In this document: positions 1 to 64,000 of the stretch, one piece after another
Layout: every line of letters starts with the position of its first letter
Numbering within the stretch: position 1 is the stretch's first letter
DNA from: Candidatus Zixiibacteriota bacterium
GTDB lineage: Bacteria; Zixibacteria; MSB-5A5; GN15; FEB-12
Direction: 5' to 3'
DNA: 64,000 bases
Assembly: GCA_028289585.1 (NCBI GenBank)
Contig: JANQPI010000020.1
Coordinates: 346,039-410,038, forward strand
Made by a program: the position numbers and the translations under genes
The notes under the pieces: generated by a model
Databases searched by the model: none
Seen by the model: the letters and a program-made list of their open reading frames with translations, nothing else
What the model was told of the DNA's origin: nothing

Positions 1-834
1 CTCGTGGTGCGAGCGCGAACGGGTATCACGTTTCGCACCGCTCCCGATCTGTTGACAGGGGTCGAGCTGACGCACGGTCTGCGTACGAAGACGATCGGTC
101 AGACAGTTCACGCCTGGCAGTCGGTCGGCTCAACGAATGACAAAGCCAATGAACTCGCCCGGGCCGGAGCCCCCCATGGTACTGTCGTCATTGCCGAGGA
201 GCAGACTGCTGGTCGCGGACGGCTCGGCCGACACTGGCACTCCCCCCGGGGAACCGGTGTCTATCAGTCGCTTATCCTCCGACCGCCATTCGAACCGGAT
301 CGCGCGCCGGGTCTCTCCATCGTCGCAGCGCTGGCACTCGCGTCGGCAGTCGAGGAGCTCGTACCGGATCGCGTGCACATCAAGTGGCCGAACGATCTGC
401 TGATTCGCGGCCGCAAAGTTGCGGGGGTGCTCACCGAGCTCACGGCAGACAGCAAAACAATCGAGCATGTGATCGTGGGAATCGGCTTCAACCTGAATCA
501 ACAGACGAACGACTTCCCGGATCATCTCCGTGAGATTGCTACGTCGGTGCGACGTGAAATGAAACGCAAGGTCGCACGGGTGCCGTTCATTCAGCGGTTT
601 TGGACCTACTTTGAGCGTGAATATTCCGAGTACGTGGCGCGTAGATTAACGCGACGGCGCGGCCGTTTACGGCGGCTGTCGTCACTTCTCGGCCGGGACA
701 TCGTGGTTCGGTCAGGCTCGACCGCCCAACGAGGAACCGTGATCGATTTCGCTCCCGACGGGGAGTTGATTCTCGACAACGAGGGCGAACACATTGTGGT
801 TCGTTCGGGCGAGGTAACAATCGATAAGGAGTAA
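1..834 (+). CDS. birA: Biotin--[acetyl-CoA carboxylase] ligase, 5'-truncated by the window edge
   Basis: Attaches biotin to the carrier lysine of acetyl-CoA carboxylase via biotinyl-AMP, in the cytoplasm. The biotin-binding loop GRGRLGR lies at about residues 70-76 and KWPND at about 127-131 (counting from the GTG at position 4), followed by a C-terminal SH3-like domain. The frame is open to the first base. The first visible residues resemble the end of the winged-helix DNA-binding domain of bifunctional BirA, so the true start and most of an HTH domain probably lie outside the window. If so, this is the repressor-type BirA; that part is inference. The stop is four bases before the next gene. 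Confidence 0.93.
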   Translation, partial: LVVRARTGITFRTAPDLLTGVELTHGLRTKTIGQTVHAWQSVGSTNDKANELARAGAPHGTVVIAEEQTAGRGRLGRHWHSPRGTGVYQSLILRPPFEPDRAPGLSIVAALALASAVEELVPDRVHIKWPNDLLIRGRKVAGVLTELTADSKTIEHVIVGIGFNLNQQTNDFPDHLREIATSVRREMKRKVARVPFIQRFWTYFEREYSEYVARRLTRRRGRLRRLSSLLGRDIVVRSGSTAQRGTVIDFAPDGELILDNEGEHIVVRSGEVTIDKE

Positions 835-838
835 TCGA

Positions 839-1810
839 ATGCGCTTGGTCTCCCCATTACTGGTAGGTTGCTGTATCCTGATGGCTGTGTCTGATCTCTA
901 TGCCGATGAAAGCCGATTCCGCGCCGTCGCCGAACGCGTGGTCGCCGCCTACAATGCGGGCGACGCCGTCAGTATGCGGGCTGACTTCGCCCAGGTGATG
1001 CTTGACGCGCTCTCCGAAGAGCAAATCGGCCAGGTGATCACTGGGTTGACAGCGCAGTTCGGGGCAATCTCCGAACTCGGCGAGCTCAAATCCGAACAGG
1101 GACCGCAGGCGCTTTTCGCCATGACCATGGAGCGCGGTGTTCTTGATCTCCTGCTCGTTCTCGATGCGGCCGACCAGATCATCGGCCTGCGCTTCATGCC
1201 ACCAGCCCCCGAGGAAACCGCCCCCGAGCGGAATCGCACAACGATGCGGCTGCCGTTCGACGGCGCCTGGTATGTCTTCTGGGGTGGTGACACCGAGGAA
1301 CAGAATTACCACAACGCGTATCCCGGGCAGAAGTATGCGGTCGATTTCATTATCCGCGGCGACGATAACAACAGCTTCCGCACCAATGGCGCGACGAACG
1401 AGGATTACTACTGCTTTGGTGAGCCGATCCTCGCACCGGCCGATGGTCTCGTGATTGAGGCGGTCGACGGTCTGCGCGACAACGTCCCCGGGGTGATGAA
1501 CCCCCTGATGGCATTGGGCAATTACATCATGCTCCAGCATGGCGAGGAAGAGTATTCCGTGTTCGCCCATTTCCAGCAGGGAACGGTAGCCGTCAAAGCG
1601 GGTGATCGAGTTACGGCGGGGCAGCTGCTCGGTCGGTGTGGTAACTCGGGAAATTCATCGGAGCCGCATCTGCACTGGCATTTGCAGCACAAACCGGTGA
1701 TGGGGGGTGCCCTGGGTTACAAGGCGTTCTTCGCGAATGTGCTGGTGAATGGCGAACGGCTCGAGGAGCACGCTCCGGTGCGCGGCGAAACGGTCGCTCC
1801 GGCCGAGTAG
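839..1810 (+). CDS. Secreted DUF3887-like / M23 peptidase-family protein
   Basis: A 323-residue exported protein with an N-terminal signal peptide (hydrophobic core from about residue 5, ending near ADE). Residues of about 28-120 resemble the small alpha/beta DUF3887 fold often placed before hydrolase domains. The C-terminal half is a LytM/M23 metallopeptidase-like domain: a histidine and an aspartate around YHNAYPGQKYAVD, a GNYIMLQH strand, and the HLHWH zinc motif near residue 280. M23 enzymes cleave peptidoglycan cross-bridges or act as inactive regulators of amidases. The zinc ligands look intact, so activity is plausible. It starts four bases after birA, so co-transcription is likely. 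Confidence 0.85.
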   Translation: MRLVSPLLVGCCILMAVSDLYADESRFRAVAERVVAAYNAGDAVSMRADFAQVMLDALSEEQIGQVITGLTAQFGAISELGELKSEQGPQALFAMTMERGVLDLLLVLDAADQIIGLRFMPPAPEETAPERNRTTMRLPFDGAWYVFWGGDTEEQNYHNAYPGQKYAVDFIIRGDDNNSFRTNGATNEDYYCFGEPILAPADGLVIEAVDGLRDNVPGVMNPLMALGNYIMLQHGEEEYSVFAHFQQGTVAVKAGDRVTAGQLLGRCGNSGNSSEPHLHWHLQHKPVMGGALGYKAFFANVLVNGERLEEHAPVRGETVAPAE

Positions 1811-2266
1811 CTACCGCTCCGGAGTCGAATCGATCACCCGCCAGACATCTCCCGGCTCGAACCAGAATTCACCGGAGAGATCGAGATCCGCAAGGTCAAC
1901 TGTGTCCTCCGGCTCGATCGGACCGTCCATGTCCGTCGCATCAAGCGTCACCAATCGCACCGGGGAACCATCGGCTTCCCTCACACAGGCGGCCAGATAA
2001 TCAACCATGTCGACAACGGCGCGCACCATCTCATGGTGCGCGTAGTCGTAAAACGACTCCTCGAGGCTGGCATCGGCGGGCTGGATGGCGAGTGACTCCG
2101 AGGTACCGTCGGGTCCAACCAACTGTCGCACGTGCGCCTGACCAAACCGCCGGATTGCCGCCGCGCGGATTGCCTGGTCCGGGTCAATCACTCCAAACTT
2201 TGGTTCGTTTTCGTGCCAGGCAATGCGTGGAGCGGCTTGGTCGGTCAGCAGGAGCGTGACGAGCAT
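1811..2266 (-). CDS. Hypothetical acidic protein
   Basis: I do not recognise this 151-residue protein. It has no signal peptide or membrane segment and is rich in Asp and Glu, especially in the C-terminal third. It is convergent with the M23-family gene: the two stop codons abut exactly (TAG ending at 1810, and on the other strand a TAG beginning at 1813), leaving no space for a terminator. The ATG at 2266 lacks a clear ribosome binding site, so the start is provisional. Confidence 0.6.
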   Translation of the reverse strand: MLVTLLLTDQAAPRIAWHENEPKFGVIDPDQAIRAAAIRRFGQAHVRQLVGPDGTSESLAIQPADASLEESFYDYAHHEMVRAVVDMVDYLAACVREADGSPVRLVTLDATDMDGPIEPEDTVDLADLDLSGEFWFEPGDVWRVIDSTPER

Positions 2267-2292
2267 AGTTCGGCTACGATAGGCCGTCGCCG

Positions 2293-3126
2293 CTACGGCA
2301 GCCCCTCGACCGCGCCGTAGGCGGTCGGCACAAAGAGCGCGGTCATCGTCAGATCCCGCACCCCCGCCGACTGCGACAATCCGTTCACGCGCTGCGCGAT
2401 CAGGTAGTAGCGGACCTGACCACGGGTGGTTACCTGAAAGACGCGCGTCACACTTACGGGAACGACCGTGCTGACGCTAATCTGACCTTTCAAGGTCTTC
2501 TGCTGGTCGGCGGCAAGCGTGTTCGATTGGCTTAGCCCAAACTGAATCTGGTCCTCGCCGTTATTGATTGCGGTAAATGATGCGGTGACGATTACAAAGC
2601 CAAGACCGGGGGTGGCAAGGTCGACGGAGTCGATAATCTGCGCCGCGGTCGTTGAGCCGGCGATGATGAAGCCGGGCTGTCCCGCCACAAATCCGACCGT
2701 CTGCGCGACACCCGGCTCGTCGACAATCTGATCTGCCTCAACAGAACGAACGCGGTGCGACCACGCGGTCGACGACAGTTTCGTGCGAGGGGTCATCTCT
2801 GGGTCCGGTTCGACCGCGACCCCGATCCAGAGATCGCTCTGGTCAAACAGGTTGATCGGCAGCGCTGGCTGAGGCGACTCACCGAGCCGCAGGGCAAACA
2901 GACCGTCGGTCGCCTGCACATTCACCGATCCGGAACTCCAGAGCGAGCTGCCACCAGTCGCAACGTTGTAGATCGACACGCGAATCGTAACGGTACCGGT
3001 TATCGGCTGGCCAAGCGCATCGGTGACGCGTCCCTGAAAGTTCAGATCATTCGGACCGGTCGCGTGGGCCGCTGCCGTAATCATCAGCAGGAGCGCCAGA
3101 CCGGTGGCGTGAAGTCGTTTCCGCAT
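2293..3126 (-). CDS. Secreted hypothetical protein with an N-terminal carbohydrate-binding-like strand region
   Basis: A 277-residue exported protein with a clear signal peptide (MRKRLH, then a hydrophobic run ending in AHA). I chose the ATG at 3126 because GGAGG sits five bases upstream and the signal peptide begins there; the frame stays open further upstream. The mature N terminus (NFQGRVTDALGQPITG, then VTIRVSIYN) is the usual opening of secreted repeat or tail-fibre-like proteins in FCB-type bacteria, describing an embellished value with default options. The C-terminal half is beta-rich with no recognised motif. Function is unknown. Confidence 0.72.
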   Translation of the reverse strand: MRKRLHATGLALLLMITAAAHATGPNDLNFQGRVTDALGQPITGTVTIRVSIYNVATGGSSLWSSGSVNVQATDGLFALRLGESPQPALPINLFDQSDLWIGVAVEPDPEMTPRTKLSSTAWSHRVRSVEADQIVDEPGVAQTVGFVAGQPGFIIAGSTTAAQIIDSVDLATPGLGFVIVTASFTAINNGEDQIQFGLSQSNTLAADQQKTLKGQISVSTVVPVSVTRVFQVTTRGQVRYYLIAQRVNGLSQSAGVRDLTMTALFVPTAYGAVEGLP

Positions 3127-3320
3127 CGTGTCCTCCAACGGGTGGATTGAAGCTGTAACCGTCCAGTGACGCGAAGATACGGTGACAATTCCGATGACGC
3201 TACCCCCGCCACGCGGCGAACCTGCTTGGCGGCCGGAGGCGTTTATAGTACACATAGAGTCTGCGCCGACCGGCAGTCGGCACTGGCGCATGCACGTTCC
3301 GAGAAAGGGCTTGTCCGCTC

Positions 3321-4391
3321 ATGCTGACACGGGAAATGATTCTGCACGTTCTCTCCGGGGTGGAAGACCCCGAACTCAAGAAGCCGTTCACCGAACTTGA
3401 TATGGTGAAAGCGATTACGATCGACGGCAACAAGGTCGGCGTCGAAATCCTCCTCACCGTTCCGGGCTGCCCATTGAAAGATAAGATCACCGCCGACATC
3501 ACCCAGGCGGTACAATTGATCCCCGACGTCGAGTCGGTTGCGGTGACGTTCGATGTGATGAACGATGCGCAGCGCGAAGCGCTCCGCGAAAAACTCGGCA
3601 TGGGGCGACAAGCCGCCTCACTTAGTGGTAAAGGCGGGACAAACATTATCGACTTTGCTGACCGGTTCATCGCCGTGTCGTCGGGTAAAGGTGGCGTCGG
3701 CAAATCGACAATGACCGTCAACCTCGCCTGCGCACTCGCTCGTCTCGGTAAAAAAGTCGGACTGCTCGACGCCGATGTCTACGGCTTCTCAGTGCCCCGG
3801 ATCCTCGGTGTCGCGGGGCAACCAACAGTTATCGACGACAAAATCGTTCCCCTCCGCCGGGGTGAAAACATCGAAGTCGTCTCGATGGGTTTCTTCGTCA
3901 ATGAGGACGAGCCGGTGATCTGGCGCGGTCCGCTGCTGCACAAAGCGATCAATCAGTTTCTCGCCGACGTCATGTGGTCGGAACTCGATTATCTCTTCCT
4001 CGATCTGCCGCCGGGCACGGGTGATGTCACGCTGACCATCGCCCAGGCGATTCCGCTTGCCGAACTCCTTGTCGTGACAACACCGCAAGCGACCGCCTAC
4101 CATGTGGCCGGTCGGGTGGCGCGACTTGCCGAAAAGACGAACCTCAAGGTAATCGGAGTCGTCGAGAACATGGCGTACTTCGATACCGCCGGTGGTCGCG
4201 AGTACGTCTTCGGTAAAGATGGCGGCAAAGAACTCGCCGAACGCTTAGGAACTCGATTCTTCGGCGAAGTGCCACTCGAAACGTCGATCCGCGAAGGAGC
4301 CGATCGCGGCGAGCCGGTTGCCCTTGAGGGGACACCGGAGCAGATCGCACTGTTCGAATCGATCGCCAAAGCTATCGACACGACCGACTGA
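3321..4391 (+). CDS. apbC: Mrp/ApbC-family Fe-S cluster carrier ATPase
   Basis: A cytoplasmic P-loop ATPase of the Mrp/NBP35 family, which helps deliver Fe-S clusters to apoproteins. Residues 1-90 form a MIP18/DUF59 domain with its conserved VPGCP segment. The deviant Walker A SGKGGVGKST is at 121-130, followed by the usual DLPPGTGD switch. The region that in many Mrp proteins carries a CxxC cluster-binding pair (after ENMAYF) has no cysteines here, as in actinobacterial Mrp. Length (356) is normal. It lies just upstream of the dnaA leader. A weak AAAGGG lies about 13 bases before the ATG. Confidence 0.92.
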   Translation: MLTREMILHVLSGVEDPELKKPFTELDMVKAITIDGNKVGVEILLTVPGCPLKDKITADITQAVQLIPDVESVAVTFDVMNDAQREALREKLGMGRQAASLSGKGGTNIIDFADRFIAVSSGKGGVGKSTMTVNLACALARLGKKVGLLDADVYGFSVPRILGVAGQPTVIDDKIVPLRRGENIEVVSMGFFVNEDEPVIWRGPLLHKAINQFLADVMWSELDYLFLDLPPGTGDVTLTIAQAIPLAELLVVTTPQATAYHVAGRVARLAEKTNLKVIGVVENMAYFDTAGGREYVFGKDGGKELAERLGTRFFGEVPLETSIREGADRGEPVALEGTPEQIALFESIAKAIDTTD

Positions 4392-4955
4392 CGGGTGTCG
4401 TCCACGTTTCGTCGCCGCACAGTGCAAAATGTGGAGTTGTCAGCCACAATCTGTTGTCAGCCTGTGCTAGCGAAACGTAGCGCTACTGATGCTGTCACAC
4501 GCTCAATTCTTTTCACAATGTGATTGCGCGGATAAACGACTGATTGTCAACGGACTCGCCCGATGTGGTTGTTAAGTGTCACGATCACCTGACGCAAATT
4601 GTCCACAATGTCGATGGTAAACGACTGGCGTAATTGCTTATCGCCCAAACTGTTTCTTAATAATTCCGAAAACTGTCGGGAGAGCTCTTGCTCAGGCGCA
4701 GCTCACGGGCTACCTAGCAGCATCAAAGCAGTTGTCGCGCATCATGTTAGCAAGATGTGGATAACGTTCACTCAAACCGTTTCAGCTGTTGATTGATACA
4801 GACTTAACTCGAATGGAAACAGTCATGGAGTGTGGAAAGAATTGTGGATTACTGAGTCCGTTCCGCCCGCACACAGGCACCAACCGCTTATCTCTACGCT
4901 ATTTGCAGGATGTGGAAAGTGGGGATAACAGGAAGCGTATGGGGGTTCTGATTTC
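4392..4955. other. Candidate replication origin (oriC), mrp-dnaA gap
   Basis: A 564-base gene-free stretch, more A+T-rich than its surroundings, directly before dnaA. It contains one perfect DnaA box (TGTGGATAA, 4756-4764), near-matches TTGTCCACA (4599-4607) and TGTGGATTA (4843-4851), and two looser TGTGGAAAG words (4831, 4911). The words occur in both orientations, as in known origins. No A+T-rich unwinding block stands out clearly. Short open frames inside lack ribosome binding sites and family resemblance. Calling it oriC is inference from position and boxes; the dnaA promoter must also lie here. Confidence 0.6.
4756..4764 (-). promoter_or_regulatory. DnaA box, perfect match
   Basis: TGTGGATAA, the reverse complement of the consensus TTATCCACA, about 190 bases before the dnaA start. 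It could serve in origin activation and in dnaA autoregulation. Confidence 0.65.
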
Positions 4956-6473
4956 ATGGAACGACAGCGTAATTCACGCGAATGGACCGATTGCTTACGG
5001 TACATCTCTGGTCGGATGCACCAAAACACCTTCGAAACCTGGTTTCGAAACACCAGTGGACAGCCTACCGAAATAGGCGAATTTGAGATCCTGGTCGCCA
5101 ATGATTTCTGTGCCGACTGGATCGACAAACATTACCGAGACATTATCGAGGAATCGTTCAACGAGGTACTCGGACAGGAGTACGACATCCAGTACCGCAT
5201 CCTCAAACAGGAGGAGGCGGCATCTCAGATCTCGCTGGAAGTTCCGTTCACTGTCGATCCGCCCACACTGATCGACGATACCGAGAGCCTAGCGGCCGCC
5301 GTCACTGAAGAACAAATCAATTCCGGGCACGCGGCTAATGGCAGCTCGCAAGGTTACGCCACGGTCAATGGTTCAGGTACGGTGGTTGTTACCCCGGTCG
5401 ATGAGGATCCAAGGCGCAAATCGGAAGCAACGAGTAACGAACAGCCGTTCAAAACGAATCTGAACGCGAAGTACCGATTCGATAATCTGGTTGTCGGTGA
5501 CTTCAATCGCTTTGCCTGTGCCGCCGCTCGCGCAGTCGCCGAGGCGCCTGGTGTGGGGCGGTACAACCCGCTGATGATCTACGGTGGCACAGGGCTGGGT
5601 AAAACGCACATCGTCCAAGCTATTGGACACGAAATCGCTGAAACGATGGACGGCCGCCGCGTGCTGTATGCAACCTCCGAACAGTTCACGTCGGATTTCA
5701 TTCGCGCGGTTCAAACCCACCGCGTGAACGATTTTTCACAGGTCTATCGGGAGGTCGACCTGTTGATCATCGACGATATCCAGTTCCTTGCCGGGAAAGA
5801 AGGAACGCAGGAGCAGTTCTTCCACACCTTCAATCAGCTCTATCATGATCAAAAACAGATCATTCTGACATCCGATCGCGCTCCCCGGGAGTTGAAGAAG
5901 CTCGAAGACCGACTCGTCTCGCGATTCCAGTGGGGTCTGGTTACAGACCTTCAGGCTCCCGACCTCGAAAACCGGTCAGCCATTATCTACAAGAAGCTCG
6001 AGAAAGAGCGGATCTCAGTCCCCGATGATGTTGTCATTCATATCGCCAACGTCATCAAAGACTCAATTCGCGACATCGAGGGGGCAATAAACCGACTCAC
6101 CGCCTACGCCCGCCTGTATGATCAGGAAATCACGATTGAGACTGCACGTAACCTGTTGAAAGACAGCGCTGGCACATCGGCGACGACCGTTACGATTGCC
6201 ATGATTCAGAAAGTGACCGCCCAGCACTTCGGAATCGACCCGAAGCTGATGAAGGCAAAGAAGAAGAACCAACCGGTCGCCCGGGCCCGCCAGGTCGCCA
6301 TGTATCTCGCGCGTATACTAACCAAGCTCCCCCTCAAGACGATTGGCGAAGAGTTTGGTGGTCGTGATCACACCACCGTGATGTATGCCCATGACCTGAT
6401 TCAGTCGAAGCTGGCTGAGGACCAGTCATTACGCGAAAAGATTGACAATATCACCGCCGAGCTTTTGTATTGA
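4956..6473 (+). CDS. dnaA: Chromosomal replication initiator DnaA
   Basis: Binds DnaA boxes, oligomerises with ATP and opens the origin. All four domains are visible in 505 residues: domain I (about 1-80, with the TFETWF motif), a long low-complexity linker (about 85-165), the AAA+ domain with Walker A GGTGLGKT at about 210-217 and Walker B LLIIDDIQFL, and domain IV with the DNA-binding signature GGRDHTTVMYAHDL near residue 468. The linker explains why the protein exceeds the usual 450 or so. The gap before it carries DnaA boxes, so autoregulation is likely. Confidence 0.98.
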   Translation: MERQRNSREWTDCLRYISGRMHQNTFETWFRNTSGQPTEIGEFEILVANDFCADWIDKHYRDIIEESFNEVLGQEYDIQYRILKQEEAASQISLEVPFTVDPPTLIDDTESLAAAVTEEQINSGHAANGSSQGYATVNGSGTVVVTPVDEDPRRKSEATSNEQPFKTNLNAKYRFDNLVVGDFNRFACAAARAVAEAPGVGRYNPLMIYGGTGLGKTHIVQAIGHEIAETMDGRRVLYATSEQFTSDFIRAVQTHRVNDFSQVYREVDLLIIDDIQFLAGKEGTQEQFFHTFNQLYHDQKQIILTSDRAPRELKKLEDRLVSRFQWGLVTDLQAPDLENRSAIIYKKLEKERISVPDDVVIHIANVIKDSIRDIEGAINRLTAYARLYDQEITIETARNLLKDSAGTSATTVTIAMIQKVTAQHFGIDPKLMKAKKKNQPVARARQVAMYLARILTKLPLKTIGEEFGGRDHTTVMYAHDLIQSKLAEDQSLREKIDNITAELLY

Positions 6474-6731
6474 CGCCTTGTGGAGAGCCGGTGGAACAGC
6501 TGCGGAACAACTGGGGACAGTTTTGACACGGTGGACAACCACTCGTTTTATTCGATGATTTGCACACCCGTACTGGGGACAATGTCAAGCTGCTCACAAT
6601 GGGTAAAGTATTGATGAAGCAACAGGTTAACGAGATGAATGTCAGTTGGAGTGAGGACGTACTCACAACCTCACCGGCCTTATTATCTCTATTCTCCTGT
6701 TTCTCTAAGAAAGAAGAATAAGAAAGAGAGT
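6474..6731. other. dnaA-dnaN intergenic region
   Basis: About 280 bases lie between dnaA and the chosen dnaN start. The first half has short TGTGGA/GTGGACAA and TGGGGACA words that only loosely resemble DnaA boxes. The second half is A-rich before a perfect hairpin at the dnaN start. A second origin arm or the dnaN promoter could be here; neither is demonstrated. An in-frame upstream extension of dnaN from 6639 has no family resemblance. Confidence 0.35.
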
Positions 6732-6748
6732 GGGGAGAATATCTCCCC
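6732..6748 (+). promoter_or_regulatory. Inverted repeat in the dnaN leader
   Basis: GGGGAGA (6732-6738), ATA, TCTCCCC (6742-6748): a perfect seven-base-pair hairpin whose 3' end is eight bases before the dnaN ATG. The GGGGAG arm is the only Shine-Dalgarno-like sequence nearby but lies too far upstream in linear distance. The hairpin may shift or occlude the ribosome site, or be an operator half-site pair. Confidence 0.4.
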
Positions 6749-6755
6749 GGATTGT

Positions 6756-7871
6756 ATGAAGTTTTCGCTCACCAAGTCGAGATTGTCGCAGAGCCTCGGC
6801 TCGATTTTACAGGTCGTTCCAACCAAGTCAACATTGCCGATTTTGACCAACATTCTGATTGAAGCGCTTGAGGGTAAACTCAAGCTATCGGCAACAGATC
6901 TCGATATATCGATTTCGGCGACGGTCGAGTGCTCCGTTGTCAAAAAAGGAGCGGTTGCGCTGCCGGCCCGTATTCTCTTTGAGATCATCCGGGAGCTGCC
7001 GGAATCAGAGATCACGTTCGAGGGAACGACCAATCGCGTCGAGATCCGCATTCCGAACGGCACCTACAAGATCGCTGCGGTTGCACCGGAGGACTTCCCC
7101 AAACTGCCCGCCGTCAATACCAAGAAAGAGATCAAGATTCCGGGCGACCAACTCGTCACGATGATTCGCAAGACAACGTTCGCTTGTTCAAGCGATGAAA
7201 CGCGTCCGGCGCTTAATGGTGTCCTCTGGCACACCAAGGGGGACCGGATGATGATGGTTGCGACCGACGGTCACCGGTTGGCGCGGATGTCGACGGAGAA
7301 CACGCGTCTCAAGGGCGTTGCCGACGATATCATTATTCCGCCCAAAGTTCTGAATCTGATCCCGCGTTTTGTCGACGAGGAAACGCCCGGTGAGATCGGC
7401 ATCATCTTCGGAGATAACAATATCATCTTCAATCTCGGTTCGGTCGTTCTCACCTCGCGTCTGATCGAGGGGCCGTATCCGAACATCGATCCGGTCATTC
7501 CGACCGGCAACGATAAGAAGCTGCAGGTCAACAAGGATGAGCTCTCCGGCGCCGTGAAACGAGTTTCGATTCTGTCGAATGCGTTGACGCACCAGGTGAA
7601 GTTTGCCGTGAAGCCGGCGTCCTTGACCCTTTCGACAAACAACGCCGATGTCGGCGGGGAGGGGAAAGAATCGCTGCCGTGTGAATACGACGGCGATACC
7701 CTTGAAATCGGGTACAACGCTTCGTACGTCTCCGAAATCCTTTCCAAAATCGAAGGGGACGATATCGTCTTTGAACTGTCGACGCCCGTTGCCGCTGGTC
7801 TGGTGTACTCGCCGAACGTGTCGAAAGACGATTACCTCTGCCTGATCATGCCCTTGCGGCTTGCTGACTAA
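6756..7871 (+). CDS. dnaN: DNA polymerase III beta subunit (sliding clamp)
   Basis: A ring-shaped processivity clamp that tethers polymerase III and other repair proteins to DNA. From the ATG at 6756 the protein is 371 residues, the normal clamp length, beginning MKFSLTKSRL and containing the conserved KSTLPILTNI stretch. The C terminus ends LIMPLRL, the canonical end that forms part of the partner-binding pocket. An open frame extends 39 codons upstream, but that extension does not look like clamp sequence. It sits between dnaA and recF in the classical order. Confidence 0.97.
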   Translation: MKFSLTKSRLSQSLGSILQVVPTKSTLPILTNILIEALEGKLKLSATDLDISISATVECSVVKKGAVALPARILFEIIRELPESEITFEGTTNRVEIRIPNGTYKIAAVAPEDFPKLPAVNTKKEIKIPGDQLVTMIRKTTFACSSDETRPALNGVLWHTKGDRMMMVATDGHRLARMSTENTRLKGVADDIIIPPKVLNLIPRFVDEETPGEIGIIFGDNNIIFNLGSVVLTSRLIEGPYPNIDPVIPTGNDKKLQVNKDELSGAVKRVSILSNALTHQVKFAVKPASLTLSTNNADVGGEGKESLPCEYDGDTLEIGYNASYVSEILSKIEGDDIVFELSTPVAAGLVYSPNVSKDDYLCLIMPLRLAD

Positions 7872-7916
7872 GCTGACCGCCGTCGCAGCACCGCGGCGGC
7901 GGCACACCTTGTCGTC

Positions 7917-9008
7917 ATGCAGCTCGTCTCACTGAGTATTACCAACTGGCGCAACTTCGACTCAGCCCGTTTGGAGTGTGGCGACGGCGTGCATGTCCTG
8001 TTTGGTCGCAACGGTGTCGGCAAAACCAATCTTCTCGAAGCGATCTTTACCCTCTGCCTGGGTCGTTCCCAGAAGGGAGCTCCTGATACGGTTGTCGTTC
8101 GCAGTGGTGAAACGGTCTACCGCCTGGTCGGCGAGCTGGAAACGGACGACGGTCGCCATGAACTGACTGTGGCCTATCAGCGGGGGGTTCAGAAGAAGGT
8201 TACGTTCGACGGTGTGCCGATTCGATTGGCCGATCTGTACAGCCGCTTTTGCGCGGTTACGGCCGGTCCCGAGGATTCCGAGATTCTTGCCGGCTCTCCA
8301 GGTAAACGCCGGCTCTTTCTTGATCTTTATCTATCACAACTGTCGCCAAAGTACCTCGCCGATCTGACAAGCTATCAGCGCGCCGTACAGCAGAAGAACT
8401 CGGCGCTAAAACAGAAGATGGATTGTCAGCCGTTTGATGATCTACTGATCAGCCATGGAAGCCGTATCTGTGCTGCCCGTCAGGCGTTCTGTGCAACAGT
8501 TGCAGAGCGGGCGCCGGAACGGTATCGACGGATAGCGAACGGGGAATCGATGGCGCTAAGCTATGAGCCGACGTTTTCGATTACTCCCGATATGTCGTCA
8601 GAAGAGGTTGCTGATTCCTTTTCACAACGACTCGAAGAGTTCCGACAGAAAGAGGCGATTGTTGAAACGGCCATGATTGGCCCGCACCGTGATGATATTG
8701 CCTTTTCAATCGCTGATTATCCGGCCCGTACCCACGGTTCTCAGGGGCAGTTACGTACCGCGGCAATTTCGCTCAAACTGACTCTCTATCATTTACTCCG
8801 AGAGCAACGTCAGATAACACCATTGCTGCTCCTGGATGAAATCTTTGCGGAATTGGACGACGATCGGGCAACGGTGTTGATGGAAGAGTTCGGCGGCTTC
8901 GATCAGCTGTTCCTGACAACCGCTACCGAACCTCCGTCGGTGCTCGGCAATCGAGCTCGCCGCTATCGTATCGAACCGGGACAGATTGCATCCGAGGTCG
9001 CAGCATGA
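7917..9008 (+). CDS. recF: DNA replication and repair protein RecF
   Basis: An SMC-like ATPase that helps load RecA on gapped DNA together with RecO and RecR. Walker A GRNGVGKTN is at about residues 30-38 of 363, the signature SQGQLRT is near residue 270, and Walker B LLLLDEIFAELD follows. The N-terminal INWRNF is typical of RecF. It begins 45 bases after dnaN. Its stop overlaps the start of the following ABC ATPase gene (ATGA), so the two are probably translationally coupled. Confidence 0.96.
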   Translation: MQLVSLSITNWRNFDSARLECGDGVHVLFGRNGVGKTNLLEAIFTLCLGRSQKGAPDTVVVRSGETVYRLVGELETDDGRHELTVAYQRGVQKKVTFDGVPIRLADLYSRFCAVTAGPEDSEILAGSPGKRRLFLDLYLSQLSPKYLADLTSYQRAVQQKNSALKQKMDCQPFDDLLISHGSRICAARQAFCATVAERAPERYRRIANGESMALSYEPTFSITPDMSSEEVADSFSQRLEEFRQKEAIVETAMIGPHRDDIAFSIADYPARTHGSQGQLRTAAISLKLTLYHLLREQRQITPLLLLDEIFAELDDDRATVLMEEFGGFDQLFLTTATEPPSVLGNRARRYRIEPGQIASEVAA

Positions 9009-10066
9009 GCACGGTTGGATTTAGAGTCGATCAGCTTTCCAAATCGTTCGATGACACGCGAGTGCTGGATGATGTCTCATTAGATGCTGCCGAAGGGGAA
9101 CTGCTCGTCCTGCTGGGGCCATCAGGTTGCGGCAAGTCGACATTACTGCGTCTGATCGCGGGTCTGGAAACAGCCGACCACGGAACAATCCATATCGGTG
9201 ATCGTCGTGTCGATCAACTGCATCCATCGCGCCGGGATGTCGCGCTCGTCTTTCAGAATTATTCACTCTATCCACATATGTCGGTCGCGCAGAATCTGGC
9301 ATTTCCACTGAGTGTCGCTCGCGTTCCTCGGGCGGAGCGACGACGCCGTGTGACCGAGGTTGCCGAGTTAATCGGTTTGGATGAGCGACTCGATGCTCGT
9401 CCGGCGGAACTGTCCGGCGGTCAACGCCAGCGGGTTGCCCTCGGTCGTGCCCTGATCCGGGAGCCTTCGCTGTTTCTGCTCGATGAGCCACTGTCGAATC
9501 TCGACGCTGAACTTCGCCACAAAATGAGACAGGAGATCGTCAGTCTCCAGCGGCGCGTTGGCAAAACGATGGTTCATGTTACGCACGATCAGGTCGAGGC
9601 GTTAACGATGGCGGATCGGATTGCGCTGCTGCATGAAGGGAAACTCGTGCAGGTCGGAACGCCGACCGAACTGTATGATTCGCCGGTAAACACGTTTGTC
9701 GCCTCGTTCCTCGGTCAGCCTCGCATCAACCTGCTGAAACTTTCACTTACGGGATCTCGCATCGATCAACTGAACGTTGACATTCCATCGACGCTTGTGC
9801 GACCGTCGAGCAACGAAGTTGTCGTTGGCATCCGACCCGACCGGATTCGGCTGACATCGGACGGACTCCAACAGGCGACCGTTATCGCTCGCGAATTTCT
9901 GGGTGATCATCATGCACTTACGTTGCAATGGCGTGATAACGAACTGACAGTGACTGTTGACACGGAGCCAGTTCCGTCGATTGGTGACGACGTCATCTGG
10001 GCTCCCGACAGCGACCGCTTGCTCTACTTTGACAGTGGCAGTGGTGAGCGCCTCGGCGCTCGCTGA
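9005..10066 (+). CDS. Orphan ABC transporter ATPase, MalK/UgpC type
   Basis: Hydrolyses ATP to power an importer; the partner permeases and binding protein are not in the window. Walker A GPSGCGKST is at about residues 38-46, the Q-loop FQNYSLYPHM follows, then signature LSGGQRQRVALGRAL, Walker B LFLLDEP, and switch histidine VTHDQVEALTMADR. A TOBE-like C-terminal domain (about 230-353) assigns it to the MalK/UgpC/PotA class usually serving sugars, glycerol phosphate, polyamines or iron. It overlaps recF by four bases and is convergent with fpg, overlapping it by 43 bases. Confidence 0.9.
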   Translation: MSTVGFRVDQLSKSFDDTRVLDDVSLDAAEGELLVLLGPSGCGKSTLLRLIAGLETADHGTIHIGDRRVDQLHPSRRDVALVFQNYSLYPHMSVAQNLAFPLSVARVPRAERRRRVTEVAELIGLDERLDARPAELSGGQRQRVALGRALIREPSLFLLDEPLSNLDAELRHKMRQEIVSLQRRVGKTMVHVTHDQVEALTMADRIALLHEGKLVQVGTPTELYDSPVNTFVASFLGQPRINLLKLSLTGSRIDQLNVDIPSTLVRPSSNEVVVGIRPDRIRLTSDGLQQATVIAREFLGDHHALTLQWRDNELTVTVDTEPVPSIGDDVIWAPDSDRLLYFDSGSGERLGAR

Positions 10067-10902
10067 CATTTCGGACAGTAGTGAGCCGACCGAGATCCTA
10101 TCTTCTCACGACGCAGGGTCTGGCCGCAACGAGGGCACGGTTCACCTTCCCGATTGTACGCGAGCAGGTATTTCTGAAACGAGCCGACTTGGCCGTTAAT
10201 GCCTCGGTACGTGTCGACCGATGTCCCCATCAAATCGATCGATCGCTGCAGCAGCGTCTGCAGGTGTGTGAAAAGCTCGGTGAGTTTACGTTTGGAAACG
10301 GTCGTGGTCAGGCGTCGGGGATGGAGTCGTGCGGCGAAGAGTGATTCATCGGCATAGATGTTGCCACAGCCGGCGATGAATGACTGATCGAGCAACGCCT
10401 GTTTGAGTTGGCGGGGACGGCGGTGCGCCAGGGCGACGAACTCCTCGGCGGACATGGTCAGCGGCTCCGGTCCCAGGTCGGTGTATCCGGGTTGGGTCTG
10501 CAACTCGTCGGACGTCAGCACCTTGTGGTAACCGAATCGGCGATAGTCGCGAAAGATCAGCTCTTTGCCGGTCTCCTCGAACGATTCAAAGCGATAGATT
10601 ACGAGGTGGTGTTTGTCGGGCGGATGGTCGGCTGGCAGGTAATGAAACTGTCCCGTCATTTTCAGATGTACCCAGAGGACAACGTCGTCGGTTAACCGCA
10701 TGATGATATTTTTCCCCCGTCGGTCGACCCGTTCGATCGTGCGACCGGTTAGCGCTGCATGGAGCGTCCGATGACGGCTGACGCGGGGTGAAACGGACGC
10801 ATTCTTGGGGAGACCGCGAAACGTGATCGCACGAATCGTCTGTCCGCTGACTATGGCGCGGAGACCGCGGACAACCGTTTCGACTTCTGGTAATTCGGGC
10901 AT
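10024..10902 (-). CDS. mutM: Formamidopyrimidine-DNA glycosylase (Fpg/MutM)
   Basis: A base-excision repair bifunctional glycosylase/AP lyase that removes 8-oxoguanine and ring-opened purines. The ATG at 10902 gives the obligatory MPELPEVET start, where the processed Pro forms the Schiff base and Glu follows. The C-terminal zinc finger shows two CxxC pairs (CPRCG ... CPKC), followed by an 11-residue tail. The helix-two-turn-helix segment is intact. At 292 residues it is slightly long for the family. It is the last gene of a minus-strand operon starting with ileS, and its 3' end overlaps the convergent ABC ATPase gene. Confidence 0.95.
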   Translation of the reverse strand: MPELPEVETVVRGLRAIVSGQTIRAITFRGLPKNASVSPRVSRHRTLHAALTGRTIERVDRRGKNIIMRLTDDVVLWVHLKMTGQFHYLPADHPPDKHHLVIYRFESFEETGKELIFRDYRRFGYHKVLTSDELQTQPGYTDLGPEPLTMSAEEFVALAHRRPRQLKQALLDQSFIAGCGNIYADESLFAARLHPRRLTTTVSKRKLTELFTHLQTLLQRSIDLMGTSVDTYRGINGQVGSFQKYLLAYNREGEPCPRCGQTLRREKIGSRSAHYCPKCQRAPRRSPLPLSK

Positions 10903-10933
10903 CTCGGGGTAATGTTTACCGTAAGCGGCCGGT

Positions 10934-11245
10934 TCACGAATCGCGATCGTTCCGGGCGGCTTCCCGGGCGAGACGTCGTTCGCGGGCCGTGGAGCCGGCG
11001 GTGAAGGTCCGCAACGACGGCGACTCGCCGCGTTGAATCGCTCGAAAGTCGTCCAAAATCGCGTCGACGTCGTGATTGTACAGCTTCGCAGCGAGCCACA
11101 GTGGCTCGGTGTGTTGCGCCGGACAGTGGTGACAACCACCGTAGAAATAAGCGCGGATGATCGACTCCGAACCCGGAACCGTTTGTACGAGTTCGCCGAT
11201 CGTCATATCGGCGGTGAGCTCGGTTGTCGGTGGCGCGTCTTTCAC
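10934..11245 (-). CDS. DUF1858-domain protein with a CxxC motif
   Basis: A 103-residue protein whose first 70 residues match the DUF1858 pattern: TADMTIGELV, then an aromatic/Gly loop with CHHC at about residues 38-41, then a helix ending DVDAILDDF. DUF1858 is the redox-disulfide domain associated with hybrid cluster proteins; it may bind a metal or act as a thiol switch. The C-terminal 30 residues are Arg- and Glu-rich without a family. Its start overlaps the lspA stop by four bases and fpg follows 31 bases later, so it is embedded in the operon. Substrate and role are unknown. Confidence 0.78.
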   Translation of the reverse strand: MKDAPPTTELTADMTIGELVQTVPGSESIIRAYFYGGCHHCPAQHTEPLWLAAKLYNHDVDAILDDFRAIQRGESPSLRTFTAGSTARERRLAREAARNDRDS

Positions 11246-11856
11246 GATCCCGTCGCTCCAGCCGCGCTGTCCGGCGGCTCAGCTGTGCCTGCCCGGTCGC
11301 GATTGGGGCGACTGCCGAGACCATGATGCTTCGTCTGCGGCAGGAACATCGTGATCAGAATGAAGACGATGCCACACGTGATCGCACTGTCGGCGAGATT
11401 AAATGTCCACCATCGATCCAGAGTCCAACTGCCGATGGCAATATTGAAGAAATCAACATCGAGGAAGTCGACGACTTTACCGAGCCGGATACGGTCGGTG
11501 ATGTTGCCGATTGCGCCGCCGGCGATAAGGGCGAGCGGGATCGACAGGATCGGTTCGTGGCGATTGTACCAGATGTAGAAGAGCAGCAGGGGGAAGATGA
11601 GGCAGGCGACGACGAGGTAGGTGGTCGACGAGCCAAAAGCGGTGCCCATCGCCCCGCCGTAGTTGTACACGAGCGTCAGCCGGAAGAAATCACCCAGCAC
11701 CTCGACCGAGCGGCGTTCAGCCAGAAAGTCGAGGGCCCACAGCTTGGTTGCCTGGTCGAGAATACCGATGACGACAATGATCACCGCCGGCCAGACCAAG
11801 CCGTTGAACTTATTTTCGGGCAGCTTTCGCCTCTTCCTCTTTTTCGCGGCACGCAA
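11242..11856 (-). CDS. lspA: Lipoprotein signal peptidase (signal peptidase II)
   Basis: An inner-membrane aspartyl protease that cleaves prolipoprotein signal peptides after lipidation. Four membrane segments are visible, with the conserved GILDQATKLW, the YNYGGAMG loop, GGAIGN-DR and FNLADSAI (catalytic Asp pair). A basic C-terminal tail of about 25 residues is extra. The start is unsettled: there is no ATG, and TTG codons occur at 11886, 11856 and 11799. I took 11856 because it gives a basic N terminus before the first membrane helix and only a 47-base overlap with the preceding gene. No Shine-Dalgarno supports any of them. Confidence 0.88.
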   Translation of the reverse strand: MRAAKKRKRRKLPENKFNGLVWPAVIIVVIGILDQATKLWALDFLAERRSVEVLGDFFRLTLVYNYGGAMGTAFGSSTTYLVVACLIFPLLLFYIWYNRHEPILSIPLALIAGGAIGNITDRIRLGKVVDFLDVDFFNIAIGSWTLDRWWTFNLADSAITCGIVFILITMFLPQTKHHGLGSRPNRDRAGTAEPPDSAAGATGS

Positions 11857-12196
11857 TGCAGAAGCGAGCGTGCGGGATCGCCTCAAGTCGCGCCGCGGGA
11901 ATCATCTTCTCACAACTCACACAGCGGCCATACGTTCCGTCGTTGATCCGCTCGAGGGCATTATCGATGTGATAGAGCAATCGACTTGCCTTCTGCGCCT
12001 GGGCGAACGACAACTCGCGGGCCATCGCATCAGTCCCCAGATCGGCCATGTGGTAGGTGTGGCTGGAAAGTTCTCCGCTCGCCTCTTTGGGCGTCGCGTT
12101 GCCGCCGGTACGATCGGCGATCTCGAGTTGCTGCGTTATGACTTTCCGTTTCTCCAGCAGCAAGCGCTCGTACTTTTTGAGGTCTAGACGGCCCAT
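11810..12196 (-). CDS. DksA/TraR-family C4 zinc finger protein
   Basis: A 128-residue member of the DksA/TraR family, which binds the secondary channel of RNA polymerase and can mediate ppGpp effects. An N-terminal coiled-coil helix pair (LDLKKYERLLLEKRKV onward) precedes the C4 zinc finger with CVSC and CIAC separated by 17 residues, ending in a basic-acidic tail. The ATG at 12196 was chosen because GGAGG precedes it at a good distance; the upstream open frame runs antisense to no known domain. It lies between ileS and lspA, a common position for this family. Confidence 0.9.
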   Translation of the reverse strand: MGRLDLKKYERLLLEKRKVITQQLEIADRTGGNATPKEASGELSSHTYHMADLGTDAMARELSFAQAQKASRLLYHIDNALERINDGTYGRCVSCEKMIPAARLEAIPHARFCIACREKEEEAKAARK

Positions 12197-12212
12197 CGGA
12201 TACCCTCCCGGA

Positions 12213-15200
12213 TCAGGCCTTGACAATGGCGATCGTTGCCTTCTCTCCGTTGATCGTCCACGCGGTGCCTTCAGTAACGTCACCATTGTCAAACCAGGTA
12301 AAGTCATCCGCCAGAACTTCCTGACGAATGAACGCTTCATGCTTGCTGGCCGCATTCTTCAACACGGTCGGTCCGGCTACGGACACGCGAATCGTGTCGG
12401 TAACATCGAGTCCGGTTGTCTTGCGCATATTCTGAATCTTGTTCACCATTTCGCGCGCAAAACCCTCGTCGATCAGCTCGTCGGTCAACGTTGTTACCAG
12501 AGCAACCGTCACCGGCCCCTCCGATTCTACGGCAAACCCGGCCTCCTCGTTCTTGGTAACGAGAATTTCTTCGGCCGTCAGATCCGTCATCGTACCGTCA
12601 ATAGAGACCGCTATCGACCCCGTTTCGTTGAGCGTGCGAATCTGATCATCGGTCAACCGTGCGACTTCCGCTCCGGCCGCTTTCGCCTGTTTACCCAGGC
12701 GGGAGCCGGCGACCTTGAAGTTCAGCTTGGCGGTGTAGCTGACGTGTGATTCCAGCTCGGCGGTCGGGATCACCGCCACGTCTTTGATATTCAGCTCAGC
12801 CTTGATGATTTCGACCGACGGCGCGAGTTGCGATTCGGTCGCCTCGGTGGCGGCACCGACAAGCATCCGGGCGAGCGGTTGACGGACTTTCAAATTATGC
12901 CGCGTGCGCGCCGCCCGCCCCAGTGATACAACTTTCTCCGACAACGCCATCGCAGTTTCCAAATCCGTGTCGATGACCGACTCATCCGGCTGCGGATAAT
13001 CAACCATATGAACAGACACGTCTGCGGTCCCTGGCGTTCCGACCGGTGCACGGAGTGCCCGGTAGAAGAGCTCGGCGATCATCGGCGTAAATGGTGCCGA
13101 TAACCGTGCGACCCCCTCGAGCATCGCATGCAGCGTGGCGTAAGCACGATACTTCGACGGATCGTCACCCTCCGCCCAGAACCGACGGCGGTTGTTGCGC
13201 ACGTACCAGTTGGAGAGATCGTCGATGACAAAGTCCTGAAGCATCCGTACCGGCTTGGTGATTTCGTACGCATCAAGATGCGCCCGCATCTCCTTGGCGA
13301 GTGTATTGAACCGCGAAACTATCCACGTGTCGAATCGCTCCGATGGGCCCGCTTTCGCTTCGAGATAGTCGCCAATCGATTGACCGGCCGCAGTGGCGGT
13401 AGCGGCGACATCGTCGGTGTTCGCATAGAGCGCGAAGAATGAATACGTGTTACGCAGCGTCTCGAAATACTTGCGAATCGCCTCTTTGAGCGACTCGAAC
13501 GAGAACTTCATCGGCAACCACGGCGCCGACGACGCCATCATGTACCAGCGGGTCGGGTCGGCGCCGTACTCGTCGATCGTCGAGAATGGATCGACAACAT
13601 TGCCGCGCGACTTCGACATCTTCTCGCCGTTCTCGTCGAGCAACAGTCCGTTAACGATCACGTTCTTGTACGCGACGGAATCTTTGACCAGGGTGGCGAT
13701 CGCATGCAGCGTGTAGAACCATCCGCGAGTCTGATCAAGCCCCTCGGCGATGAAATCACCCGGGAACGAGCGCTCGAAGATATCTTTGTTCTCAAACGGA
13801 TAGTGCCACTGTGCGAACGGCATCGACCCGGAGTCGAACCAGACATCGATCAAGTCGGGCACCCGTCGCATCGTGCCGCCATCGGGCGCCGGCCAGGTAA
13901 CGGTGTCGACAAACGGACGGTGCAGATCGAGGGTGTCGTCGTCGGGGATCTGATCCCCCGCTTTCTCGCGCAACTCGGCGATCGAACCGATGACCTCGAA
14001 AAAGTCCGAATCGTCTTTGTCCGACTGCCAAATTGGAAGCGGCGTCCCCCAATAGCGACGGCGCGACAGCGCCCAATCGACATTATTCTCCAGCCACTCG
14101 CCGAAACGTTTCTCGCCGATCGACGACGGTAGCCAGTTGATTGTTTTGTTCAGTTCGATTAACCGGTTTTTGAACCGCGTGGTGCGGATGAACCACCCCT
14201 CGATCGGGTATTGCATCAACGGAGTCTGCTTGCGCCAGTCGAACGGGTAGTTATGCAGATACGTTTCGTGGCGATAGAGCAGACCGCGCTCACGCAGATC
14301 ACGCGTGATCTTCTTGTCGGCATCTTTGAACCACTCGCCGGCGACGAGGGTCGCCTCGTCGCGGAAGTGACCGTCTGGTCCAACCGCATTGAGCGCCGGG
14401 ATATTGAACTTCTTGCCGTTCTCGTAGTCCTCGGCACCGAAAGCCGGAGCGATATGAACGAGTCCAGTACCGTCTTCAGTCGACACGTAGTCGGCCGGGA
14501 TTACTTTCCAGGCCGTGCCGGGTTCGGTCGATGCGACGTAGTAATCGAAGAGCGGCGTGTACCGCTTGTCGACGAGGTCGGTTCCCTTGTATGACGCGAC
14601 GACTTCGTAGTCCTCTTTGATCACTGTCTCAACGAGCGCCTGTGCCATGATGAGGTAATGCTCACCGAGTGGATCGGCGGTCGTCTTGATCTTGACGTAA
14701 TCGATATCCGGACCAACCGCGAGGGCGGCGTTGGAGATCAATGTCCAGGGGGTGGTCGTCCAGGCGAGGAAGTACGTATTCGGCTCGCCGTCGAGCGCAA
14801 AGCGGATATAGACTGACGGGTCCTGGGTTTCGCGATAGCCGAGGGAGACCTCGTGGCTCGAGAGGATCGTATGCGACCCCGGCGAGTACCACTGGATCTT
14901 GTAGCCTTTGTAGAGCAGGTCTTTCTCGTGCAGTTGCTTGAGCAGCCACCAGACCGACTCGATGTAGTTATTCTCGAACGTGATATACGGCTGGTCGAGA
15001 TCGACCCAGTAGCCCATGCGGACGGTTAGCGTATCCCACAGCTCTTTGTATTTCAGGACCGAGCGGCGGCAGGCGGCGTTGTACGGGGCGATACCGTACT
15101 CCTCGACCTGGGCGCGCGATTCGAGCCCGAGCTCTTTTTCGACTTCGATTTCGACTGGCAGGCCATGGGTATCCCAGCCCCCTTTGCGGTCGACCCGGTA

Positions 15201-15431
15201 GCCGGTCATCGCCTTGTAGCGGCAGATAATATCCTTGATCGTCCGGGACATGACATGGTGGATGCCTGGGCGGCCGTTGGCGGTCGGCGGACCCTCGTAG
15301 AACGTGAACGGGGGCTTGGACTTAGCGGCGTCGAGCGAGCGCCGGAAGATATCGTGGTCCTTCCAAAAGGCGAGGACTGACTCCTCGGCCCTGGGGTAGG
15401 AGAAATCGTCTTTTAAGAGGTCAAACTTCAT
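12213..15431 (-). CDS. ileS: Isoleucyl-tRNA synthetase, long (eukaryote-like) type
   Basis: A class I synthetase that charges tRNA-Ile. The 1072 residues include the Rossmann fold split by the editing domain (TTTPWTL in the editing core), the KMSKS loop after ENGE, an anticodon-binding helical domain and a C-terminal extension. The usual HIGH signature appears as HHVM (about residues 58-61), as seen in type-2 IleRS related to the eukaryotic and mupirocin-tolerant enzymes. It is the first gene of the minus-strand operon ileS-dksA/traR-lspA-DUF1858-fpg. Mupirocin tolerance is an inference from the type only. Confidence 0.96.
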   Translation of the reverse strand: MKFDLLKDDFSYPRAEESVLAFWKDHDIFRRSLDAAKSKPPFTFYEGPPTANGRPGIHHVMSRTIKDIICRYKAMTGYRVDRKGGWDTHGLPVEIEVEKELGLESRAQVEEYGIAPYNAACRRSVLKYKELWDTLTVRMGYWVDLDQPYITFENNYIESVWWLLKQLHEKDLLYKGYKIQWYSPGSHTILSSHEVSLGYRETQDPSVYIRFALDGEPNTYFLAWTTTPWTLISNAALAVGPDIDYVKIKTTADPLGEHYLIMAQALVETVIKEDYEVVASYKGTDLVDKRYTPLFDYYVASTEPGTAWKVIPADYVSTEDGTGLVHIAPAFGAEDYENGKKFNIPALNAVGPDGHFRDEATLVAGEWFKDADKKITRDLRERGLLYRHETYLHNYPFDWRKQTPLMQYPIEGWFIRTTRFKNRLIELNKTINWLPSSIGEKRFGEWLENNVDWALSRRRYWGTPLPIWQSDKDDSDFFEVIGSIAELREKAGDQIPDDDTLDLHRPFVDTVTWPAPDGGTMRRVPDLIDVWFDSGSMPFAQWHYPFENKDIFERSFPGDFIAEGLDQTRGWFYTLHAIATLVKDSVAYKNVIVNGLLLDENGEKMSKSRGNVVDPFSTIDEYGADPTRWYMMASSAPWLPMKFSFESLKEAIRKYFETLRNTYSFFALYANTDDVAATATAAGQSIGDYLEAKAGPSERFDTWIVSRFNTLAKEMRAHLDAYEITKPVRMLQDFVIDDLSNWYVRNNRRRFWAEGDDPSKYRAYATLHAMLEGVARLSAPFTPMIAELFYRALRAPVGTPGTADVSVHMVDYPQPDESVIDTDLETAMALSEKVVSLGRAARTRHNLKVRQPLARMLVGAATEATESQLAPSVEIIKAELNIKDVAVIPTAELESHVSYTAKLNFKVAGSRLGKQAKAAGAEVARLTDDQIRTLNETGSIAVSIDGTMTDLTAEEILVTKNEEAGFAVESEGPVTVALVTTLTDELIDEGFAREMVNKIQNMRKTTGLDVTDTIRVSVAGPTVLKNAASKHEAFIRQEVLADDFTWFDNGDVTEGTAWTINGEKATIAIVKA

Positions 15432-15469
15432 AGCGCCCGGAAGAAAGCGCCGGGCGGGCTACGAGTCAA

Positions 15470-15982
15470 TCAGGGAGTGAGGCCAGAAGCTCTCGAGTAT
15501 AGTTCGTCTGCCGCTTCTTCCATATCATCAAGCATGGCTTTTAGATGGGGCTTAAGGAGTTCAAATTCGGCTCTACGCTTCTGAGAGTCAAAGCTACGAT
15601 TCCTAAGATAGACAATGGTGCTTAGTGCTTCGAGTTCAACGGGTTTCTTCTTTCCCAACCACTTACAGAGTTCTATCGAAGGAGCGTTCAATGACTCTCC
15701 AGCGGACACACCCTCTGGATTTGACAAAGAAATGGTCATGATTCCAAGAGCATCTTCATCTACGACCAAATCTCCATTCAACTTCCACTGCTCAATGTCC
15801 CGTGCGAGCATCGCAGAATAGACTCCGTAGTTGTGAAAGTAGAAACGATAACCAAAGTCTTCAGAGGTCGTTTGAAGTAAATATATCAGTTTATGTATCT
15901 TCTTCATACTTCGGACTTTGCCGGCTCGACCAGCGGTTCGTAGCACCGCCCTGACCTTCTTCGTACGATTGTCTGAAGTCAT
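15470..15982 (-). CDS. YwgA-like protein, partner of the HD phosphohydrolase
   Basis: A 170-residue soluble protein. The segment KKIHKLIYLLQT followed by FGYRFYFHNYGVYS resembles the YwgA/Panacea-like group, whose members carry a winged-helix-like fold (MxKLxKLLY pattern) and often act as partners of toxins or enzymes. In Bacillus subtilis ywgA lies beside ywfO, which encodes an HD phosphohydrolase, matching the arrangement here. The start overlaps the HD gene stop by four bases (ATGA), so translation is probably coupled. The base composition is visibly A+T-richer than ileS or uvrA. Role unknown; regulator or antitoxin-like partner are possibilities. Confidence 0.72.
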   Translation of the reverse strand: MTSDNRTKKVRAVLRTAGRAGKVRSMKKIHKLIYLLQTTSEDFGYRFYFHNYGVYSAMLARDIEQWKLNGDLVVDEDALGIMTISLSNPEGVSAGESLNAPSIELCKWLGKKKPVELEALSTIVYLRNRSFDSQKRRAEFELLKPHLKAMLDDMEEAADELYSRASGLTP

Positions 15983-17412
15983 TTCCTTGATCCCATCAGT
16001 TTGGTGAACTTCCGATCCAGCGTTTTGCGTTCTGTCTGAACCACAACGAGAATCTGCTCTTCTTGCTGCTTGGAACCATCAGCAATCAGCTTTGACAATG
16101 GATCTTCAAAGTACTTGAATGCACTTTCCTTGAACTTCCATGGCTTTGAATCAGCTTCATCATTGATGACCCAAATCTGCTTTTTCTCATCACTCTTGTA
16201 CAAGGCTCTATTCGCATTCAATGTCTGGCAGTAGTATTTCTGATTTTCTGCACCAACAACTCTCTCAACTTCTTTCTGGAATTCACCAACAGCCGAAGGA
16301 TCTTTTTTTGCTAAGTCAGTAAGGCTGTACGAAGAAATGTGTTCGCGACCTAGAAAGACTCTTGCAAGGTGCTTTAAAACCACATCAGAGGTAGGGATAT
16401 CCACGGCTGCTCTTAGCAACCCATAGATCACGTAGTCATCCAGAGAGAGGTAGCCTTCAACATCAAGACTCTTTGCATCAGATTCCTTGCGATCAATGGC
16501 ATTAGCAATCTGAGCGAATCCCTTGGGCGTGTCGATGGAGAGAGGTGATTGCTTATCGACCAAGAGATCAACATATCTCTTGAGAAATCCTCGCAACACT
16601 CCTTCGTATTTCAGTACCGTCTTGTGAAAGTAGACATTCTCATATAGGTGGAATAATCCGATTAACCATGCCTGAAGTGCTCCCTTCGCTCGCCTCAGAT
16701 TAAGCACTGGTCGCATCGTTTCAGGCGGTTTACGCCCTTTCTTCTCAACAGAAGAGTCATCAGGAGTATTCATGGCCTGGAAGTTCCTTAACAACCAGTT
16801 CATATCAGCGATTCCGTATTTTACACCAGTGGCTAAAGAATCGCGCAGCATGTAATCGGAACGATCAGCATCGAACTGAGACGTTATGATGCTGCCAAGA
16901 TCAACGCGTTTGGCTTCACCTTCTGTGATCAAAACTAGGCTTCCATCTAATAACGAGATCACTCGCTCGGCGAAGTCGCTACTCTGTTCTGCGGCCAAAC
17001 TTCTCAATTCAGGATCATTTGCGATGATCTTTTGTGACCAAGCTTCATGGTTAGAGACCACCGCGTCAAAGCTGAAGTTATCCCACTCGCCTTGGAGGAG
17101 GTTTTCGAAGGAGTGGCTAAATGGACCATGACCAAGATCGTGAGCAAGAGCAGCGAAAAGGACAACAGCTCGATCATTACGATTGAGATCTAAATCCAAG
17201 TGATCCATCATCTTTCCCGCTAAGTGCATCACTCCAATGGAATGCTGGAATCTCGAATGTTCCGCGCCCGGATAAACAGACGAACAACACGCTAATTGGC
17301 GAATGCGCCTGAGACGCTGCATAGATCGCGAATCCAAGAGCTTCAGAAGAACATCGTGTTCAATGCGAATCACGTCGTGAATCGGATCACGTATAAACTT
17401 TGGAATTCCCAT
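15979..17412 (-). CDS. SAMHD1-like HD-domain (deoxy)nucleotide phosphohydrolase
   Basis: A 477-residue soluble HD hydrolase resembling YwfO and SAMHD1, which remove the triphosphate from dNTPs. The metal ligands are all present: His57 (RFQHSIG), His91-Asp92 (HDLGHGPFSH) and Asp183 (DADRSDYMLRD). The last motif also retains the residues equivalent to SAMHD1 Tyr315 and Asp319. The opening FIRDPIHDVIRIE is typical. I chose the ATG at 17412; a GTG at 17424 would add four residues. It is the first gene of a two-gene operon behind a likely repressor-controlled promoter. Its low G+C suggests transfer. A dNTP-depletion defence role is inference. Confidence 0.85.
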   Translation of the reverse strand: MGIPKFIRDPIHDVIRIEHDVLLKLLDSRSMQRLRRIRQLACCSSVYPGAEHSRFQHSIGVMHLAGKMMDHLDLDLNRNDRAVVLFAALAHDLGHGPFSHSFENLLQGEWDNFSFDAVVSNHEAWSQKIIANDPELRSLAAEQSSDFAERVISLLDGSLVLITEGEAKRVDLGSIITSQFDADRSDYMLRDSLATGVKYGIADMNWLLRNFQAMNTPDDSSVEKKGRKPPETMRPVLNLRRAKGALQAWLIGLFHLYENVYFHKTVLKYEGVLRGFLKRYVDLLVDKQSPLSIDTPKGFAQIANAIDRKESDAKSLDVEGYLSLDDYVIYGLLRAAVDIPTSDVVLKHLARVFLGREHISSYSLTDLAKKDPSAVGEFQKEVERVVGAENQKYYCQTLNANRALYKSDEKKQIWVINDEADSKPWKFKESAFKYFEDPLSKLIADGSKQQEEQILVVVQTERKTLDRKFTKLMGSRK

Positions 17413-17435
17413 ACTCCCCCGCACGCGATAATGGC

Positions 17436-17463
17436 ATAATACTGCTCATTTGGGCAGTATCAA
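17436..17463 (-). promoter_or_regulatory. Sigma-70-type promoter of the HD/YwgA-like operon, overlapped by a palindrome
   Basis: On the minus strand TTGATA (17463-17458) and TATTAT (17441-17436) are separated by 16 bases, giving a start site about 15-20 bases before the ATG at 17412. The palindrome ATACTGC-N8-GCAGTAT (17439-17460) fills the space between the two hexamers and overlaps both. That is where a repressor would block polymerase. Confidence 0.6.
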
Positions 17464-17464
17464 G

Positions 17465-17486
17465 ATCACATCTGCACAAATGTGAT
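17465..17486. promoter_or_regulatory. Second operator-like palindrome upstream of the HD/YwgA-like promoter
   Basis: ATCACAT-N8-ATGTGAT, perfect seven-base arms with an eight-base spacer: the same geometry as the palindrome inside the promoter, but with a different arm sequence. The two centres are 26 bases apart. It sits just upstream of the -35 hexamer, where an activator or a second repressor would bind. Confidence 0.45.
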
Positions 17487-17494
17487 ACGAATCT

Positions 17495-17526
17495 CGGTTA
17501 ACCTTCAACCAAAAATGAGTTAACCG
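17495..17526. repeat. Inverted repeat CGGTTAAC-N16-GTTAACCG
   Basis: Perfect eight-base arms; each contains the self-complementary GTTAAC, so they also read as direct repeats. It is the third symmetrical element within 90 bases in the divergent gap between the HD operon and uvrA. It could be a regulator site; nothing ties it to either gene. Confidence 0.4.
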
Positions 17527-17612
17527 GCTAACTGACAACGCCATAGGCGTGTCGACAATCCGTTCGCCAAGATCGCGGCTGTCCCCCCGCTAAGCTTTCA
17601 GTCAGCCCGGCA

Positions 17613-17643
17613 GTGCCAAGTTTCCCCCTACCGCACTTGGCAC
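17613..17643. repeat. Inverted repeat GTGCCAAGT-N13-ACTTGGCAC
   Basis: Perfect nine-base arms, about 125 bases before uvrA. No U-run follows on either strand, so it is not an obvious terminator. The rest of the 17425-17768 gap holds the promoter and palindromes listed separately and no gene. Confidence 0.4.
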
Positions 17644-17738
17644 AAACGCCTATATTGCGGGTTCTCGAATTCTGACAGAATAGCGTCGTCTGCGACCGAA
17701 TCAGGAAGTGATTCCGTCGCGATTGAGAACCCCTATTC

Positions 17739-17752
17739 TGGCGTTAACGCCA
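17739..17752. promoter_or_regulatory. 14-base perfect palindrome before uvrA
   Basis: TGGCGTTAACGCCA, ending 16 bases before the uvrA ATG. A shorter palindrome ATTCTG-A-CAGAAT is at 17669-17681. Either could be the site of an SOS or other repressor; neither matches the E. coli, Bacillus or alphaproteobacterial LexA boxes. Confidence 0.4.
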
Positions 17753-17768
17753 TACCAAACAGGTACTT

Positions 17769-20696
17769 ATGCCGAAGAAGCCGGCTTCAAAACGAACTGT
17801 CCGCAAAGCCCAACCCCGCACCAACGGCCGTATCAAGCGAGCAACCGGTGCCGATGCCCTGATTGTCAAAGGAGCGCGGGAACACAATCTCAAGAACATC
17901 GATGTCGAGATTCCGCGTGGGACACTGACCGTCATCACCGGCCTCTCCGGGTCGGGGAAATCGTCGCTCGCTTTCGATACGATCTACGCCGAGGGGCAGC
18001 GACGCTATGTTGAGTCGTTGTCGGCGTATGCGCGCCAGTTCCTCGGGTTGATGGAAAAGCCGGATATCGACTACATCGAGGGGCTTTCTCCCGCGATCTC
18101 GATCGAGCAAAAAGGGACGCTCAAGAATCCGCGTTCGACGGTCGGGACGATCACTGAGATCTACGACTACCTGCGTCTGCTCTTCGCTCGAATCGGCGTC
18201 CCGCACTGTACGAACTGCGGCAATGAGATCACGCGCCAATCGGTCGACCAGATCGTCGATACCGTCCTCGGCTTTGAGGAGGGGCAACGGTTGATGGTCC
18301 TCGCGCCGCTCGTGCGCGGTCGCAAGGGGGAGCACAAGGAGATCATCGATGAGGCGCGCGCGGAGGGATTCGTGCGACTGCGAATCGACGGCGAGGTCTA
18401 CACCGCCGACGATGAGATCAAGCTGAACAAAAAGCAGAAGCATACGATCGAGGCGGTTGTCGACCGGTTGGTCGTCAAAGAAAAATCACAACGGCGCCTC
18501 GCCGATTCGGTTGAAACCGCGCTCAAGATGGGGCATGGCACCGTTCTGATTAACATCAAGGGGCAGGATCTGCTCTTCTCCGAGGAATTCGCCTGCACCG
18601 ACTGCGGAATATCCTACGAAGAGATTTCGCCGCGGACGTTTTCGTTTAACTCCCCCTATGGCGCGTGCAAGACGTGCGACGGTCTCGGTCAGAAGATGGA
18701 GATCGATCCGACGCTGGTCGTTCCCGATCAAACGAAGTCGATTAACGGCGGCGCGATTCATCCCTGGGGCGGCATCGACATGGCGAACTGGTACCGGTAC
18801 CGCCTCAAAGGTCTCGCCAAGCATTACGATTTCAAGTTCAGTACACCGTTCAAAAAACTGCCGGATAAGGTCATTCGCGCGATCCTCTGGGGGACCGACG
18901 AAGAGATCGAGTTCGAGTACGAACACACGTCGGCATCGGGGGGTGGTTCCGGAATGTACCGGGCACAGTTCGAAGGTGTCATTCCGCATCTTGAGCGACG
19001 CTACAAACAGACCGACTCATCGGGGATCCGTACCTGGATTGAAAACTACATGTCAATCTCGCGCTGTCCCGATTGCGAGGGAACGCGGCTTCGTCCTGAA
19101 GCCCGTCATGTGATCATCGACCGCGAAACGATCGACACCGTTACTGATTTCTCAATCAAGCGCGCGCTGACATTTTTTAACGACATCACTCTGACCAAGC
19201 GTCAGGAGAAGATCGCCGAGCAGATTCTGAAAGAGATTCGTGAACGATTGAGTTTTTTGACGAATGTCGGTCTTGATTACCTGACGCTTGCCCGGACAGC
19301 ATCGACGTTGTCCGGCGGTGAGGCGCAACGGATTCGCCTCGCAACCCAGATTGGTTCTCGCCTGGTGGGGGTGTTGTATATCCTCGATGAACCGTCGATT
19401 GGCCTGCATCAACGCGACAACGCCAAATTGCTCGATACATTGACCGAACTCCGCGATATCGGCAACACCGTGTTGGTTGTCGAGCATGACAAAGACACGA
19501 TCAACGCTGCCGATTATGTACTCGACCTGGGACCCGGTGCGGGTGTGCACGGCGGCAGCATTGTTGCAGCGGGTCCACCGTCGGATGTCGCCAGGGTCGC
19601 CGAGTCGATGACCGGGCAGTACCTGAGCGGCAAGAAAGCGATACCCGTTCCGGCCGAACGACGCGAAGGGACCGGCGAGGCGATCCAGCTTATCGGGGCG
19701 TCGGGGAACAACCTGAAACGTATCGATGTCGACTTCCCACTGGGCAAACTGATTTCGGTGACCGGGGTTTCGGGTTCGGGCAAATCGACGCTCGTTAACG
19801 AAACGCTCTACCGGGCGCTGGCGCGGCATTTCTATTCATCGCGCAAGCAACCGTTGCCGCACGACGATTTGATTGGTCTCGAACATGTCGATAAGGTGAT
19901 CGATATCGATCAATCGCCAATCGGCCGCACGCCGCGTTCGAATCCCGCCACGTACACGGGCGTCTTCACACACATTCGCGATCTCTTCTCGTCGCTCCCC
20001 GATGCGAAAGCGCGCGGCTACATGCCTGGTCGCTTCTCGTTCAATGTAAAAGGCGGGCGATGCGAGAACTGTCAGGGGGACGGCATCATCAAGATCGAGA
20101 TGCACTTCCTTCCCGATGTCTACGTTCCGTGCGAGGTCTGCAAGGGGAAGCGGTACAACCGCGAGACGTTGCAGGTAACGTACAAGGGGAAGAACATCGC
20201 CGACGTGCTCGATATGACGGTCGAGGAAGCGCTCGACTTCTTCCAGAACATCCCGCGCATCAAAAAGAAGCTCCAGACACTCCATTCCGTCGGGCTCGGG
20301 TATATCCATCTCGGCCAGCAAGCAACGACGCTCTCCGGCGGCGAGGCGCAACGTGTCAAACTTGCTACCGAGCTCTCGAAACTGGCGACCGGACAGACGA
20401 TCTACATTCTCGACGAACCGACAACCGGGTTGCACTTCGAGGACATCCGCATGCTGCTCGAAGTGCTCAACGAACTGGTCGATCGCGGCAACACAGTCGT
20501 CGTGATCGAGCATAACCTCGATGTTATCAAGACGTCGGACTGGGTAATCGATATCGGTCCGGAGGGTGGTGACGGCGGCGGTCAGGTGCTGGCGATCGGG
20601 ACGCCGGAGGAGGTTGCCGATGTCAAGGGATCGCACACGGGTGTCTGGCTGCGCAAGGAACTCGGCCTGCCAAAACGCCGCCGCGGCGCGGCGTAG
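17769..20696 (+). CDS. uvrA: Excinuclease ABC subunit A
   Basis: The damage-sensing ATPase of nucleotide excision repair; acts as a dimer with UvrB. Two ABC modules are visible: the first P-loop [10 protein letters not shown] near residue 58 with the insert, two CxxC zinc modules, and signature [11 protein letters not shown]; the second P-loop [10 protein letters not shown], another CxxC...CxxC module, and [11 protein letters not shown] with Walker [12 protein letters not shown]. At 975 residues it is only slightly longer than usual, from a basic N-terminal extension. AGG precedes the ATG weakly. crcB follows after nine bases. Confidence 0.97.
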
Positions 20697-20705
20697 TCTT
20701 TCTCC

Positions 20706-21113
20706 ATGACCAATTGGCTAACGCTGGGAGTGGTTGCTGGCGCCGGTGCGATTGGGGCCGTGACGCGGTGGGTGATCACGCTCTTGTTCAAGAACACGGC
20801 CGGCACGGTCCGCGATGGCATCGCGCTACCTCCATGGGGAACGTCGGTCGTCAACCTGATCGGTTGTCTCCTGTTCGGTGTTGCGTTTTCATGGCTCGAA
20901 CGGAAGACCGAGATATCGTCGACTGTCCGCGCCGCCATCCTGGTTGGTTTCCTCGGTTCGTTCACGACGTTCAGCACGTACATCTTCGAGACAGTTCACC
21001 TGATCGAACGGGAGCTGTATGCACTCGCCCTCGGGACGTTCGCATTACAGAACGTAGGCGGGTTCGCGCTCTTGATGCTCGGACTGTACCTGGGGCGGTT
21101 GCAGCTGAGTTAG
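20706..21113 (+). CDS. crcB: Fluoride ion channel CrcB/FluC
   Basis: A small inner-membrane channel that exports fluoride and forms a dual-topology dimer. The 135 residues have four membrane helices and the family landmarks GAIGAVTRW, GTSVVNLIGC and GFLGSFTTFSTY (the Phe box and the central Na+-binding region). It starts nine bases after uvrA, probably co-transcribed. No fluoride riboswitch is possible in that gap. The pairing with uvrA is not functionally obvious. Confidence 0.93.
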   Translation: MTNWLTLGVVAGAGAIGAVTRWVITLLFKNTAGTVRDGIALPPWGTSVVNLIGCLLFGVAFSWLERKTEISSTVRAAILVGFLGSFTTFSTYIFETVHLIERELYALALGTFALQNVGGFALLMLGLYLGRLQLS

Positions 21114-21173
21114 GCGACGTGACTGTGCGTGGTAGCCAGGGTTGATTGTCATTCAAGATCAATCGAACACTGG

Positions 21174-21193
21174 ATCCCGGCCTTCGCCGGGAT
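21174..21193. repeat. Dispersed palindromic repeat, copy 1
   Basis: ATCCCGG-CCTTCG-CCGGGAT, perfect seven-base arms, followed by GACAT. It resembles the widespread (GG)ATCCCGGC...GCCGGGAT-type intergenic repeats. First of three in the 505-base gap after crcB. Confidence 0.6.
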
Positions 21194-21233
21194 GACATGT
21201 CTGGTATCTAACCGATGGGAGTGCTATTCTGTC

Positions 21234-21253
21234 ATTCCCGCGGAGGCGGGAAT
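21234..21253. repeat. Dispersed palindromic repeat, copy 2
   Basis: ATTCCCGC-GGAG-GCGGGAAT, followed by CCAG. It is the same general element as the copies at 21174 and 21505 with compensatory changes in the stem, which suggests that structure is kept rather than sequence. Confidence 0.6.
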
Positions 21254-21316
21254 CCAGATTTCGTTGTATGCGGCAATCCAACCTGAGGCGCTTGGACGTG
21301 GCACCCCCTCTACTCC

Positions 21317-21579
21317 CCCCTCGTCAAGCTCGGGACGGGCTCTTGGTGACGTTGGTGAACCACTCGTCATGTCGAGGCATGACCGCGAGATTGCAGGCAG
21401 CTGCCGTCGTATCTTGACTCCGCTCGATGTGACGGGAAAAGGCCTTTCGACCTGCCCCGCTGTGACAAAGACCTCACCCAAGGGGTGGTGTACGCAAACT
21501 CGTCATCCCGGCGAAAGCCGGAATCCAGCCTTACACTTACAATAGGGCAGGTGAGGCCTGTCCCGAGCTTGACGAGGGG
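21317..21579. repeat. Long inverted repeat pair around the repeat-rich gap
   Basis: The 20 bases at 21317-21336 (CCCCTCGTCAAGCTCGGGAC) are exactly the reverse complement of 21560-21579, with 223 bases between them. The pair frames the third palindrome copy and no open frame of any recognisable family. This looks like the ends or debris of a small mobile or MITE-like element. No target-site duplication was found by eye. Confidence 0.5.
21505..21524. repeat. Dispersed palindromic repeat, copy 3
   Basis: ATCCCGGC-GAAA-GCCGGAAT, one arm position mismatched, followed by CCAG as in copy 2. Preceded by CGTC, as in copy 2 (GTC). Confidence 0.6.
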
Positions 21580-21618
21580 ACACTTGGCGCCTATGCATTC
21601 GAGCACTGCCAACGAGAT

Positions 21619-22860
21619 CTACAACTCCGCCAGGCGACGGGTCAGCAGTCGTTGTTCGGCGGTGTTGTCGGTCAGATCACGGGCCCGTTCATACGACGAA
21701 ATCGCCGTACCCCGCTGCTGACGGCGAGCGGCAACCTCACCGACCGCGGCGTGATACCACGGGTACGACGCCAGCGATGGTTCATCTTTCAATTGATCGA
21801 GTTCCGCGCAGGCGATTTCCAATTGTCCTGATTTAGCGCATGCGACCGCGCGATTAACCCGAACGATTGGTTCATCATGGAGCGACAGCAGGCTGTCGTA
21901 GTACGCCACAATCGCCGCCCAATCGGTCTGGTCATACGATTCGGCCATTGTATGAGTTGAGGCGATTGCCGCTTCAAGATGATATCGTGTAACGCGATCC
22001 CCCCGCTGCGAGCGTTGCATCGCTCGGAAGCCCAAATCGATCAGCTGTTGATTCCAGAGTTGTCGATTCTGTTCCGCCAGCAATCGTAACTCACCGTCGG
22101 GACCGAGCCGCGCCGGAAGGCGGGCTGCCTGGAAGGCGAAGAGTGCGACGACAGCATCTACTTCGCCGGAACTCAAATGTTCATGCTCGGCCATCAGTAC
22201 GGCGAGTCGCAGCGCCTCGTCGGTAAGATCGCGGCGAATCGCACTATCCCCAATGTGGCAGGCGTAACCCTCGGTGAACATTACGTACAATGCAGTCAAG
22301 ACTGAGTTGCGGCGGGCCGTCAATTCACCTCCGTTCGGAAACGTGAATGGTTGTGCGGACTGTTTCCACGCTCGTTTGGCGCGGGTGATGCGCTGACGGA
22401 TTGCGTCGTTTCCTGTCAGGAGTCCTCGTGCGATCTCTGTGACCGACAGGCCGCCGACGAACTTCAGCGCGATCGTCACCTGAATCGGCGGTGCGAACTC
22501 AAGGTCGCAACAGGCAAACAGCAACTTGAGAACATCATCGGAGATTTCGCGGGAGAACGCTGGGTCATCCGGCTGATGAAACTCCGACGTCGTCGCGGCG
22601 ATCTCGTCGTGCGACGTTCGGACCGTTTTGGCGTGACGGGTACGATCGATTGCCGCGTTGACGGCGGTCTTCCAGAGCCAGGCCGACGGATTATCCGGCG
22701 GACCATGGTATGACCATGCTTTGAGTGCCTTGAGGAACGTTTCCTGGACAATATCTTCGGCGAGATCGATCCCACGCAATCCGAACCGCGCCGTGAGGCC
22801 GGCAACGATGCGCCCGGCCTCATGGCGAAAGAGATGATCGACCAGTTCGGCTGTGGACAT
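21619..22860 (-). CDS. ECF42-type RNA polymerase sigma factor with C-terminal extension
   Basis: A 413-residue extracytoplasmic-function sigma factor. Residues 1-170 hold regions 2 and 4 (EDIVQETFLKALKAW in region 2; LSVTEIARGLLTG in region 4). The remaining 240 residues are the long C-terminal extension (with the ALYVMFTEGY motif) diagnostic of the ECF42 group. ECF42 factors have no anti-sigma factor and are encoded beside a YCII/DGPF protein, as here: that gene ends six bases upstream. The extension probably controls activity; the signal is unknown. Confidence 0.88.
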   Translation of the reverse strand: MSTAELVDHLFRHEAGRIVAGLTARFGLRGIDLAEDIVQETFLKALKAWSYHGPPDNPSAWLWKTAVNAAIDRTRHAKTVRTSHDEIAATTSEFHQPDDPAFSREISDDVLKLLFACCDLEFAPPIQVTIALKFVGGLSVTEIARGLLTGNDAIRQRITRAKRAWKQSAQPFTFPNGGELTARRNSVLTALYVMFTEGYACHIGDSAIRRDLTDEALRLAVLMAEHEHLSSGEVDAVVALFAFQAARLPARLGPDGELRLLAEQNRQLWNQQLIDLGFRAMQRSQRGDRVTRYHLEAAIASTHTMAESYDQTDWAAIVAYYDSLLSLHDEPIVRVNRAVACAKSGQLEIACAELDQLKDEPSLASYPWYHAAVGEVAARRQQRGTAISSYERARDLTDNTAEQRLLTRRLAEL

Positions 22861-22866
22861 GACAAG

Positions 22867-23208
22867 TTAAGACAGATGATCTATGATCGGGCGAACTTCA
22901 ACGGCATCTCCGTAATGCAGACCAGGGCAGCCGCGAGCGATTTCGGTAGCGGCCTCAATCGATTCGGCCTCGATCAGGAAGTAACCGCCGATTCCCTCTT
23001 TTGTTTCGGCATACGGACCGTCGGTAATCTGACCGTCGTTCTTACGCACGACGCGACCGGTGTTACCCAGCGGATCAGCATCTTTCAGGCAGCCGGCCTC
23101 GTTGAGCGACCGCGCCCAGGCGGAGAATTCTTTGACGATCTTCTGTTGTTCGTCGCGGGAGAAGCTGTAGAAATCACCATCGCGGATCAATAGCATGAAA
23201 CTAGGCAT
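22867..23208 (-). CDS. YCII/DGPF-domain protein, partner of the ECF42 sigma factor
   Basis: A 113-residue YCII-related protein with the DGPY motif (DGPYAETKEGIGGYF) after ITDG and the conserved ending GDAVEVRPI. The family adopts a dimeric ferredoxin-like fold; its biochemical role is not established. Members typically accompany ECF42 sigma factors. The ATG at 23208 has AAGGAG eight bases upstream; a GTG nine bases earlier lacks one. It is transcribed first in the pair, with the sigma factor immediately downstream. Confidence 0.87.
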   Translation of the reverse strand: MPSFMLLIRDGDFYSFSRDEQQKIVKEFSAWARSLNEAGCLKDADPLGNTGRVVRKNDGQITDGPYAETKEGIGGYFLIEAESIEAATEIARGCPGLHYGDAVEVRPIIDHLS

Positions 23209-23301
23209 CGCAATCACTCCTTTGGTTGTGTAACATGCTCGTTCACGGTTTCAGACCCAAGACGATTCGCCCGAGTCCGGCGCGACACCGGATGTTCCTC
23301 A

Positions 23302-23529
23302 ATGGACCTCAAAATAGATCGCTGTATCTGTTTCAATATCCGCTTTGCCGATCTCAAGCGGGTAGCGGACTCAACCGGAGCCGAGACGATCGACAAGCTC
23401 CAGGAGCATGTGGATTTCGGGACGAATTGTCGGCTCTGTAATCCGTATGTCCGGCGGATGCTGAAGACAGGCGAAACGGTCTTCGCTACTATAATAGTGG
23501 ATCCGCCGGACGAAGACGACGCTAAATAA
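23302..23529 (+). CDS. BFD-like [2Fe-2S]-binding protein
   Basis: A 75-residue protein. Cys8 and Cys10 (CIC) plus Cys43 and Cys46 (NCRLC) match the bacterioferritin-associated ferredoxin pattern of a helix-turn-helix [2Fe-2S] domain. A short acidic tail follows. BFD domains pass electrons to or from iron-storage or redox enzymes. The gene is divergent from the YCII-sigma pair and upstream of the tetR operon. No clear ribosome binding site precedes the ATG, so the start is tentative, but the cysteine spacing supports a real gene. Confidence 0.7.
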   Translation: MDLKIDRCICFNIRFADLKRVADSTGAETIDKLQEHVDFGTNCRLCNPYVRRMLKTGETVFATIIVDPPDEDDAK

Positions 23530-23606
23530 TTATCATTCAAAGACATAGCTGCTTCTAAATGGATTCAGTGTAGGAATTTGGAACTTTGGTCGATCAAAGA
23601 CGTTGA

Positions 23607-23634
23607 ACTAACCAGTTGGTTAAACTATATAGTT
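23607..23634. promoter_or_regulatory. Operator-like palindromes upstream of the TetR-family gene
   Basis: AACTATATAGTT (23623-23634) is a perfect 12-base palindrome ending four bases before the regulator ATG. TAACC-AGTT-GGTTA (23609-23622) lies just before it, and ACTAAC...GTTAGT words bracket both. TetR-family regulators usually bind such sites next to their own gene and repress it. Confidence 0.55.
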
Positions 23635-23638
23635 AGTT

Positions 23639-24277
23639 ATGATGGACCAAAAAACGACTACCACCGATCCGACCACCCGTGACAAAATCCTCACCGCCGC
23701 CCGAGCCGAATTCGCCCGGGTTGGGCGGGCCGGAGCTCGCATCGACCGGATCGCCGCCGAAGCCGGCGTGAACAAGGCGATGATCTACTACCATTTCGAT
23801 TCCAAAGAGAATCTTCACCGTGAAGTGATCTCTGACTACTTCGCGCGGATCATTCCGACGGTCCGCGGTGAAATGCGTTCCGCCGGAGATTTCGAAACGG
23901 TTCTGCGCACCCTGTCCGGTGTCTACCACCGGATGTTCACGACCTATCCCGACATGGTCGCATTCCTCCGTCGAGAGCTCGCTGAACCGGACAATGATGC
24001 CGTTCTCGACCATATTGCAGGCTTTCTTCGCGGAGGGGGGATGCGCGAAATGCTCTTACAGCTTGTCGAACGCGAAATCACAGCGGGGCGCATCAAGCCG
24101 CTTCCGCCCAAACAGATACTGACATCTTTTATCATTTTTAACGCGGGGTATTTCATGATTGCTCCGTTGATGCACCGGGCGTGGGAGATCGACGATCCTG
24201 ACGCTTTTCTCGCCGAGCGACAGGCGATGTTGGTCGACCTCTTCATGGATGGCATTCGCATGCGAGGTGACCAATGA
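23639..24277 (+). CDS. TetR/AcrR-family transcriptional regulator
   Basis: A 212-residue TetR-family repressor: N-terminal three-helix HTH with the pattern RIDRIAAEAGVNKAMIYYHFDSKE (quoted in part: GVNKAMIYYHF), then an all-helical ligand-binding domain. Upstream is a palindromic operator-like region. It overlaps the TolC-type gene by four bases (ATGA) and heads the export operon, so it probably controls the pump in response to a toxic ligand. In E. coli the counterpart of this arrangement is the YbiH regulator before ybhGFSR. Confidence 0.9.
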   Translation: MMDQKTTTTDPTTRDKILTAARAEFARVGRAGARIDRIAAEAGVNKAMIYYHFDSKENLHREVISDYFARIIPTVRGEMRSAGDFETVLRTLSGVYHRMFTTYPDMVAFLRRELAEPDNDAVLDHIAGFLRGGGMREMLLQLVEREITAGRIKPLPPKQILTSFIIFNAGYFMIAPLMHRAWEIDDPDAFLAERQAMLVDLFMDGIRMRGDQ

Positions 24278-25563
24278 AATCACTCGTCGTCGCCTTCGCA
24301 TTCCTGGTCGTATCGGGACCCGGATCAGCGCGTGAACTCTCGTTCCGTGAAGCAATCGATCTCGCGCGCGAGCATAGCGATCGTCTCAAACAGCAACAGG
24401 AAGTGGTCAATGCATCCGATGCCGCGGCAGCGGCGGCTCGCGCGGCTCGGTGGCCGGAACTGGCGCTGATCGCTTCGGCGCGGGTAGTTGACGATGTGCC
24501 GACCGCCGAATTCGGACTTCCCGGCGGGCCGTTTATTGTGAGCGAACTTGGCAGTACCGAATCGTGGTTGGGAGACATCGGATTATCGCTCCCGCTCTTT
24601 ACCGGTGGGAGATTGTCGTCGGCGATAGATGCCGCCGATGCCGTTGCGGCCTACGAGACGGCACTCGCGGCAGCATCTGACCGAGACGTTGTTTTCGCGA
24701 CCCGCGTTCGCTATCTCGAACGATGGCGCGCGGATCAGCAGGTGCGCGCGGCCGAAGCGGCGGTGCGACGGGCTGGATTAATCCGCGACGACGTCGATCG
24801 AATGGCAGCGGCCGGGGTCGCAGATTCGGTGATGGTAGTCGAGGCGGCGCTGACGTTGCTCAATGCGGAAATCGCGCTCGACCAGGCCCGTTCCGCGGTC
24901 GCAATCACCAACATTGAACTCCGTATCCTTCTTGGGCTGGAGTCGACCACCGAACTAATTCTAACCGACACCATCTTTGCCGACACTCGGCGGGCTGACG
25001 CTTCACCACGACCCGAGTTAACTGCCGCGGGGTTTCTGATCGACCGTGTGGCTGCCGAAGCAAAGATCGAACGCTCGAACTGGTGGCCATCACTGTCACT
25101 ATCTGCTGGATACTCATTCGGTGATCCCAATCGGGATCAGTTCAATCGCGACTTCGATGACTACCTCTACGCCGGGCTGTCGGTTGCCTGGTCGTTTAAT
25201 GTGGGCGGACAGGTATCTCGCACCGTGGCCGCGGCCGAGGCTCGTCGTCGCGCTGCTACCTATAGTCGTGACGCCCTCGCCGAATCGTTCGACCGCGAAG
25301 TGCGCGTAGCTCGTCAACGTCTTGAGCTGGCCGAGACGGTCGAGCGCAACGCCCGTAACCGTCTGGACCTCACCGAACGTAGCTTTGCTCTTGCTCAGGC
25401 GCAGTTCGACGCGGGAACGATTACCTCAACCCGGCTGCTCGAAATCGAAGCGACCGTTACTGCCGCCGCCGCCGAGTTTGCGACCGCTCGAGCCGATCGT
25501 CAGCTTGCCCGCACTCGCTATCTCTTTGCTCTGGGGTCACCTCAACTCGAGGAGAGTCTGTAG
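24274..25563 (+). CDS. TolC-family outer membrane efflux protein
   Basis: Forms the trimeric outer-membrane channel that links the inner-membrane pump to the outside. Residues 1-19 are a signal peptide ending at SAR. Two repeats of helical and beta-hairpin segments follow, with the usual SFREAIDLA opening and the NVGGQ and FDAGTIT motifs. At 429 residues it has normal TolC length. The stop codon is followed directly by the HlyD-type gene (25564), so this is one transcript with the rest of the pump. Confidence 0.9.
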   Translation: MKSLVVAFAFLVVSGPGSARELSFREAIDLAREHSDRLKQQQEVVNASDAAAAAARAARWPELALIASARVVDDVPTAEFGLPGGPFIVSELGSTESWLGDIGLSLPLFTGGRLSSAIDAADAVAAYETALAAASDRDVVFATRVRYLERWRADQQVRAAEAAVRRAGLIRDDVDRMAAAGVADSVMVVEAALTLLNAEIALDQARSAVAITNIELRILLGLESTTELILTDTIFADTRRADASPRPELTAAGFLIDRVAAEAKIERSNWWPSLSLSAGYSFGDPNRDQFNRDFDDYLYAGLSVAWSFNVGGQVSRTVAAAEARRRAATYSRDALAESFDREVRVARQRLELAETVERNARNRLDLTERSFALAQAQFDAGTITSTRLLEIEATVTAAAAEFATARADRQLARTRYLFALGSPQLEESL

Positions 25564-26454
25564 ATGTTTCGCTTAGCCCAACTGCTGTCCATAGTGACGC
25601 TTGCGTTTGCGTACGCGACATCATGTTCGGACACAACTGCCGCCTCGGCGGCCGGATCCGGTTTTATTGAAGCCGATGAAATAACGATCTCAGCCGAAGC
25701 TGCCGGTCGAATCGAAGCGCTTCGAGTCGATGAAGGCGTCGTGATCGCACCGGGAGATACGGTCGCTGTTATCGATTCCTCCCGTCTGGTATTGGCACTC
25801 GAAGCCGCCCGGGCTAATCGCGGTGTGGCGATGGCGAACCGTCGTGCAGCCGTGGTGCAGCGCGACCAGGCCCGCACCGCTCTGGATTACGCTGCTTCGG
25901 AACTCGATCGGATTGAACGCCTCGTAGCGACGAACACAGCGACCGATCAACGGCGCGATCAAATTCGTTTCGACCATGCCAGCGCACGCCTGAGTGTTGA
26001 TGCCGCCGAAGTTCAAATCGCGACCGTTGACGCTCAGTTGGGGCAGATTGACGCTGAGATTCGCCGCCTGGAACGGGATCTCAGCGACGTCGTGCCAACC
26101 ACCCTGCGAGCCGGCACGGTCCTGGAGGTCTACGTCGAGGCTGGCGAACTTGTCGCGCGGGGCGCACCGTTGTTGCGCCTGGCCTCGCTCGATTCGGTGT
26201 GGGTTAATGTTTATCTTAACGCGCCAGCGTTTGCGTCGGTCCGACTCGGTCAGAACGCAACCGTATCGACCGAGACTGGCGAATCGTACATCGGGACCGT
26301 GGTCCGCACCGCCGATGAGGCAGAGTTCACACCCAAGAACGTGCAGACCGCAGAGTCTCGCGCCGACCTTGTCTTTGCCGTCAAGGTCGTGATTCCAAAC
26401 GACGGTCGCTTGAAAATCGGTATGCCCGTATTTGTCATCCTAGATCAGGACTGA
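25564..26454 (+). CDS. Membrane fusion (HlyD/YbhG-type) periplasmic adaptor
   Basis: A 296-residue adaptor protein that bridges the ABC transporter and the TolC channel. The N-terminal hydrophobic segment ends ATSC, possibly a weak lipobox. The biotinyl-lipoyl domain follows (SAEAAGRIEALRVDEGVVI), then a long coiled-coil hairpin (about 80-190) and the matching second lipoyl half and beta-barrel (LVARGAPLLRLASLDSVWV). It begins right after tolC and ends ten bases before the first ABC ATPase. Confidence 0.9.
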   Translation: MFRLAQLLSIVTLAFAYATSCSDTTAASAAGSGFIEADEITISAEAAGRIEALRVDEGVVIAPGDTVAVIDSSRLVLALEAARANRGVAMANRRAAVVQRDQARTALDYAASELDRIERLVATNTATDQRRDQIRFDHASARLSVDAAEVQIATVDAQLGQIDAEIRRLERDLSDVVPTTLRAGTVLEVYVEAGELVARGAPLLRLASLDSVWVNVYLNAPAFASVRLGQNATVSTETGESYIGTVVRTADEAEFTPKNVQTAESRADLVFAVKVVIPNDGRLKIGMPVFVILDQD

Positions 26455-26463
26455 AAAGTAGCC

Positions 26464-27399
26464 GTGGCATTTCTAGAGATCGACAATCTGCACTATCGTT
26501 ACGACGAAACAACCGCACTCGATAATCTGTCGCTTTCGGTCGACCGGGGATCGATCTGTGCGTTGGTTGGTCCTGATGGTGCCGGCAAGACGACACTGAT
26601 TCGTCTCCTTTGTCGGCTTATTGCTCCACAAACAGGAACAGTGTCCATAGATGGAGAAGATCTGTTTGATGTGGCAACACCCCTTACCGATCGCCTGGGT
26701 TACATGCCGCAGTCATTTTCGCTCTATACCGATCTGTCGGTCGAAGAGAACCTTCGGTTCTATGCTGGCGTGTTTGGTCTGACCGGCTCGGCTTACATCG
26801 AGAAACGAGACTACCTGTACACGTTTTCGCGTCTCGGTCCGTTTGCCAAGCGCCGGGCCGGGGCTCTGTCCGGCGGCATGAAACAGAAACTAGCTCTCTC
26901 CTGTGCGCTGCTTCACGATCCGGAACTGTTGATTCTCGATGAACCAACAACCGGCGTCGATCCCGTTTCCCGTCGCCAGTTCTGGGCTATTCTCGACGAT
27001 CTCCGGCGAGCGGGTGTGACCATTTTTGTATCAACGCCCTATATGGACGAGGCATCACGGGCGGACCGTATCACCTGTCTTTTCTCCGGTCAGCGACTGG
27101 CAACCGGTACGGCCGACGAGGTGGCGGCAACCTTCATTGGTTCAATTCTTCGTATCGACGGTGTGGCCGACGCTGATCGTCTGGCGCGATTAGACGCGCT
27201 TGCGGGTGTGACCGCGCAACGATTCGGTGCCGGCGTGCATCTGTACCTTCCGTCCGACATGTCGGCCGACGAAGTCATGCCCCGCGTCGTCGAGCTTGGC
27301 ATTCCGCGTAGCGCGATAACAGAGCGCACACCGAGTGTGGAAGATCGCTTCATCCAGTTAATGTCTGGGGCAGGCGAGTCAGAGGCAGACAATGTCTGA
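26464..27399 (+). CDS. ABC exporter ATPase, first subunit
   Basis: A 311-residue ATPase with Walker A GPDGAGKTT (about residues 38-46), signature LSGGMKQKLAL, Walker [14 protein letters not shown], and a C-terminal domain of about 90 residues. It resembles the first half of YbhF-type drug exporter ATPases, which in E. coli are fused as one double-ATPase protein; here the two halves are separate genes. The GTG start lacks an ATG alternative nearby. A 16-base tandem repeat spans its 3' end. Confidence 0.9.
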   Translation: MAFLEIDNLHYRYDETTALDNLSLSVDRGSICALVGPDGAGKTTLIRLLCRLIAPQTGTVSIDGEDLFDVATPLTDRLGYMPQSFSLYTDLSVEENLRFYAGVFGLTGSAYIEKRDYLYTFSRLGPFAKRRAGALSGGMKQKLALSCALLHDPELLILDEPTTGVDPVSRRQFWAILDDLRRAGVTIFVSTPYMDEASRADRITCLFSGQRLATGTADEVAATFIGSILRIDGVADADRLARLDALAGVTAQRFGAGVHLYLPSDMSADEVMPRVVELGIPRSAITERTPSVEDRFIQLMSGAGESEADNV

Positions 27400-27413
27400 G
27401 GCAGACGATGTCT
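27382..27413 (+). repeat. 16-base tandem duplication at the ABC-ABC gene junction
   Basis: GAGGCAGACAATGTCT (27382-27397) is followed immediately by GAGGCAGACGATGTCT (27398-27413), one base different. It carries the stop of the first ATPase gene and the start codon of the second. Each unit is partly palindromic (CAGACA-A-TGTCTG). It looks like a recent slippage duplication that separated two originally overlapping genes. Confidence 0.6.
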
Positions 27414-28148
27414 GATAGTGCGGTGGAGATTCGCAACCTGACTCGTCGCTTCGGCTCATTCACGGCTGTTGATGGTATCTCCCTCGATGTCGCGTCGGGA
27501 GAGATCTTTGGCTTTCTTGGAGCCAACGGAGCGGGCAAGACGACCGCGATTCGCATGCTGTGCGGCCTGCTCGTTCCCACCTCCGGATTAGGCCGCGTCG
27601 CCGGGTACGACATCATGAAGGAATCCGAACGGATCAAGCGGTCAATCGGATACATGTCGCAGAAATTTTCGCTCTACCCGGATCTCACCGGCCGTGAGAA
27701 CATGCAGTTTTACGGATCGGCGTACCAGATGTCGTCGACCGACATCAATCGTCGTATCGGCGAGTTGATCGAGCAGCTTGATCTCGGTGATTTCGTCGAT
27801 CGCCTCACCGGATCGATTCCGGTTGGCTGGCGCCAACGTGTTGCCCTGGCCAATGCGATCCTTCATGAACCGTCGATCATCTTTCTCGACGAACCGACTG
27901 GCTCAGTCGATCCGGTCTATCGACGGTCATTTTGGTCGCTCCTTTATGCCCTGGCCGAAGCGGGCCGGACGATCTTTGTAACGACTCACTACATGGACGA
28001 GGCGGAATTCTGTGAACGCATCTCAATCATGGATGCGGGAAGAATCATTGCACTCGGCCGGCCGGCCGATCTCAAGCGTGATCATGAGGCCACCACACTT
28101 GAGGATCTGTTTGTCGATCTCGTCGACGGTAAGGGCCCTCGAGCATGA
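27408..28148 (+). CDS. ABC exporter ATPase, second subunit
   Basis: A 246-residue ATPase: Walker A GANGAGKTT, signature variant TGSIPVGWRQRVAL (LSGG replaced by SIPVG), Walker B IIFLDEPTGSVDP. The altered signature is typical of the second ATPase of YbhF-type heterodimers, where one site is catalytically degenerate. It probably pairs with the upstream ATPase. Its stop overlaps the first permease gene by four bases. Confidence 0.9.
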   Translation: MSDSAVEIRNLTRRFGSFTAVDGISLDVASGEIFGFLGANGAGKTTAIRMLCGLLVPTSGLGRVAGYDIMKESERIKRSIGYMSQKFSLYPDLTGRENMQFYGSAYQMSSTDINRRIGELIEQLDLGDFVDRLTGSIPVGWRQRVALANAILHEPSIIFLDEPTGSVDPVYRRSFWSLLYALAEAGRTIFVTTHYMDEAEFCERISIMDAGRIIALGRPADLKRDHEATTLEDLFVDLVDGKGPRA

Positions 28149-29254
28149 AGCGAATTCGTTGGCTCGCGCTCAAGGAATTCTACCATATCATCCGGGATGT
28201 GCGGTCGCTCATGATTGTGATCGCCATGCCGATTCTGATGACGGCGATGTATGGTTATGCGATCTCTCTCGACATTGACAACATCACACTCGCGGTCATT
28301 GATCACGACCGCACGAGTGAGTCGCGCTCACTCGTTGAACGATTCTATGCCTCGGGACGATTTGTCTCCCCTCTGCATGACGTAGATCTGGCTGATCCAA
28401 CTGCCACCCTCCGTCGCGGCGACGCCGTGGGGATTCTGGTGATTCGACCCGGATTTTCCGAAGCGGTGGCGCAGACGGATGACTTCACGCTCGGATTGAC
28501 ACTCGATGGTTCTGATGCGAGTGTCGCTAATGCCGCCCAGGCGTATGTCTCGACAATCGTCGCTGAATTCACTCAGGATCGGTTGTTGCCGCCCGGTGCC
28601 GAGATGCCGGGAATACGAATCTCGCAGACAATGTTGTACAATCCCGACTTGAAGTCGGCACACTTCTTCGTTCCCGGTCTGGTCGCAGTCATTTTGCTGA
28701 TGATCTCTGCATTGCTCACATCGATAACGATCGCTCGCGAGAAGGAAAGCGGGACGATGGAGCAATTGCTGACGACGCCGGTCCGTCCCCATGAAATCAT
28801 GATTGGGAAACTGCTCCCCTACATTGTGATTGCGTTTCTCGACGGTCTACTGGTCGTCCTCTTTGCACTCGTTGTCTTCGGTGTACCGTTTGCCGGATCA
28901 GTCGGTTTGCTGATTGGTTTCGGCATTATCTATGTTGCCGCGTCACTCGCAATCGGAATGCTTGTTTCATCAATCGCGAAGACACAGCAGGTGGCGATGA
29001 TGATCGCTCTCGCCGCCACGCTGATGCCATCGGTCATGCTGTCTGGATTTGTCTTCGCGATCAAAAACATGCCGCCCGCTCTGCAGGCGATCAGTCACAT
29101 TGTTCCGGCCAAGTATTTTGTGACAATCATTCGCGGCATCATGTTGAAAGGAAGCAGCATCGAGGTGCTGATTGTCCCTGCCCTTTCGCTCATCGCCATT
29201 TTGGTCGTGCTAATGTTCATCGCCACCCGCCGTTTCCAGACGAGGTTAGCCTGA
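28145..29254 (+). CDS. ABC-2 type permease, YbhS-like
   Basis: A 369-residue inner-membrane subunit of the exporter. An N-terminal membrane helix (residues 15-40), a large periplasmic domain of about 130 residues, then five membrane helices beginning near FVPGLVAVILLMI with the ABC-2 signature REKESGTMEQLLTTPV. It overlaps the upstream ATPase and the second permease (stop and start share a base), so the four core pump genes are tightly coupled. The substrate is not apparent. Confidence 0.92.
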   Translation: MKRIRWLALKEFYHIIRDVRSLMIVIAMPILMTAMYGYAISLDIDNITLAVIDHDRTSESRSLVERFYASGRFVSPLHDVDLADPTATLRRGDAVGILVIRPGFSEAVAQTDDFTLGLTLDGSDASVANAAQAYVSTIVAEFTQDRLLPPGAEMPGIRISQTMLYNPDLKSAHFFVPGLVAVILLMISALLTSITIAREKESGTMEQLLTTPVRPHEIMIGKLLPYIVIAFLDGLLVVLFALVVFGVPFAGSVGLLIGFGIIYVAASLAIGMLVSSIAKTQQVAMMIALAATLMPSVMLSGFVFAIKNMPPALQAISHIVPAKYFVTIIRGIMLKGSSIEVLIVPALSLIAILVVLMFIATRRFQTRLA

Positions 29255-30366
29255 TGCTGCGAGCTTATCTCGGCGTGCTTCGTAAGGAGTTTCTGCAGGT
29301 TCGGCGGGATCCGATTATGCTGCGGCTGATTTTCATTATGCCGATCCTGCAGCTCGTGCTGTTGGGCTATGCGGTGAATCTCGATGTCAAACGAATCGCG
29401 GTTGATGTCTACGACTATGATCAGACCGAGCAGTCACGTCGCTTCGTACAGGCGATGCAGCCCAATGACTACTTCATCCCTACAGCCATGACCGGATCCG
29501 AAGATGTGCGCCCAACCTGGCACGTTCCCGAGCGCTTTCGCACCGGTGATGCCGACATGGCGCTGATTCTCCCCGAAAACTTTTCCGAAGAGCTGGCGTT
29601 GGGCGGAAACGTGACGATCGGATTAGTCGCCGATGCTTCAGATGCCAATCAGGCGAGTATTGGGACTGGGTACGCTGGTCAGATCGTTCGTCAGTTTAAC
29701 GAACGGGAACTGGGAATTGTCCCCCCACTCGATATCAGCGTGAAAGCGTTGTACAACCCCGAAGGGGAGTCGGTCTACTATATGGTCCCTGGTATCGTTG
29801 CCACGCTGCTAACAATGATTACGGTGATGCTAACTGCCATGGCGATCGTACGCGAACGGGAGACGGGTACCCTGGAGCAGGTGCTGGTCACACCGATCAA
29901 CGCAACTGTCTTGCTCCTGGGGAAAATCACAACGTTTGCGATTCTCGGTTTCATTGAGATCGTCATTGCGCTGACCGTAGGTGTGCTCTGGTTTGGCGTT
30001 CCATTCGTTGGCTCGCCGGTGTTGCTGTTCGCTCTTGCGGCGCTCTATCTCTTTACCACCCTCGGCATTGGCATGCTCTTCTCGACGATGACGTCGACCC
30101 AACAGCAGGCGATGTTTCTCGCCTGGTTCTTCACCGTCTTTGCCATTCTCACCTCCGGATTCTTCACACCGATCGACAACATGCCCGAGTGGTTGCAGGC
30201 AATCACGGTCGTTAATCCGATGCGCTGGTTCATGGAGATTGTGCGCGCGATCATGATGAAGGGTGCCGGAATATCGGACGTCCTTCATGCGGTTTATCCG
30301 CTGGTGATTATCGGAATCAGCGTCTTCTCACTCGCCCTTGCCCGGTTCTCGAAGCGCGTCGCCTGA
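29254..30366 (+). CDS. ABC-2 type permease, YbhR-like
   Basis: The second permease (370 residues), same architecture as its neighbour: N-terminal helix, periplasmic domain, five membrane helices with the signature RERETGTLEQVLVTPI. The two probably form the heterodimeric channel of the exporter. Its start overlaps the preceding stop. It is the last gene of the tetR-tolC-hlyD-ABC-ABC-permease-permease operon; a strong promoter for the next gene begins just after its stop. Confidence 0.92.
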   Translation: MLRAYLGVLRKEFLQVRRDPIMLRLIFIMPILQLVLLGYAVNLDVKRIAVDVYDYDQTEQSRRFVQAMQPNDYFIPTAMTGSEDVRPTWHVPERFRTGDADMALILPENFSEELALGGNVTIGLVADASDANQASIGTGYAGQIVRQFNERELGIVPPLDISVKALYNPEGESVYYMVPGIVATLLTMITVMLTAMAIVRERETGTLEQVLVTPINATVLLLGKITTFAILGFIEIVIALTVGVLWFGVPFVGSPVLLFALAALYLFTTLGIGMLFSTMTSTQQQAMFLAWFFTVFAILTSGFFTPIDNMPEWLQAITVVNPMRWFMEIVRAIMMKGAGISDVLHAVYPLVIIGISVFSLALARFSKRVA

Positions 30367-30372
30367 CGTGTA

Positions 30373-30401
30373 TTGACAAATCTTCTTCCAGACTCTATTC
30401 T
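30373..30401 (+). promoter_or_regulatory. Sigma-70-type promoter
   Basis: TTGACA (30373-30378), 17 bases, TATTCT (30396-30401). It reads towards the secreted protein at 30520, leaving a leader of about 110 bases. Confidence 0.6.
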
Positions 30402-30519
30402 GATCACGCATACGTTACGGGTGTATGTATATTCGTCAATCATGAGTGAGGATCTCCCCAGACCGTAGTCGATAACGAGCGCTCAGAACACTTCAGCGTC
30501 TTGAGACAGGAGGGCTATC

Positions 30520-31530
30520 ATGTCTCGACTCTGGCTCGTTATTGGTCTCGTGGCCGCCGCAGCATCTGCCTCAGCCGGTGGATGGCTGACCGAATCGTAC
30601 CCTGACCATGACCACGCTCTAACGTTTTCCGGTATTCGTTCGGTTTCCCCCGGCTCGGGCATCCCAATCTTTACTTACGGTCCATTAGCTCTGGGGGAGA
30701 TTGCCAATGAACGGTTTCGTTCTCGTAACAACTACTCCCTCTTTAGCGGCAGTTACAATCTGTCGCTCCGCGTACGGAACAGTGCGACGACGTTTCTCAC
30801 GGCTAGCTTTGCCATCGCCACCGCCAGCGTAGCTGGCACGTACGAGCGCTTCGATCCAGATCCGGGTATCTATACGACTCGTGATGAGACGATCGGCGGC
30901 GTCGCGACGCTGAACCCATCCGTGGGCATCCAATGGCTGCCGTTCAACCGCTGGAATTTCCATGCGCTTGTAACTACGCGCATCTGGTTTGGCCAGTCTC
31001 CCGACTGGAACGACCCTGATGATCAGGCGACGTACTGTTTTGCGTCTATGGCGACGTCGTTCGACTGGCACCGGACTCTGGAAGAGCACACGGTGGTTGA
31101 ATTTTCCTGGCAAGGCGCTCGTCACTACGACGAGCGGCGGTTGTCACTCGGTGTCCAACAAGGATTTCGGATCGCGGTACCGGATGAGGATCTCAAGCCG
31201 TTTCAACGGACCTGGGGGACAATCGACATCGTGCCGTTTGTCCAGCTCGGACCGTCCACTGGCTACGTCCGAACCGAGGTGCTGTTCACGATCCCCGTCG
31301 GTGGGCCGTATCTCGGTTATCTGGAGGGCTGGAATCCGGTCCATGGATTGGCACTGAGCGGTGGCCGTCGCTACGGATCGTTGGCAGTTAACGCTGGGCT
31401 AACGTTTGATGCTCGAGCGAGTGAGAGTCTGGGGCTTCGCTTGTCGGTTGGATACCACTTTGGTAACTTCCTTCTTCCCGATTCGCCGCCACCGGTGCCG
31501 TATCAGGGTGAGATATGGGTTGGAGACTGA
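30520..31530 (+). CDS. Secreted, probably outer-membrane, hypothetical protein
   Basis: A 336-residue protein with a signal peptide (MSRLWLVIGLVAAAASASAGG). The mature part is rich in Gly, Ser, Tyr and Trp and in alternating hydrophobic strands, ending with aromatic-flanked strands (YQGEIWVGD), suggesting a beta-barrel or transporter-like porin; no family recognised. GGAGG lies before the ATG at a good distance, and a good promoter sits upstream. It stands alone between the export operon and the peroxiredoxin. Confidence 0.68.
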   Translation: MSRLWLVIGLVAAAASASAGGWLTESYPDHDHALTFSGIRSVSPGSGIPIFTYGPLALGEIANERFRSRNNYSLFSGSYNLSLRVRNSATTFLTASFAIATASVAGTYERFDPDPGIYTTRDETIGGVATLNPSVGIQWLPFNRWNFHALVTTRIWFGQSPDWNDPDDQATYCFASMATSFDWHRTLEEHTVVEFSWQGARHYDERRLSLGVQQGFRIAVPDEDLKPFQRTWGTIDIVPFVQLGPSTGYVRTEVLFTIPVGGPYLGYLEGWNPVHGLALSGGRRYGSLAVNAGLTFDARASESLGLRLSVGYHFGNFLLPDSPPPVPYQGEIWVGD

Positions 31531-31602
31531 CGTTTATCGGGCACAATTGCTGTCCCGCCTCGGTTTGCTCTCATATCATTCACCCAACCAGGAGGTACAA
31601 TC

Positions 31603-32088
31603 ATGGCAACTACTACCAGCGCGGTCGAAATTGGCAAAGCCGCTCCCGCGTTTACGCTCACCGATCAAGACGGCAACAAGGTCAAGCTCTCCGAGTTCAA
31701 AGGTCAGACTGTTGTCCTCTACTTCTATCCCAAGGCCGACACTCCCGGTTGCACAACCGAGGCGTGCGACTTCACCGACCGCATCACCGACTTCACCGAC
31801 ATGAATGCGATTATCATCGGTGTCTCGCCGGACAAACCCGAAGCGCTTCGCAAGTTTGCGGACAAGTATGATCTTAAGGTCAAGCTTCTCTCCGATTCTG
31901 ACCACAAAGTGATGGTCAAGTATGATGCCTACGGAGAGAAATCGATGTACGGCAAGACCGTCGTGGGCGTGAAGCGGTCGACGGTATTAATCGACGACAA
32001 GGGGAAGGTCGCTCATCACTGGCCGAACGTTCGCGCCAAGGGGCATGCCGAAAAGGTACGTGCCACGCTGGCCGATCTGCAGAGTTAG
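31603..32088 (+). CDS. bcp: Thioredoxin-dependent peroxiredoxin (Bcp type)
   Basis: Reduces hydrogen and organic peroxides using thioredoxin. The motif TPGCTTEAC gives peroxidatic Cys50 and resolving Cys55, the atypical 2-Cys Bcp spacing; YFYPKADTPGC and FGVKRST-like VGVKRSTVLID follow the family. Length (161) is normal. AGGAGG precedes the ATG by seven bases. It is in its own transcription unit or shares one with the epimerase-like gene 53 bases downstream. Confidence 0.94.
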   Translation: MATTTSAVEIGKAAPAFTLTDQDGNKVKLSEFKGQTVVLYFYPKADTPGCTTEACDFTDRITDFTDMNAIIIGVSPDKPEALRKFADKYDLKVKLLSDSDHKVMVKYDAYGEKSMYGKTVVGVKRSTVLIDDKGKVAHHWPNVRAKGHAEKVRATLADLQS

Positions 32089-32141
32089 TGTGGGAGGCTT
32101 TTAGTTTCCTCGGCCTGTACCGTCTCGCTATGTAGAACCGT

Positions 32142-33050
32142 ATGACCGACTCATTGACTATCGCCATTACTGGTGCTTCCGGGCTGATTGGGCGACCGCT
32201 CGTTGCGCGGCTCCGGGCCGACGGGCACACGGTAATTCGTCTCGTGCGGCGGCAGGAGAACCTGCGTGACGACGAAATTCACTGGAATCCAATGACCACC
32301 GAAATCGATTTTTCGTCTCTCGACGGAGTCGATGCGGTCATCAATCTGGCAGGTGAGCCGATCGCGTCCGGGCGTTGGACCGACGAGCGCAAAAAGCTGA
32401 TTATGGACTCGCGGGTTCAGGGTACGGCGTTGTTGGCGGCCGTGATGAACCGCTCGCAACGACGTCCGTCAGTCTTCGTCTCGCCGTCGGCGATTGGCTT
32501 CTATGGCGATCGTGGCGACGAGGAATTGACCGAATTCAGTATGCCGGGTAAGGGTTTTCTCGCTGATGTCTGCATCGCGTGGGAGCAGGCAGTTAAAGCC
32601 GCCACCGATGTTGGTGTTCGGGTGGTGCATCCACGCATTGGTGTCGTTCTCTCCCGTAAAGGTGGTGCGCTCAGGGAGATGTTGCCGCCGTTTAAGCTGG
32701 GGCTTGGAGGCCGTCTTGGATCGGGTCAGCAATGGTGGTCGTGGATAGCGCTCGATGACATGGTGCAGGTACTGATCGAATGTGTCACAAATGAGCAGCT
32801 GCGCGGTCCGGTGAATGCCGTGGCGCCGAATCCGGTCCGCAACGTTGACTTCACCAAAACACTCGGACGGGTGATCTCGCGGCCGACGATCTTCCCGGTG
32901 CCACCATTCGCCCTGAGGATTCTGCTTGGTGAGATGGCCGACGCCCTGCTCCTGGCATCGATTCGCGTTCTGCCGATGCAACTTCAGGAGGCCGGCTTCA
33001 CGTTCGAGCATACCGAACTCGAAGCAGCCCTGCGCGCCGAGCTTGACTAA
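32142..33050 (+). CDS. TIGR01777-family NAD(P)-dependent epimerase-like protein
   Basis: A 302-residue atypical short-chain dehydrogenase/epimerase, the YfcH/TIGR01777 group. N-terminal dinucleotide loop TGASGLIG at about residues 10-17; the conserved NLAGEPI and SPSAIGFYGD stretches and a C-terminal DUF1731 domain (GEMADALLLASIRVLPMQLQEAGF) are present. The substrate of this family is not known. The stop is four bases from a convergent stop, with no terminator between. Confidence 0.9.
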   Translation: MTDSLTIAITGASGLIGRPLVARLRADGHTVIRLVRRQENLRDDEIHWNPMTTEIDFSSLDGVDAVINLAGEPIASGRWTDERKKLIMDSRVQGTALLAAVMNRSQRRPSVFVSPSAIGFYGDRGDEELTEFSMPGKGFLADVCIAWEQAVKAATDVGVRVVHPRIGVVLSRKGGALREMLPPFKLGLGGRLGSGQQWWSWIALDDMVQVLIECVTNEQLRGPVNAVAPNPVRNVDFTKTLGRVISRPTIFPVPPFALRILLGEMADALLLASIRVLPMQLQEAGFTFEHTELEAALRAELD

Positions 33051-33054
33051 AAAA

Positions 33055-33300
33055 TCAGCTCTTTGAGTGGGGGATGTACCACCAATGACCGTTCTTCTTG
33101 TAGGCGTGGGGGTTGAATCGACCGGCCCTCAATAGTTTTCGCAGTGGTAATCCACGTCTCTGCGGATAGTCCTTTAGGAGTCCAGCGCGTTCCAGTACTT
33201 GAGCGGCTTCAACCGCCGTTACTTCATTGAGGTGCTCACGTTCGAGATACTGATCAATACACAAAACCATGGAACGGATTTCTGAATCGGACTTCGGCAC
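33055..33300 (-). CDS. Small hypothetical protein
   Basis: An 81-residue protein starting GTG with GGGAGAG six bases upstream, which supports a real gene. Helical N-terminal half and a C-terminal basic/aromatic end (RKLLRAGRFNPHAYKKNG then HWWYIPHS), reminiscent of small nucleic-acid-binding modules. No family recognised. It is the last gene of the run hflX-receiver-pepF-98aa-81aa. Confidence 0.6.
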   Translation of the reverse strand: MPKSDSEIRSMVLCIDQYLEREHLNEVTAVEAAQVLERAGLLKDYPQRRGLPLRKLLRAGRFNPHAYKKNGHWWYIPHSKS

Positions 33301-33312
33301 CAGTAGCTCTCC

Positions 33313-33609
33313 CTACCCCGGTAACCAGATGTTCTTCGCGTTCACCGATTCGATCGAACCGGGGAGATTCATCTCTTCTTTCGTCTCGGTATAAAACGCC
33401 AGGCCACGATAACTGAACAGATACTGATAGTAGGTCCGGAAAACGCGGCGCGTCCCGCGCACAATGAGCGTTTCCGTTCCGACGCGATCGAGCAGTCGTC
33501 GCCACTGGTCGGGCTCCATTTTGACGATGACGCCCATCGCCTTGGTCGCCTGAATCATCGCGGCGATTGCCGCTGCGGCCGCCGCACCACCGGCTCCACC
33601 TGCTGCCAT
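33313..33609 (-). CDS. Small hypothetical protein with an Ala/Gly N terminus
   Basis: A 98-residue protein starting two bases after the pepF stop, with GGAGGG at the proper distance. The first 18 residues are almost only Ala and Gly and could be a short membrane-like or flexible segment. The rest carries VIVKMEPDQWRRLLDRVG and TRRVFRTYYQYLFSYRGLAFYTET, a compact alpha/beta fold, possibly PH-like or IrrE-free; I recognise no family. Position implies co-translation with pepF. Confidence 0.6.
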   Translation of the reverse strand: MAAGGAGGAAAAAAIAAMIQATKAMGVIVKMEPDQWRRLLDRVGTETLIVRGTRRVFRTYYQYLFSYRGLAFYTETKEEMNLPGSIESVNAKNIWLPG

Positions 33610-33611
33610 GG

Positions 33612-35429
33612 TTACCCTCCGTTTTCATGAGCGTCGACCAGACGCTCCAGCTCATCTACGCCTCCGGCAAACGTCGCGAGGGTTGCCTCGACCGGTGCCG
33701 GAGTCTCCATATCTACGCCACAGTGGCGGAGTAATTCGATCGGGTGATCTCGTCCGCCCGCTGCCAACAAAGTAAGATACCGCTCCACCGCCTGGCTATC
33801 ACCATCAGCAATCATAGTCATGATGGCCGCCGACGCGGAGAACGATGTCGCATACTGAAAGACATAGTAGGCGCGATAGAAGTGCGGTACGCGAGCCCAT
33901 TTGAGAGGGGCGAGGTCGTCGCCGTCGTACGACGGTCCGTAATACTGATCGTTCATATCTCCCCACAGCTTGGTCATTGCATCGGGGGAGAGGGCACCAC
34001 CGTTCTCGACCTCTTCGTGGATTGCCAGCTCGAAGTGCGCATACATGACCTGGTTGAAGAACGTTCCGAGCGTATCCTGAAGCTGCTTGTTGAGCAGATA
34101 CATCCGCGTCCGATCGGAATCCGCTTCGGCAATCAGTTTCTCCATCAACAGCGCTTCGTTGAGGGTTGATGCGACCTCGGCAACGAAGAGCGAGTAACTC
34201 GCCTTTTGATACGATTGCGTTTCGTTGGAGAGCGTCGAATGCATGGCATGACCCATCTCATGCGCGAGCGTGAACATGTTATCGACGCTGTCATTGTAGT
34301 TCATGAGCACGTACGGATGCGTGTTGTAATTCCCGAATGAGTAAGCGCCGCCACCTTTGCCCTGTGTTTCGTAGACATCGACCCAGCGACTTTCGAAGGC
34401 GTCGCGCAAGCGCCGCACGTAGCGATCTCCCAACGGTTCGCACGCAGCAATGACGCTTGCCACCGCCGTGTCATACGGAACGGTGTAATCAGCATCGGGG
34501 AAGAGCGGATTGTAAAGATCCCACGGACGAACTGCGTCGATCTTCAGAACTCTGGCCCGAAGGGCCATGTAGCGATGCAGGCCGTCGAGATTCTTCTCCG
34601 TTGCCTCGATCAGTCCGCGATAGACGGCTTCCGGAATGTTGTCACCATGCAGGGCGCGATGAAGGGATGATTCATATCGGCGCGTCCGAACGAAAAAGAG
34701 ATCACCGTTGACCGATGCTGCCAGCGCCGCTCCGATCGTGTTGCGAAGATCGTTGTATGGTTCATAGAAGCCGACATGCGCCCGTTCGCGCACTTCCCGG
34801 TGCGGCGATTCCATCAGTTTCGCGTAACGCTGCTTGGTTAGTTTCAGATCGTGACCGTCGGCATCCTTGATCGTCGGATAATCGATATCGGCATCGTCGA
34901 GCAATGAGAAAATCTGCTCCGGTCCGGTTGACATTAAACCGGCGGTGGCCAGCACCTCTTCGACCTCTTCGGAACGAACATGCGCTTTACTGCGAATCAG
35001 TTCTTCGATATAGAAGTCGTAGCGATCATTGTCGGGGAATTGTTGGGCGAGCGAACGAAGCGTGTCGTCGTCCTGCTTGAGAAGTTCCGGCTCGAGCCAG
35101 GAAAACGCCGCCGCAACCTGGGTGCTCAGCTGCGTGACACGCCGCACCATCTCCTGGTATTTCGATTCGCGATTGTCGAGATCCTTGTTGAGGTAGGCGT
35201 ACTGGTAAAGCCGCCCCAGTAGTTGTGACACTTCGCTGGAGAGTTCGAGAATCTCCCACAGGGTCGACGCTGATTCGGTGGCGCGTCCGGAGTAGCCGGG
35301 GGCTTCGCCAAGCAGCTTGGTTACCCGGTCGTAATCGACATTCCAAGCACTGTCGTCAGGATAGATGTCGGACAGTCGCCAGGTGTATCGCTCGTCGATA
35401 TCGGTGCGTTGGGGGATCGTGGTAGACAC
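33612..35429 (-). CDS. pepF: Oligoendopeptidase F (M3 family)
   Basis: A cytoplasmic zinc metallopeptidase that degrades oligopeptides. The HEMGHAMH zinc motif (HExxH) is near residue 385 and the third ligand Glu follows about 25 residues later in FVAEVASTLNE. At 605 residues it has the usual PepF length. The start is a GTG at 35429 with AAGGAG six bases upstream; a longer frame to 35489 has no such site. It follows the receiver-domain gene and is followed by two small unknown genes. Confidence 0.93.
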   Translation of the reverse strand: MSTTIPQRTDIDERYTWRLSDIYPDDSAWNVDYDRVTKLLGEAPGYSGRATESASTLWEILELSSEVSQLLGRLYQYAYLNKDLDNRESKYQEMVRRVTQLSTQVAAAFSWLEPELLKQDDDTLRSLAQQFPDNDRYDFYIEELIRSKAHVRSEEVEEVLATAGLMSTGPEQIFSLLDDADIDYPTIKDADGHDLKLTKQRYAKLMESPHREVRERAHVGFYEPYNDLRNTIGAALAASVNGDLFFVRTRRYESSLHRALHGDNIPEAVYRGLIEATEKNLDGLHRYMALRARVLKIDAVRPWDLYNPLFPDADYTVPYDTAVASVIAACEPLGDRYVRRLRDAFESRWVDVYETQGKGGGAYSFGNYNTHPYVLMNYNDSVDNMFTLAHEMGHAMHSTLSNETQSYQKASYSLFVAEVASTLNEALLMEKLIAEADSDRTRMYLLNKQLQDTLGTFFNQVMYAHFELAIHEEVENGGALSPDAMTKLWGDMNDQYYGPSYDGDDLAPLKWARVPHFYRAYYVFQYATSFSASAAIMTMIADGDSQAVERYLTLLAAGGRDHPIELLRHCGVDMETPAPVEATLATFAGGVDELERLVDAHENGG

Positions 35430-35500
35430 ACAGTGCTCCTTGAGTGTGGTAGGAGCACGTAATATTGGGCTGATGCGCGGTGAGCGCAACCGAGGGTCGG

Positions 35501-35860
35501 TTAGCGGAGAAGGGAATTGAGCAGTCGTTCGATGTCGGACATCATCAACGGCTTGCCCAGGAATCCATCCGGCTGCACTCCGGTCTGATTCTGAATCTCG
35601 CCCACGGAGTAGCCCGAAATCAGGACGACCGGTAGATCGGGGTTGTCCTGTTTGACTTTTTGGAGCAACTCGAGACCGGTCATGTTGGGCATCCGCATGT
35701 CGGTGATAACCATCGCGACCGATTGTTTCTTGAGCATTTGGAGCGCTTCGGCGCCATCGCCGGCACGGATCGATTCATAGTCAAAGACCTCAAGCATATC
35801 GGAGAGGAGCGTTGACATATTCGGGTTGTCGTCGACGATCAGGATCTTTTTGGCCACCAT
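35501..35860 (-). CDS. Stand-alone response-regulator receiver domain (CheY-like)
   Basis: A 119-residue CheY-type single domain without output module. The acidic pair DD (residues 10-11), phospho-acceptor Asp54 (TDMRMP), the Ser of LISGYS and Lys of GKPL are all in place, so it should be phosphorylated. It sits between hflX and pepF; its cognate kinase is not in the window. The start has GGAGG directly upstream. Confidence 0.92.
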   Translation of the reverse strand: MVAKKILIVDDNPNMSTLLSDMLEVFDYESIRAGDGAEALQMLKKQSVAMVITDMRMPNMTGLELLQKVKQDNPDLPVVLISGYSVGEIQNQTGVQPDGFLGKPLMMSDIERLLNSLLR

Positions 35861-35900
35861 CTACCTCCATTTTTCAGTATCGACACCGAACGTCTCGAAC

Positions 35901-37016
35901 TCAAGATTCGATCGGTCGGGGGATCGCCCGCTGCCCTGCTGACGCCAGGATTTCCTGCCTAACGGCGTCAATCCCCGTTCGCTCCTGTGCCGAAATGGCG
36001 AGCTGTCGATGTCCGTTTGCGGCCGGTACCCGAAACTCGGCAAACGCATCGATCTTGTTGTATACCATCACGGTCGGCAGGTCTCGAGCGCCGATTTCGG
36101 CCAGGACGCGACGTGTCTGTTCGATCGTGGCATCCAGATCCTCATCGGTACAGTCGACAACGTGCAGCAGCAGATCAGCCTCGGCCACTTCCTCCAGCGT
36201 CGAGTGAAACGATTCCACGAGCTGATGCGGCAGCTTGCGAATGAATCCGACCGTGTCCGAAAAGATGATTCGGCAGGGATAGTCAACCGCCATCGCTCGG
36301 GTAGTCGAGTCGAGGGTGGTAAACAGCTTGTCGGCCGTTTCAACGTCGGCGCGCGTGAGCAGATTGAAGAGGGTTGATTTGCCAGCGTTCGTGTAACCGA
36401 CCAAGGCGACCCGAAAGAGATCACGACGGCGCTTGCGCTGTGTGGCTCGCGCGGTGGCTACTTTCTTGAGCTTGGACCGCAGGTAGCTAATGCGTTTGCG
36501 TGTCTGTCGACGGTCGATTTCCAACTGGGTCTCACCGGGGCCTTTCGCGCCGATACCGCCATACTGCTTGGAGAAGTGAACCCAGGCGCCGGTGAGGCGC
36601 GGAAGGGTGTATTCCAACTGGGCGAGTTCGACTTGCAACCGCGATTCGGCTGTCCGCGCGCCGGTGGCGAAGATGTCGAGGATGAGAATCGATCGATCGA
36701 GCACTTTGGCGTCCAGCGCCTTCTCCAGATTGCGCTGCTGTGCGGGCGACAGTGGATCGTCGAAGATTACCGTATTGCCGCCGAGAGCCGCGAGCTCGTC
36801 TTTTAGCTGGGTGACGAAGCCCGAGCCGACATAGGTCGCCGGGCTCGGCTTGGCACGTACCTGTATTCGTTCCGCGAGAACCTCGGCTCCAGCGGTAGTT
36901 GCCAGCCGCGCCAGCTCGGCTAAGGACTCAGATACCGCCGCCCGGCGGGCGGTGGTCGGTGTGATCCCAACGAGGATTGCGCGTTCGGTGTCGGTCGAAA
37001 TCGTGTGGTACGCCAT
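35901..37016 (-). CDS. hflX: Ribosome-associated GTPase HflX
   Basis: A GTPase that binds the 50S subunit and splits stalled or idling ribosomes. N-terminal HflX domain (about 1-165 with the SPAQQRNLE and TAESRLQVELAQL stretches), a linker helix region (QTRKRISYLR), then the G domain with P-loop GYTNAGKST at about residues 207-215, SDTVGFI and NKID. The start at 37016 gives 371 residues, the usual length; a further 12 codons upstream are also open. Followed 40 bases later by the receiver gene. Confidence 0.95.
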   Translation of the reverse strand: MAYHTISTDTERAILVGITPTTARRAAVSESLAELARLATTAGAEVLAERIQVRAKPSPATYVGSGFVTQLKDELAALGGNTVIFDDPLSPAQQRNLEKALDAKVLDRSILILDIFATGARTAESRLQVELAQLEYTLPRLTGAWVHFSKQYGGIGAKGPGETQLEIDRRQTRKRISYLRSKLKKVATARATQRKRRRDLFRVALVGYTNAGKSTLFNLLTRADVETADKLFTTLDSTTRAMAVDYPCRIIFSDTVGFIRKLPHQLVESFHSTLEEVAEADLLLHVVDCTDEDLDATIEQTRRVLAEIGARDLPTVMVYNKIDAFAEFRVPAANGHRQLAISAQERTGIDAVRQEILASAGQRAIPRPIES

Positions 37017-37064
37017 GCGAGGGAAAGATATTCCCCCTCGCGGTGTCGGCAACCAGAATTGCGA

Positions 37065-39272
37065 CTAACGCTTGTCGACATCGATGTCAGCGAGCATCGA
37101 GAAGAACTCGTTGAACACCAGGCGGTCAGGTGTCTTCGCGAACGGACCGATCGTGAACGACTCCGCACCTGCCCGCACCTCTCGGCTCAGCAGCTCCGAG
37201 GTTCCGTCCTCAAACTGAACCCGCAGCCAGACCGGCATGCGGAACGACGACGCCACGCGGTTAAGTGACGACGTCACCGTCATCTGGTAGCCCTCCTCGG
37301 CCGGCACCACTTCATAAGTGACATTTCCCGACGGTATCGAGCGACCATAGAGCCAGGTGGCAAAGAACCAATCGAGCGATTCGCCGACATGTTTCTCCGC
37401 AATCTGCTGGAAACGGTGATTGCTGACCGGTTGACTACCAAGCGTCAAAGCCAGCTCCCGCATGAAGCGCAGGTACGTTTGATCACCACCACCTGACGGG
37501 TCGTACATCATGAAGCGGAGCATGTGATATACCCACGCCCCTTTCAGCACGCGGTTGAGCGGCATGACACGATGACCGCCGGCAAGGGGCTGGAGATCAT
37601 TGTCGTTCTGCATTTTGATGATCTCGCTGCGTCGACTCTTCAGCTCGGCAAACGATATTCCCGTTCCCAGGGTATCCTCAACGACCATGATGCCGAGGTA
37701 GTCGACAGCACCGTCGAGGATCCACTGCTCCCGATCAGTCTGGATGTAGGCCGTCGGTCCAAACCACTGACGGGCGATTTCACGACCGGCCACGAGTGAC
37801 AATTGTCCCGTACCGTCGATGAGACAGTAATCCTGGGTGATACGTGCCATGCCGGGCATGGTGAAACCACCGTCGGGCTCGGGATAGATCGTTAGCCCAA
37901 AGACACCACCGGGTGGCCCGAAACGGGTTGTCAGGTAATTGATCGCATGGGTCACGGGTGGCTCATACTTGCTGAGCGGGACGTAACATTCAAACCGCTT
38001 CTTATTGATCCCTTCGTTCTGGAGAATCGTGATCGGCATCCCGTTGCTGGCGATCACCTGGACGGTGTCCCAACCGTTCAACATTCCCTGAAATGCAAAG
38101 ACACGAAACGGGCGATCAGGCTGCACGCGCGATTGGACAAATCGTCCCTCAGTCCGTTCCCGTCCGGTCAGTCCGGGGACAAGATAGCTGAAGTCCCGCG
38201 GATAGATCATGGTCAGATCGTACGGTGTCGGCATATTCGACTCGATGAACGGGAAACCGGGTGAGAAGTCGTTGCCGTGATAGAAGAAGCGCAGGGAAAT
38301 CGTGTCGTCACGATAGACATAGTCGGGGAGCATCACACCGACTGTCGAGAAGTCGCGCCGCCGCATTAGTCCGATTTCATCATCATTGTAGCGCAACGAA
38401 TCGAGCTTCAGATTATGATGAATGTAGAGTTTTGCGAAGCGGAGAGAATCGGCAACAACACGTAGATCCATGGTGATATCAGCGGCATCGATCTTCATTC
38501 CATCGAGATCACCGAGCGTTACCGAACCCCGTTTCGCTACTGGTTGCAGATCGTAATGATAACGCGACAGTGTTGAGTCGCCCGGCTGGCGTTCAGACTC
38601 ACGACGGAATGTCGCGCCGATCGTCGACTCAATATCACCGCCTTCCCGCTCAAATCGAATCTCAACCTCGCTGGCCTGATTCGGATCGAAGACGTAAACG
38701 TAGCGATTGATATCGGCCCAGAAGTAACCATCGGCCGATCGTTCATACTGCGACCGCAGCAACTGGAAGTAGTTATCCTGTTTGTGCATGACAACCGGAC
38801 GGAAGAAGAATTCGCCCTGCGCCTGCTTGTATTTGGTGTAGTCGCGGTGTCCCAGTGTCGTCGTGTCGGGTGTGAATCGCTCCCGCAATTGAATGTCGAA
38901 GTCATCAGCGAAACGAATGAAGCAGAACTCGAAATCATCGGCCACAACCGAGTCACCGCTGGCATACCACATCGCCTGTCGTTCCGCGTGAAACGGAATG
39001 TCGGCTGAAAATTGACCGGAGCCGAGGAAGAGCGCTGTCGTTGGTCGGTCGTCGACATACCGCATCAAATAGATCGTGCCGCTCGCGAACGTGAAAGTCG
39101 CCACGTCTTTTTGATAGACGAAATCCGTTACCTCGAATCGCTCCGCCGGCTGATTCAGAAGATCAACCGACAACGCTTCATAATTGTCGAGAAATTGCTC
39201 CGCGAATTCCGGTGCAGCAGATACGGATACGGCGGTTGTCAGTAACAGTGCGAAACAGGTGATTCGTCGCAT
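37065..39272 (-). CDS. Secreted M1-peptidase-like protein with a broken zinc motif
   Basis: A 735-residue exported protein (signal peptide MRRITCFALLLTTAVSVSA). The C-terminal half matches the M1 aminopeptidase catalytic region in pattern but not in ligands: the canonical HExxH before QWFG is REIAR here (both histidines are Arg, positions 37770-37784), and the third ligand of the NE pair is replaced in WILDGAVDYL. It therefore looks unable to hold zinc. The N-terminal half is beta-rich and unlike M1. The gene is intact, so it is a likely pseudoenzyme rather than a decayed gene. Confidence 0.82.
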   Translation of the reverse strand: MRRITCFALLLTTAVSVSAAPEFAEQFLDNYEALSVDLLNQPAERFEVTDFVYQKDVATFTFASGTIYLMRYVDDRPTTALFLGSGQFSADIPFHAERQAMWYASGDSVVADDFEFCFIRFADDFDIQLRERFTPDTTTLGHRDYTKYKQAQGEFFFRPVVMHKQDNYFQLLRSQYERSADGYFWADINRYVYVFDPNQASEVEIRFEREGGDIESTIGATFRRESERQPGDSTLSRYHYDLQPVAKRGSVTLGDLDGMKIDAADITMDLRVVADSLRFAKLYIHHNLKLDSLRYNDDEIGLMRRRDFSTVGVMLPDYVYRDDTISLRFFYHGNDFSPGFPFIESNMPTPYDLTMIYPRDFSYLVPGLTGRERTEGRFVQSRVQPDRPFRVFAFQGMLNGWDTVQVIASNGMPITILQNEGINKKRFECYVPLSKYEPPVTHAINYLTTRFGPPGGVFGLTIYPEPDGGFTMPGMARITQDYCLIDGTGQLSLVAGREIARQWFGPTAYIQTDREQWILDGAVDYLGIMVVEDTLGTGISFAELKSRRSEIIKMQNDNDLQPLAGGHRVMPLNRVLKGAWVYHMLRFMMYDPSGGGDQTYLRFMRELALTLGSQPVSNHRFQQIAEKHVGESLDWFFATWLYGRSIPSGNVTYEVVPAEEGYQMTVTSSLNRVASSFRMPVWLRVQFEDGTSELLSREVRAGAESFTIGPFAKTPDRLVFNEFFSMLADIDVDKR

Positions 39273-39343
39273 TACAGGCTCCCCGATTGATGGAAGGACA
39301 CTACCCGTTATACGTATCTATGACGCAGACCGGGGAGAATATG

Positions 39344-39892
39344 TCAATGCAGATTCCGGAGCACGCGCGAGCGCAGCGCCGCTTCCACCCGATGGCACTT
39401 CAACGCCCAGGAGACTGAGGTGGGGACGATGATCAGATCGGGGTGGCCGAGCCAAACGCGTTTGTGGAGTTGCTCCAGGCGTATCGCCTCGGTCGCGTCT
39501 TCGGTACGGATCGCGTCGGGAGCATAGATACTCGGGCCGAGGTGAGCTGCCGTTTCCAGCAGAACAACCGTGCTGTAGCGCGCATATTCCCGCTCGAGAC
39601 TGGTGCCGCGATCAGCGACGGTCTCCGGATGGAACGCAAACGTGTCGACGGTACCGCGGTCGGAAAGGAACGAGCGATCTCCAATCGCTGCTTCCCGGGC
39701 GATAGTCCGCTCGTAGATTTCGCGATGCCATTCGTGCCAGCGATCGCGCCACCCGGGATCCAATTCCAGAAGCTGACGCGCCAGCTCCGGAAAGGTGACC
39801 CACTCGCGAAAAGAAGCTCGCGTGCGGAGCCAAGTAAGGATCGCGGTCTTCCCGGAACCGGGGGCGCCGGTAAATACAATCCGATGCGACAT
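39344..39892 (-). CDS. P-loop ATPase with kinase-like (AAA_28) fold
   Basis: A 182-residue cytoplasmic protein: Walker A GAPGSGKTA at residues 9-16 or so, a conserved WVTFPELARQLLE, SDRGTVDTFAFHPE (DRG in place of Walker B) and a C-terminal LHKRVWLGHPD. This is the pattern of the NadR/AAA_28 group of small ATPases that bind nucleotides or nucleosides. No substrate can be stated. I chose the ATG at 39892 because the P-loop follows at the usual distance. It is divergent from the M24 peptidase gene, 85 bases away. Confidence 0.78.
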   Translation of the reverse strand: MSHRIVFTGAPGSGKTAILTWLRTRASFREWVTFPELARQLLELDPGWRDRWHEWHREIYERTIAREAAIGDRSFLSDRGTVDTFAFHPETVADRGTSLEREYARYSTVVLLETAAHLGPSIYAPDAIRTEDATEAIRLEQLHKRVWLGHPDLIIVPTSVSWALKCHRVEAALRSRVLRNLH

Positions 39893-39977
39893 CGGTCTAT
39901 CGTATGTCGCTCCGAAATCGCCTGTCAAGGGAGACCGGTCGACGTATACTGCCAGCCCATGAAACGAGGTAGGTACA

Positions 39978-41159
39978 ATGTCATTTGATCTGGTCGGCAT
40001 TCAGGCGGCCCTTCGCGAGGAACGCCTCGACGGATGGTTGCTGGTCGATTTCCATTCCCGCAACGACATTGCCATTCAGCTGCTCGGTCTGACCGGCGTT
40101 CACCTGACCCGCCGCTTTGCCTGCTTTATCCCCGCCGAGGGGCGTCCCATGATGCTCGTCCACGCGATCGAACGGATCAAATTCGAACACCTCCCGGTGG
40201 AATTGATCCCCTTTTCGGCCTACCGCGTCTTTGAATCCGAACTGAAACGTCTTCTCAATGGCAAGCAGCGCGTCGCGATGGAATATTCGGAGTTTGGTCG
40301 CCTGCCCTACGTAGCCTTGGTTGACGCCGGGACGCTCGATTTCGTCCGCTCGCTCGGTGTCGAGATTGTGTCATCGGCCGATCTGGTCGCCGGATTCTCG
40401 TCGCGCCTGACGGACGCACAGATCGCATCTCATCGCCGCGCCGCCGCAGCCCTGATCGAAATCAAAGACGGTGCGTCCGCACTGATGAGCCAACGTTTGG
40501 CGCAATCACAGACGATTACCGAATGGGATGTTGTTTCGTTTATTCGGGAGCAGTTCGCGCAACGGAATATGATTACCGACCATGGTCCCAACTGCTCGGT
40601 CGCGGGCAACGCGGGGAATCCCCACTACGAACCGACAGCCGAGTCGCATCAGGCGATTGATCCGAATCAAATCGTGTTGATCGATCTCTGGGCCAAAGAA
40701 GATCACGTCGATGGCATTTACGGGGATATCACCTGGATGTTCTTCAGTGGCAGCGAAGCTGACATACCGGATAGCTACCGTAGCCTCTTCGGGCAACTCG
40801 TTGCTGCCCGCAATGCCGGTGTCGAGTTCCTGAAAGACAACTGGGGGCAGCGCGACCTGTGTGGCTGGGAGGTCGACGATGCGGTGCGCAATGTGCTGGT
40901 GGATGCGGGGGTCGCCGAAATGTTCACCCACCGAACGGGACACTCTATAAATCAGCATACGCACGGATCGGGCCCGAACATCGACAATCTCGAAACGGCC
41001 GATCAACGCCGTCTCCAACCCGGGCATCTCTTTTCCATCGAGCCGGGACTGTACAGTGACGAATTCGGTTTTCGTACCGAAATCGACTGCCTGATCACAC
41101 CCGAGGGGCCCGAGGTAACCACCCTGCCCCTGCAAACCGCAATCGTGTCACTCGGGTAG
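39978..41159 (+). CDS. M24 metallopeptidase (Xaa-Pro aminopeptidase family)
   Basis: A 393-residue cytosolic protein. The N-terminal creatinase-type domain is about 1-150; the C-terminal pita-bread domain carries the five metal ligands: Asp in LIDLWA, Asp in YGDITW, His in GHSI, Glu in SIEPG and Glu in RTEID. It removes N-terminal residues before Pro in peptides, or is a related dipeptidase. Both metal sites look complete. A Nudix gene follows after nine bases. Confidence 0.92.
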   Translation: MSFDLVGIQAALREERLDGWLLVDFHSRNDIAIQLLGLTGVHLTRRFACFIPAEGRPMMLVHAIERIKFEHLPVELIPFSAYRVFESELKRLLNGKQRVAMEYSEFGRLPYVALVDAGTLDFVRSLGVEIVSSADLVAGFSSRLTDAQIASHRRAAAALIEIKDGASALMSQRLAQSQTITEWDVVSFIREQFAQRNMITDHGPNCSVAGNAGNPHYEPTAESHQAIDPNQIVLIDLWAKEDHVDGIYGDITWMFFSGSEADIPDSYRSLFGQLVAARNAGVEFLKDNWGQRDLCGWEVDDAVRNVLVDAGVAEMFTHRTGHSINQHTHGSGPNIDNLETADQRRLQPGHLFSIEPGLYSDEFGFRTEIDCLITPEGPEVTTLPLQTAIVSLG

Positions 41160-41168
41160 AACGCACCG

Positions 41169-41741
41169 ATGTATGTCACCGATGCGATGATTCAGGAGAT
41201 GGCGATCCGCTTTGGCGAGCCGGCCACGGAGTCGTTCCGCTACAAAGTCTCAGTCGAGGAATTTGATCGCATCGGCCGCTCGCAGAAGTTTCGTCGAAAT
41301 CACGATGTCACCCTCTATGTTCGCAAAGACGGCAAGTGGTTGGTGATTGCTAAACATCTCTACCCGTCGGGGCTTTTTCGTTCGATGTCCGGAGGGCTTG
41401 AGCCCGGAGAGTCGTTCAACGACGGTATTGCACGGGAGGCTCGCGAGGAGCTCGGCTGTCGCGTTGACATTCGTCGCTTTCTTCTGAAAACGCGCGTCGA
41501 ATTCGCCAAGCTCGATGAAGTCATTGTCTGGCGTTCGTTCATCTTTTTGGCTGATTATCGCGACGGTGACCTCGACTACACCGACACGCACGAGATTCGT
41601 GAGGTTCGCCACTGTGCATGGGCCGATTTTGATCGCTATGGGGCGATGATGCGTCGCCTTCCCGTGGGCGGGCTTCACTATCGAGCCGCGCTGCATGATG
41701 CCGTCAAGCCACTGCTGACGGGCGAACCGGGCACCGAATAG
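41169..41741 (+). CDS. Nudix hydrolase
   Basis: A 190-residue hydrolase that cleaves nucleoside diphosphates linked to another group. The Nudix box follows the GX5EX7REUXEEXGU pattern exactly, beginning GGLEPGES near residue 79 and ending EARE then ELG. The N-terminal domain (residues 1-50) is a short alpha/beta extension. Substrate is not predictable. It lies between the M24 peptidase and murJ. Confidence 0.93.
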   Translation: MYVTDAMIQEMAIRFGEPATESFRYKVSVEEFDRIGRSQKFRRNHDVTLYVRKDGKWLVIAKHLYPSGLFRSMSGGLEPGESFNDGIAREAREELGCRVDIRRFLLKTRVEFAKLDEVIVWRSFIFLADYRDGDLDYTDTHEIREVRHCAWADFDRYGAMMRRLPVGGLHYRAALHDAVKPLLTGEPGTE

Positions 41742-41794
41742 TCGGCTATTTCCCTCTTTGAAATGCGGTGTCCAGCCGCGACCATTAGCGCCTC

Positions 41795-43354
41795 GTGAAA
41801 CGTTCGACTGCCACGATCTGGTCGGCCTCCCTGATAACGGTGGGAGCAACGATCCTCAGCCGCCCTCTCGGCTTCTGGCGTGAGGCGCTGGTTGCTGATC
41901 TGTACGGAACAACTGCAGCTCTCGACCGCTTCGTTCTTGCGTTCACGATTCCCGAATTCATCACGTATGTCCTGACCACGGCATTACCGCTCGTCATCAT
42001 CCCGCGTCGCACCGGTGATCAGTCAGACAATCGGTTGATGGTTGCCGGTGGACTGAATCTGACACTCGCCCTCGTCATCGTCGCGGCACTGCTGACGGCC
42101 CTTCGTTACCCTCTGATTGAGCTGATTGCCCCATCACTCAGTGGAACCGAGCGGGAATCGGCCGTTCAGCTGTTTGGTCTTCTGGTCTGGTTTACGGTCG
42201 CTCGAGGGATCGAAGCCTTCTTCCGGAGTTGGTTACTGGCGAATAAGCGCTTCGTAGTGCCGGCGTTCGCACCGCTCGTCCTGAACCTCGTTGTTATCAG
42301 TCTCCTCTATCTGACGGCCGATTCATTTTCGATTCTCTCACTAGCCCGCGCCTGGGTCGCCGGAGCGGTCGGCTCAGCGTTACTTACCACGATCGTTGCG
42401 TTAGTTGTGCTCCGGCCGGATCGACTCGTCTGGTGGGATTCGCGACTTGTCGGCGTTGCTCGTGCCCTTGTCCTGGTCGCATCGTTCGAAATGGTGGCTT
42501 TGACGTTTCCGGTCATTGATCGATTGCTGGGAGCTCGCTATCTCGCTGAGGGCGGACTGGCGGCGATTTACTACGCGTTTTTTCTGACCAATATCCCCCT
42601 TGGTGTGCTGGGAACGACACTGGTTCTCGCGACTCTCCCATGGATCGCGGACTTTGTCCGATTGAACGACGTGAACCGCCTGCGCTCTCTCTTCGTGCGC
42701 ACGACCCGAAACCTTTGGTTTATCTTTCTCTTCGTTGGGGGTGCGGTGGCGCTGCTCGCTCCGGAGGTGGTCACGGTCGCGTTTCGACGTGGTGCCTTTG
42801 ATCTCGAATCAGTCTCCCAGACTGCGGGGCCGGTCCAGGCGTTTGCGCTTGGGATGCCAGCCTATGCGATCATGTTCTTCGGCTGGCGCTACTACTATAC
42901 GCGGCGTAACTACACCCGCCTCGGCACCGTCCTCATCGGCATCCTGCTCGCGAAGCTCGGGCTCTCGTTCGCTCTGGTCGGTACGTGGGATGTCGTTGGA
43001 CTGGCGGTCGCCACGACTATCGCTTGGTGGCTTGGAGCCGTGTATGTCGTCGTCAATCTGTCACGATCACTCGGTGCGTCACTTCGTGACTTCGTCGATC
43101 GCCACCAGTTAGCTCTGGTCACGATTGCCGGAGTGAGTCTCCTGGGGATTGGTATCGGGGACCGGTTCTGGGCGCTTAGCGCCGATGCGTCGCTCTGGCT
43201 TCACGTTGGACGCCTCGCGGCGCTCGGTGGTGGTGGGGCGCTCGTCTATTTTGGGTTGGCCTCGCTCCTGGGTATTCCGGAAGCCGATCGATTTTGGCAA
43301 CGGCTCCGCGGTCGGGACCAGCGTGAACCGTCCGAATCGGTTGACAAATCGTGA
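41795..43354 (+). CDS. murJ: MurJ-family lipid II flippase
   Basis: A 519-residue polytopic membrane protein of the MurJ/MviN group: about 14 predicted helices, beginning LITVGATILSRPLGFWREALVAD, with the basic N-terminal end of MurJ. It flips lipid II across the inner membrane for peptidoglycan assembly. GTG start (41795) has no ATG nearby. The last codons contain the -35 of the rpmH promoter (TTGACA, 43341). Confidence 0.9.
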   Translation: MKRSTATIWSASLITVGATILSRPLGFWREALVADLYGTTAALDRFVLAFTIPEFITYVLTTALPLVIIPRRTGDQSDNRLMVAGGLNLTLALVIVAALLTALRYPLIELIAPSLSGTERESAVQLFGLLVWFTVARGIEAFFRSWLLANKRFVVPAFAPLVLNLVVISLLYLTADSFSILSLARAWVAGAVGSALLTTIVALVVLRPDRLVWWDSRLVGVARALVLVASFEMVALTFPVIDRLLGARYLAEGGLAAIYYAFFLTNIPLGVLGTTLVLATLPWIADFVRLNDVNRLRSLFVRTTRNLWFIFLFVGGAVALLAPEVVTVAFRRGAFDLESVSQTAGPVQAFALGMPAYAIMFFGWRYYYTRRNYTRLGTVLIGILLAKLGLSFALVGTWDVVGLAVATTIAWWLGAVYVVVNLSRSLGASLRDFVDRHQLALVTIAGVSLLGIGIGDRFWALSADASLWLHVGRLAALGGGGALVYFGLASLLGIPEADRFWQRLRGRDQREPSESVDKS

Positions 43355-43368
43355 TTTCCGGCTATTTT
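43341..43368 (+). promoter_or_regulatory. Sigma-70-type promoter for rpmH-rnpA-yidD-yidC
   Basis: TTGACA (43341-43346), 16 bases, TATTTT (43363-43368), giving a leader of about 45 bases before rpmH. It overlaps the end of murJ. Confidence 0.55.
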
Positions 43369-43420
43369 CCCGCCTGCGATTGCCGGATGGGCCGGTCGAT
43401 CGGTTCGGACTAGAGTATTC

Positions 43421-43573
43421 ATGAAGCGTACGTTTCAGCCATCAAATCGTAAGCGGCTTAATGACCACGGTTTCCGGTCCCGCATGGCGACCAAAAACGG
43501 CCGCCGGGTGTTGGCCCGCCGTCGTGCCAAGGGTCGGAAGCGCCTCGCGGTCCAGGTTGCCGGCAAGAAATAG
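43421..43573 (+). CDS. rpmH: 50S ribosomal protein L34
   Basis: A 50-residue ribosomal protein: [12 protein letters not shown], then HGFRSRM and the basic end [12 protein letters not shown]. This is the standard bacterial L34. It begins the conserved rpmH-rnpA-yidD-yidC cluster. rnpA starts inside its 3' end. Confidence 0.96.
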
Positions 43574-43895
43574 CCTTCCCCGGCGACTCACTCTCACGGG
43601 CAAACTCCAGATTCAGCAGCTGCTCGATACCGGCAAGCGCCAATCGGGCCGCTACATGACTGCGGTTGCGGCCCCAGCCGAATCGTTTCGTTATGCCCTG
43701 CTCGTCGGCAAGCGCCTTGGGAGTGCCGCCGTTCGCAATCGGGCGAAGCGGATGTTACGTGAGTCGATTCGACTGGAGCTCGATACCTGGCCGCCGCTTC
43801 ATCTGGGCCTCTTTCCGAAATCGAATCTCCTCGACGCTAGCCTCGCCGAACTCCGGCGTGACCTTCGGACGATCCTTGACCGCCTCGACGCCTGA
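43557..43895 (+). CDS. rnpA: Ribonuclease P protein component
   Basis: Protein subunit of RNase P, which cleaves the 5' leader from pre-tRNA. The core signature [18 protein letters not shown] is intact. No ATG exists at the 5' end; I chose TTG at 43557, which overlaps rpmH by 17 bases and gives the normal 112 residues beginning just before [10 protein letters not shown]. This tight overlap is usual for the pair. Confidence 0.9.
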
Positions 43896-44139
43896 GCGGC
43901 CACCTGCCCCGGGTCTGGCTCTGAGGATCGCCGCCTGGCCGTTGATCATCGCAATCTACGCCTATCGCTTTCTCCTCCGCCCGCTCTTCGGGCTCAATTG
44001 CCGCTTTGAACCGAGCTGCTCCTACTATAGTGAGGCCGCACTTAGGAAATATGGGGTCTGGCACGGTTCGATTTTAACAATCAAACGCCTCGCGAAATGT
44101 CATCCGTGGCACCCCGGCGGGTACGATCCGATTCCCTGA
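43876..44139 (+). CDS. yidD: Membrane protein insertion efficiency factor YidD
   Basis: A small protein (87 residues) that assists membrane protein insertion. The family core is present: IYAYRFLLRPLFG, CRFEPSCSYYSEAAL, and the end CHPWHPGGYDP. No ATG is available; TTG at 43876, overlapping rnpA by 20 bases, gives the best length, with a TTG at 43942 as a shorter alternative. It lies between rnpA and yidC in the classical order. Confidence 0.88.
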   Translation: MTASTPERPPAPGLALRIAAWPLIIAIYAYRFLLRPLFGLNCRFEPSCSYYSEAALRKYGVWHGSILTIKRLAKCHPWHPGGYDPIP

Positions 44140-44229
44140 CGATGCGAAAGCTCGTTGCGGGCGACGGGCTTAGGTCGTACTCTCCGAGTCTCATGAGAAT
44201 TGTATCACAATCCGAGCGGGAGTCCGGGC

Positions 44230-46071
44230 GTGGATAAGAAAACCCTCCCCATCATCATTCTGCTCGTTCTCGCGATCATCTTCTATTTCCCGATTCTGGA
44301 ATTTCTGGGTGTCTACACACCAGCCGAACGTCCGGACGGTCCCGCTGACACCACGACTGCCGTCGAGACGACCATCGCCGCACCAGATACGCCCCTTTCC
44401 GAAACGATCGGCCTCGACACCACCGTACCGCCATCGGGTGGGCTCGGTGACCTGGCTGAGTCGGCACAGTTGGACGCAGCCACACCATCGACTCTCGGGC
44501 AAGCGGTCGATACACTGAGTCGACCGGCTGACACGATCGTTGTCGAGACCGAGCGATCGATTATTGCTTTGACAACTGCCGGTGGTGGACCGGTCTCCAT
44601 CCAATTGAAAGAGTATGCGTATCGGGATGGTATGCTCGACGGTCAGCCGATCGAGTTGCTGCCGCGAACCGATGAGCCGGTGCCGGACGCACGCTTCGCC
44701 GGTGGATCGGCATCGAGCAATGCGGAAACGTATGTGACCAATACGCGACCGGGTCGTTATCAAGTGACTGCCAACGACAGCATGACTGTCGATTTCACAT
44801 ACGACGGTCCTAACGGCGGCCGACTGACGAAGTCGTATACATTTTACGGCGACCGCTACGACTACCGGTTTGTTCTCGATGTCGATCAGCGGGAACGGCT
44901 CGGCATTGAACGCCGCTATGATCTCGTTTGGAACAACCCCCTTGATATTACCGAACCGGACCGTCAACCGGACTACGATGCGTTCGAGGTCATCGCCTTC
45001 CAGGCGAATGAGCGCGTCAATCTGAAAGATTGGAACGAAGGACGCCTCGAACAGGAACGTACCGGTACGACCTCATGGCTCGGTGTCCGCTCACGCTACT
45101 TTGCGGGCGTACTCGTTCCGCTGAATCGATTGGGCGACGGTGCCTTTGCCAACGGTGACCAATTCCAGCGGACTGTCGACGGCGAGGGACTGCGTGTCAA
45201 ACGCATGACCGGTGGGCTTGAAATCCCGATCGAGCTTGCCTCATCGTTCAGTGATTCATTTCTGATCTATGCCGGTCCACTCGACTACGAAGAACTGAGT
45301 TCGTACGAGCGCGGTCTTGAGGACATTCTCGGAATTGGTACGACACCGTTTGTCGGATGGATCATCAAGCCGTTCGCGGTAGCGATCAATTGGCTGCTGC
45401 CACGCATGTACAGTGTAATCCCAAACTACGGCCTGGTGATCATCCTCTTTGCTTTCCTGGTCAAGCTCGTCACCCTCCCGCTGTCGATGCGCGCGTTCAA
45501 GTCGATGCAGGGAATGAAAGACCTCGCTCCCAAAATGGAGGAGCTCAAGAAAAAGTACGAGAAAGATCCGCAGCGCATGTCGCAGGAGACGATGAAGATG
45601 TACAAGGAGATGGGTGTCAATCCCCTCTCCGGCTGCTGGCCGATGATCGCCCAGATGCCGCTCTTCTTTGCGCTCTTTTCAGTCTTTCGTTCCACGATTC
45701 TGCTTCGCGATGCGCCGTTTGTCTGGCCGATTACAGATTTGTCACACGGGGCAACCGGCTTCACCGATCCGTATATCATTCTGGTCGTCATCATGGTCGG
45801 TGCTCAGTTCATTTCGCAGCGATTGACCACCCCACAGACCGCGCAGAATAAGATGCTGCTCTATCTGATGCCGCTCTTGTTCGGTTTTCTGTTTTATCGT
45901 TTCGCGGCCGGTCTCGTGCTGTATTGGACGACCTTCTCCATATTGTCACTTCTGGACTGGTTCTTGTTCCGTCGGAAGCATATGCAGGAAGTTGCGGTAG
46001 CTGCCGATGGCGAAGTGAAGCCAGCCAAACCGAAAGCGAATCCGCCCGCTCGGAAGAAGAAAAAGAAGTAG
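44230..46071 (+). CDS. yidC: Membrane protein insertase YidC
   Basis: Inserts and folds inner-membrane proteins, alone or with SecYEG. The GTG at 44230 with GGGAG seven bases upstream gives 613 residues: an N-terminal membrane helix (about 6-27), a large periplasmic domain typical of Gram-negative YidC (about 50-370), then the conserved five-helix core beginning GWIIKPFAVA with the cytoplasmic coiled hairpin and a Lys-rich C-terminal end. A longer open frame to 44200 lacks a ribosome site. A terminator follows. Confidence 0.95.
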   Translation: MDKKTLPIIILLVLAIIFYFPILEFLGVYTPAERPDGPADTTTAVETTIAAPDTPLSETIGLDTTVPPSGGLGDLAESAQLDAATPSTLGQAVDTLSRPADTIVVETERSIIALTTAGGGPVSIQLKEYAYRDGMLDGQPIELLPRTDEPVPDARFAGGSASSNAETYVTNTRPGRYQVTANDSMTVDFTYDGPNGGRLTKSYTFYGDRYDYRFVLDVDQRERLGIERRYDLVWNNPLDITEPDRQPDYDAFEVIAFQANERVNLKDWNEGRLEQERTGTTSWLGVRSRYFAGVLVPLNRLGDGAFANGDQFQRTVDGEGLRVKRMTGGLEIPIELASSFSDSFLIYAGPLDYEELSSYERGLEDILGIGTTPFVGWIIKPFAVAINWLLPRMYSVIPNYGLVIILFAFLVKLVTLPLSMRAFKSMQGMKDLAPKMEELKKKYEKDPQRMSQETMKMYKEMGVNPLSGCWPMIAQMPLFFALFSVFRSTILLRDAPFVWPITDLSHGATGFTDPYIILVVIMVGAQFISQRLTTPQTAQNKMLLYLMPLLFGFLFYRFAAGLVLYWTTFSILSLLDWFLFRRKHMQEVAVAADGEVKPAKPKANPPARKKKKK

Positions 46072-46072
46072 A

Positions 46073-46103
46073 CCAAAAGGGCGGGAGATTCCTGCTTTTT
46101 TGG
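46073..46103 (+). terminator. Likely intrinsic terminator after yidC
   Basis: Arms at 46073-46086 and 46090-46103 pair over 14 positions (three G-U) with a three-base loop; the 3' arm ends in TTTTTTGG. It would end the rpmH-rnpA-yidD-yidC transcript. Confidence 0.55.
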
Positions 46104-46343
46104 ACCACTGCTTGAATTTTCACGCCGATCTAATTGGCTGATCACGACTTGATTGTCGGCGCCGGCCACTAACCATTCATTATGGCAAAGTATACTTAGC
46201 TCACTAGTCTGCTATCGCTTCGTTATTCGCCTCTCCGCATCTTGTCAAAAACAGTGCAGTCCATCCATATTGTGATGAGGAATGTCATTTCTGTCATTAA
46301 GTCGAGATATGATTTCCGAAATCCACAGATGAGGAGGCACAAC

Positions 46344-47459
46344 ATGTCAGCTCTCATTCCACGATTCAAGTTAGTGAAGTTTGTTTTGGCGCCGTTTGCG
46401 GGTATGATTTTGCTGTTGATCTTGCCAAACAAACTATCGGCTGTCGTTGACGACACGATTGTAGTTCGACTTTCGATCCATTCTATATTCAATGGGGATA
46501 CAACACTTGGCCCCACTGAAGCTGAAGTTGATGCGGCTATTGCTGTAATGGAAACGGATTTTGCCGTTTACGATATCTATTTCTATACAGTCGTACATGA
46601 CTCAAGCTTCAGTGATTTTGTTTATGCGACGGATCATTATTCTCGAGCGCGTTCTGTCAGACCACCGGACGACAACGCGATCAATATCTATCTCTTTGAA
46701 CCCAACTACACGGCTCTCTCGGAAGCGAGCATTCCGAATAATCCGAGCGATCTGTCAATGACGGTTTGTGGCTCTGATGAATGTGACGCGACTGAGAGAA
46801 TGTTCACAGCTGTAATGACTCATGAAATGGGGCATTGTCTTGGCCTGTGGCATCCCTGGCAAGGAGGTCCGAATTCTTGTCAAGACACGTCGCCTGGAAA
46901 CTCCTGCGATGAATGTGGTGACTTGGTTTGCGACACACCGCCAATGCCTGAGAGCTACGAGTGTGATCGATATACTCAGGGTCCCTACTGTCGCCCCGTC
47001 GATCCCATTAGTTGTCAACCTGATGCCTCTCAGTGTCCTCCACCGCCGATTAGTGAGGATCCGGACGATCGTGATCGAGCACGCCAGTGGGCGAAGACTG
47101 CTGCAACCACCTACGGAGCGACAACCAACTATATGACCTGGTCGTGGCCAGAATGCATGGATCACTTCACTGATGGGCAGGTAGATCGTATGAAGACGAC
47201 AGTTGATACGTCGATCTTCTATCGACGACATACCATTGGTTGCGGTGACCTCAACGCGAATGGCCTTATTGACGATGGTGATCGTCAAACTTTGACCAGT
47301 TACCTGTTTGCAGGAGGTTCCGCTCCGTATCTGCTCTGTGTTGGTGATGTCAATAACGATGGCGTCGTCGGCCTTCCCGACTTAATGACCCTGATCGGCT
47401 GGATAAATGCAGGGACTACGGAACCGAGTTCGGATTGCCTGGATGATTGTTTGCAATGA
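46344..47459 (+). CDS. Secreted M43-like metalloprotease with C-terminal dockerin repeats
   Basis: A 371-residue secreted protein: signal anchor-like N terminus (residues 9-30), a zinc protease domain with MTHEMGHCLGLWH (HExxHxxGxxH) near residue 180, a downstream CGDLVCDTPP and YMTWSWPECM met-turn as in pappalysin/M43 proteases, and a dockerin-type pair of calcium loops at the end (GDLNANGLIDDGD and GDVNNDGVVGLPD). The ATG at 46344 has GGAGG upstream. The gene is visibly A+T-rich and interrupts the usual yidC-mnmE order. Confidence 0.85.
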   Translation: MSALIPRFKLVKFVLAPFAGMILLLILPNKLSAVVDDTIVVRLSIHSIFNGDTTLGPTEAEVDAAIAVMETDFAVYDIYFYTVVHDSSFSDFVYATDHYSRARSVRPPDDNAINIYLFEPNYTALSEASIPNNPSDLSMTVCGSDECDATERMFTAVMTHEMGHCLGLWHPWQGGPNSCQDTSPGNSCDECGDLVCDTPPMPESYECDRYTQGPYCRPVDPISCQPDASQCPPPPISEDPDDRDRARQWAKTAATTYGATTNYMTWSWPECMDHFTDGQVDRMKTTVDTSIFYRRHTIGCGDLNANGLIDDGDRQTLTSYLFAGGSAPYLLCVGDVNNDGVVGLPDLMTLIGWINAGTTEPSSDCLDDCLQ

Positions 47460-47489
47460 TTGACATGATCATTTCCGACTCGGTTTAGA
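47460..47489 (+). promoter_or_regulatory. Possible promoter for mnmE
   Basis: TTGACA (47460-47465), 18 bases, TTTAGA (47484-47489). A TGGCGAT-N7-ATCGCCA hairpin follows at 47498-47518 and would lie in the leader; it could instead be the end of the protease transcript. Confidence 0.35.
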
Positions 47490-47573
47490 CGACGCGGTGG
47501 CGATACTTAGCATCGCCATCACGTCGACGTGAAGCCCGATTGACGAGCTATCACTACGGTCGTAACGTTCTGC

Positions 47574-48935
47574 GTGAGCGATTTAGATTTGATTTGCGCG
47601 ATCATCACGCCGCCTGGTGAGGGTGGCATTGCCGCATTACGTCTTGCCGGAACGGATGCCTGTCAAACAGTGGAAATCCTTTTTAGAACCACGGATCGGC
47701 AAATGGCGACACTTCAGCCCTGGCAGATGCGCTATGGCTACATCGTTGATGCCAATGACGTCGTGGTTGATGAGGTGACGGTCGTTGCGATGCCTGCTGG
47801 TCAATCGTACACCGGGTTGGAGCAGGTGGAAATCTTCTGTCACGGTGGGACAGTCATTTCGCGACGGATTCAAGAACTCTGTGTACGTCATGGAGCGCGA
47901 CCGGCGGAACCGGGTGAGTTTACTCGCCTGGCCTTTGAAAACGGGCGTATCGACCTGGCCAAGGCGGAGGCAGTTGCGGAGCTGATCGCTGCCCGTACCG
48001 ACGCCGCCTATCGAGCGGGTCGTGATCACCTCCTCGGCAGTTACACTGATCACATTAATCAGTTACGAGATCGTCTGCGACGACTCCTTGCCGAATTGGA
48101 GGCGGGCATCGATTTCACCGAGGAGGGTGTGTACGCACTTTCCGATTCAGAGCTACAGCAACTGACCGTCGATGTGGCGCATGATGTGTCCGTGTTTGCT
48201 GCTACGTATCGTGGTGGTCAAATTCTACGGGATGGGTTTCGCGTTGTTGTGGCGGGACGGCCCAACGCCGGCAAGTCGTCACTCTTCAATCGCTTGCTGT
48301 CGCGCGAACGTGCTCTGGTCACGCCAACCGCCGGTACGACCCGCGACTATCTCTCCGAGTGGATTGATATTGATGGCTTCGCGGTTGAGTTGATCGACAC
48401 GGCCGGACTCCGCCGCGATGGCGATGATCCGATCGAGATTCTCGGGCAAGAGCGCGCTCGCGAGTTGATTGATACGTCGCATTTAGTCATCTGGTTAGTC
48501 GATCGTTCCGACAAATCGGCAATCGAGAGTCTGCATCACGATATTCAGCCACTCAGCGAAACACCGCACGTCGTTGTCGGAAACAAGAGCGACCTTGAGT
48601 CACTCCATCCCGCTGAGCGGATTGATCTCACCGTTTCGTGTCACACCGGCGATGGCTTGGAGGATTTACGTCGGATGCTTGCTGCGCGTATCCATGAGCA
48701 CGTGCCGGATTCAGAAGATGGGCTGATTGTTACCTCGGCTCGTCATTACGCAAAGCTGACGACAGCACATGAGGCGCTTATGCGTGTGGAGAGTCTCTTT
48801 GTCTCCGGTGAATCGACCGAGGTTATCGCGGTGGAGATTCGCGAGGCGATTCAGGCGGTGGAGGAGATTACCGGCGAGGTGACAACTGAGGAGATCCTTG
48901 GCGAAATCTTCGCCACCTTCTGCGTCGGAAAATAA
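47574..48935 (+). CDS. mnmE: tRNA modification GTPase MnmE (TrmE)
   Basis: With MnmG, forms the 5-carboxymethylaminomethyl modification of the tRNA wobble uridine. The 453 residues show the formyl-THF-binding N domain (from SDLDLICAIITPPGEGG), G domain with GRPNAGKSSL, TAGTTRD, DTAGL and NKSD, and the catalytic C-terminal cysteine in TFCVGK. GTG start. The partner gene mnmG is about 9.5 kb downstream on the same strand. Confidence 0.97.
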   Translation: MSDLDLICAIITPPGEGGIAALRLAGTDACQTVEILFRTTDRQMATLQPWQMRYGYIVDANDVVVDEVTVVAMPAGQSYTGLEQVEIFCHGGTVISRRIQELCVRHGARPAEPGEFTRLAFENGRIDLAKAEAVAELIAARTDAAYRAGRDHLLGSYTDHINQLRDRLRRLLAELEAGIDFTEEGVYALSDSELQQLTVDVAHDVSVFAATYRGGQILRDGFRVVVAGRPNAGKSSLFNRLLSRERALVTPTAGTTRDYLSEWIDIDGFAVELIDTAGLRRDGDDPIEILGQERARELIDTSHLVIWLVDRSDKSAIESLHHDIQPLSETPHVVVGNKSDLESLHPAERIDLTVSCHTGDGLEDLRRMLAARIHEHVPDSEDGLIVTSARHYAKLTTAHEALMRVESLFVSGESTEVIAVEIREAIQAVEEITGEVTTEEILGEIFATFCVGK

Positions 48936-49043
48936 CCGGACTAGATCGATGTTCGTGAACGGCGTAATGCATGTTATTGTTAGATACTAAGAGATTCTGG
49001 TTGTATACTGATCGCTAACTGGCGAGCACAAAGGGAAACTCTC

Positions 49044-49595
49044 ATGCAAGAAATAAGACAGAAGACGTCAGCGGGATGGGATGCGCAAGCCATCGAGCGC
49101 TTTGCCGCCGGCTCCGAGGATATTCTCATCCTAAACCGCGAACCTCTGGACCATCTCAACGGGGCAATCAGTGCCGGACGGGTAAGTGACTATCGGTCAG
49201 AGGTCACTGCGGGGACGGCACGCGATAGAGTCGCGGCTGGGTTCAGAGAGTTGGAGGTCAGTTCGGAGCTACTTCTGAACGATGTGACTGGGCTTGTGAT
49301 AACTTTTCTGAGTCAGTTTGCTCAGTCTCGCGCCCACCTTCGAATCGAGATGGTTCACAATCAAACGTGTCCCAGATTCCACTGCGACAACGTAAATGTG
49401 CGATTGATCACTACCTACCATGGGCCAACGACAGAGTACAGGTACGTGGGCGAGGAGACTGTGCGCAAGACGCCTCTGTATGCCTTGGTGTTCCTGAAGG
49501 GGCATATGCATCCGACCCATCTCGATGGTGTCCATCACCGCTCGCCTGAAGTTCCCGAAGGTCAGAAGCGGCTGTGTGTGGTCATTGATTACTGA
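49044..49595 (+). CDS. DUF1826-domain protein
   Basis: A 183-residue soluble protein matching the DUF1826 family: CPRFHCDNVNVRLITTYHGP (the conserved CPxFHxDN), TTEY, and the HHRSPEVPE end with RLCVVID. The His-Asp pair suggests a metal-binding fold related to 2-oxoglutarate oxygenases. In other bacteria the family is sometimes in zinc-controlled gene clusters; no Zur-like box was seen in the 108 bases before it. The A+T content is higher than in mnmE. Confidence 0.8.
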   Translation: MQEIRQKTSAGWDAQAIERFAAGSEDILILNREPLDHLNGAISAGRVSDYRSEVTAGTARDRVAAGFRELEVSSELLLNDVTGLVITFLSQFAQSRAHLRIEMVHNQTCPRFHCDNVNVRLITTYHGPTTEYRYVGEETVRKTPLYALVFLKGHMHPTHLDGVHHRSPEVPEGQKRLCVVIDY

Positions 49596-49637
49596 GTACC
49601 GACCGTCAAGGTGTAGCGCTCAGTTTGACATTGCGCT

Positions 49638-49844
49638 TTAGCGTAATTCCCGTCTTGCCTGCTCAAAATATCCAATCACGCGTCGGAGGTGCCCGTCGCC
49701 CCAGGTTTCGATGAACTGTTGCGTGTGCTGATTGCTGGGATCATTGAGGTCTGTGATACGCCGATTGATGTAGTCTGTCGTGAGAGGAATCCCGCATAGC
49801 ACGGTAATGCAGCGTTTCCACTCATCATATGTATTGAGATTCAT
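49638..49844 (-). CDS. Small conserved-looking hypothetical protein
   Basis: A 68-residue protein (YDEWKRCITVLCGIPLTTDYINRR opening in part, ending FEQARRELR). No domain known to me. AAGGG precedes the ATG by nine bases. It is convergent with the DUF1826 gene, 42 bases apart. Similar short proteins of this pattern occur in proteobacteria as I recall, which would fit acquisition together with DUF1826. Confidence 0.5.
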   Translation of the reverse strand: MNLNTYDEWKRCITVLCGIPLTTDYINRRITDLNDPSNQHTQQFIETWGDGHLRRVIGYFEQARRELR

Positions 49845-50308
49845 TGGTAACGACCCTTACAAGCCTCTCTGTGTAGCAGACGTCCGAAATAGTGACTGTG
49901 TGGCTGCTGTTGTTGCGTCCAGTCACAAGCTGTTGAACTCCGTCCATGCGCGCAATTAAATCTCATGCCACGTGCGAACTCCTCGAATGGGGATTGACTG
50001 CGTGCACCGAACTCCAAGTCCGTATCGGCGTGAGATAAGAGCGTCCTCACTGGGCGAGCGGTCAGACTAGTCGCCAATGAGCACAGATGCACACCCAGCG
50101 GAGATCGAATCGGACGGCCCCGATCAAGTGCACATGTTTCCGGAGCGTGCGGCTGGGCCTATAGAGAGCCGGGGACAACCGCCGTCGGGGACGCGACGTA
50201 GCCGACACCCGGACGCCAGTATCAGGCACCGTTGCTGGTCGAGCGTCGTGAGATTCGGTTAAGATGTTGTGGGGCAGGTTCTTATGGGTGATCGACGGAG
50301 AAAAGTAT
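49845..50308. other. Gap without a recognised gene
   Basis: Short open frames (for example 50077-50262) have no ribosome site, no family pattern and overlap each other on both strands. I see no repeat or RNA gene here. Confidence 0.4.
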
Positions 50309-50340
50309 AGAGGCCGGGGAAATCGACCTCCCCGGCCTCT
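50309..50340 (-). terminator. Strong intrinsic terminator after the 50357-51160 gene
   Basis: AGAGGCCGGGGA (50309-50320) and TCCCCGGCCTCT (50329-50340): a perfect 12-base-pair stem with an eight-base loop. On the minus strand ATACTTTTCT follows. It sits 16 bases after the stop codon of the upstream gene. Confidence 0.75.
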
Positions 50341-50356
50341 CTATCTATAGTAGTAG

Positions 50357-51160
50357 CTACTCCTCGGATGTTGTCATCGCGGCAACCTCTTCAGGCAGCG
50401 CAAAGATCGCTGCATCGATCTCCGGATTGATCGCCATTGAATCGACCGTCAGGACCATCTGACTCGGTCCGACCTCAGCAAGGGTCAGAAATGGAGCCGT
50501 CATGCCGTCGATCGTCCGATAGTCACCCAGCCGAAGACTCGACGGAATCATACCGCCGCCCGGAACCGCGACCATAGCGCTTGTCATCATGAGCAAGCCG
50601 GTTTCCGGATCGTAGTAGCGGGTCTCTGCGTGTTCACCAATGAGGGGCGTGAAAACCAGTGTCTGTGCGTCAAGGCTATCGCCGCCAATCGTACTGATCG
50701 TCGTTATACCCTCATACGAAACGGTCGAATAGTACTTGTCGAGATTTCGATCGGCATAGAAATCAGCCTGCTGAATCGACTGGCTGGCCTCCACACCATC
50801 CTTGATCGCCGGACCTTGCAATTCGCTGAATCCCCAGGCAACACCATCCGTGACACCCTCTTTCATGCTACCAAGCCCGGGAAGATTCATGTCGGTCAGC
50901 ATGTTTCCGTCCTGGAGGTAGATCACGATGCTCATGTTCAATCCCTGAATTGAATCGGTGATTGTCACATGGGCTTTCGTGGAAACGAGTCCTTGCTCCG
51001 CAGCGAGATCTCCGAGTGTTACATCGACGGATCGGTCGATAATTTCCTGTGCTTTTTCGTCAATCTCCAGCGCCGAAGCTGTATTCACAACACCCAGCGC
51101 CATTACCGCCGCAATGCCAAACATCGTTCCGGTTCGTCGTAACATCGAATGTATGGTCAT
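50357..51160 (-). CDS. Secreted hypothetical protein, LolA/lipoprotein-sorting-like
   Basis: A 267-residue exported protein (signal peptide MTIHSMLRRTG then a hydrophobic core ending ASA). GAGGAG lies eight bases before the ATG at 51160. The sequence is a run of beta strands (YLQDGNMLTDMNLPGLG, YYDPETGLLMM) like the outer-membrane lipoprotein-sorting (LolA/DUF4292-like) fold. No catalytic motif. It is the second gene after the S41 peptidase and ends at a strong terminator. Confidence 0.65.
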   Translation of the reverse strand: MTIHSMLRRTGTMFGIAAVMALGVVNTASALEIDEKAQEIIDRSVDVTLGDLAAEQGLVSTKAHVTITDSIQGLNMSIVIYLQDGNMLTDMNLPGLGSMKEGVTDGVAWGFSELQGPAIKDGVEASQSIQQADFYADRNLDKYYSTVSYEGITTISTIGGDSLDAQTLVFTPLIGEHAETRYYDPETGLLMMTSAMVAVPGGGMIPSSLRLGDYRTIDGMTAPFLTLAEVGPSQMVLTVDSMAINPEIDAAIFALPEEVAAMTTSEE

Positions 51161-51200
51161 GGTTTGAACTCCTCGTCTCAGTGACAACTTCCGTTGTCGT

Positions 51201-52577
51201 TCATTCGTCGTTCGTCAGTATCCACTCAACAGCTGCCGCCACATCCGGATCCTCTCCATCGAGCAGCATCTGTCGTGTCAACGCAATCTCCACGTCTGGT
51301 GTAACACCGGTACCCTCAAGGGCGTACCCTCCGGCTGTGGTCAATGATGCAAAAGCGTAGAGGAAGCGATCTCCGGTTGGCAACCGACGGGCTGTCGCGG
51401 GCAGGACCAATCCTGCGGTTCGCCGTCCAAACACTCGTGCGACCCCGTTATCTTTCAACGCAGCGGCCAGGATTTCGGAATTCGAGATGCTGCTCTCGTC
51501 GATCAGGACCGCGACAGGTCCGTCATATGGATTGGCCCGTGGATTGATCACCAGCGGTACGGTGTAGACACCACGGATTTCGTCACGCATCTGCATTGTC
51601 CCCGCGGTTAATCCCCGCTCGGTTACCAACCAGTTTGTCATGCCACTCGACATCAGAATGATCCCACCAGGATTGCCGCGTAAATCGACGATGATGCCCG
51701 GTGCCTCGCGATGCTCATCAAGAAAGGCACGCCACTCACTCAGCACGTGTTCCGGTGCGAAGAAGACTGAGAGTCGAAAATATCCCACTCCGCTTTCGAG
51801 TGTGCGCCGTTCTACCTCCACCGGTGTTGGTGGCAATTCCCCAAAGCGAGCGATTTCGCCGGGAATTTCGACGAGGACTATATCAACGGTGACCGACCGG
51901 TTATCGCCATCGAGCCAAACCGTCGATAGTGTGTCCCCAACGTTTCCGCTCAGAATGGCGTTGGCAATTTCTGCGGCCATTGTTTCGGGACGATAGATTC
52001 CGCTCGCCTCGCTGACGATCTCCAAGACGCGACTCGCCTCGGTGTTACCCGCTGTTACCAGTGACCAACCAGACCGAACACCAGCCGTGTAGGCGGGAGA
52101 CTCGATCCGGACTCGGGTGGCCGTAAGGGCGCCCTCGATCAGGCGCATATCGATCCCGGACCATCCGTCATCATCGGAAGCTTCGCCCTCCCCAATGTCG
52201 TCGTAGGCGTCGGCCGGGATGATGTTGAAATGCGAGAGCTTGAGCCGACCCAGCAATTCATTCATTAGCGCCCGGGCGTGACGTTGATCGGTTGCCACTT
52301 CAATCTGTGGGCGGAGCTCGTCGCGCGCCGCGGTCCACGACTCTCCAACCAGTGCCGTGTCCCAGTGCTTCTCTTTGACCGTCGACCAGACCATATCGAA
52401 CGCTTCCAGCGCCGCCTCTCGGTCAAACGGCTCAGCTTTCGGCGCGCTGAGCATTGAGTGCGGATCCGACAGCGTGACCGGTGTCGCGCCACAGCTAATG
52501 CATACACTGATCGTCAGCAACACGGAGAGTGCTGATATGAGTCTCGTGAAAAGATGAGTACGTGTCATATCTGCCAT
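51201..52577 (-). CDS. S41-family serine peptidase, exported
   Basis: A 458-residue exported protein with a hydrophobic N terminus ending VCISC (a possible lipoprotein). It contains a PDZ-like segment (residues ~150-210, SPAYTAGVRSGWSLV) and the S41 core (GVGYFRLS, DLRGNPGG, DESSISNSEIL with the catalytic Ser, FGRRTAGL). The Tsp/C-terminal-processing class cleaves periplasmic proteins; this shorter form resembles Tricorn-like S41. It is transcribed before the 50357-51160 gene. Confidence 0.85.
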   Translation of the reverse strand: MADMTRTHLFTRLISALSVLLTISVCISCGATPVTLSDPHSMLSAPKAEPFDREAALEAFDMVWSTVKEKHWDTALVGESWTAARDELRPQIEVATDQRHARALMNELLGRLKLSHFNIIPADAYDDIGEGEASDDDGWSGIDMRLIEGALTATRVRIESPAYTAGVRSGWSLVTAGNTEASRVLEIVSEASGIYRPETMAAEIANAILSGNVGDTLSTVWLDGDNRSVTVDIVLVEIPGEIARFGELPPTPVEVERRTLESGVGYFRLSVFFAPEHVLSEWRAFLDEHREAPGIIVDLRGNPGGIILMSSGMTNWLVTERGLTAGTMQMRDEIRGVYTVPLVINPRANPYDGPVAVLIDESSISNSEILAAALKDNGVARVFGRRTAGLVLPATARRLPTGDRFLYAFASLTTAGGYALEGTGVTPDVEIALTRQMLLDGEDPDVAAAVEWILTNDE

Positions 52578-52620
52578 GGTACTCTAGTATCTACGCCAGA
52601 GGTTACAAAGAATTCACCGG

Positions 52621-55200
52621 TTAACGCCGCCGGTATTCGGCCATCCAGCGTTCCGCTTTGGCCGTCCAATTCGGTGGGTTGATCGCGGCTGTCAGGAATG
52701 AATCGACCGAATGAAACAGCGGCTCAGCACCCTCAACATCGCCGGTGCGGGCACGGCAGACACCCACCATAAGTTTCGCGCTGAATAACCCCGGATGGTC
52801 GGGAGGGAGATCCGCCTCGCGCACGGCGAGTGCATTCTCCGCCACAGGGAGCGCCGCAGCGGCACTATCGACGCCGAGCAGCGCCTCAGCCAGACCGATA
52901 CGCGCTGTTGCGATATAGAGCTTACCGGATGCAAACGAGCTTTCGTACGACGCGATTGCACCCCGGAAGGCAACGACCGCCTCAGCGTTCCTTTCACGTC
53001 CGAGTTCAATTGCTCCGAGTTCTGCCCGCGTGAAACCGACCAGGAAGTTTTCCTCGCCCAGAGTCGACTCCCGCAAACTGAGAAGCTGTCGCGCCATGTC
53101 GTAGGCCTGATCCAACCGCCCCAGACGACGCAGGATGCGAATCACTCCCTCCGTGGCGACCTGCGTTTCCGGATGACTCGGTCCGTAGATGGCAATCCGT
53201 CCGTCGAGTGATTCCCGGTAGAAGCGTTCCGCTTCGTCAAATTCTCCCTGTTCCTCAAGCGTGAGGGCCAGGTTGGCCATCGTCATCAGTACATACGGAT
53301 GCTGCCCGCCAAAAAGCTCAGTTCTGATTTCCAGCAGTTCGCGATGGGCTTGCTCCGATGCCGCGTAATCCCCCTCCGCGTAGTAGACAGCGGCGAGATT
53401 TGAACGGCTCTCCAGCGTTGCCGGATGATCCGGTCCGAAGGCCGCTTCCCGAATTGCCAGAGCTTCCTGATGCAGCGCTCGGGAGGCAGCGTTGTCTCCC
53501 TGTTCCCACCGCAGCCAGCCGAGGTCGTTTAGGGTTAAGGCCAGCATTGGGTCGGTTGCGGGCAGGACCTCACGGGAAATATCCAGCGTTCGCTCGACCA
53601 ATAGCGCCGCCGAGTCAAGATTCCCGGCATTGTAGTACATCTTATAGAGCGCGCGCATCGAACGGGCGACATCGACATGTTCCTCGCCGAATATCCGTTT
53701 CCGAATCAGCAGTGATGAATCGAGCAGGCGGCCCGCGTCGTCATAGAGTCCAAGTTGCGTGTGCACCGTCCCGAGCACTTCGAGCAGTTCCGCCTGTACC
53801 TCGGGTTGACCTTCGAGTGCATAAATCTGATCGGTCCCACGCTGCAGGAGTTCCTGTGCGGTGACGGTCGTTCCGCGCTCTTCCGACGGATCAGCAACGA
53901 CAAAGACGTTGGTGAGAAACTCGATAACTTCAGCTGACTTCACCGCTTCCTGCTGGGCAATATCTCGCTCTTGAGCAAGTTGGACGGTGTAGTAGACGGT
54001 CAATGCTATCACCAGCACGAGCGCCGTGGCAACGAGAGCGACCGGGCCACTGTTGCGACGAACAAAGGTTGCGAATTGATACTGCCAGCTCGGGCGGCGT
54101 GCCGTTATCGGTCGGCCGTCGAGATGCCGTTGAATATCATCGGCCAACGCCGCCGCTGTGCGATACCGACGGTCGGGCTTGATTGCCAGTGACGAGAGGA
54201 GGATCGTGTCGACATCACCACGCAACCGCCGCGACAGACGATTGTAATCGGGAGCCCGTCCGGCCAGTGAGACATCCTCGGTCTCCTGTTTGGTGACCGC
54301 GGTACTCGGACGGGTCGCGAGCGATTCTTTGTCGACGAGTTCGTCTGCTTTGACCGCGGGCGGACGGCTCCCCGTAACCAATTCGTAGAGAATCACGCCC
54401 AGCGAATAGACATCGGTGGCGGTCGTGATCGCATCGCCGGTCGCCTGCTCCGGCGCGGCGTAGGCCGGAGTCATCACGCGGTAGCCCGTCTGGGTCAGCA
54501 CCGGGTCTTCGGGTTGTGCCTCGTCGCGAATCAGTTTGGCGATCCCGAAATCGAGCAGTTTGATATCTCCGGCATTAGTGACCATGATGTTCGACGGTTT
54601 GAGGTCGCGATGAACAATCAGCGACTCCTGCGCGTATTGCACCGCGCGACAGACCTGCACGAACAATTCAAGTCGCGCATCGACCGACAGTTCTTCGCGG
54701 TCGCAATACTCCGTAATCGGAACGCCGTCCACGTACTCCATTGCAAAGAACGGACGCCCCCCCGGCGTGACGCCACCGTCGATAAGCTGAGCGATGTTGG
54801 GATGATTCAACCGGGCCAGGATCTGCCGTTCGGCAAGGAAGCGTCGCTCGGTATCAGCCGTGATCAATCCCGGGCGCAAGAGCTTGATAGCGACTTGCTG
54901 TTCGAACTGACCGTCGGCTCGCTCAGCGAGATAGACCGTTCCCATCCCACCGTGACCGATTTCGCTGATTAGCTTAAATGGTCCGATTCGCTCGCCGGTC
55001 AGATCGGGGTTAACCGGATCGGTCAGTTTGATGATCGGTTGGTCGACCGGCAACGACGTGCGGTTGTCGACCTCCAGAAGTTCGGCGACGAGACCGCGTA
55101 GTCCCGCATCGTCAATCTCCGCGAGACGCCGTTGTTGTTCAGCATCGTCGAGCTCGACGAGCTGATCGAACAGTTCCCGGGCGCGGAGCAGGTCACTCAT
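52621..55200 (-). CDS. Transmembrane Ser/Thr protein kinase with TPR sensor
   Basis: An 859-residue Hanks-type kinase: N-terminal acidic helix (1-60), kinase domain with glycine loop GHGGMG (82-87), Lys106, HRD (197-199), DFG (217-219), then a membrane segment (about 390-412) and at least seven tetratricopeptide repeats in the C-terminal half. Domain order is typical of PknB-TPR kinases in Acidobacteria and planctomycetes. Its start overlaps the stop of the ECF sigma gene by eight bases; together they form a signalling pair. Confidence 0.93.
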   Translation of the reverse strand: MSDLLRARELFDQLVELDDAEQQRRLAEIDDAGLRGLVAELLEVDNRTSLPVDQPIIKLTDPVNPDLTGERIGPFKLISEIGHGGMGTVYLAERADGQFEQQVAIKLLRPGLITADTERRFLAERQILARLNHPNIAQLIDGGVTPGGRPFFAMEYVDGVPITEYCDREELSVDARLELFVQVCRAVQYAQESLIVHRDLKPSNIMVTNAGDIKLLDFGIAKLIRDEAQPEDPVLTQTGYRVMTPAYAAPEQATGDAITTATDVYSLGVILYELVTGSRPPAVKADELVDKESLATRPSTAVTKQETEDVSLAGRAPDYNRLSRRLRGDVDTILLSSLAIKPDRRYRTAAALADDIQRHLDGRPITARRPSWQYQFATFVRRNSGPVALVATALVLVIALTVYYTVQLAQERDIAQQEAVKSAEVIEFLTNVFVVADPSEERGTTVTAQELLQRGTDQIYALEGQPEVQAELLEVLGTVHTQLGLYDDAGRLLDSSLLIRKRIFGEEHVDVARSMRALYKMYYNAGNLDSAALLVERTLDISREVLPATDPMLALTLNDLGWLRWEQGDNAASRALHQEALAIREAAFGPDHPATLESRSNLAAVYYAEGDYAASEQAHRELLEIRTELFGGQHPYVLMTMANLALTLEEQGEFDEAERFYRESLDGRIAIYGPSHPETQVATEGVIRILRRLGRLDQAYDMARQLLSLRESTLGEENFLVGFTRAELGAIELGRERNAEAVVAFRGAIASYESSFASGKLYIATARIGLAEALLGVDSAAAALPVAENALAVREADLPPDHPGLFSAKLMVGVCRARTGDVEGAEPLFHSVDSFLTAAINPPNWTAKAERWMAEYRRR

Positions 55201-55771
55201 CGGTCTTCAATTGCTGAGCAATCCAGGCGCGCGCGAATCGCCAGTCGCGTCGAACCGTAATTTCTGATACGCCAAGCACTTCGGCGATTTCCGGCTGCGT
55301 CAGCCCACCAAAGAACTGCAACTCGACCACGCGGGCGGCCCGCGGCTCGGCCGCGTTGAGTTCTTTCAACGCATCATCAAGGGCAATCAGGTCGTCCCCT
55401 TTGACGTCGCCGCGCAACGCTTCCTCGTTGAACGTCACCATTGCGGCGCCCCCTCCGCGCTTCTCAGCGAGTTTCCCCCGGGCGTAGTCGATCAGAATGC
55501 GCCGCATCGCTTGGGCGGCAACCGCGAGAAAGTGGGCTCGGTTGCGCCAGTCGACTTTCTTCTGATCGATCAGTTTGAGATACGCCTCGTGGACCAAGGC
55601 CGTGGCGTTGAGCGTGTGGTCAGCACGTTCCCGATTGAGTTGATTTTGAGCCAACCGGCGGAGGGGATCATAGATGAGCCCCAACAACTTATCGAGGGCA
55701 GCGCGATTGCCGGCCTGGAGGTCGACCAGAACCTGGGTAATTTCCTGCGGGGCAGGCGTGGGTGCGGACAT
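55193..55771 (-). CDS. ECF sigma factor, TIGR02999 (kinase-associated) type
   Basis: A 192-residue ECF sigma factor: region 2 about residues 30-100 (RRLAQNQLNRERADHTLNATALVHEAYLKL in part) and region 4 near 130-175 (VVELQFFGGLTQPEIAEVLGVSEITVRRDW). The opening APTPAPQEITQVL is diagnostic of the TIGR02999 group found next to Ser/Thr kinases, as here. The kinase may phosphorylate the sigma factor or control its release; that is inference. It is divergent from a second ECF gene. Confidence 0.92.
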   Translation of the reverse strand: MSAPTPAPQEITQVLVDLQAGNRAALDKLLGLIYDPLRRLAQNQLNRERADHTLNATALVHEAYLKLIDQKKVDWRNRAHFLAVAAQAMRRILIDYARGKLAEKRGGGAAMVTFNEEALRGDVKGDDLIALDDALKELNAAEPRAARVVELQFFGGLTQPEIAEVLGVSEITVRRDWRFARAWIAQQLKTDE

Positions 55772-55954
55772 GGGGCTTGTCTCCTCTTGCTGGCCGAAGA
55801 TAGCCCGGTTTTCCGACCGTGCAACGTAAACAGATCGCCCCCGAGGTTATTCACAGCGATGCATGATCGTTCGGGCAAATCACGCCGACGGCATGTTTGG
55901 CATCCAAGGGCTTGATTCTTTTCGTATTTGTTCATAGACGATGCATTGGCCCAG

Positions 55955-56512
55955 ATGATTGATGACGAGCGACAAGCGCGCGATCTTGCCCTTATCTCCC
56001 GTCTGCGTAACCGCGATTCGCGAGCGCTGGCGGAGTTGTATGACCGCTATGCCCCGTGGGTATACGGTTTAGCCGGCCAGATCCTACCTCGTGCGGAGGA
56101 TGCGCAGGACGTCGTCGTCCAACTGTTCATGCGCGTCTGGGATCGCGCCGCCGACTATCATCCCGATCGGGCCTCAGTCGCCGGTTGGATTTCGGTGCTC
56201 GCGCGTCGCCTGGCGATCGACGTTTCTCGCTCCGCATCCGTACGCGCCGCCGGACGCGAGACCGACGATCCCCTCGATCGTCCGGCCACCAACGGAGCAG
56301 CTCCCGATCCCGCGATGACAATCGATCTACAACGAGCGCTGAGTCGGCTCGACGACGGCTACCGGGAATTGGTGCACCTCTCGTACATCGAGGGCTTCAG
56401 TCACGCAGAGATTTCCAACAAACTCAAGATGCCACTAGGGACGGTCAAGACACGGCTGCGGACAGCGGTTTCGCAATTGCGCGAAACACTTGCAACGGAC
56501 GAACGGTTATGA
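55955..56512 (+). CDS. ECF sigma factor (SigK/RskA-controlled type)
   Basis: A 185-residue ECF sigma factor from the ATG at 55955; a TTG nine codons upstream is also open. Region 2 carries the typical LYDRYAPWVYGLAGQIL and DAQDVVVQLFMRVWDRA, and region 4 the GFSHAEISNKLKMPLGTVKTRL helix. The stop is overlapped by the start of an RskA-type anti-sigma factor (ATGA), the usual pairing. It is 183 bases from, and divergent to, the kinase-linked sigma gene. Confidence 0.92.
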   Translation: MIDDERQARDLALISRLRNRDSRALAELYDRYAPWVYGLAGQILPRAEDAQDVVVQLFMRVWDRAADYHPDRASVAGWISVLARRLAIDVSRSASVRAAGRETDDPLDRPATNGAAPDPAMTIDLQRALSRLDDGYRELVHLSYIEGFSHAEISNKLKMPLGTVKTRLRTAVSQLRETLATDERL

Positions 56513-57225
56513 CGCACGACGACACACTCAAACTGCTTGAGGCATACATCGCGGGTGATCTTGACACCGACCGCGAACGCGCCGTTCGTGAGCTTCTGGC
56601 CACGAGTGACGATGCTCGACAGCGCTTGCGGGAGCTCGGGGATTCGACTGCTGTCGTGGCCGCGGCCAGCGCGACCAGTGTTCCGTCGCACGTCCGCGAG
56701 GAGTTGATGTCGCGGATCGATTCAACGAATGACATGGCCGACGCACCACGTTCGTCCACCGTACCTGTCTGGGCACTGGCCGCCGCGGCGATGATCGTTG
56801 TCATGCTCGGGGCGTACAGCTGGTATCTCAACAACGAAGTCAGTGACCTCCGGGAGCAGCTGTCAGAGATGCAGGACGTCTCAACGCTCCTGGCCACGCC
56901 GGGGATGCGTTTCGCTGATCTGGAGGGTGTCGCACCCAACGAACAGGCATTTGGCAAAGTTGTTGTCGATCCGGAGCGCGGGACGGCGGCCGTGTATATG
57001 TATCAATTGCCGCCATCACCCGAAGGCAAACAGTATCAGCTGTGGGTAATGCGCGATGGACAACCGACCTCCGCTGGTGTCTTCACAGTTGGGGCCGACG
57101 GTTCCGCGTTACTCACCCTCAACGATTTGCCGGCCGATGGCCGCCTTCCCGTTTTCTCCGTCACGATCGAACCGACCGGCGGCGAGGTGGCACCGACGGG
57201 GATGATGTACCTTACCGCTCCGTAA
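56509..57225 (+). CDS. Anti-sigma factor, RskA family
   Basis: A 238-residue membrane anti-sigma factor: cytoplasmic N-terminal helical domain (residues 1-80) that would bind the preceding sigma factor, one membrane helix (about 86-107), and a periplasmic RskA domain (residues ~140-238 with YQLWVMRDGQPTSAGVF). There is no Cys/His zinc motif. It is translationally coupled to the sigma gene. The signal that releases the sigma factor is not apparent. Confidence 0.9.
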   Translation: MTHDDTLKLLEAYIAGDLDTDRERAVRELLATSDDARQRLRELGDSTAVVAAASATSVPSHVREELMSRIDSTNDMADAPRSSTVPVWALAAAAMIVVMLGAYSWYLNNEVSDLREQLSEMQDVSTLLATPGMRFADLEGVAPNEQAFGKVVVDPERGTAAVYMYQLPPSPEGKQYQLWVMRDGQPTSAGVFTVGADGSALLTLNDLPADGRLPVFSVTIEPTGGEVAPTGMMYLTAP

Positions 57226-57366
57226 CGAATCTTTCGCTTTTCGACATCTGTATCAATCCAACGCGCTGCGCGGTTTCGTACTGACAGTATCGACCGGCTG
57301 ATCCGTAGTCAGATCACACTCATCACCAGCAGACATTGACATCTATCAATGTGGAGGATTCCTCGT

Positions 57367-58302
57367 ATGCGCAGACAAACTCTGCTTGCTATTGGTGCCG
57401 TGGCGCTCCTTGCCGTCGGCTGTAACAACGACAATCCGCTCGTACCGTCGACCGACGACCAATCGTTCATCGATGATGGTATCGTCACCGAATCGTCTGA
57501 AGTTCCTACTGCGGAGATTACCATTCCTGAATTGGCCGAGCTTGAAAACGCGGCTATGAATGACCTCGAATCGATCCGGTCGACAGGTGCCGATGCCGCC
57601 GCGTCGTACTACACGATCGATGGTCCGACGACAATCGATAAGCCGGGTATCTATCGGGTCACAAAAAGTTTCAGTGCTGATGGCGACGGTATCGTTGTCA
57701 CGGCATCGCACGTAGTGCTGCTTCTGGGTCGCCATACGATCACCGGTCCGGGTGCGAAAGAGGGACGTGGCGTCGTTGTCGAGAGTGCCGACCACGTTCA
57801 CGTCGTTGGTGGTAAGCTGACTAGTTTCGGCATTGGTGTTGTGTTGATTGAGAGCGACTATTCGTCGGTCCGCGGTGTCCGCGTGTACGGTCAGGATGAG
57901 TTTGCCGATCCGCCGAATGGCATCGCTCCACAAATTGGAATGATGACAATAAACGTCAATCGCGCCCGCATTTTCTTTAACGCCTTCTACGAAGTGAATC
58001 TCGGACTGTTCATTCGCGGTGGTGATTCGATGCGCAACCGCATCTATCTCAATTCCGCAGTCGGTGGTGACAATGGTCTTCTCGCGATCTGTTACAATCC
58101 GGCCCCCGATGCAGACATGGATGCGCCCGATCGCGATCGAATTCAGCTCAACTACCTGGCTCGCTTTGGCGTGGGCGTGCAGTTTGCCGGCGAGGCGATC
58201 GACAATCTGGTTCGTCTGAACGCGATCAAATACTTCGTGTCGCCGTGGGAAGATCTCAGCGGCGGCAATCGCTTCGTGCGTAACCGAACGGTTCAGTTGT
58301 AG
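57367..58302 (+). CDS. Exported lipoprotein with a right-handed beta-helix
   Basis: A 311-residue protein: signal peptide ending LLAVGC, a weak lipobox, then an acidic linker and repeated beta-strand turns (GRGVVVESADHVHVVGG, IGVVLIESDYSSVRGV, NRIYLNSAVGGDNGL) characteristic of parallel beta-helix proteins. GGAGG lies nine bases before the ATG at 57367; the SD and the following bases can pair (GAGGATTCCTC). No catalytic residues are seen. It stands between the anti-sigma gene and mnmG. Confidence 0.75.
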   Translation: MRRQTLLAIGAVALLAVGCNNDNPLVPSTDDQSFIDDGIVTESSEVPTAEITIPELAELENAAMNDLESIRSTGADAAASYYTIDGPTTIDKPGIYRVTKSFSADGDGIVVTASHVVLLLGRHTITGPGAKEGRGVVVESADHVHVVGGKLTSFGIGVVLIESDYSSVRGVRVYGQDEFADPPNGIAPQIGMMTINVNRARIFFNAFYEVNLGLFIRGGDSMRNRIYLNSAVGGDNGLLAICYNPAPDADMDAPDRDRIQLNYLARFGVGVQFAGEAIDNLVRLNAIKYFVSPWEDLSGGNRFVRNRTVQL

Positions 58303-58329
58303 ACGATTTCTGCCACCACACCTTCCCTG

Positions 58330-58358
58330 AACCGCCGTGGCGTTCTGCTCCGGCGGTT
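58330..58358 (+). terminator. Terminator-like hairpin after the beta-helix gene
   Basis: AACCGCCG (58330-58337) and CGGCGGTT (58351-58358), eight base pairs, 13-base loop, followed by TCTGTTGG; the U-run is weak. Confidence 0.4.
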
Positions 58359-58416
58359 TCTGTTGGATCGCGATTTCGTACGCGATTAGTGCGGCCTCAC
58401 TGTATATTCCGCCCCA

Positions 58417-60300
58417 ATGTCGCGAGAATTTGATGTCATCGTCATTGGTGGTGGCCACGCCGGAGTAGAGGCCGCTGCTGCAGTTAGCCGGATGGGCGGT
58501 CACGCTGGAATCATTACGATGGACCCGGCCAAACTCGCCCTCATGTCCTGCAATCCGGCGATCGGCGGTATTGGTAAAAGCCAATTAGTCAAAGAGATAG
58601 ATGCCCTTGGCGGACTCATGGGGCTGGCCACCGACGCGACCGGAATCCAATTCCGTCGTCTCAATCTGTCGCGCGGACCGGCCGTCTGGTCGACCCGCGT
58701 ACAGTCGGATCGTGATGGCTATAATATGTGGATCGTCGACGCGATCACGGCGGACTCGTCAATCGACGTGATTGCGGGGTTGGCGGGCGAGATCACTGTT
58801 GAAGGCAGCCGCGTCGTTGGCGTCCGGCTGGAAGACGGTGAGGCGATCGGTTGTGGCGCTGTGGTCGTTGCCACGGGTACCTTTCTCGGGGGACTTATCC
58901 ATATTGGCGACAAGAAAATACAAGCTGGACGGATCGGCGAGAATGCAGCCTACCGGCTGTCGGACAGCTTCGCCCAACTGGGATTCGAACTGGGGCGACT
59001 GAAGACCGGAACGCCTCCCCGTCTCGATGGCCGCACTATTGATTGGTCCCAGTGCACCGAGCAACCTGGCGAAGCACCGATCCCCTGGGTGTCCCGCCGG
59101 TCCCAGCGACAGCTGTTCGAGCAGACTCCCTGCTGGCTGACCGCGACAACCGAGGCAACGCGGGAGATCGTTCTCGCCAATGTCGATAAGTCACCGATGT
59201 TCAACGGCCAGATTGATTCCGACGGACCGCGCTACTGCCCGTCTATTGAGGACAAGTTTTATCGCTTCGCCGACAAACCTCGGCATCAGATCTTCCTGGA
59301 GCCCGAAGGGACCGGGACCGATGAAGTTTACCCGAACGGATTCTCAACGTCGCTCCCCGAGGCCATTCAGTTGTCAGCGATGCGAACGATCACCGGTCTC
59401 GAGGAAGTTAAGTTCACGCGACCTGGCTATGCGGTCGAGTACGACTACTGCCCCACCCACCAAATCACACCATCGCTCGAGACTCGACGCGTTACTGGGC
59501 TCTTTTTTGCCGGTCAAATCAACGGAACGTCGGGATACGAAGAAGCCGCTGCACAAGGACTTATCGCTGGTGCCAACGCCTTGCTTGGAATTCGTGGCGA
59601 ACCATCGATCGTGCTCGATCGGTCGACCGCTTACATCGGTGTCATGATTGATGATCTCGTTACCCGCTCGACCACCGAGCCGTATCGGATGTTCACATCA
59701 CGAGCGGAGTATCGATTGGCGTTGCGGGAAGATAATGCCTACGAACGACTGGCCGAAATCGGGCATGCGCATCACCTCCTTTCAGATCACGATTACCAGG
59801 ATTGGCGAACGGTTCGCCAGCTCACCAATAGCCTGGTAGCGCGGATGGAGCAGACTCGCGTGTCCGCTGAGACAGTTCACGACGACGCGTCCCTTCGGGA
59901 CGGCGTTGTTGGTTCGGCACCGAGCTATACCCTGGCCGACCTCGCCCGTCAGCCGAAGATCGCGGCCGAAGCGCTGCTAAACTCAGACCTTTGGGCAGCC
60001 GTACAGCCGCCAGATGTTTCACGTGAAACAGCACTTAAAGCGGTGATCGAAGTTCGCTATGCGGGCTACATCGCCAAGCAGGAGCGCGAGATCGCCCGCT
60101 TTCAACGCAATGAACGCGAGCAGATTCCCGAATCGTTTTCCTATGAGTCGATCAACGGATTGAAGGCTGAGGCACGGGAGAAGTTTGTGCGCTATCGGCC
60201 GGCGTCTCTCGGACAGGCGGGCCGGATCGAGGGAGTGACACCCGGCGACGTCGCGGTGCTATCCGTTCATGTGAAGCGGTTCAAGGCGGCCCGGCCGTGA
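58417..60300 (+). CDS. mnmG: tRNA uridine 5-carboxymethylaminomethyl modification enzyme MnmG (GidA)
   Basis: FAD enzyme that, with MnmE, modifies the wobble uridine of several tRNAs. Dinucleotide loop VIGGGHAGVEAAAA near residue 9, the conserved PAIGGIGKSQLVKEIDALGG, and LFFAGQINGTSGYEEAAAQG motifs are all present in 627 residues, the normal length. Its 3' part contains a perfect parS site (60015-60030). rsmG overlaps its stop (GTGA). Confidence 0.97.
   Translation: MSREFDVIVIGGGHAGVEAAAAVSRMGGHAGIITMDPAKLALMSCNPAIGGIGKSQLVKEIDALGGLMGLATDATGIQFRRLNLSRGPAVWSTRVQSDRDGYNMWIVDAITADSSIDVIAGLAGEITVEGSRVVGVRLEDGEAIGCGAVVVATGTFLGGLIHIGDKKIQAGRIGENAAYRLSDSFAQLGFELGRLKTGTPPRLDGRTIDWSQCTEQPGEAPIPWVSRRSQRQLFEQTPCWLTATTEATREIVLANVDKSPMFNGQIDSDGPRYCPSIEDKFYRFADKPRHQIFLEPEGTGTDEVYPNGFSTSLPEAIQLSAMRTITGLEEVKFTRPGYAVEYDYCPTHQITPSLETRRVTGLFFAGQINGTSGYEEAAAQGLIAGANALLGIRGEPSIVLDRSTAYIGVMIDDLVTRSTTEPYRMFTSRAEYRLALREDNAYERLAEIGHAHHLLSDHDYQDWRTVRQLTNSLVARMEQTRVSAETVHDDASLRDGVVGSAPSYTLADLARQPKIAAEALLNSDLWAAVQPPDVSRETALKAVIEVRYAGYIAKQEREIARFQRNEREQIPESFSYESINGLKAEAREKFVRYRPASLGQAGRIEGVTPGDVAVLSVHVKRFKAARP
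60015..60030. promoter_or_regulatory. parS centromere site 1
   Basis: TGTTTCACGTGAAACA, perfect 16-base palindrome, the standard chromosomal parS sequence, inside the coding end of mnmG. ParB from the gene about 1.8 kb away should load here. Confidence 0.93.
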
Positions 60301-60896
60301 GCGAGCCACTCCGCTTCGAACCGGCCGAGCTGATTGCGTCGTTTGGGCTGGCCGACGCCGCGGCGCAGTACTATCGCCATCTGATGGTCGAAAACGCTCG
60401 AGTCAATCTCGTCTCCCGCACAACCGACTATCCCCAGTTCGAGCGGCTCTATGCCGAGAGCCTGCTTCCGCTGCGGATCACCGCCGTGCTCCCCGACTCT
60501 CGGTACCTGGATATTGGATCCGGCGGTGGCTTCCCCGCCGTGCCGCTCCTCCAGGGTATTCCCGAGATCGTCTCTGCAACGCTGATAGAGCGGCGGCAGA
60601 AAAAGGCAGCGGCACTGTCTCGAGTCTTCGATCAGCTTGAACTGACCGGTCGCTTCTTCTCCAAGTCATTCGAGGAGATATCACTACCCGGGCCGTTCGA
60701 ACTGATCACGCTGCGTTGGGTCAATCTGACCGCGGATCTCCTAGACCGTATTCTCAAACGGCTCAGTCCGCAGGGGCTGTTCATCTATTATAGTGCTCCC
60801 GATTTCCCCGTTACCGATCTACAGCCCGTGATCACGACCTACGTGCTGCCGGGCAGCGAGCAACCCCGTTCGATCAGCTGCTGGCATCAGCGCTAG
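60297..60896 (+). CDS. rsmG: 16S rRNA (guanine-N7) methyltransferase RsmG (GidB)
   Basis: Methylates G527 of 16S rRNA using SAM; loss gives low-level streptomycin resistance. SAM-binding motif LDIGSGGGFPAVPL (about residues 67-80) and the C-terminal LITLRWVNLT match the family; 199 residues is normal length. GTG start overlaps the mnmG stop by four bases. Confidence 0.94.
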   Translation: MSEPLRFEPAELIASFGLADAAAQYYRHLMVENARVNLVSRTTDYPQFERLYAESLLPLRITAVLPDSRYLDIGSGGGFPAVPLLQGIPEIVSATLIERRQKKAAALSRVFDQLELTGRFFSKSFEEISLPGPFELITLRWVNLTADLLDRILKRLSPQGLFIYYSAPDFPVTDLQPVITTYVLPGSEQPRSISCWHQR

Positions 60897-60902
60897 TCGG
60901 TC

Positions 60903-60918
60903 TGTTTCACGTGAAACA
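60903..60918. promoter_or_regulatory. parS centromere site 2
   Basis: A second perfect TGTTTCACGTGAAACA (the palindrome extends one more base each side, 60902-60919) in the rsmG-parA gap. Two sites 873 bases apart flank rsmG. Confidence 0.93.
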
Positions 60919-61013
60919 GTCGGGGCGCACCCCGAAATCACCTCAACTTGTTGTTGCTCCCGCATGAGGAGAGCCGCATCTCTGACGAGTCAAACCACAG
61001 CAAGGATCGACGT

Positions 61014-61772
61014 GTGACCAAGACAATAGCAATCGCCAACCAGAAAGGTGGAGTCGGGAAAACGACTACCGCCGTTAATCTTGCCTCATGTCTGGCGGCG
61101 GCCGAACGGAAGACGCTGCTCATCGACATGGACCCGCAGGCTAACTCGACATCGGGCGTGGGGATCAACAAAACAACGGTCGAACGATCGATGTACGATG
61201 TCCTGATCGGTCAACAGGAGTTGACCACCGTTCGTCAGCGGACCGAAATGCCGTTTCTTGACATTGCGCCGTCGGCCATCGCGCTCGTCGGTGCTGAAGT
61301 CGAATTGGTAACGATGCTCTCTCGCGAAAGCCGACTCAAGGCGGCACTGACCGCAGTCGACGGTGAGTATGACTACGTGATCGTCGACTGCCCACCGTCG
61401 CTGGGGCTCCTGACCGTGAACACGCTCACGGCAGCCAATTCGGTGATCGTTCCGATTCAATGTGAATACTTCGCTCTCGAAGGGCTCGGCCAGTTGATGA
61501 ATACGATCTCCCTGGTGCGGCAGCATCTCAATCCCGCGCTGGAGATCGAAGGAGCGTTATTGACGATGTATGACAGTCGTCTCAATCTGTCCCGACAGGT
61601 CGCTGACGAAGTACGTCAGCATTTTCAGAGTCGAGTGTATGATACTGTCATCGCTCGTAACGTGCGTCTCTCCGAAGCACCGTCGTTCGGAAAACCAATC
61701 ATTCTCTATGACATTATGTCAACGGGAGCGGAGAACTATCTCTCGCTCGCCCGGGAGGTACTTGCATCATGA
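61014..61772 (+). CDS. parA: Chromosome partitioning ATPase ParA (Soj)
   Basis: A 252-residue Walker-type ATPase that moves ParB-DNA complexes. Deviant Walker A KGGVGKTT near residue 9, then [12 protein letters not shown] and the IVDCPPSLG switch. The GTG at 61014 with AAGGA seven bases upstream gives the compact N terminus; the longer open frame (60948) has no family support. It overlaps parB by four bases. Confidence 0.96.
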
Positions 61773-62656
61773 CCACCAAGAACCGTGTTGTCCTCGGTCG
61801 GGGTCTCGAAGCCCTGCTGCCGACGCCGCCCGAGGCTGAAGAGACGTCCGCCCCGACGATAGCCGCAGTGACCGATGAGTCGCTACCGCGAACCCTGCCC
61901 ATCGATCACGTTACGCCGAACCCCGACCAGCCGCGCACGGTCTTCAACCCGGAGGCACTGGCTGAACTCGCCTCTTCGCTGCGGGAGCGCGGTATGATGC
62001 AGCCGATTGTCGTGACTGCGGTCGGCGACCGGTATCAGATTGTCGCCGGCGAACGGCGCTGGCGGGCTGCCCGGGAAGCGGGCTGGACCGACGTCCCGGT
62101 TGTTGTCATGGTGACCGACGATCCCGAAACGCGGCTGGAACTCGCGCTGATCGAGAACATTCATCGCGAAGACCTTTCGCCGATCGAACTGGCCCAGGCG
62201 TATCGGCGCCTGATCGACGCCTTCAACTACACTCAGGCGGATCTCGCAAGCAAACTGGGGAAGAGTCGTTCCGCGATAGCTAATTCACTGCGTTTATTGA
62301 ACTTACCTGAATCAATTCAGGCCTGGGTCGCCTCCGGTGAGCTCACCGAAGGTCACGCCCGCACCCTGCTCTCGGTCGCGTCACCGAGTGAACAGCAACA
62401 GATGGCTGAGGCAATGCGAGCGGGGGGGATGACGGTTCGGCAGGCGGAAAACGTAACCCGACGACGCAAACCGGGGCGTCCGGCAAAGCGTCGTCCGTCG
62501 CCAGAGCTGCAGGCGGTGGAAACCGAGCTCAAGCAGCTCCTCGGGACGGCGGTGAAGATTGCGCCGCATCCTAAGCGAGGAAAGATCGAGATTGAATTTT
62601 ACGGCCATGATGATCTTGATCGTTTGCTCGATCTGCTACGGCGAGTGCGGAGTTAG
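61769..62656 (+). CDS. parB: Chromosome partitioning protein ParB (Spo0J)
   Basis: Binds parS and spreads as a CTP-dependent clamp. The N-terminal ParB/Srx domain has the GERRWRAAR motif and [12 protein letters not shown]; the HTH ([21 protein letters not shown]) recognises parS, which occurs twice upstream. C-terminal dimerisation domain (residues ~245-295) present. Start overlaps parA. The pair plus its two sites make the complete segregation system. Confidence 0.96.
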
Positions 62657-62665
62657 ACGCACACA

Positions 62666-63469
62666 ATGGTTCGTCAACGTCCTCCCTCTCATGTCACAAT
62701 CATGTTCGTTCCCGATGGCACCGCGGCACGCTCGGGTTGGCGGGTACGGACGTGGCTATTGCGTGGTCTGATCATCGCACAGGCGACATTGGTCCTCGGG
62801 ATCATTGTCTTCTTCGCACTCTATGGAAAAGTGCTTGAGAGAGCGGCTCGCACAGAAGAATTTGCTTCAGAAAATGAGCGGCTCCGTCGATACAGTCTCA
62901 AAGTGCAACTCCTTGAGCAACAACTGATGGACGCCCGCGAGATCGTCGCACGCGTTACCGCCCTGGCTGGAATCGACTATCAGTTCGCCGAGCTGCCGAG
63001 CGATTCGTTGATTCTCGCCGCTGATACGAACGCGCTGCGCGGAGCAATTCTCCCCCGGTCGGCCGACGGCGATTGGTCAATTCCGTCCGGATTGCCGGTC
63101 CAGGGCTTCATCACGCAGTACTTCTCTGGGGATTCGACGACCTGGCATCCGGGGATCGATATCGCCTGCGCAACCGGCGTTCCGGTCCTGGCTACCGGAT
63201 CCGGGGTGGTCACCAGCGTGATCTACGATTCGATCTATGGTCACACCGTTACCCTGGCGCACAACGATTCGATCACAACTGTCTACGCCCACAACGAAAA
63301 GATACTTGTGGCGGAGGGAGAGACGGTACAGGTTGGCAGCCGAATCGCCCTGGCGGGGAATTCAGGGCGATCAACAGCACCGCACGTGCATTACGAAGTG
63401 AATATTCACGGGAAACCGGTCAACCCACTGGATAACCTTTATGCTAAAGAAGACACCCACCATGAATGA
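62666..63469 (+). CDS. M23-family membrane-anchored peptidase
   Basis: A 267-residue inner-membrane protein: N-terminal membrane helix (about 28-50), short coiled coil (55-100), and a C-terminal LytM/M23 domain with the zinc motifs HPGIDIA and HVHYE. It cleaves peptidoglycan or activates amidases. It follows parB by nine bases and overlaps the bactofilin gene; M23-bactofilin pairs organise cell-wall synthesis in several phyla. Confidence 0.92.
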   Translation: MVRQRPPSHVTIMFVPDGTAARSGWRVRTWLLRGLIIAQATLVLGIIVFFALYGKVLERAARTEEFASENERLRRYSLKVQLLEQQLMDAREIVARVTALAGIDYQFAELPSDSLILAADTNALRGAILPRSADGDWSIPSGLPVQGFITQYFSGDSTTWHPGIDIACATGVPVLATGSGVVTSVIYDSIYGHTVTLAHNDSITTVYAHNEKILVAEGETVQVGSRIALAGNSGRSTAPHVHYEVNIHGKPVNPLDNLYAKEDTHHE

Positions 63470-63875
63470 ACCAACTGGCAACATGAACACGATCATTGGC
63501 AAGGACACTGTTTTCACCGGCACGCTCGAAGTTAAGGGCGCGTTGCGAGTCGATGGAACGGTCAAGGGTAAGATCATCTGCCCGGATACGGTCACCGTGG
63601 GCGCCTCTGGCTCGGTTGAGGCCGATCTTGAGGTCACCAACGCGGTTGTGGCCGGCAAAATGAACGGCAACATCGTCGCCAGCGAGCAGATCGAACTACA
63701 GGCGAAGTGCGAAGTTGATGGCGACCTTAAGACGCCGTCGCTGATCATCGAGCAAGGCGCGATCTTCTGTGGCTCCTGCAACATGAAGGATAAGGCGCCC
63801 GATCTGGGCTTTCTCAATCAGCAGAAGAGTAAGCCGGAGAATGCGCTCGCATCGTCGAGTAAGGGCAATAAATAG
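63462..63875 (+). CDS. Bactofilin
   Basis: A 137-residue cytoskeletal protein that forms non-nucleotide-dependent filaments. The beta-helical core (VKGALRVDGTVKGKI, then GASGSVEADLEVTNAVVAGKMNGNI in part) is flanked by short disordered ends. The start at 63462 overlaps the M23 gene by eight bases; an ATG at 63441 would give seven more residues. With the upstream M23 gene this is the standard bactofilin module. Confidence 0.93.
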   Translation: MNEPTGNMNTIIGKDTVFTGTLEVKGALRVDGTVKGKIICPDTVTVGASGSVEADLEVTNAVVAGKMNGNIVASEQIELQAKCEVDGDLKTPSLIIEQGAIFCGSCNMKDKAPDLGFLNQQKSKPENALASSSKGNK

Positions 63876-64000
63876 CGCCGTTACCGGACTCTACGGTACC
63901 TCGACTGTGGAAAACTGGCGTTTTTTGGGGATAACTGGCTAAGTCACCTTTTGACAATCCATTATCGCCCACAGCTTCCTCTTGCCAGGCTAGTTTTCCA
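63876..64000. other. Gap with DnaA-box-like words after bactofilin, cut by the window edge
   Basis: Contains TGTGGAAAA (63906-63914), GGGGATAAC (63927-63935) and TTATCGCCCACA-like text with a T-run. No perfect DnaA box. It could belong to a second origin arm or to the promoter of a gene beyond the window. Confidence 0.35.

Follow-up and report, generated by a model that had tools for sequence, protein, structure and literature searches.

The analysed window is a stretch of 64,000 nucleotides from a Candidatus Zixiibacteriota bacterium. Between ileS and uvrA it carries a small cassette of two genes on the minus strand, preceded by a promoter-like sequence with two palindromes. The initial annotation described an operon of two genes overlapping by four bases, and the minus-strand open reading frames at 15979-17424 and 15470-15982 agree with that description. 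The features of the locus are as follows.

15979..17424, minus strand: HD-domain hydrolase gene of the EF1143/SAMHD1-type dNTPase family; 481 aa from a GTG start at 17424, 477 aa from the ATG at 17412.

15470..15982, minus strand: partner gene of 170 aa, predicted stand-alone DarG C-terminal/YwgA-like winged-helix domain.

15979..15982, minus strand: four-base ATGA overlap of the hydrolase stop and the partner start.

17436..17463, minus strand: promoter-like TTGATA-N16-TATTAT, 5' of the hydrolase gene, with 10 of 12 consensus matches.

17439..17460, no strand: inverted repeat of 22 bp, ATACTGCTCATTTGGGCAGTAT, putative operator 1, covering the promoter spacer and the -10 element.

17465..17486, no strand: inverted repeat of 22 bp, ATCACATCTGCACAAATGTGAT, putative operator 2, just upstream of the -35 element.

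The ATG at 17412 is a likelier start of the hydrolase gene than the GTG at 17424. The ATGA overlap may couple the translation of the two genes. The pair has a G+C content of 45.9% and its flanks one of 57.9%; at third codon positions, the values are 46-47% in the pair genes and 72-75% in the neighbouring ileS and uvrA. A shift in composition had been claimed from the start. The lower G+C of the pair stands, but the figure of 70% given for uvrA was too high, since it was taken from one line of that gene, and the contrast was overstated. Only short imperfect direct repeats flank the pair. Elsewhere in the window, further stretches of lower G+C (48-54%) are found at 4500-7000 and 45500-47000.

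The promoter with an overlapping palindrome was likewise recovered, and a second palindrome lies beside it. A consensus scan for promoters is by itself not significant (3 sites versus 2.4 expected). None of 5000 dinucleotide shuffles gave two 22-bp inverted repeats within 108 bp, and only six inverted repeats of that kind are present across the whole window. The sequences of the two palindromes differ from each other. Judging from this operator-like pair at the promoter, expression may be autoregulated or controlled by stress.

The product of the first gene contains an HD domain (Pfam HD, 7.8e-12), as initially assigned. Residues 3-399 matched 2o6i, the EF1143 protein of Enterococcus faecalis, in a phmmer search (4e-40) that also matched SAMHD1. 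The profile of the HD family aligned with EF1143 over positions 6-427 (1e-101). The AlphaFold2 model of the protein (pLDDT 85.6) gave as its best structural matches the EF1143 structures 4lrl and 3irh (E ~1e-24), which are complexes with dGTP and dTTP or dATP. The TM-score to EF1143, 0.71-0.80, applies to the whole chain and thus extends beyond the HD core. SAMHD1 is also among the fold matches, and the PDB match 9mr6, considered as CloA, was rejected because it is a fungal SAMHD1. The SAMHD1-type metal ligands noticed at first, His57, His91-Asp92 and Asp183 (numbered from ATG 17412), are all present. An alignment of 36 relatives shows no variation at His57, His91, Asp92, Gly94, His95, His100, His122 and Asp183, and the HDLGHGPFSH stretch is retained. 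The protein is not a classical Dgt, since its scores lie far under the cut-offs of the curated dGTPase models (25.9 versus 152 bits for the bacterial dGTPase TIGR01353; 17.1 versus 400 bits for the anti-phage dGTPase NF041026). EF1143 hydrolyses all four dNTPs and requires allosteric activation in Mg2+ (PMC12186491), and its active form is a tetramer (PMC12042053). The window protein is most likely a hydrolase of the SAMHD1/EF1143 type that would destroy dNTPs, a substrate predicted from family and fold. It resembles the EF1143/YwfO-type dNTPases and SAMHD1 in its full-length fold and its catalytic residues. EF1143-like genes mostly stand alone and are nucleotide-controlled, whereas this predicted dNTPase comes with a protein partner.

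The partner in the window matched no Pfam family, and the NCBIfam model DarG was matched by 15 of 15 aligned partners. The first PDB match of the partner profile is 7yk3_B (7e-12), which is DarG in the DarTG complex of M. tuberculosis. The same structure ranked first when the AlphaFold2 model of the partner (pLDDT 93.3) was searched with Foldseek (E 7e-4, probability 1.00, TM 0.60). Only the part of DarG that follows the macrodomain is matched. The partner is also 28% identical (E=3e-9) to an open reading frame adjoining a ywfO-like HD gene in Priestia megaterium, in agreement with the YwgA-like assignment made at first. The link to the Panacea antitoxins is weak. In hhalign comparisons with Panacea profiles, the partner reached 73-84% (best P=7e-6), and Pfam PF13274 (Panacea) was matched by none of the 15 partners and by nothing in the organism's own genome. 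Judged by profile and predicted fold, the partner corresponds to the toxin-binding C-terminal domain of DarG encoded on its own, a better label than YwgA-like sensor. The initial annotation had proposed that the partner senses something and controls the hydrolase. With a DarG C-terminal domain in this position, the partner is more likely to restrain the hydrolase than to act as a general sensor.

Partner-profile matches of lower score in the host phylum, those without HD neighbours, include DarG-like genes beside DarT-like open reading frames (L081, L086), DUF488-like fusions (L080, L082, L087) and a Panacea-like protein beside a RelE-like open reading frame (L088); the DarT, DUF488 and RelE labels were assigned by reading the sequences. 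At L080 and L087, the DUF488-like fusion is followed by a second conserved gene. The three fusion loci possibly correspond to PDC-M19, a PADLOC candidate; the A model of PDC-M19 matches the partner as well. A nameless viral protein family, phrog_14939, is matched by 31 of 52 partner proteins. A partner-like fold is also found in the Sulfolobus virus proteins A0A3Q8Q497, A0A2H4RBN9 and A8TKI0 of BFVD (best E 1.7e-4, probability 1.00). These small proteins of unassigned function are candidate virus-borne inhibitors of such hydrolases.

The pairing of HD gene and partner is a widespread module, and the conserved pairing across distant genomes that had been suggested as a check was found. Among 132 genomes of the host phylum, all 23 partner matches with E<=1e-16 adjoin an HD gene on the same strand, with the partner downstream in 18 cases and upstream in 5. 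Loci of this phylum outside the profile training set were paired in 10 of 10 cases. Bacillota, the phylum of a Tepidanaerobacteraceae relative, was sampled with 299 genomes. There, 50 of 60 strong partners have an HD neighbour, in every case on their own strand (48 downstream, 2 upstream), and the other 10 have none. Seen from the HD side, the partner is present at 43 of the 56 strong Bacillota HD genes. The intergenic gap in 36 pairs ranges from -56 to +30 bp. The distances of HD and partner proteins correlate in a mirror-tree analysis with r=0.84, to which shared species history contributes (0/5000 permutations; best random value 0.23). No HD-partner gene fusion was present in the loci scanned. 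Asymmetric decay of the HD gene and the partner was considered as a toxin signature and dropped, since such a signal is confounded by gene length, assembly errors and ranking bias.

Within the host family, a strong pair is found in 5 of 54 genomes. The closest two (G034, G008) lie near parB, bactofilin, moxR and DUF58 genes, named by reading the open reading frames, and not between ileS and uvrA. The initial annotation had named the presence of the pair at one place in all close relatives as a refutation of its reading, and this refutation fails. The sporadic, low-G+C character of the cassette is supported. The G+C of the pair is under that of its flanks in 23 of 23 contexts, with a mean difference of 10.4 points. 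An empty site between ileS and uvrA was not readable in 29 family relatives, since ileS does not lie within 1.5 kb of uvrA in them. On IMG/VR contigs (virus or provirus), the partner is present at 13 of 39 HD loci, representing 11 distinct pairs. In one of them (L246), the order is CI-like repressor, other open reading frames, integrase, HD gene and partner. A serine integrase precedes the HD gene in another (L265), and an integrase follows the pair in a third (L277). A single-protein search with the partner gave no close homologues in plasmids, phage records and IMG/VR, and a single-protein scan of genome contigs with the HD protein gave one relative only.

In the HD tree, the window protein groups with those of G034, G008, G093 and G095 (100/98), which belong to the same family and class, so the tree does not demonstrate that the pair arrived recently from a distant phylum. 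Pairing is clustered on this tree (7 changes versus 18.7 for shuffles). Most members of the EF1143/YwfO-like housekeeping clade have no partner, and this clade lies apart from that of the window protein.

Enrichment near defence genes had been another suggested check. It was not evident on chromosomes, where 141 nearest neighbours compared with 140 controls included scattered restriction-modification genes only, and kinase-like models filled the control list. Two pairs on virus contigs lie near HsdR or TIR genes. A few genes from the G034 pair, L033:11493-13414 encodes a MjaI-type restriction enzyme and an N4/N6 methylase with an SNase-like tail. On rhizobial and Roseibium plasmids (L035, L036, L037), a radical SAM protein, a 3'-5' exonuclease, a small AAA ATPase and an HD hydrolase form a conserved four-gene run without a DarG-type partner. 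CBASS-like genes adjoin one of these runs and ABC-three-component genes another, and the run is possibly a separate defence module. Plasmids of Desulfosarcina and Sphingobium (L038, L040) carry open reading frames of about 140 aa directly upstream of 800-aa HD proteins, and the partner profile does not match them.

Nucleotide depletion is an antiviral strategy common to animals (SAMHD1) and bacteria. A bacterial precedent for a restrained enzyme of this kind is Clover, a phage-blocking system whose HD dNTPase, CloA, is toxic when its regulator CloB is missing (PMC12265719). CloB is a nucleotidyltransferase that makes an inhibitory nucleotide (PMC12265719). The window pair would share with Clover its two-gene architecture, an HD dNTPase encoded together with a partner that restrains it, the restraint being predicted in our case, and this precedent underlies the toxin-antitoxin-like logic proposed below. 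The partners differ: CloB is a Pol-beta nucleotidyltransferase, whereas the window partner matches no such family and its predicted structure is a winged-helix domain resembling that of DarG. With DarTG, the window pair shares the homology of the partner to the DarT-binding C-terminal domain of DarG in 7yk3, seen in both profile and fold. Unlike DarG, the partner has no macrodomain, and its neighbour is an HD hydrolase instead of DarT; the DarTG-like loci L081 and L086 provide the contrast. The Panacea proteins (PanA/DUF4065, SocA) are also small proteins encoded next to toxins; they have a K..KL.Y...GP motif like that of the partner and resemble it weakly at profile level, but the partner lies under the threshold of Pfam PF13274. 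Panacea neutralises many toxins by direct binding, and these antitoxins swap among many toxins; the main text of the paper that describes them makes no mention of the HD domain (PMC8832971). The ywfO-ywgA genes of Bacillus-type genomes show the same two-gene order in Priestia, with a homologous partner. The ywfO-like HD protein of Priestia sits in the mostly unpaired housekeeping clade, unlike that of the window.

We consider it somewhat more probable than its negation that the cassette is a toxin-antitoxin-like operon, in which a dNTPase is restrained by a DarG-type binder. In this operon, the HD protein would destroy dNTPs. The 170-aa partner would bind the hydrolase and keep it inactive in healthy cells, as the DarG domain holds DarT. 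Release of the hydrolase could follow, for example, phage takeover or loss of the partner, and the freed enzyme would then deplete dNTPs and block DNA replication of the invader or the cell. The role of such a unit is probably defence. This reading draws on the combination of a likely dNTPase with an antitoxin-type domain in a pair that is tightly coupled, co-diverging, mobile and prophage-borne. The pair also has traits of type II toxin-antitoxin systems, namely a two-gene operon, a small partner, a sporadic and mobile distribution and either gene order. Several points count against it. Enzymes of this type need not be toxic, as the partner-free, housekeeping-like EF1143 relatives indicate. 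The chromosomal pairs are without clear defence enrichment, and some partner genes have no HD neighbour (10/60 in Bacillota). Finally, according to the title of Deep et al. 2023, as cited in PMC12170906, the DarG domain inhibits DarT through ssDNA mimicry, which need not suit a dNTPase.

One alternative is housekeeping control of the dNTP pool, in which a ywfO-ywgA-like operon would have an allosteric or metabolite-sensing partner and no role in conflict. EF1143 is itself an allosterically controlled dNTPase (PMC12186491), and in Priestia the paired ywfO/ywgA-like locus lies among conserved genes. The partner-free EF1143-like relatives adjoin TatD, lipoate-ligase or lipid A genes and appear to be chromosomal housekeeping genes, and the lack of clear defence enrichment at chromosomal pairs also fits. 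Pairs of the window type, however, are sporadic in the family, change place, have G+C under that of their flanks in all 23 contexts and occur in prophages, and the housekeeping clade is mostly unpaired and apart from theirs in the tree. We regard a pure housekeeping role as unlikely.

The mobile, prophage-borne distribution would also suit a partner that acts as a sensor and activator, recognising phage DNA, ssDNA ends or a phage protein and switching the hydrolase on. The partner has a winged-helix-like fold, its lower Foldseek matches are non-significant ones to winged-helix regulators of the MarR/ArsR/Fur type, and dNTPases of the HD family can need activators (PMC12186491). The nearest structural relatives of the partner domain, however, are toxin-binding antitoxin domains, and activation is an improbable explanation.

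HD phosphohydrolases act on a wide variety of substrates. The enzyme could instead act on a nucleotide second messenger, a nucleoside polyphosphate or a modified nucleotide, which would be compatible with any role of the partner. Identity to EF1143 is only about 27%, and the HD tree has several deep clades. Against this, the fold agrees over the full length with SAMHD1 and with EF1143 bound to dGTP and dTTP, and the catalytic set including HDLGHGPFSH is retained; a different substrate seems rather doubtful. It is very improbable that the partner, with its winged-helix-like core, is mainly a DNA-binding autorepressor that acts on the two tandem palindromes over the promoter and has no direct effect on the hydrolase. 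The palindromes differ in sequence, and contact between the two proteins agrees better with the co-divergence and with the kinship to DarG, although the partner could have both roles.

The initial observation is thus confirmed and its interpretation supported in part; the DarG-type identity of the partner and the breadth of the pairing extend the initial proposal. We found no description of an HD/DarG-domain pair in the open-access literature. Tentatively, and at somewhat less than even confidence, the pair may represent an undescribed toxin-antitoxin or defence family of at least two phyla and prophages, in which the DarG toxin-binding domain without its macrodomain serves as a dedicated inhibitor of SAMHD1-type dNTPases. 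DarG C-terminal domains, YwgA, the DUF488 fusions and Panacea would then form a toxin-swapping superfamily of winged-helix antitoxins, and the archaeal-virus homologues would be candidate anti-defence inhibitors.

How healthy cells are protected from their own nucleotide-depleting enzymes is a current question, and Clover was described in 2025. If the proposal is true, the pair adds a second, protein-based leash on such enzymes, derived from the domain with which DarG holds DarT. The uncharacterised YwgA-like family gains a testable function. If the partner binds and silences the hydrolase, DarG-type and Panacea-type domains would together constitute an antitoxin superfamily of general scope, extending to SAMHD1-like enzymes.
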